A stretch of DNA of 50,376 nucleotides from Spirochaetota bacterium (lineage in GTDB: Bacteria; Spirochaetota; Brachyspiria; Brachyspirales; JACRPF01). Below the pieces are notes generated by a model that ran no database searches, was not told the origin of the DNA, and worked only from the letters and a program-made list of their open reading frames with translations. Within the stretch, counting starts at the first letter, position 1. Each line of letters opens with the position of its first letter. The DNA lies in contig JBBTBY010000102.1 in assembly GCA_038043445.1 (NCBI GenBank), positions 1 through 50,376 on the forward strand, read 5' to 3'. The translations under genes were made by a program, and so were the position numbers. Positions 1 through 50,376 of the stretch are shown one piece after another.

Positions 1-272
1 CGCGTAACGGTATCGATCATGATGATGCCGCCGCTCTTGAGCCGTACCCCGTCGGCGAAGATCTTTTCGCTCGAGAGGGCGTCCATCTCGCGCACGAATT
101 CGCGCGCATTGAAATTGATGATCTCATTGCCGCGCTTGAAATTATCGATCTCCTCGAGCACCGTTATCGGGATGACGACGTTATGCTCCTCGAAGGAGTA
201 CATCGCACGGCAGTCATAGAGCACCACGTTCGTATCGAGCACGAAGATCTTGTTGCTGTTCGCATTAAACAT
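1..272 (-). CDS. PIN domain of a PhoH-type ATPase (PIN-PhoH), C-terminus beyond window
   Basis: This is a partial gene, entering on the minus strand and running off the left edge. It starts at the ATG at 272-270, preceded by GGGGCAGGAGAAACGA, a good Shine-Dalgarno (SD) site. About 90 residues are visible. KIFVLDTNVVLYD carries the first acidic residue of a PIN nuclease fold, and IPITVLEEIDNFKRG, NAREFVREMD and LKSGGIIMID match the N-terminal PIN domain of the PhoH2/YlaK-type proteins. In that family the PIN ribonuclease is fused to a PhoH P-loop ATPase thought to act on RNA. The ATPase half would lie outside the window, so the fusion is inferred from how typical this PIN sequence is. The start overlaps the stop of the upstream HD-GYP gene by 8 bp, indicating translational coupling in the same operon. 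Confidence 0.8.
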   Translation of the reverse strand, partial: MFNANSNKIFVLDTNVVLYDCRAMYSFEEHNVVIPITVLEEIDNFKRGNEIINFNAREFVREMDALSSEKIFADGVRLKSGGIIMIDTVT

Positions 273-1644
273 TCGTTTCTCCTGCCCCGTGTATGTCGAT
301 GCGGTGCACTTCGGCGATGGCGCGGACGAAGACATCGGTTATATGCACGTCGAGCTGCGTGCCCCGGCAGTGCATGAGCACGCGAAGCGCTTCGGCGTAG
401 GTGAGGGATTCCCGGTACGTTTCGGTGGTCAATGCGTCGAAGGTGTCGCAGACGGAAACGATGCGCGCCATCTCCGGTATCGCGTCCGCGGCGAGGCCTT
501 CCGGGTATCCGTTGGCATCGATGCGTTCGTGATGGCTCTGTATGATATCGATGATAGGGACGAAATCGTCAAGGTGCGCGACGATCTCCGTACCGATGAG
601 CGGGTGCCGCCGTATGAGGTCGAATTCCTCCCGCGTGAGCTTGGCCTTTTTGTGGAGCACGGCGTCGGATATGCCGATCTTCCCGATATCGTGCATGAGC
701 GCGCCGGTGTATACGAGATCGATGCCCGCTTTCGGGTAGCCGAGCTCTCGCGCGAGTATCGCCGCGTAATCGGCCACGCGTTCGCAATGCGCCGCGGTCA
801 CCGGATCGCGCTGCGAGAGCGCTTTGGAGAGCGTGTGTATCATGTTGCGGGTGTTCTCGCGCGTCTTGTTGAGGAGGTTCTCTATCGATGTGCGGTTCTC
901 CTGCACCTCATGGAAGATGCGCCTTGTGCGCTTGAAGAAGAGCCCCAGAAATGCCGCCGTCATGATGATATAGCCGATGACCCTCGTGACATTCACTTCG
1001 TTCCAGGAAGCGGTATGGACCAGGGCCGGTGCAAGCGCGGTCCGGAGCGGCGGGATGGCGTAGTGCAGAAGGTGCGCGAGCACCGCAACGGTGAACAGGA
1101 GCAGGAAGGCGGGGCCGAACGGACGATTCACCGCGGTGCGGTAGCGAATGCCGTGCATGAAGAGCGCCGCTGCCGATGCCGCTGTCGTCGCTATCGAAGC
1201 GGCAATGTAGACCCCATAGAAAATTCCGGGACGGACATCGATATGTGACCGCCCCAGGGTGATGACGACGAATCGGTCGGTGCCCCAGAGCGCTATGGAA
1301 AATATACAGGCGAGACCGAGCGCGACGAGCGAGGAAATATGCGCAAAGCGGCGTGAACGCATGTTGAGCGTCATGAGCTCGGCGGTTATCATGAGAATGA
1401 CGGGCATGATGAAGAACGAAGCGGTGAGCATGAGACGATAGAAGAGGGCTACCCACGGCATCACGCGGAGAACAAAGAGATGACTGACGGCGAACGAGCA
1501 CAGGCCCATGCAGATCACGAGCACGCCGAAGTGGAAATACTGCTTCATGGCGCGGTTCTTGGCGTAGGTTATGAGGAAGAGGAGCCCGGTGACGAGCATG
1601 AACACGTATGAGAGCACTATGCCGATGAAAACGGTCATGATCAT
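265..1644 (-). CDS. Membrane HD-GYP domain cyclic-di-GMP phosphodiesterase
   Basis: This 459-residue protein is predicted to hydrolyse cyclic di-GMP. Residues 1-240 hold about seven hydrophobic segments, like the 7TM sensor modules of signalling proteins. A short helical linker follows (about 240-275), then an HD-GYP domain (about 275-450). The metal and catalytic signatures are present: HD at 318-319 in LMHDIGKIGI, His347 in RRHPLIGTE, HH at 371-372 and the GYP triad at 379-381 in DANGYPEGL. The gene starts 15 bp after the KDPG aldolase stop and overlaps the PIN-PhoH start, so the three genes probably share one transcript. The signal sensed by the membrane half cannot be read from sequence. 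An ATG two codons downstream is an equally possible start. Confidence 0.9.
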   Translation of the reverse strand: MIMTVFIGIVLSYVFMLVTGLLFLITYAKNRAMKQYFHFGVLVICMGLCSFAVSHLFVLRVMPWVALFYRLMLTASFFIMPVILMITAELMTLNMRSRRFAHISSLVALGLACIFSIALWGTDRFVVITLGRSHIDVRPGIFYGVYIAASIATTAASAAALFMHGIRYRTAVNRPFGPAFLLLFTVAVLAHLLHYAIPPLRTALAPALVHTASWNEVNVTRVIGYIIMTAAFLGLFFKRTRRIFHEVQENRTSIENLLNKTRENTRNMIHTLSKALSQRDPVTAAHCERVADYAAILARELGYPKAGIDLVYTGALMHDIGKIGISDAVLHKKAKLTREEFDLIRRHPLIGTEIVAHLDDFVPIIDIIQSHHERIDANGYPEGLAADAIPEMARIVSVCDTFDALTTETYRESLTYAEALRVLMHCRGTQLDVHITDVFVRAIAEVHRIDIHGAGETNV

Positions 1645-1659
1645 CCTTGCCCGCGATTG

Positions 1660-2361
1660 CTATTTGGCTGTGCGTGCCTCGACATGCTCGGTACGGCGCA
1701 CCTCGGCAATTATCGTACGGGTGCGCACGACCGCATCGGTGAGCGCTTTCCAGTCACCCGATGCGACGATCTCTTTCGTGATGAGGTTCGAACCGATGCC
1801 CGCACAGGTGATGCCTGCGCCGAACCATGCCGCAAGCGATTCGCGTGTCGGCGATACGCCGCCCGTGGGCATTATCTGCGTCCAGGGCATCGGCCCCTTC
1901 ACCGATTTCACGAAATTCGGTCCGCCCACGCTGTCGCCGGGGAACACCTTGACGATATCGCAGCCTGCTTCCTGCGCTTCCTGTATCTCGGTGGCGCTCC
2001 CGCAGCCGGGCATATACGGTATTGCATGACGATTGCAGATCTTCGCGACCTCGCGGTTGAACATGGGACCGACGACGAAGTTCACACCGCGGGAAATATA
2101 CATCGCGGCGATGTAGGGATCGACGATGGAGCCCACGCCGAGAATGATGTCAGGGAGTTCGGCGCGGACATATCGCTCAAGATCGCCGAAAAGATCGGCG
2201 GCAAAATCGCCTCGATTGGTGAACTCGATGGCGCAAGCCCCGCCGGCATGGCAGGCGGCGACGATGTTCTTTACAACGGCGAAATCGGCATGATAGAACA
2301 CCGGTACAAAACCGGTCTCTTCCATAACAGTGAGCGTCCTCTGCTTCTTGAAACGCGCCAT
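1660..2361 (-). CDS. KHG/KDPG aldolase family protein
   Basis: This 233-residue class I aldolase belongs to the Eda family, which cleaves 2-keto-3-deoxy-6-phosphogluconate or 4-hydroxy-2-oxoglutarate to pyruvate plus an aldehyde. The Schiff-base lysine is Lys138 in DIVKVFPGDSVGG. Glu46 in IEFTNRG corresponds to the catalytic glutamate, and GVGSI and the PTGGV phosphate-binding motif are also present. At 233 residues it is slightly longer than E. coli Eda (213), with an extra N-terminal stretch. The ATG is preceded by AGGAG and by a TTGACA-N17-TACTAT promoter. It is the first gene of an operon with the HD-GYP and PIN-PhoH genes. The exact substrate (KDPG, KDPGal or KHG) is not decided by sequence, although the glycan-degrading neighbourhood would suit an Entner-Doudoroff-type or uronate route. 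Confidence 0.85.
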   Translation of the reverse strand: MARFKKQRTLTVMEETGFVPVFYHADFAVVKNIVAACHAGGACAIEFTNRGDFAADLFGDLERYVRAELPDIILGVGSIVDPYIAAMYISRGVNFVVGPMFNREVAKICNRHAIPYMPGCGSATEIQEAQEAGCDIVKVFPGDSVGGPNFVKSVKGPMPWTQIMPTGGVSPTRESLAAWFGAGITCAGIGSNLITKEIVASGDWKALTDAVVRTRTIIAEVRRTEHVEARTAK

Positions 2362-2387
2362 GCATGCTCTCCTTTGTGCGTATCCGC

Positions 2388-2416
2388 ATAGTACAGGGGT
2401 GGGTGTAAAATGTCAA
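2388..2416 (-). promoter_or_regulatory. Sigma-70-type promoter of the aldolase/HD-GYP/PhoH operon
   Basis: On the minus strand, TTGACA (2411-2416), a 17-bp spacer and TACTAT (2388-2393). It lies back to back with the promoter of the divergent methionine gene. Confidence 0.6.
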
Positions 2417-2433
2417 TATTCTGCCGGCTGGTA

Positions 2434-2461
2434 TTGAATTTATCCGTCATTATTATACTAT
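2434..2461 (+). promoter_or_regulatory. Probable promoter of the methyltransferase/MTHFR gene
   Basis: TTGAAT (2434-2439), a 16-bp spacer and TACTAT (2456-2461), about 34 bp before the ATG. The leader is too short to hold a SAM riboswitch and none is seen. Confidence 0.45.
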
Positions 2462-2494
2462 AGTCCGGCGATTTTATTCGCCTCTGGAGAGAAC

Positions 2495-4330
2495 ATGTCT
2501 CGATATCTTGACCGCATTCGGGAACGCCCGCTCATATTCGACGGGGCAATGGGTACCATGCTCTATCACAAGGGCGTTTTCATCAATGCGAGTTATGAGG
2601 AGCTCGTTGTTACGCGTTCGGAACTCATTCTTGATGTGCACCGGGAATATGCCGCCGCGGGCGCCGATGTGATACTGACGAACACGTTCGGGGCGAACCG
2701 CATGAAGCTCCGTGAATTCGGTCTTGCCGAACGCACTGCGGAGATAAATAAAAAAGCCGTCGAGCTTGCCCGCGCCTCGGGCGATGTGCTCGTTGCCGGC
2801 GACATTGGCCCGTGCTCGAAGCAGAGCCGCGGCATGCAGGAGTCGCTCGTCGCGGAGGTGCGTGCAGCGTTCGAGGAGCAGGCGTCCGTGCTCGCAGAGG
2901 CGAAGGTCGATCTTATTTTTCTCGAAACGTTCGCCGACCTCAAGGAGATCGAGATCGCAGCGCATGCGGCACGCGCTCTGAACGTCCCGGTGCATGCATC
3001 GTTCACCGTGACCGAAGAGGGTATGACCCCGCTCGGTGTCTCGGCAGCCGCCGTTGTGCGCGCACTTTCGGAGAACCCCGACATCGATACGATCGGCCTT
3101 AACTGCTCCGTCGGTCCTGCCGCAGTGTTCGATCTCGCGGAATCGCTCGTCGATCTTACGGAAAAGCCGTTCGTCGTGAAACCCAATGCCGGTTTCCCGC
3201 GCGAAGTGGGCGGGCGCATGCTCTATATGGCGAGCCCCGAATATTTCACCGAATACGCAAAAAAGTTCATCGAGATAGGCGTACGCGGCGTCGGTGGCTG
3301 CTGCGGTACCACGCCCGCGCATATACGCGAGATGGCGAAGGCGATAAAAAATTTAAGCGGCGTGAAGAAACACGCATCGATAGTGACGGTGTCCGCGGAG
3401 GCGAAGCGCGCCGTCGCCGTAACACCCCCGGAGAAGAAATCGCGCTTTGCGGCGAAGCTTGTGCGCGGCGAAAAGGTCACGAGCATAGAGATACTCCCGC
3501 CCAAGTCGGCGAACATGAACGCGATGTTCGATAAGGTGCGCCAATGCCATTATTCCGGCATCGATGCGATCAACATCCCCGACGGGCCGCGTGCATCATC
3601 GCGCGTATCCCCGATGATAGCGTCCATCCTGATAAAGAACACCATCGGGATAGAGCCGATACCGCATTATTCCTGCCGCGATCGGAATCTCCTCGGCATG
3701 CAGTCCGACATTCTCGGCGGTTTTGCCGCGGGGCTCACGAATTATCTCGTCATCACCGGCGATCCGCCCAAGAGCGGCGACGGACCGGACATAAGCGGCG
3801 TTTTCGATGTCGATGCGGTGGGACTTACACAGCTTATCAATAATCTAAACCACGGGCATGATTTCGGCGGGAATCCGATCGACCCGCCGACGGGCATATT
3901 CATCGGTGTCGGTGCCAACCCCTGCGCCGTCGATATGGACCGCGAGATCGAGCGCTACTTCAAGAAAATAGACGCCGGTGCCGAGTATGCCATCACGCAG
4001 CCGGTGTTCGATGCCCCGTCACTTCTCAAATTCCTCGACACGGTGGATAAGTATACGAAGCGCATTCCCGTCATCGCGGGGATGTGGCCGCTTGCGAGCT
4101 ACAAGAACGCTGAGTTCATGCGCAATGAAGTGCCCGGCGTGGTCATACCGGATAAGGTCATGGAGCGGCTTGCGAAGTGTAATACCAAAGAAGAAAGCCG
4201 TGATGAAGGTATTGCCATTGCGCGGGAGATGATCGATGAGATAGACGGGCGCGTGAGCGGCTATCAGGTGTCGGCGCCGATGGGCAATGTCGATACCGCG
4301 CTCCGCGTACTCGAGGGGAAGGCGATATGA
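2495..4330 (+). CDS. Bifunctional homocysteine S-methyltransferase / methylenetetrahydrofolate reductase
   Basis: This 611-residue, two-domain enzyme resembles Bacillus YitJ. The N-terminal half (about 1-290) is a zinc-dependent homocysteine methyltransferase barrel: FDGAMGTML near the start, Cys204 in GLNCSVGP and the Cys269-Cys270 pair in GGCCGTTPAHI. These three Cys are the zinc ligands of the family. A linker (about 290-315) leads to a MetF-type FAD-dependent 5,10-methylene-THF reductase barrel (about 315-605), with SIEILPPKS at its start, ITGDPP and GAEYAITQPVFD. Together the halves reduce methylene-THF and pass the methyl group to homocysteine to make methionine. The B12-binding and activation domains of MetH are absent. 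GGAGAGAAC precedes the ATG. The next gene's SD overlaps this stop, so the two are probably co-transcribed. Confidence 0.93.
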   Translation: MSRYLDRIRERPLIFDGAMGTMLYHKGVFINASYEELVVTRSELILDVHREYAAAGADVILTNTFGANRMKLREFGLAERTAEINKKAVELARASGDVLVAGDIGPCSKQSRGMQESLVAEVRAAFEEQASVLAEAKVDLIFLETFADLKEIEIAAHAARALNVPVHASFTVTEEGMTPLGVSAAAVVRALSENPDIDTIGLNCSVGPAAVFDLAESLVDLTEKPFVVKPNAGFPREVGGRMLYMASPEYFTEYAKKFIEIGVRGVGGCCGTTPAHIREMAKAIKNLSGVKKHASIVTVSAEAKRAVAVTPPEKKSRFAAKLVRGEKVTSIEILPPKSANMNAMFDKVRQCHYSGIDAINIPDGPRASSRVSPMIASILIKNTIGIEPIPHYSCRDRNLLGMQSDILGGFAAGLTNYLVITGDPPKSGDGPDISGVFDVDAVGLTQLINNLNHGHDFGGNPIDPPTGIFIGVGANPCAVDMDREIERYFKKIDAGAEYAITQPVFDAPSLLKFLDTVDKYTKRIPVIAGMWPLASYKNAEFMRNEVPGVVIPDKVMERLAKCNTKEESRDEGIAIAREMIDEIDGRVSGYQVSAPMGNVDTALRVLEGKAI

Positions 4331-4341
4331 AAGGAGATATC

Positions 4342-5820
4342 ATGAAAGCATTGTTCGTCTGCGTACTTGTCGCCGCCGCCGCGTTCGCGGAGGATTATCC
4401 GCAATGGGGCCGGACGCATGATCGGAACATGATATCACCGGAAAAGAATCTGCCCGATGCGATATCCGTACATTTCGGATCGAACGGCATCATCAAACGG
4501 CTGTCGACGAATTTCCTCTGGGCGGCGCCCGTGGGTTATTATACGTTCGGCAATCCTACGGTGGCCGACGGCAGGCTCTTCATCGGCACATCGCGTTACA
4601 AACCGACCACGGCGAAATATGCCGGTGACCGCGGTGTGCTCACCTGCCTTGATGCGATGACCGGACAGTTCGTTTGGCAGATAAGCATACCGCGTTACGG
4701 ATCGGGAGGATTTCTTTCGGAATATCCGCTCGGCATGTGTTCCCCGCCGACGGTGGAGAATGGGCGCGTCTATTTCGCCGGCTACAACGCGGAGATCATC
4801 TGCGCGGACATCAACGGGCTCTCGAACGGCAACGAAGGTCCATTCACCAATGAAGCATCGTTCTATTCGCCGTCCAACCGCGTCAAGCTCGATAATACCG
4901 ACGGGGATATCGTCTGGCGTTTCGATGTGTACAAGGCGTTCGGCGTCATGCCGCATGACGGGTATTCCTCGGCCCCGCTCATCATCGGTGATCTCCTTTT
5001 CGCGAATACCGGTGTGGGGACGACACGGCGCCACAAGGACAAACCGCCCATGACGAACGCGCCCGCGCTCATCGTGCTCGACAAGCGCACCGGTGCGTTC
5101 ATAGCCGGGGATGAGGAGCGTATGGCCACGAATACGAAGCACGGCACCTGGTGTTCACCCTCGTTCGCAAAGGCGGGCGGTAAAGAGCTCGTTCTCTTCG
5201 GCGGCGGCAATGGCATATGCTACGCCTTCGAGAAGAACCCCGTCATTACGAACAAGGAACAAAGGACGGGCTCACTGCGTACAGTGTGGAAATATAATCT
5301 GAACCTGGCCCGCGGTACGAACCATAAGCCGAGCGACATCATCGCCACACCGGTGTGCGTGGGGAACCGCGTATACACCGCGCTCGGGGAGGATTGGACG
5401 CACAGGAGCCGACAGGGGCTTCTCGTCTGCATCGATGCGACGAAGACGGGAGATATTACCACGAGCGGAGCGGTATGGGCGTATACGAACATCGCGCTTT
5501 CGGTGGCGAACGCGGCGGTCGCCGACGGGCTTCTGTATACGACCGATCTGGCCGGCATCATCCACTGTCTCGATGCGGCGAACGGTACTGTGTACTGGAC
5601 GTTCGATTCCGGTTACGGCATCTATCAATCGGCGCTGGTGGCGGACGGCAAGGTATATTTCGGGAACGGCAAGGGGCAGTTCTATATCCTTGCCCACGGG
5701 AAAACGCTTAAGGTGCTCTCATCGACATATCTTCGCATGGAGATGTGCGGCGCACCGGTAGCGGCGAACGGCGTGCTCTATACGGCGGTGTACGGGACGG
5801 TGTTCGCGTTCAAGAAGTAG
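4342..5820 (+). CDS. Secreted PQQ-like beta-propeller protein
   Basis: This 492-residue exported protein has a short Sec signal (MKALFVCVLVAAAAFA, cleavage about residue 16). The body is made of repeated propeller blades of the PQQ/quinoprotein-like type: GVLTCLDAMTGQFVWQ, ALIVLDKRTGAFIAG, GLLVCIDATKTGD and IIHCLDAANGTVYWTFDSG. The start DYPQWGRTHDRNMISPEKNLP is typical of secreted PQQ-like propellers in polysaccharide-degrading and planctomycete-like bacteria. No dehydrogenase active-site ring or heme motif is seen, so it may be a binding or scaffold protein rather than an alcohol dehydrogenase. The chosen start has AAAGGAG at 4330-4336, ideally spaced. An in-frame ATG at 4327 lies within the previous gene's end and has no such site. 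It probably forms an operon with the methionine gene, though no functional link is apparent. Confidence 0.8.
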   Translation: MKALFVCVLVAAAAFAEDYPQWGRTHDRNMISPEKNLPDAISVHFGSNGIIKRLSTNFLWAAPVGYYTFGNPTVADGRLFIGTSRYKPTTAKYAGDRGVLTCLDAMTGQFVWQISIPRYGSGGFLSEYPLGMCSPPTVENGRVYFAGYNAEIICADINGLSNGNEGPFTNEASFYSPSNRVKLDNTDGDIVWRFDVYKAFGVMPHDGYSSAPLIIGDLLFANTGVGTTRRHKDKPPMTNAPALIVLDKRTGAFIAGDEERMATNTKHGTWCSPSFAKAGGKELVLFGGGNGICYAFEKNPVITNKEQRTGSLRTVWKYNLNLARGTNHKPSDIIATPVCVGNRVYTALGEDWTHRSRQGLLVCIDATKTGDITTSGAVWAYTNIALSVANAAVADGLLYTTDLAGIIHCLDAANGTVYWTFDSGYGIYQSALVADGKVYFGNGKGQFYILAHGKTLKVLSSTYLRMEMCGAPVAANGVLYTAVYGTVFAFKK

Positions 5821-6078
5821 GGCGGCTGGCGCCGGGCCGCGCCGCTCGCTACGTGCAAAAAAAATGTTGTTGGAAATAAAAACCGAGATAATTTTGATGT
5901 AAATTCTCATTGGTTACTACAGAACCAATTCGGCAGCGTTCGGGCCTGATCGTTCCCTGACCGCAGCGCGAGGCGGGACGCGGTTGGATTTGACAGGAAA
6001 TCGGCTGGTGGTTATACTTGGCGATATGGATGAAGTCTCGGTGAAAAACAAAGGTCCTGTTTCTCTGGATACCCGAAG
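5821..6078. other. Intergenic stretch before the ankyrin gene
   Basis: It begins with a GC-rich segment containing short complementary arms (GCGGC and GCCGC) and later an A8 run, not arranged as a convincing terminator. The right end holds a strong promoter and an 18-codon upstream frame. No RNA gene is recognised. Confidence 0.4.
5990..6018 (+). promoter_or_regulatory. Near-consensus promoter upstream of the ankyrin lipoprotein
   Basis: TTGACA (5990-5995), a 17-bp spacer and TATACT (6013-6018). Transcription would begin near 6025, directly at the ATG (6026) of a short upstream frame. Confidence 0.7.
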
Positions 6079-6082
6079 TTGA
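6026..6082 (+). CDS. Possible 18-residue leader peptide ahead of the ankyrin gene
   Basis: ATG at 6026-6028 lies 7 nt after the -10 box, so it could be read from a leaderless mRNA. The 18 codons (MDEVSVKNKGPVSLDTRS) end in TGA at 6080-6082, which overlaps the TTG start of the ankyrin gene (6079-6081) in the four-base arrangement TTGA. This would allow termination-reinitiation coupling, which the downstream gene may need because it lacks a clear SD and uses TTG. No similarity to a known leader is recognised, and chance occurrence is possible. Confidence 0.35.
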   Translation: MDEVSVKNKGPVSLDTRS

Positions 6083-6936
6083 ACAGCAAGTTACGAACAA
6101 TATTTTTAATTTCCCTTGTGCTTGTATCATATTCCTGTAATAGCTCAAAAAAACGCATAATGGAAGATGCTTTTCACCGTGCTGTTTCGCAAGGCGATAC
6201 TTCTATGGTAAAGTATTATATTGATAATGGGGTTAATGTAAACGTCTATGACAGAAACGCTTATAGCGCATTATGGAAAGCGACCAGAGATGAAGAATAT
6301 GATTTAGTAAAAACTCTTATTGAATGCAAAGCGAATGTTAATCTAAGAAACAATGAGACAAGCAAATATGATGAACCTCCACGGAAAGAAACGTCAATAT
6401 ATTGCGCAATATCAACAAAAAATTTAGTAATTTTGGAATACCTGCTTCAGCATGGAGCAAATCCGAACATGAAAAGACTCGATCCAGAAGGTGAAACAGC
6501 ACTCAGCTTTGCCATTTCGCATTCCAAAAAAAGCACTAAAGAAACTGACCTCGAAATTGTTCGAACCCTATTGAAGTATGGAGCAGATCCAAATAATCGA
6601 GATGGTTTATTTGGAGATTATCCATTGTATTGGGCAATATTAACAGATATGTATTGGTGCAATGGGCAGAATGATTTTGCAAAACTGTTAATGAAATATA
6701 ATGCGAGAACAGATATTAGGCACACTTCTGACGGAGAACATGTGCTAGTATTTGCTATACAGTATAAGAATTATGATCTTTTAAAGATGCTCGTTAACAA
6801 TGGAGCAAATGTAAATGCAACTGCTTATAAATGGAAGCGCGGAACAATACTGGAGTATTCGGAAGAAAACGGCGATATAGAATTGTCGAAAATACTCATT
6901 TCCGCCGGGGCAAAAAAATCTATAAAATGGCAATAG
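6079..6936 (+). CDS. Ankyrin-repeat lipoprotein, AT-rich
   Basis: This 285-residue protein starts with a lipoprotein signal peptide (hydrophobic TIFLISLVLVSYS followed by Cys20), so it should be anchored to a membrane facing the periplasm. Residues about 30-280 are ankyrin repeats: DTSMVKYYIDNGVNVNVYD, YDLVKTLIECKANVNLR, LVILEYLLQHGANPN, LEIVRTLLKYGADPNNRD, YDLLKMLVNNGANVNA and IELSKILISAGAKKS. Such repeats mediate protein binding; no enzymatic domain is present. Start TTG is assigned because it opens exactly at the signal peptide and no ATG or GTG is available upstream in frame. The gene is clearly AT-rich with A/T-ending codons, unlike its GC-rich neighbours, which suggests horizontal acquisition. 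It stands alone between repeats. Partner and function are unknown. Confidence 0.75.
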   Translation: MNSKLRTIFLISLVLVSYSCNSSKKRIMEDAFHRAVSQGDTSMVKYYIDNGVNVNVYDRNAYSALWKATRDEEYDLVKTLIECKANVNLRNNETSKYDEPPRKETSIYCAISTKNLVILEYLLQHGANPNMKRLDPEGETALSFAISHSKKSTKETDLEIVRTLLKYGADPNNRDGLFGDYPLYWAILTDMYWCNGQNDFAKLLMKYNARTDIRHTSDGEHVLVFAIQYKNYDLLKMLVNNGANVNATAYKWKRGTILEYSEENGDIELSKILISAGAKKSIKWQ

Positions 6937-7048
6937 AAATTAAGAACATGATCTGGGTTTGGGATAATAACGAAATGAGACTGCCGCGAAAATAGAGAAC
7001 AAGGCGTCACCCCTCGACTTCCACCTCGACAGGCTCGGGGCAACGGCT

Positions 7049-7237
7049 CGGGAACCGTGGCCCCCAGATGGGAAGTGAGATTTCCCTGCCGGGAAACTGT
7101 ATTTCCCATCAAGGAAACTGTTCTTCCCGCCAAGGGAATTCAATCCCCGTGCAGGGAAATGGCATTTCCTTGATGGGAAACACGGTTTCCCAGATAGGAA
7201 ATTCAATTTCCTCCTTGGAGAATTCGATTTCCCAAAT
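7049..7237. repeat. 21-bp tandem repeat array of imperfect inverted units
   Basis: Eight units of exactly 21 bp can be aligned from 7070 to 7237 (starts 7070, 7091, 7112, 7133, 7154, 7175, 7196, 7217), with a degenerate ninth at 7049-7069. Each has the pattern GGGAAA, about 5 nt, TTTCCC, then a 4-nt spacer, so every unit is a small palindrome. Unit 6 has arms GGGAAAC/GTTTCCC around ACG. Units 5 and 7 shorten to GGAAAT/ATTTCC on both arms together. Because 21 is a multiple of three, every frame yields a 7-residue repeat (for example GNSIS..). Function unknown. Confidence 0.85.
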
Positions 7238-7306
7238 AAACCTCGGTCTTCTCTCCCTACTCGATTTTTCACGCACGAAGCGGCGGGGTGTTTTTTTTCG
7301 CTTTGG

Positions 7307-7344
7307 AAAAACACTCCCCTTTCCCTTCTCAGAGGGGAAAGGGG
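7307..7344 (-). terminator. Probable intrinsic terminator of the LacI/GH operon, REP-like
   Basis: Arms CCCCTTTCCC (7316-7325) and GGGAAAGGGG (7335-7344) form a 10-bp stem with a 9-nt loop. Read on the minus strand the stem is followed by AGTG and TTTTT, as in a Rho-independent terminator about 30 bp past the stop of the last operon gene. The flanking G-rich tail (GGGGGCGGGGGATAGGGGTG) resembles widespread palindromic repeats. Confidence 0.55.
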
Positions 7345-7373
7345 GCGGGGGATAGGGGTGCGTTTCCCGCGCG

Positions 7374-9824
7374 CTACCTCATCACAAAATACATATCGCT
7401 TATCTCGAACGTATTCGTCACCGACTGACTGAGCCCGCCCACTTCCATGAGCCGTACGCTGTCGATGTTCTTCACATCCTCAAGATCGATGTACACGCTG
7501 TGCCATTTATTGTCCGATGGATAGAGCGGCTCTTTGTGTCCGATGGTCTTCCCGTAGTCGGAAAGGAAATTGAGCATCATGACCGCGGACGATGACGTTC
7601 GCCCGCGTATGACGATGCCCCGTATGCCGCTGAAACTTCTGTCCTTCATCACGAAGAACGGGAATATCCATTTATGGCCGTCCTTCTTGAAATCGACGGA
7701 GAAGCGCACGCCCTCCGCGCCGGCACGCAGATCGAACCCCGCGCCGCCGTTCCAGTTGAAATACCGCTGCTTGCTTGACCAGCGGCTTTCATCGGATATC
7801 GGGAGTTTTTCGGTCTTCGGATACATTTTGAGGAGATCATCTATCGAGCTTTCGCGGCGTATCTTCACTGCGAGCGGACTTGCCGCCGGGAGCGAGGCGT
7901 TCGCTGCCGAGACATACAGGATGCGCGGATCGGTGCCGGTCAGATGCGGCTTCACATTCAGGTGCAAGGGTACATCCTTGTACGACGAGGCCGGCACGCT
8001 GACGGACTCTTCTGCGATGACCTCATCCGGCGACTTCACATACGCCTTCAGTCTGAGCGACTGCGCAGTATCGGATAGATTGTACACGCGCACTTCGAAG
8101 AACATATCCGAAAGTTCGCTCTCCGGCACTTCATAGTTCTTCGGCGTTGAGAATATCTCGCGGCCGTTGATCAGCCTCCGCTGCAGCACTATCGGTGAAA
8201 GCTTTGACGTTTTTTTCTCACCGCGGCTCATCTGATAGAGGCGGTACGCTTGCCCGCTCCTGTTGAGATATTTCCCTACAGCGGAAGCGTCCGCGAAGAG
8301 ATAGGTGATCTTCCCGAGCGAAACGGTACCGGTCACGGGCACATCGCTCCCGTCGATAGCTGCAATACGTTTCACTGCGAATGGAACATTCTTCAGCACG
8401 GCCGGTTCGGGGGAGTACAGCACGATGATCGCCTCTCTTCCCCGGGTGAACACGCGCGTCCATTTCACGCCGTCAAGCGCAAGTTCCCCGGCATATTCGG
8501 CGTTCGCAAGCGCCTGTATCGCGTATGCGTAGCAGGCGAAGGTGCGGAAGGGCGAACCGTTCGCGTCGAGAAGGCCCCAGCAGCGCACATCCTCGAAATA
8601 GTTCTGCAGATAGAAGGCGTAGTAGCGTTTTATACCGCATGCCATGGATTCAACCGTTTTGAACACGTGGCCGGCAGCAGCGACATCATCCACCGACTGC
8701 TCTGGACGTACGGTGCCTTTCGGTATCGGGAAACTCACGCCGGTCTCGGTGTTCACGATGGGCATGGCCGGATGGCCGTATTTCTCCGCCCACGATCGAT
8801 ACGCCTGAATGATGTCGATGTACCCGAGCGTCGTCATATCGGCGTTGACCTGATTGTGATAGTGTATCGAGATGAAATCGACGGCATCGAGTATGCCGTT
8901 CTCGGCTGCAAGGTTGAGGAATGCACGGTCGCTACCCGCGATGTCGGCGGCGCTTACATAGTTATTGAGCGTTGTCGAGCGCTTTTCATCGGCCTTGAGC
9001 GCTTCGGGCGTGAAACCGCAGGTCCCGATACGCGCAGAAAGCCCCGCGTTTTTATAGCGGTACTGCACTGCCTTAAGGAGCGATACATACTGGTCAACGG
9101 GTTTATTGCCGCTGTAGCTCGCGGCGTCGACCTCATTCCATACCTCGAGCATGGCATCGTAATTCTCCCAGCGTTTGCCGAGCTTCTGCATAGCATCGGC
9201 GGCGAAGAGCACATTGCCGGGAAGATCGCGGTCGCCTTTGCCTTCCATCCACGTCGGCAGGCTGTGGAACATCTCGAGCACCTTGATCGAATGCTCGGCA
9301 TACCGCGAGCGTACTATTTCATAGCTTTCCGGCGTGAACACATCCGGTTTCGGCATGATGGCGCCGAGACCGAGCCGCTCGCGAACATGGACCACACCGA
9401 TGCGTTTGATGATCGCCATGGCATCATCGCGGGAAAGTCTTTTCTGCGTGAGCCAGGAAAGTCCGGCATCGATGCCGAAGAACGGGTCCGGTGTGCCGGA
9501 GAACGATGGGAGCGAAACGATGCCGAAGCTCTGTGCGGAAGAAGGAACATGTATCTCATAGTAGCCGTTCGGGAGCGCGAGTTCCGCTCGAGCAGTGTCG
9601 TTCACGACCGTCATATCCATGCGCGCAATGACGGCGCCGGAATAATCGATGATCTCACAGGGAATGGCCGCACCTGAACTGTTGGACACGGTGAATTCGA
9701 TCACTGCCTTCGTGTTCGGCGATATCCACAGCGACGCAATGGATCGCGGCGCAAGCGAGATGTCGGCGAACACCGAGAACGCGCACAGCAGCATGATGAG
9801 AAGGCGTCGAATGCTCAGTATCAT
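7374..9824 (-). CDS. Secreted clan GH-A (GH39-like) glycoside hydrolase
   Basis: This 816-residue exported enzyme has a signal peptide at 1-20 (ends CAFSVFA). A beta-rich domain (about 21-110) precedes a TIM barrel (about 115-460). Clan GH-A catalytic residues are visible: acid/base Glu231 in MLEVWNEVD and nucleophile Glu360 in PIVNTETGVS. After the barrel lie beta domains (about 460-640) and a C-terminal segment that looks like a carbohydrate-binding jelly roll (about 660-816). The family is best described as GH39-like, but the similarity is too distant for a substrate. GAGGAG precedes the ATG, 26 bp after the previous gene's stop. It is the last gene of the LacI operon and is followed by a terminator-like hairpin. 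It resembles the two other GH-A genes in this locus in layout, so these may be divergent paralogues. Confidence 0.72.
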   Translation of the reverse strand: MILSIRRLLIMLLCAFSVFADISLAPRSIASLWISPNTKAVIEFTVSNSSGAAIPCEIIDYSGAVIARMDMTVVNDTARAELALPNGYYEIHVPSSAQSFGIVSLPSFSGTPDPFFGIDAGLSWLTQKRLSRDDAMAIIKRIGVVHVRERLGLGAIMPKPDVFTPESYEIVRSRYAEHSIKVLEMFHSLPTWMEGKGDRDLPGNVLFAADAMQKLGKRWENYDAMLEVWNEVDAASYSGNKPVDQYVSLLKAVQYRYKNAGLSARIGTCGFTPEALKADEKRSTTLNNYVSAADIAGSDRAFLNLAAENGILDAVDFISIHYHNQVNADMTTLGYIDIIQAYRSWAEKYGHPAMPIVNTETGVSFPIPKGTVRPEQSVDDVAAAGHVFKTVESMACGIKRYYAFYLQNYFEDVRCWGLLDANGSPFRTFACYAYAIQALANAEYAGELALDGVKWTRVFTRGREAIIVLYSPEPAVLKNVPFAVKRIAAIDGSDVPVTGTVSLGKITYLFADASAVGKYLNRSGQAYRLYQMSRGEKKTSKLSPIVLQRRLINGREIFSTPKNYEVPESELSDMFFEVRVYNLSDTAQSLRLKAYVKSPDEVIAEESVSVPASSYKDVPLHLNVKPHLTGTDPRILYVSAANASLPAASPLAVKIRRESSIDDLLKMYPKTEKLPISDESRWSSKQRYFNWNGGAGFDLRAGAEGVRFSVDFKKDGHKWIFPFFVMKDRSFSGIRGIVIRGRTSSSAVMMLNFLSDYGKTIGHKEPLYPSDNKWHSVYIDLEDVKNIDSVRLMEVGGLSQSVTNTFEISDMYFVMR

Positions 9825-9850
9825 TGTGTGCTCCTCATTAGCAGTCCTGC

Positions 9851-12022
9851 TTATTTTTCAGCCATTGAAATCATGATGTCATCGATATAGACGTCTGAAC
9901 TGCGCTTACCGTCCAGGACATCGGCGCTTGCGAGGGAGAAGTACTTCACCCCGATATCGAGCGCGTTCTGCAGCGGCGCATGCACCACACGTTCGACGCC
10001 GTCGTATGCCATGTTCACGCGCCCGTTCGACGACCAGCCCCCGCTTACCGTATGCCAGGCATTGTCGAGCTTTCCGAGATCGCTCGCCGTGTAGCCGCCG
10101 AACGGTTCTTTTTCGCCGGTGCCGGCCGTGCACTTGGAAAGATATTCATAGATATCGCCGGAAAAAAGTCCCGCGCTGTTCTTGAAATACCATGTCGCAT
10201 TTCCGTACGGCGGACCGATCTTGTTCGGGCGCGGTGAATATACTTTAAAGCTGAATTTTCCTTCCGGCATCGTTGCGAATCGTATCGTAAGAAGTCCGCG
10301 GGGCGTGTTCTGCGGGGAGTATATCCTCAGGCAGCGTTCGCTCGGATCGACCTCATCCTTGACCGGATTCTCAGCGATAAGGAATTCATCCTCGCCGGAA
10401 AGTCTGAATCCCCCGCGGTTGTTCGCTATCCATGCCGCCGTCGACGGGAACGACTCGAAGTTCTCGCTGATCGCGGACGGTATCGGGCGTATCTTTAATG
10501 CGCCCAGCACATGCGGCGGGAGCGGTTCGGAAAGGTTCACATAGCGGAAGCGCAGTCCCGATTCGCGCTCATCGGAAACTTGGATGACGGGCGGAAGGTC
10601 GACGGTTTTTTCCCCGATCACCGCTGCGACAGGCCCCGGCGCAAGTGTGCCGAGCTCGCCCATCGATAGACCTTGCGGGAGCGTGATCGATGTTCCGTTG
10701 ACCGAAAGCGTCTGTGATGTTCTTATGTTCGCCCAGTAAAATATCTTCGGCGAATATGCAGGCGCGATCCAATCACCCCACGCCGGTGACAGAGCGGTCA
10801 CAGCCTTGTCGACGGCATATTTCTCCTGATTGCGTTTCGCATCGCCCCATGCCGGCGGCTTCGACTGCACATTCGCCGGTATCGCAACAGGATAAGCGAT
10901 GATGATAGTATCGGTATCGGCCTTCGGCTGAATACCGGACTTGAACCATCGATTGTAATATCCGAAAACGGTGAGCAGGCAGTCGCCCTTGTTTGCTGAC
11001 GGAGCAATGTCGGTGTCCTCGCCGAAATCGTTCCACGTAAGCACCTGTATCTTCGATGCGTTCGCTTTCATCGCTGCGGTATACGTGCGATGTATGCGCT
11101 CAAAATCCGGCTCCGTGTATGCGCGAAGTCCCGGGTTGTAATACCCCGGACTCACGACCCACATGAACGGAACGGTGAATATCTTTTCCATGAGATAGGG
11201 ATGGATGTCGGCGAAATAGTTCTTCGGTCCCGCCGGCGCGAACGAATAGACCGCATCGGCGATGGAATTCCACGCCTGAATATCGGCATCGAGCGGCCGT
11301 ATATCGGCGATGAAGTAGAATTCGCGGCCCGCATCGCGCACAGACTTCAGCACCGAACGCCAGCCGCCGTCGGGTTCGGGTGCGCCGCGAACGGGCGGCG
11401 AATTTCCCGCTTTGATCGACGTGCCGAAATGAATAACGGCCGGTTTTTCGCCGATACGCCAGAGCGCTTTCGCATCCTTGACCGCATCGACGGCACCGAT
11501 AAGATCACGCGTCCATTCGGCGGTGTTGAGCTTATAGCCCTGCGGATGATCGCCGGACTTGTTCTGCACATCGGCGAATATCCCCGCTTTCATCCCGGTA
11601 ACTTCAGCGGCACGAAGCCATTCAAGGAATGTCCGGAAATGAGTGAGCGGCGCGTTGGTCGATGAGATCGGCTGTGAAGGATCATAGATGGGCATCGGGA
11701 GCATATCGAAGAGCGCGGTGTCGAACGATGCTCCTTTCATGCGGGCAAGATCGATGAGCGCGGCCTTGTACTGAAGCGCATAATATTCATCCGTGCCGAC
11801 AACAAGCGTCCGCGGGAAGTTTACATCAGGAGGAAGCGGATAATTCGCCGCGCTCTCGCCCGATCTCTGGCGTTCGTAATTGTACCCATTGACCTGCCAT
11901 TGGCGCGCGCCGTTGAGGGAGCCAAGCGGCGTGTTCCAGCACATCACGCTTACGAGCACTTCGCGTTCGGCGGACGAAAGTGAGATGGTGATAGCGATCA
12001 GCATGGCGATCGATCGATACAT
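9851..12022 (-). CDS. Secreted GH71/GH99-like hydrolase
   Basis: This 723-residue protein has signal peptide MYRSIAMLIAITISLSSA. The central barrel (about 25-390) follows the pattern of GH71 (endo-alpha-1,3-glucanase) and GH99/WbsX-type enzymes: FYFIADIRPLD, VVSPGYYNPG and VLTWNDFGEDTDIAPS (about 329-344), where Glu335 or Asp336 would be the catalytic acid in the WND-GE signature. A C-terminal jelly-roll-like region (about 520-720) ends with YIDDIMIS, typical of laminin-G/CBM modules. The start at 12022 has GGAG six bases upstream (12029-12032). In-frame ATGs at 12034 and 12085 would put extra residues before the signal peptide and are less likely. It is the third gene of the LacI operon. An alpha-glucan or alpha-mannan substrate is a guess from the family. 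Confidence 0.6.
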   Translation of the reverse strand: MYRSIAMLIAITISLSSAEREVLVSVMCWNTPLGSLNGARQWQVNGYNYERQRSGESAANYPLPPDVNFPRTLVVGTDEYYALQYKAALIDLARMKGASFDTALFDMLPMPIYDPSQPISSTNAPLTHFRTFLEWLRAAEVTGMKAGIFADVQNKSGDHPQGYKLNTAEWTRDLIGAVDAVKDAKALWRIGEKPAVIHFGTSIKAGNSPPVRGAPEPDGGWRSVLKSVRDAGREFYFIADIRPLDADIQAWNSIADAVYSFAPAGPKNYFADIHPYLMEKIFTVPFMWVVSPGYYNPGLRAYTEPDFERIHRTYTAAMKANASKIQVLTWNDFGEDTDIAPSANKGDCLLTVFGYYNRWFKSGIQPKADTDTIIIAYPVAIPANVQSKPPAWGDAKRNQEKYAVDKAVTALSPAWGDWIAPAYSPKIFYWANIRTSQTLSVNGTSITLPQGLSMGELGTLAPGPVAAVIGEKTVDLPPVIQVSDERESGLRFRYVNLSEPLPPHVLGALKIRPIPSAISENFESFPSTAAWIANNRGGFRLSGEDEFLIAENPVKDEVDPSERCLRIYSPQNTPRGLLTIRFATMPEGKFSFKVYSPRPNKIGPPYGNATWYFKNSAGLFSGDIYEYLSKCTAGTGEKEPFGGYTASDLGKLDNAWHTVSGGWSSNGRVNMAYDGVERVVHAPLQNALDIGVKYFSLASADVLDGKRSSDVYIDDIMISMAEK

Positions 12023-12091
12023 ATGCTTCTCCATGGAACGTACTTGCTGTACTATGCGGTCATCATCCGTACGAAGCGGCAGCACAATACG

Positions 12092-14968
12092 TCATTTTTT
12101 ATAGTATACCATCAGATTGCGTACGCGGTAGCTGAAATTCTCCTGTTTCGGATTGCACCCGATACGGATGAGCTTCACCTGCGAGGGGTCGAAATCGCCG
12201 GGGCTTTCCGCTTTGAAATGAATGGTTACCGTCTGCCAGTTCGTCGTCATGGAGGGGAACGGGAAGTATATGCTTTTCCCTTTTTCCTGGATGTTCTCGG
12301 TCACTGCCATGAAAAGCGTTGTCGTGAAGCCCTTCGGACTTACCGATTCCGCCCGTACCTCAAAGCTCACGCCGACAGCATTCTCAAAGCCCTCTTTTGA
12401 CAGATCGAGCGGGAATTCCGGATACACCCACCAATCCGTGTTCGGTATGAACTTCACCGAAAAGCGCATCGCCTGTTCGCCCGCATCATATTCGATGTTC
12501 ATATCGCCGGCTGCGTTCTTCCGCCAGCGTGCGACATCGTTCAGCGGAAGCGTTCGTCCGGAAAGTGCGGCGCTATTTTTTATATCGATGAATATCGGCA
12601 CTGAGAACGGTGCCACCGGACGCGGGCCCGATACGCCGCCGATGCTTATCGAGAACGGATCGACGGTGTTCACGCGCACGGTGAACGGCACTTTTTTCGC
12701 GCTCATCGGCGCTATCTGATGCGATCCGGAGATGCCCGATACCGCATAGCCCGTTCCGAGATTGGTCAGCATCACGGTCTTCGGCGAGCCGCTGAAATTG
12801 AATATCTCGACCTCGGCATTACCGCCGCCGTCCGCGATGCGCATCATCGTTTTGCTCTGTAACGCGAACGTGCTGCCGGGAAGGAATCGAAGGACGATAT
12901 CCTTATCCGTCTTTGTGCGCTGCGGCATATCGGGTTTATTATACGGTACTGCGGTAAGTCCCGAAACACCGGTGCAATAGATCGGATATCTCCCTGCGGT
13001 AAGCGTGGTCCCGCATGCCGAACGGCCGCCCATGATGTCGATACATTCCGGTTTTTTTGACTGCGCGGGGATGGAGAACGATCGCGAATCATTCGAGGTC
13101 CAATATACCAGTGTCTGCGACCCGTCCGCACGGGAATACAGGAACGCATCGATGCCCTCGCCCGCGGCATAGCGCCCGAGATAACGCGTGCGCGAAAGGA
13201 CAGCGGTAAGGTTCGCGAGCGCCGCGAATGCAGGCTTCACCGTGAAATCGAAACGGAGTATCCCCCACACCTTGCCGCCGCCCGTCTCATTGTACGGCGG
13301 GAATACGAAGAAGAAATCGCGTTCGACGCCGAGTGACTGCATGAGGACCATGGCCTTCGCCAGAAGCTCAGCCTGCATGCGTTCCTGCTCCGCATCGTGC
13401 TCGCGGTTCGGATTGTTCGGTACGATCGGATCTTCTTTTCCCGGCCATTCGTGCTTAAGCCCGTTCTCCGTTATCCACATCGGCTTGTCGGAACAGCCGT
13501 ACTTCGCAAGCACATTGGTCACGCTCGCGACAAGCGGCTCGAATTCATGCACCCTCCGGTAAATATGATAATTGAACACGTCGAAATGGTCCGCGACGCC
13601 GTTCTCGAATATCGTGTGATAATAGCGCGGCAGCGGCACCTCCGCCGAAGACCCGATGAGCACCGTCGTATTCGGATCTCCCGCCTTGAACCCGAGATAG
13701 GCCGCCTTCTGCGCCGCGGCGAATTCCCATGCGCCGTCGAAGCAGAAATTGATATCAGCTTCGTTCCAGAACTCCCATGCTTTTATCATTGAACCGTACT
13801 CGTGCGCAGATGCCTTAGCAAATCGGTACAGGGCGAAAAGGTCATGCGGGAGGCTCGTGAGCGGGCCTTTCGTCCATTTCGGGGCATCATGAAAAACGCT
13901 TACGACCGGTACGCCGCGTTCAGAGAGCATGCGCGCATTCGTGAGATAGGCATTATCCCAGCGGTACTCATCCGGCGATGGATTGAGCTGATTGAAACTG
14001 TATCGGTCGCGCACCATGGATACACCGGACAGCCGCACGAGGTCGGATGTTATTTCGTAGGAATTCCTCGGGAAGAGCGGATGATTCGACGGGCGTGAGC
14101 ACCAGCTCTGTGCCGTATCGATGCAGTACGGGCTTTCCGGGTCGGCGATTCGTGATGCCGGGTCGACGACACGCGCGAAGGGTATGAACGGGAGCGCACC
14201 CTTCTCGTCGCTCAGAAGGAGACGATAGTATCCGAGCGCGAGATCGGGGAGCGGAAGGTCGGCATCCGCTTTCCATGTACCATGGGCTTTCTCGGTGCCG
14301 AAAAAATCGGTCACGCGATAGGCGAACATACGCGCTTTGCCCGGCGATACGTTACGGAACACGATCGGTGTCGCCGTGGTGAACACATTCGCGGGCCTTC
14401 CGGTCTCTATCTTCGGCGCGATGACGATGTTCGCGAACGGGTCCTTCACGAGCGCAATGGCATCGATGCGGTACGCGAAGCGCGTATCCATCGCCCGTTT
14501 CTCGCTCACGCGGAATGTGAGCGTATGTTCTCCGGCGGCAAGATCAGTGAGTGAAATGAAATTCCAGCGCGTGGCCTTCGACGCATCCCACCCCTGTCCA
14601 TTCGGGCACGTGCCAAGTATTTTTGATCGCCCGTTGAGCGAAGCGGTGACGGGAGATGTGTAGGAAACACCGGTCTCCTGTCCGGCGACAGCGATGAGAT
14701 AATTCCCGCCGGTCACCGTGAACGTGTATGATACGCTTGCGCCGCCTTCAGTACGGAAAAGCTCCCAGCGTTTCCCGCCGTAGCAGTTCGCATCGGCGGC
14801 GATGGAGCCGCCTTCCTGAGATGTGAAGTCTTCGCCCTCGATCCACACTTCGCAAGCGGGTTTTTCCGGCGGCAGCGCCGTGAACATCGGCAGCAGCTCG
14901 AGCGTCTGCGGCATGATCGGCAATGCGCTCAGGATGAAGAGGGCGGCGAGTCGATTCATGTGGTTCAT
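12092..14968 (-). CDS. Secreted clan GH-A glycoside hydrolase with N-terminal CBM-like domain
   Basis: This is a 958-residue exported enzyme. A signal peptide (about 1-21) is followed by a carbohydrate-binding module of the CBM6/35 type (about 40-175: VWIEGEDFTSQEGG at the start, AYRIDAIALVK at the end). A beta linker domain and a GH39-like TIM barrel (about 290-620) come next. Catalytic residues: acid/base Glu403 in KAWEFWNEADI, and Glu501 in PMWITENGLKHEW as nucleophile. The C-terminal quarter is beta-rich and ends in a jelly-roll-like domain (about 810-958). The ATG sits 10 bp after the LacI stop, with CGGAG starting right at that stop, so the two are coupled. It is the second gene of the operon. 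The substrate is unknown; the binding module argues for polymeric glycan. Confidence 0.72.
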   Translation of the reverse strand: MNHMNRLAALFILSALPIMPQTLELLPMFTALPPEKPACEVWIEGEDFTSQEGGSIAADANCYGGKRWELFRTEGGASVSYTFTVTGGNYLIAVAGQETGVSYTSPVTASLNGRSKILGTCPNGQGWDASKATRWNFISLTDLAAGEHTLTFRVSEKRAMDTRFAYRIDAIALVKDPFANIVIAPKIETGRPANVFTTATPIVFRNVSPGKARMFAYRVTDFFGTEKAHGTWKADADLPLPDLALGYYRLLLSDEKGALPFIPFARVVDPASRIADPESPYCIDTAQSWCSRPSNHPLFPRNSYEITSDLVRLSGVSMVRDRYSFNQLNPSPDEYRWDNAYLTNARMLSERGVPVVSVFHDAPKWTKGPLTSLPHDLFALYRFAKASAHEYGSMIKAWEFWNEADINFCFDGAWEFAAAQKAAYLGFKAGDPNTTVLIGSSAEVPLPRYYHTIFENGVADHFDVFNYHIYRRVHEFEPLVASVTNVLAKYGCSDKPMWITENGLKHEWPGKEDPIVPNNPNREHDAEQERMQAELLAKAMVLMQSLGVERDFFFVFPPYNETGGGKVWGILRFDFTVKPAFAALANLTAVLSRTRYLGRYAAGEGIDAFLYSRADGSQTLVYWTSNDSRSFSIPAQSKKPECIDIMGGRSACGTTLTAGRYPIYCTGVSGLTAVPYNKPDMPQRTKTDKDIVLRFLPGSTFALQSKTMMRIADGGGNAEVEIFNFSGSPKTVMLTNLGTGYAVSGISGSHQIAPMSAKKVPFTVRVNTVDPFSISIGGVSGPRPVAPFSVPIFIDIKNSAALSGRTLPLNDVARWRKNAAGDMNIEYDAGEQAMRFSVKFIPNTDWWVYPEFPLDLSKEGFENAVGVSFEVRAESVSPKGFTTTLFMAVTENIQEKGKSIYFPFPSMTTNWQTVTIHFKAESPGDFDPSQVKLIRIGCNPKQENFSYRVRNLMVYYKK

Positions 14969-14978
14969 ATTATCTCCG

Positions 14979-15983
14979 TTATGATACGCGCAGGATATTT
15001 TTTATGGACGATCGTTCGCAGAATGCTGCGGGGAAGGATATCTGCTTCGGTTTTCCCGAAGGGGACCGCAGGTACGAGATTATCGTATCGACGGTGGTCT
15101 CGTAGCGTATGGCGATGGTCGTAAGCGGCGGCGTCATATAGCGCGACGAGAAGATGTCGTCGATGCCGATGACCGACAGATCATCGGGGATGGCAAGGTG
15201 TGCGTCATGCACGGCACGATATATCTTCATTGCGGCGAAGTCGTTCTCGCAGAGCGCTGCGGTAATGCCGTTCTGTACCGCGGCTCGGATACTGTCCGTA
15301 TCGATGAGCTCATCGTAATCGTCATTGTCAAGAGCGATCGTCGACGCGATGCGAAGCCCGACGCGTGACGCTTCCTCCGTAAGGAGCGTGACGCGTTCCG
15401 TCGTACGTCCGACAACGGTATGCGTGCGCATCTGCGATGTGACAAGAAGGACATTCGTATGCCCCTGTGACGCAAGGGCATGGACCGCGGTCCGCGCTAT
15501 ACCGCGTTCGGGAACACCGACGTAATTGTGCGTTACTTTCTTCTCGGTGGCCCCGAGCAGTATGATCGAATCGATGTATCGTTCCGCGAGGGCAAGTATA
15601 TCGAGGTCGGCGGTCGCCGCAGCAAGGACGATGCCCCGCGCGCGTCGGGATGCGAGTGCATGCACGCATCGCCGTTCCTCCTCGGGGTCATTGCGCGACA
15701 GGTATATCTCGGGATCATACCCTTCGCGCGCACATGCTTCCGAAAACCGGTTGATGAACGCATCAAAGAACGAGTACTCCATGCGGGGGAGGATGAGTCC
15801 GACCGCAGTACGCGTCTTCCTTCGAACCATGCCGGCGGCATGATCGGGTACATAGCCGGTACTCCGTATGATCTTCTCGATGCGAGTACGTGTACCCGCA
15901 TTGACGCGGGGCGAACCGTTGATGACGCGGCTTACCGTCATATAGCTTACATGGGCTTTTTTTGCGATATCTCGGATATTCAT
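14979..15983 (-). CDS. LacI-family transcriptional regulator
   Basis: This is a 334-residue one-component regulator. The N-terminal HTH and hinge (about 1-58) are canonical: MNIRDIAKKAHVSYMTVSRV, with INGSPRVNAGTRTRI. A periplasmic-binding-protein-like sugar sensor (about 60-330) follows, with VGLILPRMEYSFF, GIVLAAA, VIGIDDIFSSRYMTPPLTTI and the final AAFCERSS. It is the first gene of an operon with three secreted glycoside hydrolases and most likely represses them and itself until a sugar from their substrate binds. A perfect palindrome with a central CCGG, as in many LacI-family operators although here the core is only 14 bp, lies between its own promoter and start. The ligand is unknown. 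Confidence 0.93.
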   Translation of the reverse strand: MNIRDIAKKAHVSYMTVSRVINGSPRVNAGTRTRIEKIIRSTGYVPDHAAGMVRRKTRTAVGLILPRMEYSFFDAFINRFSEACAREGYDPEIYLSRNDPEEERRCVHALASRRARGIVLAAATADLDILALAERYIDSIILLGATEKKVTHNYVGVPERGIARTAVHALASQGHTNVLLVTSQMRTHTVVGRTTERVTLLTEEASRVGLRIASTIALDNDDYDELIDTDSIRAAVQNGITAALCENDFAAMKIYRAVHDAHLAIPDDLSVIGIDDIFSSRYMTPPLTTIAIRYETTVDTIISYLRSPSGKPKQISFPAAFCERSSIKNILRVS

Positions 15984-15999
15984 GGAACCGCCTGAAATA

Positions 16000-16013
16000 T
16001 GTGACCGGTCACA
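16000..16013. promoter_or_regulatory. Probable LacI-family operator
   Basis: TGTGACCGGTCACA is a perfect 14-bp palindrome located just downstream of the predicted transcription start of the LacI operon and 17 bp upstream of the LacI ATG. That position fits autorepression. Confidence 0.7.
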
Positions 16014-16017
16014 CTAT

Positions 16018-16046
16018 ACTGTAGTCAGAATGGGGGCGTTTGTCAA
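16018..16046 (-). promoter_or_regulatory. Promoter of the LacI/GH operon
   Basis: On the minus strand, TTGACA (16041-16046), a 17-bp spacer and TACAGT (16018-16023), immediately upstream of the 14-bp palindrome. Confidence 0.65.
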
Positions 16047-16117
16047 GGGCTGTTGTATCAATTATTTTTCAGCGAATTCGTCGTGTTTGCAGGTGCTTGC
16101 CCGGTATCGCATCCAAG

Positions 16118-18559
16118 TCAATCACCGATACAGTATACCGGGGCTGCATCGATGTCGATCGCAGCCGTTGGCCTCATCGTCCGGCCCCATACCGACACGA
16201 TACGTCTCGTGCCCGAGGGAGGAGTTATCCGTGCGCGGTGGTTCGGCGCCCAGTACATATCAACCGAACTGCTGCGCCCTTTGAACACAAGATGTACGAT
16301 GCCGGACGTTCCATCGGATCGGTCCGATATGAAATCACGCCCCTCGAGCAGCGATACTGCAACAGCAAGCGGGACAGCGGTTATTTTCATAGTATTGTTG
16401 AAATCGGTAAGGATACGAAGTCCCCCGTCGCCCGCATGCGTCGTGCCGACGGCGCTGTAGTAGAATATCCGCGATAGACCTGCGGCCTTTACCGCGGCGA
16501 GTGATTTCGCCAGCATGTATGCACCGCTCTTCGCATCCGATTCACCTCCCGGCGGCATGATGAATTTCCTGAAACTGGAATCGACGGCGATACCGGCCTC
16601 GGTGTCCCATAATTCCAGCTGCGGTGTGCCGGCATTAGAGAGAGCCGACCGTATCAGCGCCGCTGAAGCGATGAGTTTCGACGGACCGGTCGTCGTGCTC
16701 CACGTCGTTACGCCGTAGCCGTGAAAGCTAATCGCATCGCAATGAGCACCCGCGCCGTTGGATATCGCGCTGAAAAGCCACGGACTGTAAAGCGGGGCAA
16801 CGCCGCCAAGCCCCACGACGAACGCATCGGGGTTCCCCGCCTTCACGCCGCGATTTGCCGCTGATAGAATATCGCAATACTGCGCGGGGGTGATCTTTTT
16901 CAGGTTCGGCTCATTCCATATTTCCCACGCATCGATAGCGCCCTTCCAGTGCGATGCGGTCTCGCGTGCGTATTTTTCCCAGCCCGCAAGCCACTCAGCG
17001 GAAACATCCTTCGGGACCTTGTCCTCAAGTGAACCGAGCAGGGAAAAACCGTCTCTGCGCATCGCGGCAAGCGTAGTATCGTCGAAGGTATACGACCCGG
17101 GGGCTGTCTCCACAGTGAACCGTTTCGATATCTTTGAAGTGTCATGCATGCGGTCCCATACGAGACCGAGTTTTGCGCAGGCGGTGCGCACAAGCGGCAT
17201 CGATTCCGGCACATGCGTTCCGGCAACCCATTGAGAATGCGATACCGGCGGCATCGGGGGGACCACGGACAGGAATGTTTCTCCTTCAAAAGCTTCTTTT
17301 CTATCGCTGACAGTAACAAGCCGCCAGTATCCGCACGGCATATCGGCAAGGCGCACGACGGCATCCGATCTGGTGAACGAAAGCGGTATCGATCTGTACT
17401 CCTTATCATCTTCGTCGAGTATCGTCAGACGTGCCGACGTCGGCGCTGTCGACCGCACCGTAACGCTGACCGTTTCCCCAACGGTTGCAACACCATGCGG
17501 CATATCGGTGAATACGGCGAGTTCCTCTTTTGCACGCGGTTCGAATGTATCCATTGACCCGACCGTCTTCACCTCAACAGCATCGACCATGACCGACGAA
17601 TTGCTCCCCGCGCGCATGCTGAAGTAATAGTCCGCCGTCGCAACGATCTTTCCCACCGGTACCGAGGGCCGCCAGCGGAGTTCGACCGTCCTCCAACCAT
17701 TGTTCGGCAGTACATCGAATTGCACATTGGTCCCGCTCGACCCCGGCCGCGGGAATATATAATTGCCCATGCCGATGGTGAGCACGGCGGGGGCCTCGCT
17801 TCGTACGCGCGCGCGCACACAATATTCCCCTTCGGATGAGAAGCGCATCCACGTGGATGTCACGAGCGCGCCATTGGACATGAGCATCGCACGTTTCCCT
17901 TCGAACGCGTTCGCGGTATCGATGACGTACGCATCGCCGCGGATGAACCATCCGTCCATAGCGAGCTCCATACCCCCGTTCGGTATATGATTCCCTTTCG
18001 CCGGCGGGGCAGGCGGCGGAAGCTCGCCGATCACTTCTTCCACGGTGACATTGTCTATTAAAAGCGTTGTGACGCCGTTCATCTTGAGCAGGATGCACAC
18101 CCGCCTGCCGTCCTCGCCGGATGCGCTCATGAACGAGAATGACTGCATCGACTCCGACGCGGTGAAAAGGTCGCGGCAGTATTCGCGGTAGGGGGATATG
18201 TCCTGCCGCAGCGTGACCTCGATGCGCTGCGTTCCCTTGCTCGCGATCGAAACGCTCACGCGATAGATCTTGCCTTTTTCCACCGACGATATCATGCCGA
18301 GCATTATCTGTGCGAATCCGCTCACCTCGGCTTCGAGGTTCTTGCCGATACGTGTGTCGCCTGAATCGACAACGCGCAGCGGACAGCTCGTTCCCGCCCA
18401 GCTGCTATTATCCTTAACCGCGGCGGGTATTGCACCTATCGCGGTCTTTTCGAAATCTTCCCGGTAGAGCACACGGGTTTCCAATGCGGCGAGAGACCAG
18501 AAGGATGATAGGAACAGTACGGGGATGCAAAACACGGTGAAGATCCGATGTGCGTTCAT
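16118..18559 (-). CDS. Secreted clan GH-A glycoside hydrolase with two CBM-like domains
   Basis: This is an 813-residue exported enzyme. The signal peptide spans about 1-25. Two jelly-roll modules of the CBM4/9/22 type follow (about 28-175, ending LLIDNVTVEE, and 190-332, ending VMVDAVEVKTVG), separated by a proline-rich PPPAPPAKG linker. After a beta domain comes a GH39-like barrel (about 440-740) with acid/base Glu550 in AWEIWNEPNL and nucleophile Glu654 in LELWDTEAGI. A short beta tail ends the protein. ACGGAG precedes the ATG and it has its own promoter. It lies upstream of the LacI operon in the same direction, separated by 134 bp that contain the LacI promoter, so it may be expressed independently or read through. 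Substrate unknown. Confidence 0.75.
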   Translation of the reverse strand: MNAHRIFTVFCIPVLFLSSFWSLAALETRVLYREDFEKTAIGAIPAAVKDNSSWAGTSCPLRVVDSGDTRIGKNLEAEVSGFAQIMLGMISSVEKGKIYRVSVSIASKGTQRIEVTLRQDISPYREYCRDLFTASESMQSFSFMSASGEDGRRVCILLKMNGVTTLLIDNVTVEEVIGELPPPAPPAKGNHIPNGGMELAMDGWFIRGDAYVIDTANAFEGKRAMLMSNGALVTSTWMRFSSEGEYCVRARVRSEAPAVLTIGMGNYIFPRPGSSGTNVQFDVLPNNGWRTVELRWRPSVPVGKIVATADYYFSMRAGSNSSVMVDAVEVKTVGSMDTFEPRAKEELAVFTDMPHGVATVGETVSVTVRSTAPTSARLTILDEDDKEYRSIPLSFTRSDAVVRLADMPCGYWRLVTVSDRKEAFEGETFLSVVPPMPPVSHSQWVAGTHVPESMPLVRTACAKLGLVWDRMHDTSKISKRFTVETAPGSYTFDDTTLAAMRRDGFSLLGSLEDKVPKDVSAEWLAGWEKYARETASHWKGAIDAWEIWNEPNLKKITPAQYCDILSAANRGVKAGNPDAFVVGLGGVAPLYSPWLFSAISNGAGAHCDAISFHGYGVTTWSTTTGPSKLIASAALIRSALSNAGTPQLELWDTEAGIAVDSSFRKFIMPPGGESDAKSGAYMLAKSLAAVKAAGLSRIFYYSAVGTTHAGDGGLRILTDFNNTMKITAVPLAVAVSLLEGRDFISDRSDGTSGIVHLVFKGRSSSVDMYWAPNHRARITPPSGTRRIVSVWGRTMRPTAAIDIDAAPVYCIGD

Positions 18560-18598
18560 GCAGCGGCTCCGTAAGGCGTTCTCTCGCGATACGAAGCT

Positions 18599-18627
18599 AC
18601 TATACGCCGCGGTACATTATTTATCAA
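18599..18627 (-). promoter_or_regulatory. Promoter of the 813-residue GH gene
   Basis: On the minus strand, TTGATA (18622-18627), a 17-bp spacer and TATAGT (18599-18604), about 40 bp before the ATG. Confidence 0.65.
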
Positions 18628-18656
18628 GCCGACGGACGTATGACGCTCATGAAGAT

Positions 18657-19715
18657 CTATTTTTTCCGTGCCGGTACTTCCGCCGGCAAGAGCCATCGCT
18701 CACGCTTGATGAACTCCCCATTATTGAACGTCTGCTGTATCGTTCCCTTTTTCTCGAGGTGATTGAAACAACTCCGCATGCATCCGCGTGAGCCTTCCAC
18801 GCCGAAACTTCCCGCCTCGCCCCATTGGAGGAGATAGTGATGGCCTTCGATTATCCATCCCGACGGATGTTCTTCCGACTTGCGCCACGGCTGCTGCGAA
18901 AGCGTCCAGGCGAATTTGTACGCGGTGTCCTCGCTGAAATCCGACTTTGTCACATCCACGTTCCAGCCGGGCATGTCGCGGTGAATGAACGGCGAGTTCA
19001 TCGAATCGCCGCCGTGATAGCTCATGGTGCAGCGGCCCATATGCACATCACCCCATTCGTAGGTCTTGTCCTCGATCTTGATCTTCACCGTCTTCTGTTC
19101 TTTCATGTGCGGTATGGCGCAGGCGCTGCATCCTTTTACGCACTGCATGCACTTGTCGCAGATTGAATTCGGCTCTACGAGCGGATCGGGTTCAAGCTCC
19201 ATGTCGGTGATGATGCAGGCGAGACGAACGCGCGGGCCGAATTCATTCGTCATGAATATCTTCGACCAGCCGATCTCGCCGATGCCGGCAGCTACACCCG
19301 CGATACGTATGTTCACGTTCACATCCGGAACGACGCCGTCTTTTCGGAGCGGCTCGCCGAGCGGTTTAAAATCATCCGCCGTCACACCGGGATACACCGG
19401 CACCGCTTCGTATCCGAAATCCTCGATGAAGCATGCCGTTTCGAACATCGGCGTATGGATGAACGTCGTGTTAAGCTGTCCGTGATAGCCGAAATACGTA
19501 TACGTCGGCCAGTATGTCCCTTCTTCAATACCGCGCCAATTGCCGCGGAGTATGCGTTTTCCCACGACGATGACCGACTTTGCTTCGGGGAATATCGATG
19601 CCGGACTCATATCCTTCGGCGCATCCTTGAAGCGCTCGATGTTGGCGACGCCGAACAGGTCAAGCCCGTGGGATATCGCGAATTCTTTTATCATTTGTTT
19701 GGTAAGTGTTTTCAT
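18657..19715 (-). CDS. 4Fe-4S protein related to QueG / reductive dehalogenase-type proteins
   Basis: This is a 352-residue cytoplasmic iron-sulfur protein. The N-terminal part (about 1-190) has the flavin/cobamide-fold pattern shared by epoxyqueuosine reductases and reductive dehalogenases: FPEAKSVIVVGKRI and AGIGEIGWSKIFMTNEFGPR. A ferredoxin-type cluster motif follows, CDKCMQCVKGCSACAIP (about 188-204). Further Cys are in MGRCTMS and GCMRSCFNHLEKKG. It lacks the HEAT tail of QueG and carries an extra loop between the cysteines, so a housekeeping queuosine role is unlikely. The next gene upstream (19798-20667) is a clear paralogue and an IclR gene heads the operon. The likely role is a specialised reductive reaction, unassigned. 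AGGAG lies 8 nt before the ATG. Confidence 0.65.
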   Translation of the reverse strand: MKTLTKQMIKEFAISHGLDLFGVANIERFKDAPKDMSPASIFPEAKSVIVVGKRILRGNWRGIEEGTYWPTYTYFGYHGQLNTTFIHTPMFETACFIEDFGYEAVPVYPGVTADDFKPLGEPLRKDGVVPDVNVNIRIAGVAAGIGEIGWSKIFMTNEFGPRVRLACIITDMELEPDPLVEPNSICDKCMQCVKGCSACAIPHMKEQKTVKIKIEDKTYEWGDVHMGRCTMSYHGGDSMNSPFIHRDMPGWNVDVTKSDFSEDTAYKFAWTLSQQPWRKSEEHPSGWIIEGHHYLLQWGEAGSFGVEGSRGCMRSCFNHLEKKGTIQQTFNNGEFIKRERWLLPAEVPARKK

Positions 19716-19741
19716 GATTCATTCTCCTGTTTTTTCACTCT

Positions 19742-19779
19742 CCCTCCCCTCTCTCACTTCCCTGTGAGAGAGGGGAGGG
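19742..19779. repeat. REP-like hairpin, 16-bp perfect stem
   Basis: Arms CCCTCCCCTCTCTCAC (19742-19757) and GTGAGAGAGGGGAGGG (19764-19779) are perfectly complementary around TTCCCT. A G-rich tail (TCGGGGAGGGGTGAG) follows, the signature of a common bacterial palindromic repeat. It sits between the two 4Fe-4S genes of one operon, where it may stabilise or attenuate the transcript. No T-tract follows on either strand. Confidence 0.8.
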
Positions 19780-19797
19780 TCGGGGAGGGGTGAGTGT

Positions 19798-20667
19798 CTA
19801 CTCTATATCATGCCCCTCGCCGATTATCTCGCGCTCACCGTGTACCACCCATGCCGGGCGTGTGCGGAATGGATTGACGAATTTGTTCGTGAGCTTTCCC
19901 TGTTTTTCCAGATGCACCATGAAACTCCGCATGCATACCGCGGCGAGCCGGTCGGGCTTTCCTTTCGGGTGACGGCGATTGCCGACAGCGCCGTTCTTGC
20001 ACTGCGCGCATTTCCCGTGATCAATGGATGCGACCTTCATTTTCTTGCCGTTGACATCGATGACCGTTTCTTTCTCGGTATTGATCGCGCCAAGGGGACA
20101 GTATTTCGCGAATTCCTTCGAGCATTCACCGGTCGTCGCGGTCGAGAACGGTGTTGCATCGAGAACGGCGTCGGTCAGTATGAGATAGAAACGCTGACGC
20201 GTGCCGTACTCCGGTGTGATGAACGCGCCGAGATAGCCTATCTCCCCGAGCCCCGCACGCACGGCAGCATCGTCAAAATCGACGAGCACGTTCGGGGCGA
20301 CGTTGCCCGGCCGCACCGGAACGCCCATGGGACCCATCTCGACGGGGAGATTGATCATCGGTATCGCTTCCCATTTGTTGTTCTCGAGAAATTCAGCGAG
20401 TTTCACCGTCGTTATCGAGAGGAAGCGGTCTTCAAGCCATGAATAGCCGTACGAGCTGTAGGTGTTGAACTGTGTCCCTTCTTCAACGCCGCGCAGCGCC
20501 CCGCGCGGAATGCGCTTGCCGACGACGATGACCGACTTCACTTCGGGGAATATCGATGCCGGGTTGCGGTCCGCCGGGAGCCCCGCGAAACGTTCGATGG
20601 GTGCGATGCCGATAAGATCGCAGTTGACGCTTTTCGCGTACTCCTTGAAATCAGATGTGATGCTCAT
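19798..20667 (-). CDS. 4Fe-4S protein, paralogue of the downstream gene
   Basis: This 289-residue protein shares its layout with the next gene: FPEVKSVIVVGKRIPRG, RGVEEGTQFNTYSSYGY and RAGLGEIGYLGAFITPEYGTRQR. This is the fold pattern of QueG/reductive dehalogenase-type iron-sulfur proteins. Cysteines occur in GECSKEFAKYCPLGAI and DHGKCAQCKNGAV and in AAVCMRSF. The first motif has fewer Cys than a full ferredoxin repeat, so cluster content is uncertain. No signal peptide is seen. AAAGGAG precedes the ATG, 30 bp after the IclR stop. The two paralogues may form a heterodimer or act on the same substrate; that is inference. Confidence 0.65.
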   Translation of the reverse strand: MSITSDFKEYAKSVNCDLIGIAPIERFAGLPADRNPASIFPEVKSVIVVGKRIPRGALRGVEEGTQFNTYSSYGYSWLEDRFLSITTVKLAEFLENNKWEAIPMINLPVEMGPMGVPVRPGNVAPNVLVDFDDAAVRAGLGEIGYLGAFITPEYGTRQRFYLILTDAVLDATPFSTATTGECSKEFAKYCPLGAINTEKETVIDVNGKKMKVASIDHGKCAQCKNGAVGNRRHPKGKPDRLAAVCMRSFMVHLEKQGKLTNKFVNPFRTRPAWVVHGEREIIGEGHDIE

Positions 20668-20697
20668 GGTTTGCTCCTTTTCCTTCTTTGTGTATCG

Positions 20698-21423
20698 TTA
20701 CGCCGCGGATTTCGGCCCCGGCAATGATGCCATGTTCAATTGCGTCTCGACACGTTTCGCTATCGATCTGAGGCTGTCGATGATCTCAATGCGGTGTTTT
20801 CCCGTAAAGCGTATCGCGGGGAGATACACGCCGATCGCTGCCCATACACCGTCGCGGGTGAGTATCGGAACGCCGACAGCGGCAATATCGGACTTCGATA
20901 AGATCCCGATGCCTTTCTCGCGGATAGCGGTCAGTTCGGCTTCGAGTGCCGCATCGATACGGTACTTTTTCTGCCCCGCGCGTTCCTTAGCATTCATATA
21001 CGCGAGGAGTATGCGCCCGGTGACCGTGGAGAGGAGATTCCCGTCGCGGTAGACATCGGTGTTCACCGTAAGCGCGCGGTCGGCCCGTGCTTCGGCTAAG
21101 GTGCAGCGCTCTCCGTTCACGAGCGAGGCGAGGACGACGGATTCATTCACGCGTTCGGCGAGCATGCGTACGTTCTCTTCGGCTATGCGCGCGTCCCTGT
21201 CGCGGTTCGCTTTCGTCGCAGCAAGGGCGTAGAAATTGTCGGAAAGGAGGTATTCGCTCTTGTCGTTCTGTGCGAGATAGCCCAGGCGCTTGAGCGTGGA
21301 CAGTATGTTGCCGGCGGTGGTCCTCCCGATGTCGACGGAAGCGGCGAGGTCGGTGAGACGCATGCCGTCATGTTTGCCGATAAGCGAGAGCATGTCGAAC
21401 GCCCGGCAGAGCACCTGTATCAT
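20698..21423 (-). CDS. IclR-family transcriptional regulator
   Basis: This 241-residue regulator has an N-terminal winged HTH (about 1-60: DLAASVDIGRTTAGNILSTLKRLGYL) and an IclR effector domain (about 75-235: VNGERCTLAEARADRAL, GRILLAYM, GIGILSKSDIAAVGVPILTRDGVW, IGVYLPAIRF). The start at 21423 has GGGAG five bases upstream. An ATG four codons earlier (21435) has no ribosome site and abuts the operator. It is the first gene of an operon with two 4Fe-4S proteins. IclR proteins usually bind small organic acids or aromatic compounds, and the ligand here is probably a substrate of the iron-sulfur pair. A palindrome in the leader suggests autoregulation. Confidence 0.9.
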   Translation of the reverse strand: MIQVLCRAFDMLSLIGKHDGMRLTDLAASVDIGRTTAGNILSTLKRLGYLAQNDKSEYLLSDNFYALAATKANRDRDARIAEENVRMLAERVNESVVLASLVNGERCTLAEARADRALTVNTDVYRDGNLLSTVTGRILLAYMNAKERAGQKKYRIDAALEAELTAIREKGIGILSKSDIAAVGVPILTRDGVWAAIGVYLPAIRFTGKHRIEIIDSLRSIAKRVETQLNMASLPGPKSAA

Positions 21424-21437
21424 GGAAACTCCCATAT

Positions 21438-21452
21438 TCCAATAATATTGGA
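21438..21452. promoter_or_regulatory. Probable IclR operator
   Basis: TCCAATAATATTGGA is a 15-bp palindrome with a central A. It lies between the IclR start and promoter, downstream of the predicted transcription start, in the range of sites bound by IclR-type repressors. Confidence 0.6.
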
Positions 21453-21476
21453 CTAATCCATTAATATTGTATCAGA

Positions 21477-21505
21477 AATATACGCACAAGATCGCCGAAA
21501 GTCAA
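21477..21505 (-). promoter_or_regulatory. Promoter of the IclR/4Fe-4S operon
   Basis: On the minus strand, TTGACT (21500-21505), a 17-bp spacer and TATATT (21477-21482). Confidence 0.55.
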
Positions 21506-21569
21506 GTGGCGGTGCGCCGTAATAGGGTGTCCGGTCGGCGCCAAGACAGTGCCAGCGCGGCGGGTTCGA

Positions 21570-21598
21570 TTGCGGCTATTGGCATGCTAGTATATACT
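21570..21598 (+). promoter_or_regulatory. Promoter of the GT2 gene with very short leader
   Basis: TTGCGG (21570-21575), a 17-bp spacer and TATACT (21593-21598). Only 10 nt separate the -10 box from the ATG. Confidence 0.5.
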
Positions 21599-21608
21599 GG
21601 GCCGCCAC

Positions 21609-22712
21609 ATGAAGATAACTGCGCTCATACCCGTATATCAAAAGCCAAAACGCGTACAGAGCATTGTGCGCACCCTTCTGTCCGATCGTCACGCGGAGAA
21701 GGAGATCGTGGTCGTTGTCGACGGGGAAGCGACGAAGGAGATAAAAAAGGCGCTCGCTCCGTTCGGGAAAAGGATAAAAGTCCGATATAATCATGAGCGA
21801 TTGGGGAAGTCGACGGCGCTCAATAATGTCGCACTTGAGGTGAGCTCGGATGTGCTCCTGTTCCTCGACAATGACATCGTCCTGCCCGCGGGCGGGACAC
21901 TACTCGAGGAGCTGTCCGACATCATGTGTTCGCAGGATATCGTCGAGCTTCCCAAAGAGGCGATAACAAAATCGCTCATCTCTCGCATGATGGGGTATGA
22001 ATTCCTCTCGATAGCGATGACGGAATTCGTCATGGCCGGTCTATCAGGCCGCAGTCCCTCGATGAACGGGGCTGCCTTCGCTGTACGGACGGCGCTTTTC
22101 AGGAAACTCCGCGGTTTCAGACAGGTCTTCCATGAGGACATGGATTTTGCGGCTCGTGCGTTCCGGGACGGCGCCCGTTTTTCCTATCCCCCGCGGCTCA
22201 AAGTGAAGAACGAGGTGCCGGATACGATCGGCGACTGGCTCACACAGCGCAAGCGCTGGGCGCTCAATAATATACTCTGGCTGAAAGAGAACTTCTTCAT
22301 CGTTGTCCTGCATATGTTCAAGTCGCCGTCGTTCTTCCTTTCGGCGATGCTGCTCTTCCTGCCGTTCATAGCCTATCTTGTCATGTTCCTCACGCTGAAG
22401 CAGCTGCGTATCACCGCGATACTCCCGATCATCTTCATGACGGTGCAGCAGTACCATGTCATCGCCGGGTTATTCCTGTGGCTCACGCATATCGATCTTA
22501 TCTTCGTCGAAGGCATCATACCTACTGCGGGGGCGATATTGTTCTCCGGTGTGCTGACCGGCGCATTCGCACGCGTGCTCAATTTCCGTTTCAATCCGCT
22601 CGAGTATCTTCTCTTCTATTTCATCTACTCGCCGATATGGCTCATCGCGAACGCGGTCATGTGGATAGTCGTCCTTCTGCGTATCGATATCAAGCACGAC
22701 TGGAAGGTCTGA
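21609..22712 (+). CDS. Membrane family 2 glycosyltransferase
   Basis: This is a 367-residue GT-A glycosyltransferase. The catalytic region (about 1-225) opens with ITALIPVYQKP and has VVVVDGEA, the DXD-type LFLDNDIVLP, NGAAFAVR, the acceptor-site HEDMDFAARA and the Q-RKRW signature in TQRKRWALNN, which in processive synthases such as cellulose and hyaluronan synthase contacts the growing chain. Four or so transmembrane helices follow (about 240-360). It probably builds a cell-surface polysaccharide or glycolipid from a nucleotide sugar. There is no SD before the ATG and the -10 box is close, so the mRNA may be nearly leaderless. The 3' end overlaps the convergent GH1 gene by 23 bp. Confidence 0.85.
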   Translation: MKITALIPVYQKPKRVQSIVRTLLSDRHAEKEIVVVVDGEATKEIKKALAPFGKRIKVRYNHERLGKSTALNNVALEVSSDVLLFLDNDIVLPAGGTLLEELSDIMCSQDIVELPKEAITKSLISRMMGYEFLSIAMTEFVMAGLSGRSPSMNGAAFAVRTALFRKLRGFRQVFHEDMDFAARAFRDGARFSYPPRLKVKNEVPDTIGDWLTQRKRWALNNILWLKENFFIVVLHMFKSPSFFLSAMLLFLPFIAYLVMFLTLKQLRITAILPIIFMTVQQYHVIAGLFLWLTHIDLIFVEGIIPTAGAILFSGVLTGAFARVLNFRFNPLEYLLFYFIYSPIWLIANAVMWIVVLLRIDIKHDWKV

Positions 22713-23958
22713 ACGATTTCTTGAGAAGCCTTGTCATGAGATCACGGTACGCGAAGGCGCTTTTCTTTATATGCCGCTTCCCGTCCTTTGCAACCGAGAT
22801 CAATCCGAAATGCGGGCTGAACCCGCGCTGCCATTCGAAATTATCAAGATTCGACCAGTGGAAATAGGCGCGTACGTCAGCCCCGTTCGTGCGTGCTTCC
22901 ATCACCCGCGATACATGTCGCTCGATGAAGGCGGACCGCCAGGCGTCATCGTCGGTGGCGATGCCGTTCTCGGCGATGATGACAGGAAGCTTGTATCGTT
23001 CGGTAATTGACGTGATGAAATGCGATATGCCTTCAGGATATTCCGTCCATCCCATGAGCGTCCGTTGTTCGTCAGGTCTTTTTGCGAAGCGCCCGGTTAT
23101 CGAGAACGCGCCGATATACAGGCGTGTGTAGTAATTGATGCCGATGAAGTCGGCGGTCCCGGGTATCGATGTGTCGCGGGAAAAGAGCGCGAGGGGCGGC
23201 GGCAGCATGCCGGTGGAGAGGGCATCGAGATACATATAGTTGAAGAACCAGTCGATGCCCTTTGCTGCGGCGACATCGAGCGGATTATGGCGATGCACGG
23301 GTTCCATGCAGGTACAATGCTGCACGGGGCCGACCATGCATGATGGGTTCTCCGCTTTCAGTATTCGGTAGCATCGCGCGTGGGCGAATAGGAGATTGCG
23401 TATCACACGGAGGCAGGAGAACACATCGGTCTGCGCGGGCGGGAAATCGCGGGTGATGTATGATTGCAGCGCATAGACCATCGGTTCATTGATGGTGCAC
23501 CAGTAACGGACGTCGCTAAATTCCCGGGCGAGGAGCGCGGCGAAGTCATCGAAATAGACGAGGTTCCTTGCATCGGCAAAGCCGCCCTGTTGGGCGAACC
23601 ACTCTGGTATCGTAAAATGGAATATCGTGACGAAGGGCTCGAGATGAAGGCGCTTGAGCGTATCGATGACGCGGCGATAATGGCGTACGGCGCCTTTATC
23701 CACTGACGTGGGGCCGTCCGGAAAAAAGCGGCTCCATTCGAACGATATGCGGTGTGCGTTATGGCCGAGTTTTTTGAGCGTGCGGAAATCGTCCGCGAAG
23801 CGACGATAATGATCAGAGCTTATGCCCGATCGTTCGCCGCTCGCAGTACCGACGCCGTTCTCGAACGCCCACCACTGATTACGGCGATTATTCCCTTCGA
23901 CCTGATGCGCGGCGGATGCGGCGCCCCAGTAGAATGGATCGGCTTGTCGTTTTGGCAT
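22690..23958 (-). CDS. GH1 beta-glucosidase/beta-glycosidase
   Basis: This 422-residue family GH1 enzyme is cytoplasmic because no signal peptide is present. Motifs in order: FYWGAASAAHQVEG (sugar-binding Gln and His), NAHRISFEWSRFFP, HFTIPEW, acid/base Glu158 in CTINEPMVY, INYYTR, nucleophile Glu330 in VIIAENGIATDD, and WSNLDNFEWQRGFSPHFGLI near the C-terminus. It removes beta-linked glucose or a related sugar from oligosaccharides. The length is close to the family norm (about 440-470). Its promoter is a perfect TTGACA/TATAAT pair with the -10 box six bases from the ATG and no SD. The gene overlaps the convergent GT2 gene by 23 bp at the 3' end and diverges from the LipM-like gene. Confidence 0.93.
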   Translation of the reverse strand: MPKRQADPFYWGAASAAHQVEGNNRRNQWWAFENGVGTASGERSGISSDHYRRFADDFRTLKKLGHNAHRISFEWSRFFPDGPTSVDKGAVRHYRRVIDTLKRLHLEPFVTIFHFTIPEWFAQQGGFADARNLVYFDDFAALLAREFSDVRYWCTINEPMVYALQSYITRDFPPAQTDVFSCLRVIRNLLFAHARCYRILKAENPSCMVGPVQHCTCMEPVHRHNPLDVAAAKGIDWFFNYMYLDALSTGMLPPPLALFSRDTSIPGTADFIGINYYTRLYIGAFSITGRFAKRPDEQRTLMGWTEYPEGISHFITSITERYKLPVIIAENGIATDDDAWRSAFIERHVSRVMEARTNGADVRAYFHWSNLDNFEWQRGFSPHFGLISVAKDGKRHIKKSAFAYRDLMTRLLKKSFRPSSRA

Positions 23959-23964
23959 GTGCGG

Positions 23965-23992
23965 ATTATAGGTAAACGCGGGTGAATGTCAA
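23965..23992 (-). promoter_or_regulatory. Consensus sigma-70 promoter of the GH1 gene, leaderless arrangement
   Basis: On the minus strand, TTGACA (23987-23992), a 16-bp spacer and TATAAT (23965-23970), both perfect. Six bases then separate it from the ATG at 23958, so the transcript should start at or next to the A of the start codon. Confidence 0.8.
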
Positions 23993-24082
23993 TGTTTTTC
24001 CTGCATGGGAAAGGATCGCGGAATACGAGCAGGGCAGAAAACAGGCATTTGCCCGCGGCATTTTCGCGACAGGCTCAGGCGT

Positions 24083-24111
24083 TTGTCCATCGGACCGATG
24101 CATGATATACT
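24083..24111 (+). promoter_or_regulatory. Promoter of the LipM-like gene, leaderless arrangement
   Basis: TTGTCC (24083-24088), a 17-bp spacer and TATACT (24106-24111), then six bases to the ATG at 24118. No SD sequence is available. Confidence 0.6.
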
Positions 24112-24117
24112 TGCACA

Positions 24118-24915
24118 ATGCCGACGCCGTTCCGATACATCTACTCCGGGCACTGTGATGCCGTCACCAATATGGCCATCGACGAATATCTGTTCGATGA
24201 GCTCATGCGCGGCGACACCGAAGCGGTGCTCCGCATCTACGGCTGGAGACCGGCATCGCTTTCGCTCGGCCGAAGCCAGGCTTCCGCTTCCGTCGACCGT
24301 GCCGCATGTGAGAAGGCCGGCATTCCCGTTGTCAGAAGGATGACCGGCGGCGGCGCGATATTCCATGATGACGAGATAACCTACAGCATCTGCGCACGTT
24401 CCGACATCGCGGGTGGATCGGTCAAGGAATGCTATCGTTTCCTGTGCGGCTTTATCATTCACGCCTATCGTGAACTCGGACTTGCGGCGGCGTTCGCCCG
24501 CGAGCTCCCGCATGAAGGGAAATTCGGTGAACGCAACCCCGTCTGTTTCGCCGCGCGTGAGGAATACGATATTGTCGTCAACGGATACAAGATAGGCGGC
24601 AATGCCCAGCGATGGAAACGCGGGTTCGTTTTTCAGCACGGCTCCATCCCGTTCACGCTTTCCCCCGCGCGTTACAATGAGCTTATGAGCGGGGGAGGGG
24701 AGCATCTCGGCGGGAATACGCGTGCGCTCGCCGACCATAATGTGCGTATATCGTTCGAGGATATGGCGGCCTTGCTCAAGCGCTCATTCGCGGAAGCATG
24801 CGATGCGGTGTTCGTGAGGGAGGAGATGCTCACGTCGCTTCCGGGAGCGGCAGCCGCGTTCGCGGAGAAGTATTCGTCGGAAGCGTGGACATGGGACGGC
24901 GCATACGGCTCGTGA
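24118..24915 (+). CDS. LipM-like octanoyltransferase / lipoate-protein ligase family protein
   Basis: This 265-residue protein has the biotin/lipoyl protein ligase fold. VVRRMTGGGAIFHDDEITYS (about 71-90) is the lipoate-binding loop. PVCFAAREEYDIVVNGYKIGGNAQ (about 141-164) holds Cys143, in the place of the catalytic cysteine of Bacillus LipM, and Lys158. FQHGSIPF follows as in LipM. LipM moves octanoyl groups from acyl carrier protein to GcvH in the lipoate pathway. A lipoate-scavenging ligase (LplA) is the alternative. Length and lack of a C-terminal LplA accessory domain favour LipM. The gene is probably leaderless and monocistronic. It is a housekeeping gene between carbohydrate genes. 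Confidence 0.8.
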   Translation: MPTPFRYIYSGHCDAVTNMAIDEYLFDELMRGDTEAVLRIYGWRPASLSLGRSQASASVDRAACEKAGIPVVRRMTGGGAIFHDDEITYSICARSDIAGGSVKECYRFLCGFIIHAYRELGLAAAFARELPHEGKFGERNPVCFAAREEYDIVVNGYKIGGNAQRWKRGFVFQHGSIPFTLSPARYNELMSGGGEHLGGNTRALADHNVRISFEDMAALLKRSFAEACDAVFVREEMLTSLPGAAAAFAEKYSSEAWTWDGAYGS

Positions 24916-24935
24916 ACACGGCTGAGGAAGCAGTA

Positions 24936-24964
24936 TTCCAATATCCCCCCGCCTGTATTATACT
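24936..24964 (+). promoter_or_regulatory. Possible promoter of the CE7 esterase gene
   Basis: A weak -35 TTCCAA (24936-24941), a 17-bp spacer and TATACT (24959-24964). The leader of about 60 nt contains a normal SD. Confidence 0.4.
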
Positions 24965-25030
24965 GAACGCATCCACGCGGACGTCGATTTACATACGCAC
25001 GCAGGAAAATGAAACGACAGGAGCGATAAC

Positions 25031-26317
25031 ATGGTAATTAAGCACCTCATATACTGCATAGCCGTGCCGTTCCTGGCGTTCACCCAATCCATAGAGATGA
25101 TGTCCGACCATACGAACGCGGTCTACACCTGCGGAGAAGTGGCCACGTTCACGATACAGGTGCTCGATAAGGACAAGAATCCTCTTTCATCAGGGCGATT
25201 GAACGTGAGCGTGAACAATTTCGGCCCGAAGGTCATTACGAATGCGGTGTTCGATCTTGCTGCCGGCAACCCGGTCACTATTTCCGGCACGCTAGCAGAG
25301 CCGGGTTTTCTCAAGTGTACTGCGAGCATAAAACTCGACAAGGACTATCGCACTGTGTTCGGTGCGGCGTATGAACCGGAAAAGCTCGTTGCCGGTTCCG
25401 CATGCCCGGCCGATTTTGATGAGTTCTGGGCCAATGCCGTAAAAAAGCTCGATACCGAGGTCCCCATCGATGCCCGTATCGAGCGTGTAGAGAAATGGTG
25501 CAATGAGAAGCATGAGGGATATCGGGTAAGCTTCGCTACGTTCGACGGTATGCGCGTGTACGGGTTCCTGAGCGTCCCCGCGGGGAAAGGTCCGTTCCCA
25601 GTGGAGGTCAATGTTCCCGGCGCCGGTCCCGGTGTCATCGGACCGAGCACCTACATGGCGGACAATGGGTTCATCTCTCTCGTCATGAACGTGCATCCGT
25701 TCGAGCCGGCGGATACCGCCGATGCTCAGATGATGCTCTATACGAATCAGGACAATCGGGTGAAGGAGGAGTTCGGTGCACCGCGTTACTGTGTCGCCGG
25801 GGTGGCGGCGCGCGAGACGTTCTTTTATTATCGCATCATCCTCGGCATCAACCGCGCGGTCAATTGGCTTGCATCGCGTCCCGACGTCGACAGGACGCGC
25901 TTCTGCTACGGCGGCACAAGCCAGGGCGGCGGATTCGGTCTCATCCTCTGCGGACTGAACAGGAATTTCACCAAGGGATCCATCCATGTGGCCGCGATAG
26001 CGGACCTGCTTGGTTTTCAGAAAGGCAGGGATTCAGGATGGCCGAAGCTTGTCGAGAACACAAGAGCGGAGGATAAAGGATCCGCAATATCGATTGCGCC
26101 GTATTTCGACGGCGTGCATTTCGGATCGCGCATCGCCTGCCCGGTTCGGATGTCGGTCGGATTCAGTGATGAAACATGCCCGCCGGCAGCGGTCTATGCC
26201 GCCTATAACGCGCTCCGGGTGAAGGATAAGGCGATCGAACACGGCATCGCCATGCCGCACCGGGTGTATCCGCAGATCTACGATAAGAACGATGCGAAAT
26301 GGCTTCGCGTGAAGTGA
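25031..26317 (+). CDS. Secreted CE7-type acetyl esterase (acetyl xylan esterase/cephalosporin-C deacetylase family)
   Basis: This 428-residue alpha/beta hydrolase has a signal-like N-terminus (about 1-20) and an immunoglobulin-like beta domain (about 21-115). The CE7 catalytic domain follows, from ACPADFDEFWANAVKKL onward. The nucleophile is Ser297 in YGGTSQGGGFG. The catalytic Asp is probably Asp380 in SVGFSDETCPP, the conserved family position, and the His may be His410 in MPHRVYP. CE7 enzymes remove acetyl groups from xylo-oligosaccharides and related sugars, matching the deacetylation theme of the window. AGGAG lies seven bases before the ATG. The pirin gene follows 68 bp downstream in the same direction. 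Confidence 0.85.
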   Translation: MVIKHLIYCIAVPFLAFTQSIEMMSDHTNAVYTCGEVATFTIQVLDKDKNPLSSGRLNVSVNNFGPKVITNAVFDLAAGNPVTISGTLAEPGFLKCTASIKLDKDYRTVFGAAYEPEKLVAGSACPADFDEFWANAVKKLDTEVPIDARIERVEKWCNEKHEGYRVSFATFDGMRVYGFLSVPAGKGPFPVEVNVPGAGPGVIGPSTYMADNGFISLVMNVHPFEPADTADAQMMLYTNQDNRVKEEFGAPRYCVAGVAARETFFYYRIILGINRAVNWLASRPDVDRTRFCYGGTSQGGGFGLILCGLNRNFTKGSIHVAAIADLLGFQKGRDSGWPKLVENTRAEDKGSAISIAPYFDGVHFGSRIACPVRMSVGFSDETCPPAAVYAAYNALRVKDKAIEHGIAMPHRVYPQIYDKNDAKWLRVK

Positions 26318-26385
26318 GTCATCGATCGCCTTTCGCGGAGATGGTATCGTCGTGCGTATAAGCAGGCGATCGTAAGGAGCTCATC

Positions 26386-27219
26386 ATGCACAGGGACATT
26401 GTGACGGCCGCGCTCACCAGGGAAGGTGCCGGCGTACGTCTTCACCGCGTTTTCGGCTTTCATCAGATCCCGCGATTCGATCCCTTCCTCATGCTCGACG
26501 ATTTCAGTTCCGATACGCCCGCCGATTATCTCGCCGGTTTTCCCTGGCATCCGCATCGCGGCATAGAGACAGTGACATATCTCCTTGCCGGCTCCGTGCG
26601 TCACGGCGACAGCATGGGAACGCGCGGCGTCATCGGTGCGGGCGATGTGCAATGGATGACAGCGGGAAGCGGCATCATCCATGAGGAAATGCCAGAAATG
26701 GTCGGCGACGGGCAGCTCAAAGGATTCCAGCTCTGGGTGAATCTCCCGCGCAGACACAAGATGACAGCCCCGCGCTATCGCGGCATAGCGGCGGCCGATA
26801 TTCCCGTCGTGGCGTCATCCGCGGGCAGCGTACGCGTCATCGCCGGCTCGTATGGATCGGTCATCGGTCCGGTGAAGGAACTCATGATCGATATCGTCTA
26901 TCTCGATGTGACCTGTGCGCCGAAAAGCGATTTCTCCCATGCGCTTCCCAAGGGGCATGCGGCATTCGCGTATGTGTTCGAAGGTTCGGTCGATTTCGGC
27001 GGTCAATTGCTGTCGCGAAGAGAGGCGATGGCGCTTACCAGCGTATCCGCGCATTCCGAAACAGGCGGACGATTCCTTCTCGCGAGCGGCGTGCCGCTCA
27101 AGGAGCCGATAGCATGGGGCGGACCTATCGTCATGAACACTGAGGAAGAATTGCGCACGGCATTCGATGATTATGAGAACGGGACATTCATCGCGCGAAA
27201 CGAACCGTCTCGCCCCTGA
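26386..27219 (+). CDS. Pirin family bicupin protein
   Basis: This is a 277-residue pirin-like protein. The N-terminal cupin carries the metal-binding set: WHPHRGIETVTYLLAG (two His), GDVQWMTAGSGIIHEEMPE (a third His and a Glu). The C-terminal cupin spans about 165-260. Bacterial pirins are iron proteins; some act as quercetin 2,3-dioxygenases and others regulate metabolic enzymes, and the sequence does not separate these. AAGGAG precedes the ATG by six bases. The 3' end overlaps the convergent GH5-like gene by 32 bp. Confidence 0.88.
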   Translation: MHRDIVTAALTREGAGVRLHRVFGFHQIPRFDPFLMLDDFSSDTPADYLAGFPWHPHRGIETVTYLLAGSVRHGDSMGTRGVIGAGDVQWMTAGSGIIHEEMPEMVGDGQLKGFQLWVNLPRRHKMTAPRYRGIAAADIPVVASSAGSVRVIAGSYGSVIGPVKELMIDIVYLDVTCAPKSDFSHALPKGHAAFAYVFEGSVDFGGQLLSRREAMALTSVSAHSETGGRFLLASGVPLKEPIAWGGPIVMNTEEELRTAFDDYENGTFIARNEPSRP

Positions 27220-29548
27220 GCAATTCCAATCGGATGAATTTCCCGTCGTCGCTTTTCCCCGCATGCGTACCCGAAACGTTCGCTGCCGATGTAAGACCCG
27301 GCACGAAGGCCGATACATCGATGGAGACGGCGATATCGGATGTCGCCAGAACGGAAAGCGCGCCGTCATTCCAGTCCATGAGCACATTCACCGGGACATC
27401 GGATGTAAAACGCAGGCGGTCGCTCGTATGCCGCAATGCGCCGACATAGAACGCCTTTTCGCCGGTGAACGTATACGCAGAACTTATCTGCGTGTCCGCA
27501 GGGGTTATCTCCATCGAAGCGCCGGCGCTGTCATGCGAGTCGGCATATTTTCTGAAGAAGCGAAGCGCTTTCGCGAGCGGCTTTTCGCCGGCATAGCCGG
27601 TGGACGGATCGCCGTTATAATAGTAGATGCCGTGGCGCTGCTGCTTTATCCCCCATTTGCCCACCCAGCTCATATTGAAGCGGGCTATCGATGCGGGGAT
27701 CTCATCGAGCATCCACACGGCAGCGCCGGAATATCCCTTTGCGAAGGCGTAGAGATAGAACATCATCTCACCGGTGGTCTGGTTCGCAACGGTTATCGGT
27801 TTTTCAACACCGTCTGTTTTAATGAGATACCCCGCCGAGTAGCCGAATTCACCGAGCGTTATCGGCTGCGCCGGGAATCGCATCTTCAGTTTGTCCATGA
27901 CCGTCATGTTCTTCATATGCTCTTCGTACGCTGTCGGCAATTGATACACATGCGCCGATGTGAAATCGAGTTCGTCGTTCGCGGGCAGGAGCGCGAGTTC
28001 GGTATTGTAGCCGATGGTGATGAAATGGTCCGCATCCGCTTCGCGTATCGCCTTCTTCGCCGTCGCGATATAGAGCGCGAAGGTGCCGTTCACCGCATCG
28101 AAGGCGTCCTGATATTTCGCATCGTAGTCGAATTTCCCGGTGAAGCCCGGGAACGTCGAATAGCCGCCTGCGGAAACATTGCTCGCTATTTTCTTGAGCC
28201 AGCACACCCACGCAGCGGCGATGTCCCGCTTGTCTTCCGCCGAGAGCCACTTTGTTTTCGAGTGAAATCCATTATTGCCGTTCTTCATGATGAAATCGAT
28301 GGATGCGGCAGGAAGATCATCCTTGTACTTCTCGTACATCCCGCGGATGAGAGCAATGGGTTTGCCGCCGTACTCCGTCGGAGCGACCATCTGCAGGAGC
28401 GGTTCGTTCTCAAGGTCGTAGCCGAGCACCATCGGTTCATCAGCGTACGCTTTTGCGTATGCTGTGAACCATGCGGCGATCTCGTCCTCGGTGCGGTATC
28501 TCCCTATCGTCGGTATGCAGAGATAGAGGTATATCTGATATTTCCGCGCATAGTGACGAAGCGCATCGGCTATCGGTCCCGATGACGGCGCGCTCCAGAC
28601 GCGAAAACAGTTTATGCCCGCGTCGCGAGCGCGTGAAAATACCGATCCAAGGAGCGCTGCATCGAATGTTCCCTTCTCAACGCTCCCGAAAATAAAAGGC
28701 ACATCGATGGCTCCCGCCATATTGGCCCCGGTGAGAAAAAGTCTTTTCCCGCTCGGCGCAATGAATTGTCCGTTGTGTATCTTCACGAACCTGGATGGCT
28801 TTGGGGCGGTACGCGCGGCGACAGAGCGCTTTTGAGACGAGCGTTCCCTCGACTGTTCCAGAAGTGTCCCCGATCTGAATTGCGTAAGAACGCGTGACGT
28901 GAGTGAAGCGAATTGATCGTCGTAGAACGAAGGTTCATTGATGCCATAGAGAAGCCACTGTCCGTTCGAGTACGGTCCGGCGTAATGAACGAGCGTTCCC
29001 GCTGCGTATCCGTTCGTTCGTCCGTGTCTGTCCAGAGCGGCAAGAAGGGGCAGGTATTCGGAGGCCGCGGGGAAAGTGAACCCCACGGCGGACGTGCCGC
29101 TGAATACGCCTTTCATCGAGAACGCCGCACCTTCCGGTGAAACGGGTGATATTCGCACCGTTCCCTCAAGCGAGTAGAGCGAATATCCATTGGGCTCGAA
29201 CATCGGCAGGGCTGTTTCGTCGGAATTGCAGAGCGATGCCGCGTTGCCTGCAATGACGATGTCGCCGCCCGCCTTGAGATAGCGGATGAAAACGTCCTTC
29301 GCTTTTTTCCCCTCCGGGAAGGCGTTCAGGAATACAATGCAGTCGATGCCGCCCGCAATGACGGCTTCGTTTTCCATGTCCGCGGGGGAAAGCGCTTTGG
29401 CACGCATGCCGGCGTCGGAGAGCGATCGCATGAGTTTCGTCTGCGCGGCCGGGTTTTCCAGATACATGCCGACGGTGTACGCTGTGTCCGCAGGCGATAC
29501 TATGCCGAAGAACACACTGAATAATAAAAACGATCGGATCGTTCTCAT
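27188..29548 (-). CDS. Secreted GH5-like clan GH-A hydrolase with N-terminal alpha/beta domain
   Basis: This 786-residue exported protein has a signal peptide at 1-20. The first third (about 24-225) is an alpha/beta domain resembling class I amidotransferase-like or ThuA-like folds (GIDCIVFLNAFPEG, YLKAGGDIVIAGN). A GH5-type barrel follows (about 255-690): HNGQFIAPSGKRLFLTGANM, acid/base Glu382 in VLGYDLENEPLL, and nucleophile Glu567 in QPITLGEFGYS. The C-terminal about 80 residues form a beta domain common after mannanase-type barrels. The start is set by AAGGAG six bases upstream; longer in-frame starts back to 29641 would displace the signal peptide. It lies directly downstream of an AraC gene, with its own promoter. 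The substrate may be a beta-mannan or glucan; unproven. Confidence 0.75.
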   Translation of the reverse strand: MRTIRSFLLFSVFFGIVSPADTAYTVGMYLENPAAQTKLMRSLSDAGMRAKALSPADMENEAVIAGGIDCIVFLNAFPEGKKAKDVFIRYLKAGGDIVIAGNAASLCNSDETALPMFEPNGYSLYSLEGTVRISPVSPEGAAFSMKGVFSGTSAVGFTFPAASEYLPLLAALDRHGRTNGYAAGTLVHYAGPYSNGQWLLYGINEPSFYDDQFASLTSRVLTQFRSGTLLEQSRERSSQKRSVAARTAPKPSRFVKIHNGQFIAPSGKRLFLTGANMAGAIDVPFIFGSVEKGTFDAALLGSVFSRARDAGINCFRVWSAPSSGPIADALRHYARKYQIYLYLCIPTIGRYRTEDEIAAWFTAYAKAYADEPMVLGYDLENEPLLQMVAPTEYGGKPIALIRGMYEKYKDDLPAASIDFIMKNGNNGFHSKTKWLSAEDKRDIAAAWVCWLKKIASNVSAGGYSTFPGFTGKFDYDAKYQDAFDAVNGTFALYIATAKKAIREADADHFITIGYNTELALLPANDELDFTSAHVYQLPTAYEEHMKNMTVMDKLKMRFPAQPITLGEFGYSAGYLIKTDGVEKPITVANQTTGEMMFYLYAFAKGYSGAAVWMLDEIPASIARFNMSWVGKWGIKQQRHGIYYYNGDPSTGYAGEKPLAKALRFFRKYADSHDSAGASMEITPADTQISSAYTFTGEKAFYVGALRHTSDRLRFTSDVPVNVLMDWNDGALSVLATSDIAVSIDVSAFVPGLTSAANVSGTHAGKSDDGKFIRLELLRGETVRFAR

Positions 29549-29675
29549 GGAATGCTCCTTGGAATGAATACGGACGGTCATTGAGCGCCCGTTATTCGCA
29601 CTGTTTCGCCCTGCAAAAGATCGATCGCGTATCATGGGCACTCCCGGCGGCGGATGCCGCCCTGATGCACGGACC

Positions 29676-29703
29676 AGTATAGCATAGTACAGCGGTATTT
29701 CAA
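29676..29703 (-). promoter_or_regulatory. Promoter of the GH5-like gene
   Basis: On the minus strand, TTGAAA (29698-29703), a 16-bp spacer and TATACT (29676-29681). The leader of about 120 nt contains a GGCGGC/GCCGCC hairpin (29646-29661). Confidence 0.55.
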
Positions 29704-29732
29704 AAACATTGCTGAAGCTCCGGAATGCATTG

Positions 29733-30596
29733 CTATTTCCGCGCCGTCATTGCACGGTACTGTTTCGGGGAGGAGCCGTATACCGACGCGAAGAGGCGCG
29801 AGAAATGGAATTGATTGATAAAGCCGCATCGCATGGCGATATCGCGTATGTAATCATTCGTTTCAACGAGCAGTGTGCGGGCCGCTTCAAGCCGAACATG
29901 AGCGAACGCTTTCGCCGGCGACATGCCGAGCGTATCCGCGCACTTCTGGAAGAACGCGCTTTCACTCGATCCGAATTCTTCCGCCATGGCTCTCACGGAA
30001 AGCCGTTCGCTGAGCGATCGCGCAAAAAGGGCGTTCAGCCGCTCCTTGAAATCGCCCGATGTCGCGGGGGATACGAATCCTGCGGATAATCGCGCCCTTG
30101 GGATATGCCGCACCGTCTGCCAGAAGAATTCCTTCGAACGTTCGGCGACGATACGCATCGATAATTCATCCGCGTGTTTCGCATCGCGTTCAAGTGCTCG
30201 CGTCATGACATCGAAGGACGTGCGCGGCACGCGTATAACCTGCTCCGCGGGGCGTACCGATGCGGAGAAGAGTCCCGAGAGCGATGAGGCATTCCCATAG
30301 GGAACAGTGCACTTCACCGAATAGTAGCACAGGCCCGGCACGCAGCTGTCTTCGTGTACATCGCCCGGTTCGACGACAACGACAAATCCCGGGCGTACGA
30401 TGAGTCGGCTGCCGTTGAGCGTGCACCGGTAGACGCCGGATGATACATAGATGAGCTCATAGGCGGTATGTCGATGCTTCGCATAGGAGAAATTCCTCGT
30501 CGTTCGCGTGACGACAAAGGCGAAGAATTTCACTTCCGCAGGGAATGCCCCCGGGGTAAGGACAAAATGGTCGGATATGCCGAAACGGAATTTCAT
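29733..30596 (-). CDS. AraC-family transcriptional regulator with cupin sensor
   Basis: This is a 287-residue regulator. The N-terminal part (about 1-150) is a cupin-type AraC sensor (HRHTAYELIYVSSGVYRCTLNG, PGFVVVVEPGDVHE). The C-terminal domain (about 185-285) has two HTH motifs: LSVRAMAEEFGSSESAFFQKCADTLG, and the second with YIRDIAMRCGFINQFHFSRLF and YGSSPKQYRAM. It stands just upstream of the GH5-like gene in the same direction and diverges from another AraC-type regulator. Its 5' leader holds a large inverted repeat, which may be its own operator. The ligand is presumably a sugar. Confidence 0.9.
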   Translation of the reverse strand: MKFRFGISDHFVLTPGAFPAEVKFFAFVVTRTTRNFSYAKHRHTAYELIYVSSGVYRCTLNGSRLIVRPGFVVVVEPGDVHEDSCVPGLCYYSVKCTVPYGNASSLSGLFSASVRPAEQVIRVPRTSFDVMTRALERDAKHADELSMRIVAERSKEFFWQTVRHIPRARLSAGFVSPATSGDFKERLNALFARSLSERLSVRAMAEEFGSSESAFFQKCADTLGMSPAKAFAHVRLEAARTLLVETNDYIRDIAMRCGFINQFHFSRLFASVYGSSPKQYRAMTARK

Positions 30597-30624
30597 CGTA
30601 TGGTATCGCTCACATTTTACAGGA

Positions 30625-30661
30625 AAACATTCGAATTTAATTGTCGCAAATTCGAATGTTT
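30625..30661. promoter_or_regulatory. 14-bp inverted repeat in the AraC leader
   Basis: AAACATTCGAATTT (30625-30638) and AAATTCGAATGTTT (30648-30661) are perfectly complementary, separated by 9 bp. Each arm also contains the 8-bp palindrome ATTCGAAT, so the site offers two symmetric boxes 23 bp apart, close to two helical turns. It lies between the promoter and start codon of the AraC gene. Confidence 0.65.
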
Positions 30662-30673
30662 CAAGGTGCCCAT

Positions 30674-30702
30674 AGTATAGTCCGGACAGTAGGGCATGTC
30701 AA
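30674..30702 (-). promoter_or_regulatory. Promoter of the cupin-AraC gene
   Basis: On the minus strand, TTGACA (30697-30702), a 17-bp spacer and TATACT (30674-30679). Confidence 0.7.
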
Positions 30703-30735
30703 ACCACCGGTGCGAAGGCCCCATTTGGATATCGT

Positions 30736-30764
30736 TTGACATGAGCATTGCTTTCGATTAAGCT
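30736..30764 (+). promoter_or_regulatory. Possible promoter of the PBP-AraC gene, leaderless arrangement
   Basis: TTGACA (30736-30741), a 17-bp spacer and the weak -10 TAAGCT (30759-30764), six bases before the ATG at 30771. The poor -10 would suit an activator-dependent promoter. Confidence 0.45.
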
Positions 30765-30770
30765 GACACC

Positions 30771-31964
30771 ATGCGCATCGCCTATATCCACGCCGGCATG
30801 CGTTTTGAATCCTATGTCGGCTCTCCTATTTACGATGCCGTATGCCGCGGCATGTCCATGAAGGGGAAGGGCAGCATCGATTTTTTCGACGCCCGCTGCG
30901 ATCCGGTACGGCTCCTCGCGGGAAAAGTGCGTTTCGACGGTGTGCTCGGCACTATCCCCGCCGGTGCGCGCCGGAAGGGATGGCATGTGCTTTCACGTAA
31001 AGTCCCTTCCGTCGATGTAATGATAGACAGCGGAGCGAAGCGCGGCAATTACGCCGGTACGGATGAGGCGGATGGTATTCGCAAGATCATGGACCATCTG
31101 TGCGCTGAAGGGCATGAGCATATCGGCTATTTCGGTACAAGCGCCGAGGGATTCGCGCGCGCGCGCTACCGTGCGTACCGCGAGTATATGCGCGAGCATT
31201 CGCTCATGGTCCGGCGTGCATGGATGTTCGGACCGGACGCAGGTTCGGCGCCGCGGCTTCTCTTCAGCCGCCATGCGAACAAGCGTTTCGAGGCGTTCGT
31301 TTCAGCGCGCATTGATGCCGTGCTCGGTATGAAGGAGCGTCCGTCGGCCATGGTTTTCGAGAGCGATCTTGCCGCATATATGTTCATAACGAGGGGGCGT
31401 TCGCTCCGTATCCCGGCGGATATGGCGATCACCGGTTTCGATGATAAGAAGCCCGGGGACGGGGATGATTTTCCGCTGACCACCTGCGCGCAGGATTTCA
31501 CCGCCATCGGTAAAGCGGCGGTCGATCTCCTCTGCGATATCATGAGCGGCGACCGGCCCCGCACGGGTAATCAAGTGCTCATACCGCCGCGGCTGATCAT
31601 CCGCCGCTCATCGCGCAAGCGTACGCTTGAACGATCGGCCATGGACGACGGCTTCGCCGCCGAGGTGCGCCGCTCTATCGAGGAACACTATGCCGATGAG
31701 AACCTCTCGCATGCGCTCTCTGATATGCTCGGTTTCAATCATAAATATTTCCTTGATAAATTCCATGCCGTGTTCGGCGTTCATTATATCGATTACCTCA
31801 ATGACCTGCGTCTTACCCGGGCCGAGGAGCTTTTGCGCAACACCGACGATGCCGTGACCGAGATACTTCTCGATACGGGTTTCAAGAGCCATCAGAATTT
31901 CAATCGATTCTTTCAGCGCAGATACGGCATGACCGCCGCTCGATATCGGGCGAAGCACCGGTAA
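30771..31964 (+). CDS. XylR-like regulator: periplasmic-binding-protein sensor fused to AraC DNA-binding domain
   Basis: This is a 397-residue regulator. Residues about 1-280 form a LacI/PBP-type sugar sensor without its own HTH (MRIAYIHAGMRFESYVGSPIY, GVLGTIPAG, DADG-like EADGIRKIMDHL, GHEHIGYFG, MAITGFDDKKPGDGDDFPLTT). The C-terminus (about 290-395) is an AraC HTH pair (LSHALSDMLGFNHKYFLDKFHAVFG and VTEILLDTGFKSHQNFNRFFQRRYGM, ending TAARYRAK). This architecture matches E. coli XylR and many regulators of Lentisphaerota and Verrucomicrobiota. It precedes the deacetylase-like, double-FAD and sialate esterase genes in the same direction and probably controls them. No SD is visible, consistent with a leaderless start. 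Confidence 0.88.
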   Translation: MRIAYIHAGMRFESYVGSPIYDAVCRGMSMKGKGSIDFFDARCDPVRLLAGKVRFDGVLGTIPAGARRKGWHVLSRKVPSVDVMIDSGAKRGNYAGTDEADGIRKIMDHLCAEGHEHIGYFGTSAEGFARARYRAYREYMREHSLMVRRAWMFGPDAGSAPRLLFSRHANKRFEAFVSARIDAVLGMKERPSAMVFESDLAAYMFITRGRSLRIPADMAITGFDDKKPGDGDDFPLTTCAQDFTAIGKAAVDLLCDIMSGDRPRTGNQVLIPPRLIIRRSSRKRTLERSAMDDGFAAEVRRSIEEHYADENLSHALSDMLGFNHKYFLDKFHAVFGVHYIDYLNDLRLTRAEELLRNTDDAVTEILLDTGFKSHQNFNRFFQRRYGMTAARYRAKHR

Positions 31965-32033
31965 TCTGGAAAAAGTTACATTCACGGCCCGGGAAATCCG
32001 GGTAGCCGTATCCTCTCCAAAGGAGTACATTCG

Positions 32034-32058
32034 AGGGAGTTCCTAAGCGGAGGTCCCT
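32034..32058 (+). promoter_or_regulatory. Possible hairpin over the ribosome site of the deacetylase gene
   Basis: AGGGA (32034-32038) can pair with TCCCT (32054-32058), enclosing the GGAGG site at 32049-32053. The stem is short and may be fortuitous. Confidence 0.25.
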
Positions 32059-32892
32059 ATGACGCGTATGATACTTGCAGTGCTCAGTGCGCTGTGTGCG
32101 GTGTCCTGTTCATCCGTGCTGCAGTCGCCCCTGAGCCCGAATGCAGTAAAAAAGTCCGAACCGCTCCCCGCGCATGTCGTCATCTTCAAGTTCGACGACC
32201 TCAATTACTACAAGGCGGGTACGCAGTATATACGTTCGGAATGGTTTTGGCTTGCCGGGGTATGCGCATCGAACGGTATAGAGGCGAGCATCGGCATCAT
32301 CGGCAGCGCGCTCGATACGAACGAGGCGTACACGAACAATCTCTATCAATGGGTACGCACCAATGCCGTTGAGAACGGCGGGCGATTCGAATTCTGGCAT
32401 CATGGCTATACGCATTATATCGGTACTGGTGAAGCGGAATACAGCAATCGTCCGCCCGCTGAAATGGAGTCGTATTACAACAGGACGGCATCGCTCTTTT
32501 CTGAGCGGCTTGGTCTTACCTGCCGTACGTTCGGGGCCCCCGGCAACGTGACCGATGTTCCCTTCTGGGCGATCTTCAACGCCCGATCCGATATTCGCGT
32601 GTGGTTCATAGGCACGAGTGCCGGCGCAGGCGCGGGAAAAGCCGTGCTCGCGAGAACCGCCCCGTTCCTCGAGACGAATGTGGGCATGGTGTCGTTCGCG
32701 AAATTTACCAATCAGTATATGGTCTATCACTGCAGTACGAATGCGTATCTCGTGCTGCAAGGTCATCCGACGCGATGGGACCTTCCCGCGGAAAAGGATG
32801 AATTCGAGAAGGTCGTGAAGTTCCTCAAGGACGAGGGCTGGGTGTTCTGGTCGCCGTATCGCTATTGCCGCGCCGCGGGCACGGTAGAATAA
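32059..32892 (+). CDS. Polysaccharide deacetylase-like lipoprotein
   Basis: This 277-residue protein has a lipoprotein signal (ILAVLSALCAVSC, lipid-modified Cys about 17). The body resembles NodB/CE4-type or DUF2334 deacetylases: HVVIFKFDDLNYY supplies the acidic pair that binds metal, EFWHHGYTHYI gives the His pair, and VLQGHPTRWD supplies a late His. CE4 enzymes remove acetyl groups from N- or O-acetylated sugars. Residues match the motif positions but the family match is distant. GGAGG lies five bases before the ATG. It is encoded between the XylR-like regulator and the double-FAD gene on the plus strand, suggesting one regulated unit. Confidence 0.7.
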   Translation: MTRMILAVLSALCAVSCSSVLQSPLSPNAVKKSEPLPAHVVIFKFDDLNYYKAGTQYIRSEWFWLAGVCASNGIEASIGIIGSALDTNEAYTNNLYQWVRTNAVENGGRFEFWHHGYTHYIGTGEAEYSNRPPAEMESYYNRTASLFSERLGLTCRTFGAPGNVTDVPFWAIFNARSDIRVWFIGTSAGAGAGKAVLARTAPFLETNVGMVSFAKFTNQYMVYHCSTNAYLVLQGHPTRWDLPAEKDEFEKVVKFLKDEGWVFWSPYRYCRAAGTVE

Positions 32893-32994
32893 CGCGCGTA
32901 TAGGATCCGTCATCCATTCAGGAGGATCAGACATACGTGAGCCGCGGGCTGTGATTATCCTCTATCTACGCTATACTATCCACGCAGGCTCACC

Positions 32995-35907
32995 ATGAAA
33001 AAAAGAAGCTCCCGACATCATGCTCATACACCGGCAGTTCACGGGCTGCCGGTCATCGCATCAACGGATGTTGCCGTCATCGGCGGTACAAGCGCTGCCG
33101 TCGCGGCGGCGGTAAGCGCGGCGCGCGAAGGCGCACGTGTGCTGCTTGTCGCATCGCGGACCTATTTCGGCGAGGATATAGCGGGCACACTGCGGCTCTG
33201 GCTTGAAGATGGGGAATCGGCATCCAACTCGCCCGCGGAAAAAATATGGGGTGCGGACCGCTTCGTCACACCGGCTCGCGTTAAGAAACGTCTTGAGGAT
33301 ATGCTCACTGAAGCACGCGTCGAATTTATGTATGCTTCATTGCCGACCGATATCGTGATCGATGAGAACGGCGCTCTTGCCGGTGTGGTCATTGCGAACC
33401 GTGCCGGACGCCAGGCGGTCATCGCAAAAAGCATCATCGATGCTTCCGACAACGGTCTCATAGCACGTCTTGCCGGCGCTCCTTTTCATGCGCGAGCCTT
33501 CTCGCGGACGCACGCTCGCACAGCACGATGGGTCATCATAGCGGAAACCGCGCGGGACGGCGAGGGTATATCGCACCGAGCGCTCGATCTTCCGCTAACG
33601 GTATTCGACAAAATGGGGCGTGATCCGATATCATCCAAAGCACGCTGGCACGAATATACTATCACGCTCTCCGCCGATGATGGCTCCCTCCGCGCCCGCG
33701 CTTCGATAGAGCAGATGATACGCGACCGCACGTATACCCCCGGTCAGCTCTACGCTTCCGAAACGCCGTTCTATCTGCCCGCAGCATGCATCAAGAGCGA
33801 TGCATCACATGCCCATTCGATGTGCCGTCCAGAGACAGACTATCTCTGGGTAGTAAGCGGCGCTCTCGATGCAGCCCCCGATGCGGCGGAAATGCTCCTG
33901 CGCCCGTGTGCGTTCATGGGCTTGGGCGATAGCGTTGGTATTGCAGCCGCAAAGGAAGCGGCTTCCCGCGGACGGATAGCACATGCAGATGTGTCGGTAC
34001 GATCGAAACAGACGAGATCATCCCCGCGCGGCACGATACGCATACCCGATGATGCACGCGTCGCGTCGCCGGAGAGGATAGCGCAGAAAGACCATTCCCT
34101 CCCGATACTCGGCACGTACGATGTTGTCGTTGTCGGCGGCGGAACATCGGGCGCCCCGGCGGGCATTGCTTCAGCAAGAAGCGGCGCGCGTACGCTTGTC
34201 ATCGAAAACCTCTACGGCCTCGGCGGCGTGAGCACGCTCGGCATGATCGGTTCTTATTGGAAGGGTAATCGCGTCGGCTTTACGAACTCCGTGCCGCAGA
34301 ATCCCATCGAAGTGCGCATGGAATGGTATCGCAGCGAACTCCGTTCCGCGGGGGCGGACATTTGGTTCGGCGTCATCTCCATCGGCGCATGCATGGACGG
34401 CAACAGGATACGCGGTGTTGTCGTCGCAACACCTGAGGGCGCGGGCATAGTGCTTGCCGACGTCGTCATCGATGCGACGGGGAATGCCGATATCGCAATA
34501 GCCGCCGGTGCGAAGCCCCTGTATCTTGAGGACGATTTTGCTCTTCAGGAATCGCATTATGCGCGACGCGAAGTGGGCTCGTCGTACACCAACGGCGGGC
34601 GGCCGTCAGTCGCCGATCACGACATCGTGCAGATGAAAAGCGCGCTCAAGAAATATTCCGAAAAACCATTCGATATCTCTCCGCTTTTCAATACGCGCGA
34701 GCGTAGACGCATCGAGGGCGACTATATCCTTGACTGGCTCGATCAGATCAACGAACGGACATTCCCCGACAGCATCTGCCTCGGCAAAAGCGACTACGAC
34801 AGCCACGGGTATCAGATACATCCGTTCTTCCTCATGCGAAGCGCCCGCGTGAAAGGCGACTATGACAAACAGTTCACAAGCTTCGTGCCGTATCGATCGA
34901 TACTCCCGAAAGGGATAGACGGCATGCTCGTTGTCGGTCTTGCCATGAGCGCACACCGCGATGCCATTCCCATCGTACGGATGCAGCCCGATCTTCACAA
35001 TCTCGGCTTCGCCGCAGGTACGGCTGCCGCTATGGCGGTGCAGGGAAAGACATCGCTCAGAAAGATCGACATCAAAGCATTGCAGCGAGAACTCGTGTAT
35101 GTCGGCAATCTTCCCGCACAGGTGCTTATCGACCGGGATCCATATCCTTTTCCAAAATCCGTTGTCGCGCAGGCGGTGAAGGATGTGCTTCAAAACTTTC
35201 TCCATCTGGAAAAGATCCTTGCAGCATCTGCGGCAGCACTCCCGCTCGTTCGGACCGCGTTCGTGTCCGCTCACGGCGCTGATACGGTTCGCTATGCTGA
35301 GGTACTGGCACTGCTCGGGGACGCTCGCGGGCTGGACACGCTCATTGCCGAAAGCGAACGTATTATTCGCGAGAAGGAATTTCCCAATAAGAATGCGGTG
35401 ACGTGGGTTCGCTCTCAAAGCGACCCCGACGACTATGAGCGGCTTATCTATGCGCTCGGTTTTATTCGCGACGCGCGCGCGGCAAAGGCGATAGGCGCAT
35501 TGTCAGAACATATCCCGCCGGTGGATTTCCTGAAATATCGTGCCGTGGCCGTTTCGCTCGGACGGATCGCACATGCAGCCGCGGCAGATACGCTTGCGAA
35601 GCTCCTCATGGAGAACAAAAAGCGGCTTCATGATCTCGAATCAGCGGCAGCCGCCCCCGAGGATAGAGCGGAGATCTTCGAAGGTGAAGAGTCCTCCGGG
35701 GTGAAAATAGTCCCGCCGAGCGAACCATCGCTCGATGATATACGAATACGCGTTCTTATCACCGCGGTGGCGTTGTATCGATGCTCGGATTCGGATGGTG
35801 CAGCGGCGAAAGCATTGCAGGACATCAGCAAAGGATGGAGCGGTGCGCATGCCGCACTGGCAACACAAACGCTTGCGAGCGGAAAGAAAAAGGCGGGAAA
35901 AGCATGA
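32995..35907 (+). CDS. Tandem FAD-dependent oxidoreductase with C-terminal HEAT-like repeats
   Basis: This is a 970-residue cytoplasmic protein with two PF12831-type FAD modules. The first (about 23-360) has a Rossmann-like start VAVIGGTSAAVAAAVSAA, with VLLVASRTYFGEDIAGTL, but its glycine motif is altered and no C-terminal FAD signature is seen. The second (about 375-690) is complete: YDVVVVGGGTSGAPAGIASA, YGLGGVSTLG, DATGNADIAIAAGA, PYRSILPKGIDGMLVVG and NLGFAAGTAAAMAV. Residues about 740-960 are short helical repeats (LGDARGLDTLIAE, LGFIRDARAAKAIGALSE, LGRIAHAAAADTLAKLL), HEAT/PBS-lyase-like. There is no signal peptide. The substrate is unknown, presumably a sugar or glycoside. A TATACT box lies 17 bp before the ATG. 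The stop overlaps an in-frame ATG of the esterase frame (ATGA). Confidence 0.78.
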   Translation: MKKRSSRHHAHTPAVHGLPVIASTDVAVIGGTSAAVAAAVSAAREGARVLLVASRTYFGEDIAGTLRLWLEDGESASNSPAEKIWGADRFVTPARVKKRLEDMLTEARVEFMYASLPTDIVIDENGALAGVVIANRAGRQAVIAKSIIDASDNGLIARLAGAPFHARAFSRTHARTARWVIIAETARDGEGISHRALDLPLTVFDKMGRDPISSKARWHEYTITLSADDGSLRARASIEQMIRDRTYTPGQLYASETPFYLPAACIKSDASHAHSMCRPETDYLWVVSGALDAAPDAAEMLLRPCAFMGLGDSVGIAAAKEAASRGRIAHADVSVRSKQTRSSPRGTIRIPDDARVASPERIAQKDHSLPILGTYDVVVVGGGTSGAPAGIASARSGARTLVIENLYGLGGVSTLGMIGSYWKGNRVGFTNSVPQNPIEVRMEWYRSELRSAGADIWFGVISIGACMDGNRIRGVVVATPEGAGIVLADVVIDATGNADIAIAAGAKPLYLEDDFALQESHYARREVGSSYTNGGRPSVADHDIVQMKSALKKYSEKPFDISPLFNTRERRRIEGDYILDWLDQINERTFPDSICLGKSDYDSHGYQIHPFFLMRSARVKGDYDKQFTSFVPYRSILPKGIDGMLVVGLAMSAHRDAIPIVRMQPDLHNLGFAAGTAAAMAVQGKTSLRKIDIKALQRELVYVGNLPAQVLIDRDPYPFPKSVVAQAVKDVLQNFLHLEKILAASAAALPLVRTAFVSAHGADTVRYAEVLALLGDARGLDTLIAESERIIREKEFPNKNAVTWVRSQSDPDDYERLIYALGFIRDARAAKAIGALSEHIPPVDFLKYRAVAVSLGRIAHAAAADTLAKLLMENKKRLHDLESAAAAPEDRAEIFEGEESSGVKIVPPSEPSLDDIRIRVLITAVALYRCSDSDGAAAKALQDISKGWSGAHAALATQTLASGKKKAGKA

Positions 35908-35978
35908 AAACAGAACGCGAAAATAACGTTTGTGGAAAAACTCATGATAATTGCTGTAATAAAGCGATAGAAACGAAC

Positions 35979-36027
35979 AGAGCAAGGGGTCGGTTGGTGA
36001 GCTTGTCGAACCATGACCCCTTGCTCT
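35979..36027. repeat. REP-like palindromic element between the FAD and esterase genes
   Basis: Arms AGAGCAAGGGGTC (35979-35991) and GACCCCTTGCTCT (36015-36027) are perfectly complementary, with an inner GGTT/AACC pair. The centre, GGTGAGCTTGTCGAACC, is a motif of common bacterial palindromic repeats. The element keeps the reading frame open, so translation through it would give RGRLVSLSNHDPLL. Confidence 0.8.
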
Positions 36028-36053
36028 CTATTCCCGCTGCGGTCTCAAAAAAG

Positions 36054-37532
36054 GTGTTTCATATTTCTCTTGCTGTTGCGGCTCTCGCATCAGCGGTATT
36101 CGCCGATGTGCGCGTATCGAAATTATTCTCCGACAATATGATGCTGCAGCAGGATATGGACATTCGTTTCTGGGGTTATGCCGACGACGGTGAATCGATA
36201 ACCGTTTCCATTGTTGATGCGGACGGCAGAACGCTCGCATCGGGGATCACGACGGCGGCAGGAGGCAGATGGAAACTGTCGCTTGCACCGCGTAAGGCCG
36301 GGGGGCCGTATGAAGTGCGCATTACGGGAAGGAATATCGTTACAATAAAGAACGTACTCATCGGCGAGGTATGGCTTGCCGGCGGCCAGTCGAATATGTG
36401 GTATATCGTATCGAATGCCATGCCGGGCGGCAATCCCGCGATAGAAGGGGCGGGGGAGCTCATACGAGCGGCGACGAATACGAGGATACGGTATTTTTTC
36501 GACGGGCTCGGCGGTACGAATGAACCCGCGCTCGATGTGTACGAAAGCTCAAAATGGAAGGAAACATCGCCCGGGAATGTGATATGGTTCTCGGCAGTGG
36601 GATATGTTTTTGCGGAACGCCTGGCCCGCGCGCGCAACGTTCCCGTCGGCATTATCGGCACCGCGGTCGGCGGCACATCGATGCAATGGTGGATGCCGCG
36701 CGAAGCGCTCGCTGCGGACCCGGAATTCGCCCTCTATGCGCAGAAGCCGTGGAACCCGAATCTCAAGCGGATATTTGAACAATCGACAGCGCTTTATAAT
36801 GCGATGATAGCCCCTCTCACGGGGTTCCCCATGCGCGGGGTGATATGGTATCAGGGCGAGAACAATGCACGCGGCGCTACGGATGATAAGCTGCAGAATG
36901 CCGTTCACTTCTATCGGCTCTTTACCGCGCTCATTCGTTCGTGGCGGAGCGCATGGAATGACGAAAAACTCCCGTTCCTTTTCGTGCAGCTTGCGCCGTA
37001 CGGCAAGCATGTCGATGCCGATCCGAACGACATTGCCCTCGCTTATACCCGTGATGCGCAGCTCAAATCATGGCAGACGACTTCGAACACCGCAATGGCC
37101 GTCATCACCGATTGCGGCGACAAGGGGGATATCCATCCCCTGCGGAAGATTCCCGTCGGTGAACGGCTTTCCGCCGCTGCACGCGCCGTCGTCTACGGTG
37201 AGAAAATTGAATACTCGGGACCGGTATTTCGTTCGATGAAAATAGACGGGGCTCGCATTGTCATTGCATTCGATCATGCGAACGGTCTTATCGCGAAGGA
37301 CGGTTCGCTTACCGGTATCGAGATCTCCGGTCCTGACGGCGTGTTTATGCCCGCGAACGCCGTCATAGAAGGGGCTGCCGTTCGCGTGTCGGCCGATGCA
37401 ATCGCCGCGCCGCGATATGTGCGCTTCGGATGGGCGAATTACCCCGAGCCGGTGTTGAACCTGTATAACAGCGAGGGATTCCCGGCGTCGCCGTTCTCGA
37501 CGGCCGTTACCATCGGTGAGTATGTGAAATGA
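36054..37532 (+). CDS. Secreted sialate O-acetylesterase-like protein (SASA family)
   Basis: This 492-residue exported esterase has a signal peptide (VFHISLAVAALASAVFA). The SGNH-type SASA domain has the nucleophile Ser in EVWLAGGQSNMWY, AVGYVFAERLAR, IIGTAVGGTSMQWWMPREAL, GVIWYQGENNA, and a late Asp/His pair in DKGDIHPLRKIPVGERL. Such enzymes deacetylate sialic acid or plant and bacterial polysaccharides. The GTG at 36054 opens exactly at the signal peptide. The frame also stays open back to an ATG at 35904 that overlaps the FAD gene's stop, but that start would add 50 residues including the translated palindromic element, burying the signal. I prefer GTG, although its ribosome site is poor, and both starts are possible. 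Confidence 0.78.
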   Translation: MFHISLAVAALASAVFADVRVSKLFSDNMMLQQDMDIRFWGYADDGESITVSIVDADGRTLASGITTAAGGRWKLSLAPRKAGGPYEVRITGRNIVTIKNVLIGEVWLAGGQSNMWYIVSNAMPGGNPAIEGAGELIRAATNTRIRYFFDGLGGTNEPALDVYESSKWKETSPGNVIWFSAVGYVFAERLARARNVPVGIIGTAVGGTSMQWWMPREALAADPEFALYAQKPWNPNLKRIFEQSTALYNAMIAPLTGFPMRGVIWYQGENNARGATDDKLQNAVHFYRLFTALIRSWRSAWNDEKLPFLFVQLAPYGKHVDADPNDIALAYTRDAQLKSWQTTSNTAMAVITDCGDKGDIHPLRKIPVGERLSAAARAVVYGEKIEYSGPVFRSMKIDGARIVIAFDHANGLIAKDGSLTGIEISGPDGVFMPANAVIEGAAVRVSADAIAAPRYVRFGWANYPEPVLNLYNSEGFPASPFSTAVTIGEYVK

Positions 37533-37557
37533 TCCGCTGCGAGGCGTGACCGCACGA

Positions 37558-38382
37558 TCATCCGCGCGCTTCGAGCGCATGCTGCTTTCGCCATGCATTC
37601 GGCGTCATGCCGAAACGCTTCCTGAACACGCGGAAGAAATATTCGGCATTGCCGTATCCGCACTGCGCTGCGACAAAATGCACCGGCATTGATGTAGCCG
37701 TGAGCAGAAGTTTCGCGCGATGGAGCCGCATCTCGTTGATGAGCTCGGGGAATGTCTTTCCGTAGAGACTTCGCAGTATCTCGCTCATGCGCGAGGGGTT
37801 CAGCCCGACCACGGAGCAGAGATCGTCGAGTGACGGATCCTTATTGTAGCGCATCTCGATGAAACGGTCTATCTGCTGCTTGCGGCTGTGTCCCCCCGTC
37901 ACCGAAAGGTCATGCACGGCTATCTCGATCTCCCTTTTGATGAGGGAGAGCATGTCATAATGTTCATCGAGTATCCGGGCATCGGCGAGCGGGAGCGATG
38001 AGGCCTCTTTCAGCGGCGAACGGACCGGTTCGGAAAGCGCGAACGGTATCGCCTTGCCCCGTGGGTGGAATACGCCTGCAAAGAGCATCCCCTCGACACG
38101 CCCGCATCGTCGGAGCGGCATGAACACTTCAATGAAGCCTGCATGGCAGTGCTTGAAGCCGCCGTCGGGGAAATCCTCTATCTCGTTCTGCAGCCGCTTC
38201 AGATCAAAGGCGCTACAGCGCAGGTCCATCGTTTTTTTTACCTGCATGCAGAACGGGTTCGCATCGTGCGAGAGATGATCCGTCGGTACCACCTCGGAAA
38301 AAACGCCAGTGTAGTCATGTACGGATATGGATACGCCGAGGCGCTTCTCATACGCGGCTATGATCGCTTCCAATAAAGCCAT
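37558..38382 (-). CDS. PocR-domain AraC-family regulator
   Basis: This is a 274-residue regulator. The N-terminal PocR sensor (about 5-125) shows its Cys/His pattern: NPFCMQVKKTMDLRCSAF and GFKHCHAGFIEVFMPL. It is known to bind small molecules such as hydrocarbon derivatives or 1,2-propanediol-type ligands. The C-terminal AraC domain (about 170-270) has two HTHs: PSLDDLCSVVGLNPSRMSEI and VHFVAAQCGYGNAEYFFRVF, ending FGMTPNAWRK. It diverges from an FAD oxidoreductase gene, with a 12-bp palindrome overlapping both promoters. Its -10 box TAGATT lies six bases before the ATG with no SD, so the mRNA is probably leaderless. The stop lies 25 bp from the convergent esterase. Confidence 0.9.
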   Translation of the reverse strand: MALLEAIIAAYEKRLGVSISVHDYTGVFSEVVPTDHLSHDANPFCMQVKKTMDLRCSAFDLKRLQNEIEDFPDGGFKHCHAGFIEVFMPLRRCGRVEGMLFAGVFHPRGKAIPFALSEPVRSPLKEASSLPLADARILDEHYDMLSLIKREIEIAVHDLSVTGGHSRKQQIDRFIEMRYNKDPSLDDLCSVVGLNPSRMSEILRSLYGKTFPELINEMRLHRAKLLLTATSMPVHFVAAQCGYGNAEYFFRVFRKRFGMTPNAWRKQHALEARG

Positions 38383-38388
38383 TGTCAG

Positions 38389-38416
38389 AATCTAACCGAA
38401 AACCCTGATAAAGCAA
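38389..38416 (-). promoter_or_regulatory. Promoter of the PocR-AraC gene, leaderless arrangement
   Basis: On the minus strand, TTGCTT (38411-38416), a 16-bp spacer and TAGATT (38389-38394), then six bases to the ATG. Confidence 0.45.
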
Positions 38417-38423
38417 TATTGCT
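38412..38423. promoter_or_regulatory. Candidate shared operator between PocR-AraC and FAD genes
   Basis: AGCAATATTGCT is a perfect 12-bp palindrome that covers the -35 of the minus-strand promoter and touches the -10 of the plus-strand promoter. Confidence 0.5.
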
Positions 38424-38428
38424 ATAAT
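38420..38428 (+). promoter_or_regulatory. Extended -10 promoter of the FAD oxidoreductase gene
   Basis: TGCTATAAT is an extended -10 element with a perfect hexamer at 38423-38428. No good -35 is present, as expected for extended -10 or activator-dependent promoters. Confidence 0.5.
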
Positions 38429-38521
38429 CGGAGAAAAGTGCAGTGATATCCCCGGAAACGACATTGCCCTTCGGCGGTCATGGTATTATCATTACTGCAT
38501 CGCCCAGGGAAGGAGCATGAC

Positions 38522-39850
38522 ATGGATACCTATTCGCTTACAAGAACGATACCGCTCAACGATGAATACGATGTCATCGTCCTCGGGGGCGGTCCTGCCG
38601 GCTGCACCGCCGCAATGGCCGCCGCTCGCGAAGGGGCGAAGACGCTTCTCATCGAAGGTACGGGAGCGCTCGGCGGCATGGGCACGCTCGGTCTCGTTCC
38701 CGCATGGTGCCCGTTCTCCGATCTTGAAAAGATGATATACCGCGGTCTTGCCGAAAAAGTGTTCACCCGCGCACGCGAGAGCGTTCGTCATGAGCCGAGC
38801 TCAAAGATGGACTGGGTCGCTATCGATGCCGAGCATCTGAAGCGCGTGTACGACGACATGGTGACATCGTACGGCGCGTCGGTATTATTTCACACATCGG
38901 TTTCCGCAGTAGAGGCCGCTCACGGAACAGTAAAGACGATAGTCGTTTCGAATAAGAGCGGGCTTTCCGCGTATCAAGCCGGCGTGTACATAGACTGCAC
39001 CGGCGATGCGGATATCGCCGCGTGGGCGGGCGCTCAATTCCACCAGGGTGATACGAATGGGGAAACGATGCCTGCCACGCTCTGCATGCTCCTGTCGAAC
39101 GTGGATGAATACGCGTACCGTTTCGGCGATAATCTCTACGCGGGTAATAAGAACAGCCCTGTCTATGCAATCGTGAACTCGGGGAAATATCCGCGCATCA
39201 AGGATACGCATATGTGCACGAACATCGTCGGACCCGGCACGGTCGGTCTTAACGCTGGTCATCTGTGGGATGTGGATGCAACCGACCCGGCGAGCGTATC
39301 GGCTGCGCTCATCGAGGGAAGAAAACTTGCCGCCGACATACGCAATGCGCTTGCGGAATATCATCCTGCGTTCAGGAACGCACACCTTGTGTCAACCGGC
39401 TCGCTCCTCGGCATACGCGAGAGCAGGCGCATCGTCGGCGATTACAATCTCACACTGGACGATTATCTTGCGCGCAGAAGTTTTGACGACGAGATATGCC
39501 GCAACAGCTATTTCATCGATATCCATACCGCAAAGGATGAGATCGAAAAGACAAAAACAGAGAATGTCGTTGAACATCGCTTCGAGCGGTACAAGAAGGG
39601 CGAATCGCACGGCGTGCCGTATCGCTCGCTTCTGCCGAAGGGGATTTTCAATGTCATCGTGGCGGGGCGATCGATATCATGTGATCGGATAGTGCAGGGG
39701 AGCGTGCGCGTCATGCCGGTATGTCTTGCCATGGGCGAAGCTGCGGGGGCCGCGGGTGCGATGGCGGTGAGAGCGAAGGGCGATGTGCATGCGGTCGATA
39801 CGAAGAAACTCCGTGCGCGGCTGAAAGAAGAAGGCGCGTATCTGCCGTAG
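38522..39850 (+). CDS. FAD-dependent oxidoreductase (PF12831 type)
   Basis: This 442-residue cytoplasmic flavoprotein is complete for its family: YDVIVLGGGPAGCTAAMAAAREGAK (dinucleotide fold, about 17-41), GTGALGGMGTLGLVPAW, YIDCTGDADIAAWAGA, GIRESRRIVGDY, HGVPYRSLLPKGIFNVIVAGRS and VMPVCLAMGEAAGAAGAMAV as the C-terminal FAD motif. The active-site Cys/His pair of better-known members cannot be assigned. GGAAGGAG fixes the start at 38522. It diverges from a PocR-AraC regulator that likely controls it. Together with the genes at 32995 and 47208 it makes three members of this family in 17 kb. The substrate is unknown. The stop is directly adjacent to the convergent 1314-residue gene. Confidence 0.88.
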   Translation: MDTYSLTRTIPLNDEYDVIVLGGGPAGCTAAMAAAREGAKTLLIEGTGALGGMGTLGLVPAWCPFSDLEKMIYRGLAEKVFTRARESVRHEPSSKMDWVAIDAEHLKRVYDDMVTSYGASVLFHTSVSAVEAAHGTVKTIVVSNKSGLSAYQAGVYIDCTGDADIAAWAGAQFHQGDTNGETMPATLCMLLSNVDEYAYRFGDNLYAGNKNSPVYAIVNSGKYPRIKDTHMCTNIVGPGTVGLNAGHLWDVDATDPASVSAALIEGRKLAADIRNALAEYHPAFRNAHLVSTGSLLGIRESRRIVGDYNLTLDDYLARRSFDDEICRNSYFIDIHTAKDEIEKTKTENVVEHRFERYKKGESHGVPYRSLLPKGIFNVIVAGRSISCDRIVQGSVRVMPVCLAMGEAAGAAGAMAVRAKGDVHAVDTKKLRARLKEEGAYLP

Positions 39851-42800
39851 CTAGTGCATCGTGAACTTCAGCGTATACGTCTTTGATCGTTTTACACCGT
39901 GCTTGTCAGTCCGCTTGAGCGCAAAGGTGAACGGTTTACTCACATCCTTGATGCGTATCGTCGTTTCATACGGGAATGACCCGACGGATACGATCTCATC
40001 CGCGCCGCCCGATGCATACTTCACCGCAAGCTCGCCCTCGGTCATGTCCGTATTGATGAAGGCATCGTAGTAGTCGTTCATGGGGTGCGCGATGAGCGCC
40101 GCCTGCACGCGTCCGCCGAAACCGCTGTCCGTTTCGCGCAGGAACGATGCGGTGTCATTCGCAGGCTTCTGTGCGCGTGCGGAGAGGTCGATCATACCGG
40201 TGATCTTTGTGCCGGGGAAGGAGAGCGCGCATACGCCCTGCGGCGAAAGGGTGACGCTTACCGAGCCGTTCTTCATCGATGCTATGGTCTGCGGTCCATT
40301 GTCCGATATCACCTTGACCGGCGCATCACGATGAGCGAGAGTAAGACCGTCGGAAAGCGATACGGTCATTACCGTCGGGCTGTTTTCTTCGTTCATTAAG
40401 AAAACATGGAACGCATTCTTACCGTATGCCGTGACATAATTGCATGCGTCCGAGGAAACGGAAATGAGCCCCTTTTTCAGCACAGGAAAGACCGAGTCGC
40501 CATAGAAAGTCCCCGCTTCATGTCCTATCATACGGTTGATGAACCACACATACCCCTGCTGGAGCACCGCCGGGAATTTCACTTTCCCGCCGGAGCGTAC
40601 CTCCGCGCTCGTGAAGAGGAAATCGATGGTGAAGCCCAGATGCACCGGGATGTGGTGGTAATAGATGTCCGAGAGGTCCGGTCCCTTGAGCGGATAATCG
40701 GCCGCGCGTTCTGTTGTCGACATGAGATTGATGTAATAGCCCGGATAATTCATGAACTGCCCGAGTATGCCGTTACGCGCATAGACCCAGTAGCGTTTCT
40801 CTTTGGTAAGGCCGTAGAGGCGCATGAGATAGGCCGTCTCGCAGTTCTGCCGTATCGGGAAGAGCGGTGTTTCCGTATTCACATGATTGGACAGCGTGAA
40901 ACCGCGGGCTATCGTGAACGGCTGCTCAATGCTCACGCCGAGCGGCGATACCACCCATGCGGGCACGGTCTCTTCGAGTATATCGTTCGGGTTCTTCAAG
41001 TATTTTTCCATCGGCGCAAGCGTGCTGATGTGCCCGGAGGAAAGATCGAGACTCGATAGATCGAAACCAAGACGAAAGAACGTCGAATCGTTCCACCATG
41101 TTGCAGGGCGGCTGAACTCCATGACGTCCCTGCGCTTCACGTCATACGTCGGCTGAAAGGGATACGGGTGAATGTAGAGCGTGGTGAGGAGCGTATCCGC
41201 AGCCACCTTCGCCGCTTCGAGCACGGCCGCATCCTTCGTTTCCTCGTACATATCGACGAGCGCCCAAAAATACTGCGGTATCGCGAGCTTGATGAACGAG
41301 TTGTAATTCCGCGAGTCCGTCGGCGGCGTATTGATGTTCTTCTCGATATAGGTTTTGCATCCGGCTATCGATTCATCGAGGTATTTCCTGTCGCCGGTGA
41401 GATAATACGCATAGAGCTGTTCGCTCCAGAGCGGTATCGTGTTGTAGCCGTTGTTGAGCTTGGCGCTTCCGTCGCGGTTGAGCGCATCGGCGTAGAACAC
41501 GGGATTACGTCCGCGGAACATAGTATGGAAACCGTGATAGGTGCTCGTGCCGTAAAGCTTCACCGGGCCGTCGAGATCGACCTTCCTGACATAGGCGCTG
41601 CCATAATCGGTCGGATGTGTCGGGAAATGCTGCGATCCGCGCGAGAAGAGGAACGCGGATGTCGGCATTACACGCTCATCATAGATGCGTTCATCGCCGG
41701 TGAGATAGTACATCTCAAGGAGCGTAAGGAGCGAGGACTGTGATACGGTGTTCTTGTTCTCTATCTGCACGAACCCTTTATGGCGGGCATTCCATCCCGT
41801 CGCGGCATCGTTCATGAGAAGCTCGATCATGTTCGCCGCGGCGTCGTATATCGTGCCGCGGAAATTCTTTCGAATGTCGGTCACCTTGAATACATTGAGC
41901 GCGATATCGCCGAAGCTTTCGTTCCACGCGCGTTTGGCGGCATACATGCTGAAAGAGAACGTGAACGGTTTTCCCGCCGCCGCCGCGTAGTGTGTTGTTC
42001 CCGGCACCGGAGCGAATAACCCGGGCTGCATCTGCTTCTTCTCGTTATAGATCGAGAACGCGGCGAATGAGCGCTCATAGGTCAGCCAGCCGAATTCCTC
42101 TTCTTTGAGATTCGCCGTAAGCGCATAGGTCATGGCGGTGCCGTTTTTCTTCGTCTCCATGAGCGAAAGCGGTGCGGTCGCTGTGCACGAGGGAGTGATG
42201 CTTATTTCATTGGGAAAACGCCGTGCCTGATAATAGTACGGCAGAAGGAAATAGCTGCACTCATCCTGCGTTATCGGCGCGAAGGCAAAGGCGCCGCAGG
42301 TGGCAAAGCCGTTCCCTTTCGGTGTGACCGATACCGTGACGAAGGGGACATCGCTCTCAAAGGCGTAGGTGATGTCCGCAGTGAAGTATGTTGTCTCTTT
42401 CCGGAGCACGACCTTTTTCGCATCGCGCGATATCACGGAAGCGCCGTAGAAATAAACTTTCACCGGTGATGATATGAAGGGGTTCTGTACCTGCGCGGGG
42501 CCGGACCATTCTTCCGTTTTTGTCCGGAGCGTTACCTGCGTGATGAAATAGGGAAAATGCGATCGCCGCCCGTCATACACGGCGCCGTTCTCGGGATTGA
42601 AGAGATAGACGAAATAGTTGTGGCGTGCTTCCGAGAGAACGCCGTCCTTTGTCTGGACCGCGGGTGCGATGACGGTTTCTCCGGCAGCGTCAAAGCTTTG
42701 GAAGATAAGCCGGTATTGCCCGTTATCGATGCGGCATACTTCCTTCCCTTGTGTGCTCGGCATGGACTTGTAGATGAGATCGGCATTGTTGTAGTCGCAT

Positions 42801-43795
42801 GTGCGTTCGGGCGTCTTGTGGTCGACGTTCTCCCGTGCGCCGTTGCCGCTCGGTGTGTATTTCGTATCGGTCGTAAGGAGAAGCTTATCGCAGCGCCCGT
42901 AGAACGCCGCCGTGTCAAGGAGCGTTACGATGACATCGCCTTTTGCGATCGTGAACGTGCCGCCGTCCTGCCACGCCCATCCCTCCTGGCGATGCGTACC
43001 GAATTCCTTCTCCGACTGTTTCCCGTCGACCGCTGCGGTGAAACGTCGTGTGGCCGTCTTGACCGTGGCATAATCCTTCGACCGCACCCACAGTTTGTAC
43101 GTGCCGCTTTCGGGTATCGCAATGACGGTCACTGCGGCTTTCTCGCGCGGCTTGGGGTTCTCATCCGATCCGCCGACAAGACAGGTCGCACCGGCATCGT
43201 TGAGCGTTGACCATCCGCCCATGAGCGGGAAGCTTTCCGCTTCTATCCAGAGCGATACAGGGCCTGTCTTTGTTGCTGGAGACGGTACCGCGGACGATCG
43301 GGGGACAGAAGCATTCGCGTCGTCAATGATGATAAGGTGCGGTACGCCGTGCGTCGGGCCTTCGGCGCCGTCATGACCGGGGACATCTACCGTGCCGGCA
43401 TCCGCGACGCGTGTAAATACGTCGTCGAAGAACTGTGCGCCGTCCTTCGATCGCCATTCGATGACAATACCCGTCTTCTCCCAGATCTTCGGTACCGTCA
43501 CGGCACCGCGCCGAAGCACGCTTATGTACACGCGTGCACGTTCCGGGAGCGAGAACGACCATGCGGGCGACGGTTTCGATCCGTCACCGCGGTCGCAGAT
43601 GATGACCGTTTTTCCGATGAACTCGCTCGGGACGCCGGTTATCTCATGCGCACCGGAAAGCCGGTTCATGCCGACGGTAAGCGGCTGTATCTTCGCGCGC
43701 ATGGCGGCGCTTACATCCGCAGGTGTCGGCGCCGCGAATAGCAGTGTTGCGAGGGATATCGATACGCTATACAGGATGCGGGATACGTTCTTCAT
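39851..43795 (-). CDS. Very large secreted protein with CBM-like and alpha-helical barrel-like regions
   Basis: This 1314-residue exported protein has a signal peptide at about 1-26. Visible regions: an N-terminal beta domain (about 27-165), a CBM6/35-like module (about 180-310: SLWIEAESFPLMGGWSTL, GTYKLWVRSKDY, AAFYGRCDKLLLTTD), and a beta-sandwich (about 340-640). A long helical region (about 650-1000) has the pattern of (alpha/alpha) barrels of hydrolases and lyases (LLTLLEMYYLTGDERIYDE, WSEQLYAYYLTGDRKYLDE, FWALVDMYEETKDAAVLEAA). A beta-rich C-terminus follows. No known catalytic signature is recognised, so a lyase or hydrolase role is inference. GAGGAG lies on the stop of the GH16 gene, showing coupling. 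It is the second gene of the GH16 operon. Confidence 0.7.
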   Translation of the reverse strand: MKNVSRILYSVSISLATLLFAAPTPADVSAAMRAKIQPLTVGMNRLSGAHEITGVPSEFIGKTVIICDRGDGSKPSPAWSFSLPERARVYISVLRRGAVTVPKIWEKTGIVIEWRSKDGAQFFDDVFTRVADAGTVDVPGHDGAEGPTHGVPHLIIIDDANASVPRSSAVPSPATKTGPVSLWIEAESFPLMGGWSTLNDAGATCLVGGSDENPKPREKAAVTVIAIPESGTYKLWVRSKDYATVKTATRRFTAAVDGKQSEKEFGTHRQEGWAWQDGGTFTIAKGDVIVTLLDTAAFYGRCDKLLLTTDTKYTPSGNGARENVDHKTPERTCDYNNADLIYKSMPSTQGKEVCRIDNGQYRLIFQSFDAAGETVIAPAVQTKDGVLSEARHNYFVYLFNPENGAVYDGRRSHFPYFITQVTLRTKTEEWSGPAQVQNPFISSPVKVYFYGASVISRDAKKVVLRKETTYFTADITYAFESDVPFVTVSVTPKGNGFATCGAFAFAPITQDECSYFLLPYYYQARRFPNEISITPSCTATAPLSLMETKKNGTAMTYALTANLKEEEFGWLTYERSFAAFSIYNEKKQMQPGLFAPVPGTTHYAAAAGKPFTFSFSMYAAKRAWNESFGDIALNVFKVTDIRKNFRGTIYDAAANMIELLMNDAATGWNARHKGFVQIENKNTVSQSSLLTLLEMYYLTGDERIYDERVMPTSAFLFSRGSQHFPTHPTDYGSAYVRKVDLDGPVKLYGTSTYHGFHTMFRGRNPVFYADALNRDGSAKLNNGYNTIPLWSEQLYAYYLTGDRKYLDESIAGCKTYIEKNINTPPTDSRNYNSFIKLAIPQYFWALVDMYEETKDAAVLEAAKVAADTLLTTLYIHPYPFQPTYDVKRRDVMEFSRPATWWNDSTFFRLGFDLSSLDLSSGHISTLAPMEKYLKNPNDILEETVPAWVVSPLGVSIEQPFTIARGFTLSNHVNTETPLFPIRQNCETAYLMRLYGLTKEKRYWVYARNGILGQFMNYPGYYINLMSTTERAADYPLKGPDLSDIYYHHIPVHLGFTIDFLFTSAEVRSGGKVKFPAVLQQGYVWFINRMIGHEAGTFYGDSVFPVLKKGLISVSSDACNYVTAYGKNAFHVFLMNEENSPTVMTVSLSDGLTLAHRDAPVKVISDNGPQTIASMKNGSVSVTLSPQGVCALSFPGTKITGMIDLSARAQKPANDTASFLRETDSGFGGRVQAALIAHPMNDYYDAFINTDMTEGELAVKYASGGADEIVSVGSFPYETTIRIKDVSKPFTFALKRTDKHGVKRSKTYTLKFTMH

Positions 43796-43798
43796 CGT

Positions 43799-45208
43799 TC
43801 ACTCCTCAATACGGTCGACCGAAATATTATCAATCTGTATCGTACCGGTATCCTTAAGCTGTCCGGTGACGGCAAAGAACAGCATCGATATCTCATCGGT
43901 CGATGTGCGGAATTCACTGCTTGCTGTCGGCCGTTCGTTCTCGCCGGTGTAAAAGTCGAATTTCTTCGCCGGTATATCGATGACGATGCGGTACTGCATC
44001 CATGCGCCGTTCCTGAAAAACCCCATTGTCTTCCAGTCGGTGACATAGCCGCGCACCTGGTTTTTGCCGCCGTACCAGGTAAGATACGGACCCGCCTTGC
44101 TGTAGAACGATGTTGCGGTCGGAGCCTCAACGGCGCCGGAGGCGGCAACGGTGAGCGAGCGGTCGGGTGACGATACCGCTGCACGGAATGACACCGCGAT
44201 CTTCCCGGTCTGTTTCGGGAACGAGACTGCAGCGATGTCGCCGGCGATGAATTCTTTTGACGGCGGCGGCGGTGTGAGCTTCAGCACTTTGTTGTCATGC
44301 GCAAAAACTACGGCTGGCTCGCGATTGACCTTTTGCCATGCCGCGGGGAATGCCCCTTCAGCCGTTGACTCGAAGTTCTCTGCAAGGAGCGTTGTGCGCC
44401 GTGCGGACGGCAGAACGATGACCGACGGGTCTACCGAGGGTATGCTGTCGTCATTGGTCATCACTTTATCGCTTATGCGCTTGTATGCGCGCACCCAGTC
44501 CACCTGCATCGTTGTGCCGTTCAGGTCATCGCTTACTGCTCCATCGCCCGCCCAGGCGATTATCGCGCTGCTCAGATATATCTTCGCCTCATTGCTCGCA
44601 ACGGCGACGCCGTCGAGCACGGAGATCCGCCGTATCGGCGCGTCGTCGAAATACCAGATGATCTCCCGCTCATTCCACTCCGCGGCGTAGACATGGAATT
44701 CTTTCGAGAGATCGGCGTTCGGGATGAGTATGCGTTCATGCGTTGCCCACGTTGCATGACCGTGGAGCGTCGCGTTTATCTTGTTCGGATAATGGCCTTC
44801 GTTGATGTCGATCTCGTGGATATGACGTTTTTTCTCGTCAAGGTCGCGGCTGTAAAGCCAGAATGAATTATTGCAGCCCGGCGCCGGGGCGTATCGGTAG
44901 CGGCATTCGAAGTAGCCGTACTTCTGAGCGTGTTTCGTCCAGATGCTCGCGCTTGTCCACTCTGCACCGCCCTTCTTTTCCTTCTTGATAAGATGATAGA
45001 GCATGCCGTTCGATACGACATTGTTCTCCGGCCAGCGGCTCGAGAGTATGTGCCTCGGATAGCCGCGTTCGGATTCCCAGACGTTCCACTCGACATTCGT
45101 GCCGTTGAATTCTTCTTTAAAGGTGAGTTCCCATTTCGAATGTGCCGGCGGAGCAGCGTATGCGAAGAATGCCGACAGTACGATGCCGATGATCGAACAT
45201 GTTCTCAT
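43799..45208 (-). CDS. Secreted GH16 endo-beta-glucanase/galactanase-type enzyme
   Basis: This 469-residue exported enzyme has a signal peptide at about 1-18. The GH16 jelly roll spans about 25-250 (WELTFKEEFNG at the start, SASIWTKHAQKYGYFECRYRY). The catalytic signature ExDxxE is HEIDINEG with Glu132 nucleophile, Asp134 and Glu137 acid/base. Then come THERILIPNADLSKEFHVYAAEW and YFDDAPIRRI. A second jelly-roll region (about 285-469), ending IQIDNISVDRIEE, looks like a carbohydrate-binding module. GH16 covers laminarinases, lichenases, agarases and carrageenases, and the subfamily is not decided here. GGAGG five bases upstream supports the start at 45208 rather than a GTG/ATG further upstream. 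It is followed after 3 bp by the 1314-residue gene and diverges from the GPH transporter. Confidence 0.9.
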   Translation of the reverse strand: MRTCSIIGIVLSAFFAYAAPPAHSKWELTFKEEFNGTNVEWNVWESERGYPRHILSSRWPENNVVSNGMLYHLIKKEKKGGAEWTSASIWTKHAQKYGYFECRYRYAPAPGCNNSFWLYSRDLDEKKRHIHEIDINEGHYPNKINATLHGHATWATHERILIPNADLSKEFHVYAAEWNEREIIWYFDDAPIRRISVLDGVAVASNEAKIYLSSAIIAWAGDGAVSDDLNGTTMQVDWVRAYKRISDKVMTNDDSIPSVDPSVIVLPSARRTTLLAENFESTAEGAFPAAWQKVNREPAVVFAHDNKVLKLTPPPPSKEFIAGDIAAVSFPKQTGKIAVSFRAAVSSPDRSLTVAASGAVEAPTATSFYSKAGPYLTWYGGKNQVRGYVTDWKTMGFFRNGAWMQYRIVIDIPAKKFDFYTGENERPTASSEFRTSTDEISMLFFAVTGQLKDTGTIQIDNISVDRIEE

Positions 45209-45319
45209 AGCGTCCTCCGAAACGTCGCACGGTACCATGCCGTTCGCAACAGCTTAGTAATTCGGCAGGGAACGTGCATTCACGCGATTGACCGGATCTT
45301 GGACTATTTTTACCGGGAC

Positions 45320-45347
45320 AGTATAAGCCTCGGCGTTCCGCCGTCAA
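45320..45347 (-). promoter_or_regulatory. Promoter of the GH16 operon
   Basis: On the minus strand, TTGACG (45342-45347), a 16-bp spacer and TATACT (45320-45325). The leader is about 105 nt. Confidence 0.6.
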
Positions 45348-45425
45348 GCGGCTGTGCAGCCGCGTGTGTGACTTTCCATTGTGGTAACGCAGCGAAATAA
45401 TTGCATGAGGCCGGAATCAGCAGCC

Positions 45426-45484
45426 AGACACGAATTACACTAATTTCCACGAATTATTCGTGGTTATTCGTGCAATTCGTGTCT
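45426..45484. repeat. 59-bp ATTCGTG-type palindromic repeat
   Basis: Two 29-nt arms around a central T (45455) match at 25 of 29 positions. The outer arms AGACACGAATT and AATTCGTGTCT and the core CCACGAATTATTCGTGG are perfect. Sequences of this ATTCGTG type recur as dispersed palindromes in many environmental bacterial genomes. Confidence 0.8.
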
Positions 45485-45607
45485 ATCCCTCTTGATTTGG
45501 CGTCAATCGATCAGAGCATTTCACCTACAAAAAAATTCACTCACTGCAGCCGCTGTGACGTGCCGTGTGGCATGTCAGAACGAACGGCGCCGGCCGCCGG
45601 GCAGTGT

Positions 45608-45635
45608 TTGACAAATACGAATATCATGATATAAA
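45608..45635 (+). promoter_or_regulatory. Promoter of the remnant/transporter unit
   Basis: TTGACA (45608-45613), a 16-bp spacer and TATAAA (45630-45635). Confidence 0.65.
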
Positions 45636-45658
45636 TTCTCCCGGTTGCAGAGGGCGAT

Positions 45659-45886
45659 GTGGATTTCTTGCAGGAGATATCGGTGAACTTCAGGGATGCA
45701 GGTATACTGCTCATGCTGTGCGCTATCGGCTCGGCAGGTCATGCAGGAGAACGGAAAGTGAGGGTCGAAACATCCGATCATTTCAGCGTCTGGGCATCGA
45801 AGATCGACGGGACCGACCGCAGGCTGATAATGACCGATCCAAAGCGGCAGATAACGCATACCCGCATTTCAAATGAACACGAATAA
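45659..45886 (+). pseudogene. Truncated TolB/WD40-like propeller gene, overlapping the transporter start
   Basis: This 75-codon frame starts with GTG and encodes a hydrophobic signal-like segment (AGILLMLCAIGSAGHA) followed by HFSVWASKIDGTDRRLIMTDP and THTRIS. That wording is typical of the first blade of TolB-like or oligogalacturonate-lyase-type propellers, which would continue with a PDGK-type motif. Here it switches to NEHE and stops 14 bases inside the transporter gene. The most likely reading is a deletion that removed the rest of the propeller gene and joined its promoter and first codons to the transporter. It may now act as a leader for translational coupling. A genuine short secreted peptide is the alternative. 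Confidence 0.55.
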
Positions 45887-47195
45887 ACTTCCCATCAGCG
45901 TCAAGATCGGCTTCGGCGTGTGCGATCTCGGCGGCAACATGTTCTACACGATCACCGCGTTCTGGCTCATGAACTATCTCACCGATACCGTGGGCCTTGC
46001 CGCGTCGCTCGCCGGTATCTCGCTCATGCTGGTACGCGTATGGGATGCCGTCGCCGATCCCGTTGTAGGCCTGCTCTCCGACCGGACGAGATCCCGCTGG
46101 GGCCGCCGCCGCCCGTTCATTTTTTTCGGATCGATAGCGCTTTTCATAGCGATGATAGTGATGTTCACCGCCCCCGCCTTCACCGGTCAGACCGCGCTTT
46201 TCATCTGGGCTACCGCGGCGTATCTCTTTCTCTACTTCTCGAATACCGTGGTGAGCATTCCCTATTCGTCGCTTACCCCGGAGCTTACCCGTGATTATAA
46301 TGAACGCACATCGCTCAACGGTTTCCGTATGTCATTCGCCGTTGTCGGCACGCTCATCGGCGCCGGTACATTCCTTCCCCTTGTCGGGGCGTTCGGCGAT
46401 CGTCGCCTGGGCCATACCGTCACCGGCGCTCTCTTCGGCGCGATAATGCTCATGACCGCGCTCATCACGTTCGCAAGCGTGCGTGAGCAGCCCGCAAAAA
46501 AACTGAAAAGGATGCCGGCATTCGCGTCGTATCGATCGGCCTTGACGAGCGGGCCGTTCCTCATCATCGTTCTCACGTGGATGCTTGCGACCATCGCGGT
46601 CACCATCATCAGCGGCACGCTCATCTACTATTTCAAATACATCTACAGCGCGCCCGACAGCGCGATCAATACTGCGCTTATCATCATGCTCCTTGCCGCA
46701 ATGATCTCTATCCCGCTCTGGGTGATGATAGCGAAAAAAGTGGAAAAGAAATTCTGCTACGCTGCCGGCATGGCATTGCTTGCTGCCGCTGTCATCGTAT
46801 TTTATTTCTTCGGCGAACGAGGAGGCGTGCCGTTCGCGTATGTGACCATGGGGATAAGCGGTTTCGCCCTCGCTACGCACTACGTGTTCCCCTGGTCGAT
46901 AGTCCCCGATGCCATAGAGTATGATCGCGTAAAGACGAAACAGGAACGCGAGGGATTGTTCTATGGGCTCTGGACATTTGTATCAAAGCTCGGCGGTGCG
47001 TTTGCGGGGCTCGTTATGGGGGCGGTGTTCTCGCTTTCGGGGTATCTTCCTAACATCGCGCAAAGCACGTCGGCGAAAGACGGAATAAAGCTTCTGTTTG
47101 GTCCCATCGCTGCGGTATTTTTTATAGCCGCTGCCGTGGTGCTGCTGTTCTATCCGATCGACAGCCGCACGTATGCGAAATTACGCGCTCGTTGA
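45873..47195 (+). CDS. GPH-family (MFS) sugar:cation symporter
   Basis: This 440-residue inner-membrane transporter of the glycoside-pentoside-hexuronide family (MelB, XynB, GusB type) has about 12 hydrophobic segments. Family features: VKIGFGVCDLGGNMFYTITAFWLMNYLTD-like start, RVWDAVADPVVGLLSDRTRSRWGRRRPF (the conserved D-P-GxxSDRT-xxxGRRRP loop between helices 2 and 3), SSLTPELTRDYNERTSLNGFRM and DAIEYDRVKTKQEREGLFYGLWTF. It imports mono- or oligosaccharides with Na+ or H+. The ATG has no SD and lies inside the end of the truncated propeller frame, so coupled translation is likely. Its position opposite the GH16 operon suggests it takes up products of that enzyme. Confidence 0.9.
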   Translation: MNTNKLPISVKIGFGVCDLGGNMFYTITAFWLMNYLTDTVGLAASLAGISLMLVRVWDAVADPVVGLLSDRTRSRWGRRRPFIFFGSIALFIAMIVMFTAPAFTGQTALFIWATAAYLFLYFSNTVVSIPYSSLTPELTRDYNERTSLNGFRMSFAVVGTLIGAGTFLPLVGAFGDRRLGHTVTGALFGAIMLMTALITFASVREQPAKKLKRMPAFASYRSALTSGPFLIIVLTWMLATIAVTIISGTLIYYFKYIYSAPDSAINTALIIMLLAAMISIPLWVMIAKKVEKKFCYAAGMALLAAAVIVFYFFGERGGVPFAYVTMGISGFALATHYVFPWSIVPDAIEYDRVKTKQEREGLFYGLWTFVSKLGGAFAGLVMGAVFSLSGYLPNIAQSTSAKDGIKLLFGPIAAVFFIAAAVVLLFYPIDSRTYAKLRAR

Positions 47196-47207
47196 TGATC
47201 CCGCCGA

Positions 47208-49454
47208 CTATCCGTATACTCGCATATCAAAGATCTCCGCGTACGGGGATCCCCACGTCGCATGCACAAGGAGCCGCACGCCCTTCGCCCGTATCGGTTT
47301 GAACTGATGGCGGCGGAATCGCAGTATATTCTCCGGTTCCTCGATGATGGTCTCATATCCCGTATCGGTTATCGCCTGGACTTCGTACGAGCGCACAAGC
47401 TCTTCGAACATTTTGTTATAGTACGCGCGGCGCGTGTTGAGCTCGGTATTGAACACGAGATCGATGCTTTGTATCGTCGACTCGCCCTTGAAGCGATATT
47501 CTATCCATTCCGAACGCCCCGGTTTCATCCGTGCCGATGACCACTCATTCGGAACGCCGAGCGGACGGATGAATCCATTATTGATATTCTCCGCCGCGTA
47601 CACAGGCTGCTCCGGCGATATGCGGAAGCACGGTATGTACGGGATGATGTTGAACCATGACTTCACATCGAATTTCGCTTCCGGTTTGAACGTCATGCCG
47701 AGCGCGCCTGTCATGCGCCCCGTCGCGTAGCGCGCGAGCACGTTCTTCGCGCTTTTCATCGCAACGATGACCTTCTTTCCTGCACCGGCCGATGCGTTCA
47801 CTTTGATATCGTACCACCCCTCGTGATCGCACTGCAATTGCGCCGAGGCTATCTTGTTCTGCAGCCGATAATTCTCCGGCCTATCCGTGCCGAACACATC
47901 GATCGATACTTCCTTGCTTTCAAGCGGCTTGAGATACACCGATACGGTATCGACCTTTTCCGTCGCAACGGGGATGATGATGCCGAGCGGTTCGATGAGG
48001 TTGTGCCATTCCCGGCCTTCTTCCCACACAAGCCGCCGCACGCTCGACGCTGTCACTGCCGACGTGCGGGAAAGGTCATCGCTCTCAATGAGCTTGAACC
48101 CCGTCATCGATTGATCGTTCCTTGCAAGCGTACGTCGGAAGCCCTCGAGCTCTTTCTGATAGATATCGCGCGGTGTGATGTTCTTCTTTGCGCATATCGC
48201 CGCCGCCGTACCCGCCGCTTCGCCCATGACCGCCGTTGTCGCGATAACGCGGAGCGTTCCGAGGCCTTCATGCGATACGCTTACATTGCGTCCTGCGAAG
48301 AGCAGGTTCTCGATATTGCGCGAGTATGAGCTCCGGAACGGAATATCGGTTATGCCGACGAGATAGTCGTGCGTGCACGCGGGGAGTGGATCGCGGTAGC
48401 CTTTCGGCGGATGGATATCGATGGGCCAGCCGGTGTGACCGATGGAGTCGGGGAAACTTCTCTGCGCGAGAAAATCGTTCGCCGTACAGATATGATCGCC
48501 CAGAAGACGGCGCGACTCCCGTTTGCCGGGAAGATATGCTACCCAGTCTATCTCAAGGTTCTCGACATCCTTGAACGTGCCGGAATTCTTGATGTAATCC
48601 CAAAGCCCGTATACGACCTCGCGCGTGTGGCGCATCACCTTGTCATCGTCATGTATCGAATCGATCTGTCCGCCGTATTCGGCCCACCAGAGTCCGTAGA
48701 ACGTTCCGTCCGGCATACGATAAAATCCCCGTGCGGCGGCGTGATCGGGATTCATAACGGTGGAAAGGTCGCGCGCGTTCATCGCCCATGCGGGCGCTTT
48801 GTACGATATCGGATGACCACGGTCTATCGATGAAAAGAGCAATGTTGCGCCCATGGTGCCGCGGTCCGGTGTGTCGGGGCCATAGGTTTCGCCGAATTCG
48901 CTTTTCGCCTCGCGCCCCACGCGGTAATCGGCGCCGCCGAGAAAGCCGACGACGGCATCGCCGGAGCAATCGATGAATTCCTTCGCATCGAATTGTATGA
49001 ACTTCTCGCTCCTCAACTGTACTCCCTCGACGGCGTCGATGCGTTCGTTCCTTGTTTTATACACTTTGCATATCGATGTGTTGAGGAATACTTCGAGGTT
49101 CGGCTCGGCATACGTCATGTCGAAATACATGTCATCGTACTGCATCCAGCGCCAGATGCCGCTCTCAGCAGCTTTTCTCATCACGCGCATGGTCATTTCT
49201 TCCATGATGCCCGTCTCGCGCGCATAGCGGTTCCAATGCGGCGTATCCGCGCCTGACGGTGTAACGCGCACTTCGCTCGATGCGCTCCCGCCGAGCACCG
49301 GCCTGTCGGTTACAAGCGCTGTCTTTGCGCCGTTGCGCGCTGCGGCAATGGCCGCGCAGATGCCCGCCGGGCCCGCACCGACGACGACGACATCTTTTGA
49401 TACTGTTACGCGCGGGAAATCGCGGTTGGTATATTCATTTTCCTGTTTCAGCAT
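47208..49454 (-). CDS. FAD-dependent oxidoreductase with C-terminal discoidin-like domain
   Basis: This is a 748-residue flavoprotein. The FAD domain (about 1-440) has DVVVVGAGPAGICAAIAAARNGAK, GGSASSEVRV, EFIDCSGDAVVGFLGGADYRVG, LPGKRESRRLLGDH, PFRSSYSRNIENLLFAGRNVS and TTAVMGEAAGTAAAICAKK. The rest is beta-rich: one domain at about 460-590 and an F5/8-type discoidin-like one at about 610-748 (WSSARMKPGRSEWIEYRF, TIQSIDLVFNTELN, VRLLVHATWGSPYAEIFDMRVYG). Such tails normally bind carbohydrates. No signal peptide is seen, so the carbohydrate-binding type tail on a cytosolic enzyme is notable. It converges on the transporter with a 12-bp gap. The substrate is unknown, probably a glycan-derived molecule. 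Confidence 0.82.
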   Translation of the reverse strand: MLKQENEYTNRDFPRVTVSKDVVVVGAGPAGICAAIAAARNGAKTALVTDRPVLGGSASSEVRVTPSGADTPHWNRYARETGIMEEMTMRVMRKAAESGIWRWMQYDDMYFDMTYAEPNLEVFLNTSICKVYKTRNERIDAVEGVQLRSEKFIQFDAKEFIDCSGDAVVGFLGGADYRVGREAKSEFGETYGPDTPDRGTMGATLLFSSIDRGHPISYKAPAWAMNARDLSTVMNPDHAAARGFYRMPDGTFYGLWWAEYGGQIDSIHDDDKVMRHTREVVYGLWDYIKNSGTFKDVENLEIDWVAYLPGKRESRRLLGDHICTANDFLAQRSFPDSIGHTGWPIDIHPPKGYRDPLPACTHDYLVGITDIPFRSSYSRNIENLLFAGRNVSVSHEGLGTLRVIATTAVMGEAAGTAAAICAKKNITPRDIYQKELEGFRRTLARNDQSMTGFKLIESDDLSRTSAVTASSVRRLVWEEGREWHNLIEPLGIIIPVATEKVDTVSVYLKPLESKEVSIDVFGTDRPENYRLQNKIASAQLQCDHEGWYDIKVNASAGAGKKVIVAMKSAKNVLARYATGRMTGALGMTFKPEAKFDVKSWFNIIPYIPCFRISPEQPVYAAENINNGFIRPLGVPNEWSSARMKPGRSEWIEYRFKGESTIQSIDLVFNTELNTRRAYYNKMFEELVRSYEVQAITDTGYETIIEEPENILRFRRHQFKPIRAKGVRLLVHATWGSPYAEIFDMRVYG

Positions 49455-49541
49455 GGGAACGCTCCGTCAGTTGATACGGGATAAGATAGTCCATACAGCG
49501 CGAAAGTCATTGACTATTCTGCATCGATACGTGGACGATAT

Positions 49542-50201
49542 TTACCACGGATAGCACATGAATCCGAGGTCCACCCTGTCGTAGATATGAAATGTCACCG
49601 GGCTGAGCGGGATGAGGACGCCGATGGTGTTCTTCAGAATAACAGAAATATCTTTTGTGAGAAACGATTCGAGACCAAGCACGATACCGCCGCCGGGGCT
49701 GAAGACCGTTACATTGGTCGAGAATACCGGCGGCATGGCCGTGGTCTGCCCGTAGAATGCCGGCATGAGCGAAAGCCCCCCGAAGAGAATGGTAGGTCCC
49801 ACCGCATCATGGAACCTGAAAAGCGTGCCGCCGAGGGTGATCTCCACGGCAGGCGCAAGTATCGTTGCACTCGAACGTGTTATTCCCTCGAAAACGGCCT
49901 CGGCGCTCATGAGCGTAAGGCGTACGGCAAAACTCGTCTCGCCCATGTTCGGGACGAAAGCGAACCCGAACGAGAATTCATCACCGAAACCGACGGGATA
50001 GCGCTCAGCGCCGCTTTCCGGTACACCGATGATGTCAAGCTCTTTGGAATAGCCGACGGCGACATGCCATTGATTTTCCGTCCTGTCATCATGCTTCCAG
50101 GAGAAATATGAATTCTCCCGGACATCGTACTCCGTGCTCGCGCATCCGATGGCGAGTACGGCGCACAGAAGCGCGGCTGTAAGGCGGAATGAATATATCA
50201 T
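49542..50201 (-). CDS. Small lipoprotein with beta-barrel-like sequence
   Basis: This 219-residue protein has a lipoprotein signal (LTAALLCAVLAIGC, lipidated Cys20). The mature part alternates hydrophobic and polar residues with many aromatic and glycine positions (FGFAFVPNMGETSFAVRLTL, ILAPAVEITLGGTLFRFHD, ILFGGLSLMPAFYG) and ends YDRVDLGFMCYPW. This is the pattern of outer-membrane beta-barrels or OmpA/OprD-like small barrels. No family is recognised. A TATACT box lies seven bases before the ATG with no SD, so it is probably leaderless. It is followed by the FAD gene 87 bp downstream on the same strand; no terminator is seen between them. Confidence 0.6.
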   Translation of the reverse strand: MIYSFRLTAALLCAVLAIGCASTEYDVRENSYFSWKHDDRTENQWHVAVGYSKELDIIGVPESGAERYPVGFGDEFSFGFAFVPNMGETSFAVRLTLMSAEAVFEGITRSSATILAPAVEITLGGTLFRFHDAVGPTILFGGLSLMPAFYGQTTAMPPVFSTNVTVFSPGGGIVLGLESFLTKDISVILKNTIGVLIPLSPVTFHIYDRVDLGFMCYPW

Positions 50202-50208
50202 CCGGGAC

Positions 50209-50237
50209 AGTATATATCAAAAAGAAGGGGATGGGAA
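50209..50237 (-). promoter_or_regulatory. Promoter of the small lipoprotein gene, leaderless arrangement
   Basis: On the minus strand, TTCCCA (50232-50237), a 17-bp spacer and TATACT (50209-50214), seven bases from the ATG. Confidence 0.5.
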
Positions 50238-50302
50238 TAGCGGGGGCTTGGATATCTCGAAGATCATGAAATAGGGATTGCAACCACGGAGATGATACGA
50301 TT

Positions 50303-50350
50303 TTGTCAAGCGAGGAAAAACGTGATATCCTTAATTTGACGGAATTAAGG
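50303..50350 (+). promoter_or_regulatory. Promoter and palindrome at the right edge, for a gene beyond the window
   Basis: TTGTCA (50303-50308), a 17-bp spacer and TATCCT (50326-50331), overlapped by CCTTAATT (50329-50336) and AATTAAGG (50343-50350), an 8-bp inverted repeat that also runs into an AAGGAG (50347-50352). A GTG follows at 50356, with only 20 bases left, so the gene cannot be identified. Confidence 0.4.
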
Positions 50351-50376
50351 AGCCGGTGGCAGGTCGTTCAGTGTTG

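Follow-up and report, generated by a model that had tools for sequence, protein, structure and literature searches.

Sigma-70-type promoters six to seven nucleotides from the start codon and probable leaderless initiation in a spirochaete genome, with a bias towards AraC-family regulators

In the window, by which we mean the whole 50,376-nt stretch analysed here (contig C102 of a spirochaete genome), a glycoside hydrolase family 1 (GH1) gene and a gene of the lipoate/biotin ligase family (LplA/LipM-like) diverge from a common intergenic stretch of 159 bp. Each ATG stands directly behind a promoter, namely TTGACA-N16-TATAAT-CCGCAC-ATG for GH1 (ATG at 23958, minus strand) and TTGTCC-N17-TATACT-TGCACA-ATG for the lipoate-ligase-like gene (ATG at 24118, plus strand). 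The features of the pair are:

22690-23958, minus strand: GH1 gene, putatively leaderless with the A of the ATG as +1
23965-23970, minus strand: GH1 -10 box TATAAT, 6 nt from the ATG (promoter score 18.3)
23987-23992, minus strand: GH1 -35 box TTGACA, exact consensus, 16-nt spacer
24083-24088, plus strand: -35 box TTGTCC of the lipoate-ligase-like gene, 17-nt spacer to TATACT
24106-24111, plus strand: -10 box TATACT of the same gene, 6 nt from the ATG (score 13.5)
24118-24915, plus strand: lipoate-ligase-like gene, putatively leaderless

Among 12,715 ATGs sampled from the genome, not one equalled the GH1 score at spacing 6, and 0.06% of sampled ATGs reached that of the lipoate-ligase-like promoter; the start model described below assigned both starts to the leaderless class with a posterior of 1.0. 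On either strand of the intergenic stretch, the top-scoring promoter is the N6 one (18.3 and 13.5, with runners-up at 8.5 and 7.4). Upstream of the GH1 ATG an in-frame stop follows after 10 codons with no other start codon between, and the Pfam Glyco_hydro_1 match (E = 1.9e-82) begins at residue 7. The LplA-B_cat match of the ligase-like protein (E = 6.6e-36) runs from residue 14, and 24118 is the first possible start of its gene because of an in-frame stop 4 codons upstream. The upstream stops and the early domain starts thus leave practically no alternative start for either gene. In G159, a genome from a second genus of the same family, the GH1 orthologue (58% identity) lies inside an apparent operon and has a start of the Shine-Dalgarno (SD) class; between the two genomes GH1 would have switched mode, being a leaderless lead gene here and an SD-class, apparently operon-internal gene there. 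Orthologues of the lipoate-ligase-like gene, sought for a direct footprint, were absent from G159, and the order yielded one weak 33% match.

A previous sequence-only reading had pointed to five further sites in the window with similarly placed -10 boxes:

5990-6018, plus strand: promoter TTGACA-N17-TATACT of a leader frame, 7 nt from the ATG at 6026 (score 18.6)
6026-6082, plus strand: 18-codon frame, a putative gene that would be translated leaderless
21593-21598, plus strand: -10 box TATACT of a GT2 glycosyltransferase gene (21609-22712; Pfam GT2), 10 nt from the ATG
30736-30741, plus strand: -35 box TTGACA of a PBP-AraC regulator gene, 17-nt spacer to TAAGCT
30759-30764, plus strand: weak -10 box TAAGCT of the same gene (30771-31964), 6 nt from the ATG
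38389-38394, minus strand: weak -10-like TAGATT of a PocR-AraC regulator gene (37558-38382), 6 nt from the ATG
50209-50214, minus strand: -10 box TATACT of a lipoprotein gene (49542-50201), 7 nt from the ATG (score 13.5)

The spacings between -10 box and ATG proved to be as described at all seven sites (GH1, LipM-like, 50201, 38382, 30771, 6026 and GT2). The accompanying claim that these leaders lack an SD sequence also stands, as GGAG, GAGG, AGGA and AAGG are absent from positions -20 to -4 at each of the seven. Six of them have an in-frame stop 3-10 codons upstream without an intervening start codon. The leader-frame promoter has the highest score among the window sites scored. The TGA of its 18-codon frame overlaps the TTG (6079) opening an ankyrin-repeat frame (6079-6936, plus strand; Pfam Ank_2, E = 3.3e-38), and the short frame may possibly encode a leader peptide that is itself leaderless and is coupled to the ankyrin gene. 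The GT2 start belongs to the short-leader class with a posterior of 0.97, its leader being too short for an SD sequence. A Pfam scan gave no match to the lipoprotein. The PBP-AraC promoter has a combined score of 11.8 and a leaderless-class posterior of 0.70, and it competes with a promoter having a stronger -10 box 89 nt from the ATG. The PocR-AraC TAGATT (score 5.4, reached by 0.65% of sampled ATGs) recurs as TAGATT-N6-ATG at the orthologue in G159. Judged by their promoter sequences, the cited sites are very probably leaderless.

The source genome (5.13 Mb in 178 contigs, 97% complete) is placed in its own family, and its order has one other family in the kinship table, f2, which we take to be that of Brachyspira. 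Its RpoB has 76% identity to that of Brachyspira pilosicoli, well above all other named matches, which marks it as a member of Spirochaetota. The anti-SD at the 3' end of the 16S rRNA is intact (GGATCACCTCCTTT), so that SD-dependent and leaderless initiation would coexist.

For a genome-wide view of the spacing, 1.44 Mb of the genome were read and 1,052 genes called by coding potential; all in-frame ATGs close to a 5' end were used, and start choice could therefore not produce a peak. The sequence-only reading had staked its claim on a -10/ATG spacing peak above shuffled sequence, and a sharp one was found in lead genes at 6 nt. Of 490 lead genes, 38 have an in-frame ATG with a strong -10 box at a distance of exactly 6 nt, compared with 5.8 +/- 2.5 (maximum 11) in 20 dinucleotide shuffles; a stricter -10 cut-off gave 27 versus 1.1 (maximum 4). 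Operon-internal genes have no spacing-6 peak in this test. A second, broader hump at 25-30 nt marks ordinary leadered promoters. In the whole 5.13 Mb, TTGACA-N16-18-TATAAT-N6-ATG occurs 9 times and its reversed pattern not at all, and the relaxed form TTGACA-N16-18-TANNNT-N6-ATG 56 times versus once reversed and 15 times with the ATG at N12.

An unsupervised three-class EM start model (SD, -10 or neither), to which no spacing preference was supplied, learned an SD class with AGGAG at spacing 4-6 and a -10 class with TATA(A/C)T, 39% of whose spacing mass lies at 6 and 16% at 7. A -35 box, never given to the model, emerges at -35 to -30 (T in 83% at -34), with a spacer mode of 16-17; at least 5/6 matches to TTGACA at spacers of 16-18 are present in 18 of 59 leaderless-class lead genes, with 0 and 1 at wrong spacers. 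Lead genes (n = 489) were divided into 356 with an SD, 59 with a -10 box at 6-7, 36 with another -10 box and 38 with none; the respective numbers for internal genes (n = 333) are 289, 9, 8 and 27. Spacing 6-7 is thus found in 12.1% of lead versus 2.7% of internal genes (Fisher p = 5e-7), and the operon-internal cases, which have no -35 box, look like false positives. Leaderless promoters are accordingly a recurring mode of this genome, concentrated in lead genes as had been suggested, and the expected use of SD sites by operon-internal genes is likewise borne out (289/333). The leaderless class comprises 84 of 1004 called genes (about 8%, before background correction), 75 of them starting with ATG. 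At about 8% of genes and 12% of lead genes it stays below a fraction of 20%, the abundance expected of a Deinococcus- or Actinobacteria-like genome, and it is a minority mode beside the 73% of lead genes with an SD. At spacing 8-10 some 24 more lead genes, including GT2 at 21609, have leaders of about 2-4 nt without an SD. Codon adaptation does not differ between leaderless and SD genes of this genome (p = 0.59, with a reference set of 4 genes), which gives no support to leaderless genes being a simple low-expression class.

The 1.2 Mb read of G159 offer the same picture, with 42% at spacing 6. Run through this pipeline as controls, E. coli K-12 yielded 1 of 143 lead genes and no such class, while the D. 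deserti plasmid yielded 25 of 157 and contains the class. In 10 of the 76 lead-lead orthologue pairs both genomes have a leaderless or short-leader start, versus 3.2 expected (p = 1.6e-5); with short leaders left out and strict spacing 6-7 in both, 5 versus 2.4 expected is borderline and falls short of significance (p = 0.07). The exact promoter-N6-ATG pattern was further set against its N12 counterpart in 393 spirochaete genomes, the table being summed by hand. N6/N12 counts are 56/15 in this genome, 47/11 in G159, 568/210 in family f2 of the same order, 387/58 in family f43, 68/34 in the small genomes of family f37 and 81/73 in 29 named non-spirochaete genomes. These counts indicate an arrangement widespread in the phylum, with families differing strongly. 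Within the phylum, G138 of family f43 gave the strongest signal (72 at N6 versus 4 at N12).

The class is also biased towards one kind of protein. The AraC HTH_18 domain is present in 17 of 62 leaderless versus 3 of 106 SD proteins of lead or mid genes. When all AraC genes of both genomes were then collected by profile search, spacing 6-7 was found in 19 of 50 (38%) versus 56 of 621 others (9%) in this genome (p = 2e-7), and in 14 of 29 (48%) versus 48 of 557 in G159 (p = 1e-7); inclusion of very short leaders raises the AraC shares to 52% and 66%, respectively. The bias is kept among divergent genes alone (p = 6e-8). Without the EM model, 10 of 50 AraC genes in this genome and 11 of 29 in G159 have a strong -10 box at exactly 6, and neighbouring spacings hold on average 0.46 AraC genes with one. 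Inflation by paralogues was ruled out, the 79 genes forming 68 clusters at 35% identity. The PocR-AraC and PBP-AraC regulators of the window are members of this leaderless AraC group. AraC-family regulators are very many in this genome and in G159 (257 first-look candidates in 5.1 Mb; all 76 scored matched). For LacI and GntR, 0 of 10 usable genes have spacing 6-7, numbers too small to call the bias AraC-only. In other spirochaete families, G138 has several near-leaderless AraC starts, and G006 and G049 have comparable ones, few cases in all. A limited literature search found no earlier report of an AraC leaderless bias, the nearest being the AraC-like VirF of Shigella, whose short form is leaderless (PMC5101355). 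On this evidence we consider leaderless initiation a probable preferred expression mode of AraC-family regulators in this spirochaete family. The AraC association is the new part, the leaderless mode itself being already known, including in Spirochaetes (PMC3160421, PMC5243855).

Based on promoter anatomy, spacing, statistics and conservation, all read directly from the DNA, we consider it highly likely that housekeeping-sigma promoters with a -10 box 6-7 bp from the start codon yield leaderless mRNAs. The promoters would be of the ordinary sigma-70 type; RNA polymerase would initiate on the A of the ATG or on a base next to it, and the ribosome would recognise the 5'-terminal AUG without a Shine-Dalgarno sequence. 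What we infer from this arrangement is the precise position of +1, that the RNA has no leader, and how the ribosome binds. A very unlikely alternative would be leadered transcripts, in which the -10 box near the ATG is secondary or a decoy, or the true start lies downstream behind an SD as an effect of annotation. The start codons were indeed chosen computationally, and the PBP-AraC gene has the stronger -10 box in its promoter 89 nt upstream; at such single genes a distal promoter could add a leadered transcript. However, later starts would cut into the domains of the lipoate-ligase-like protein (residue 14) and GH1 (residue 7), stops block earlier ones, and wrong starts would blur a peak that was observed at exactly 6 nt, linked both to the ATG and to a -35 box at the correct spacing.

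Chance, by which AT-rich upstream stretches supply a TANNNT near some ATGs, can reach single weak cases such as the PocR TAGATT (0.65% of sampled ATGs), but for the leaderless class as a whole it is refuted by the shuffles, the spacing controls, the emergent -35 box, the E. coli control and the orthologue conservation, and we give it next to no credence. The sharp genome-wide peak, the confinement to transcript heads, the recurrence in a second genus and the partial conservation in orthologues instead indicate a placement that is selected rather than accidental. The sequence-only reading had also proposed different translation starts for lead and internal genes. Lead genes do have leaderless starts 4-5 times as often, and this enrichment stands; as a statement on the two classes, however, the proposal is overstated and hardly credible, as it is contradicted by SD counts of 73% in lead (356/489) versus 87% in internal genes. 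If the preferred reading of leaderless mRNAs is true, AraC regulators would be wired to a translation that ignores the SD, perhaps under stress or ribosome-state control. The bias in two genera hints at leaderless initiation being tied to the functional class of a gene, beyond a mere relic. Gene calling in this lineage needs a leaderless class, as starts are otherwise misplaced, particularly those of regulators.

Leaderless genes had been regarded as an inference for this lineage. This holds insofar as transcripts starting at the ATG are deduced from DNA here, although Spirochaetes had already been surveyed and Leptospira mapped. In the 2011 in-silico survey of 953 bacterial genomes by Zheng et al., 6 of 18 Spirochaetes genomes are listed, with a mean of 3.9% and a range of 1.8-6.9% of genes, and leaderlessness was argued to be possible solely for the first gene of a transcript (PMC3160421). 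Their 'TA-led' genes follow the same definition, a TA-like signal some 10 bp upstream of the start; the roughly 8% found here (84/1004, before background correction) lie at or slightly above their range, in a different, uncultured-type lineage. In Leptospira interrogans of the same phylum, dRNA-seq detected about 440 mRNAs with a 5' UTR below 10 nt, 170-184 of them beginning exactly at the start codon (PMC5243855). There the 5' ends were measured, and no housekeeping promoter motif was found; here they are predicted from DNA, behind canonical -35/-10 boxes. Deinococcus-Thermus shares with this genome a TANNNT placed 6-7 bp upstream of the start codon alongside SD genes (PMC12340547), but its leaderless share is about 30% of ORFs with a TACACT-like box, compared with about 12% of leads, TATA(A/C)T and a clear TTGACA-like -35 box here. 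In Streptomyces coelicolor, about 21% of primary starts are leaderless and regulators are prominent among them, particularly the TetR family (PMC4895711). The regulator bias is thus common to both, with TetR there and AraC here in another phylum, and the two together suggest regulators as a recurring niche of leaderless mRNA.
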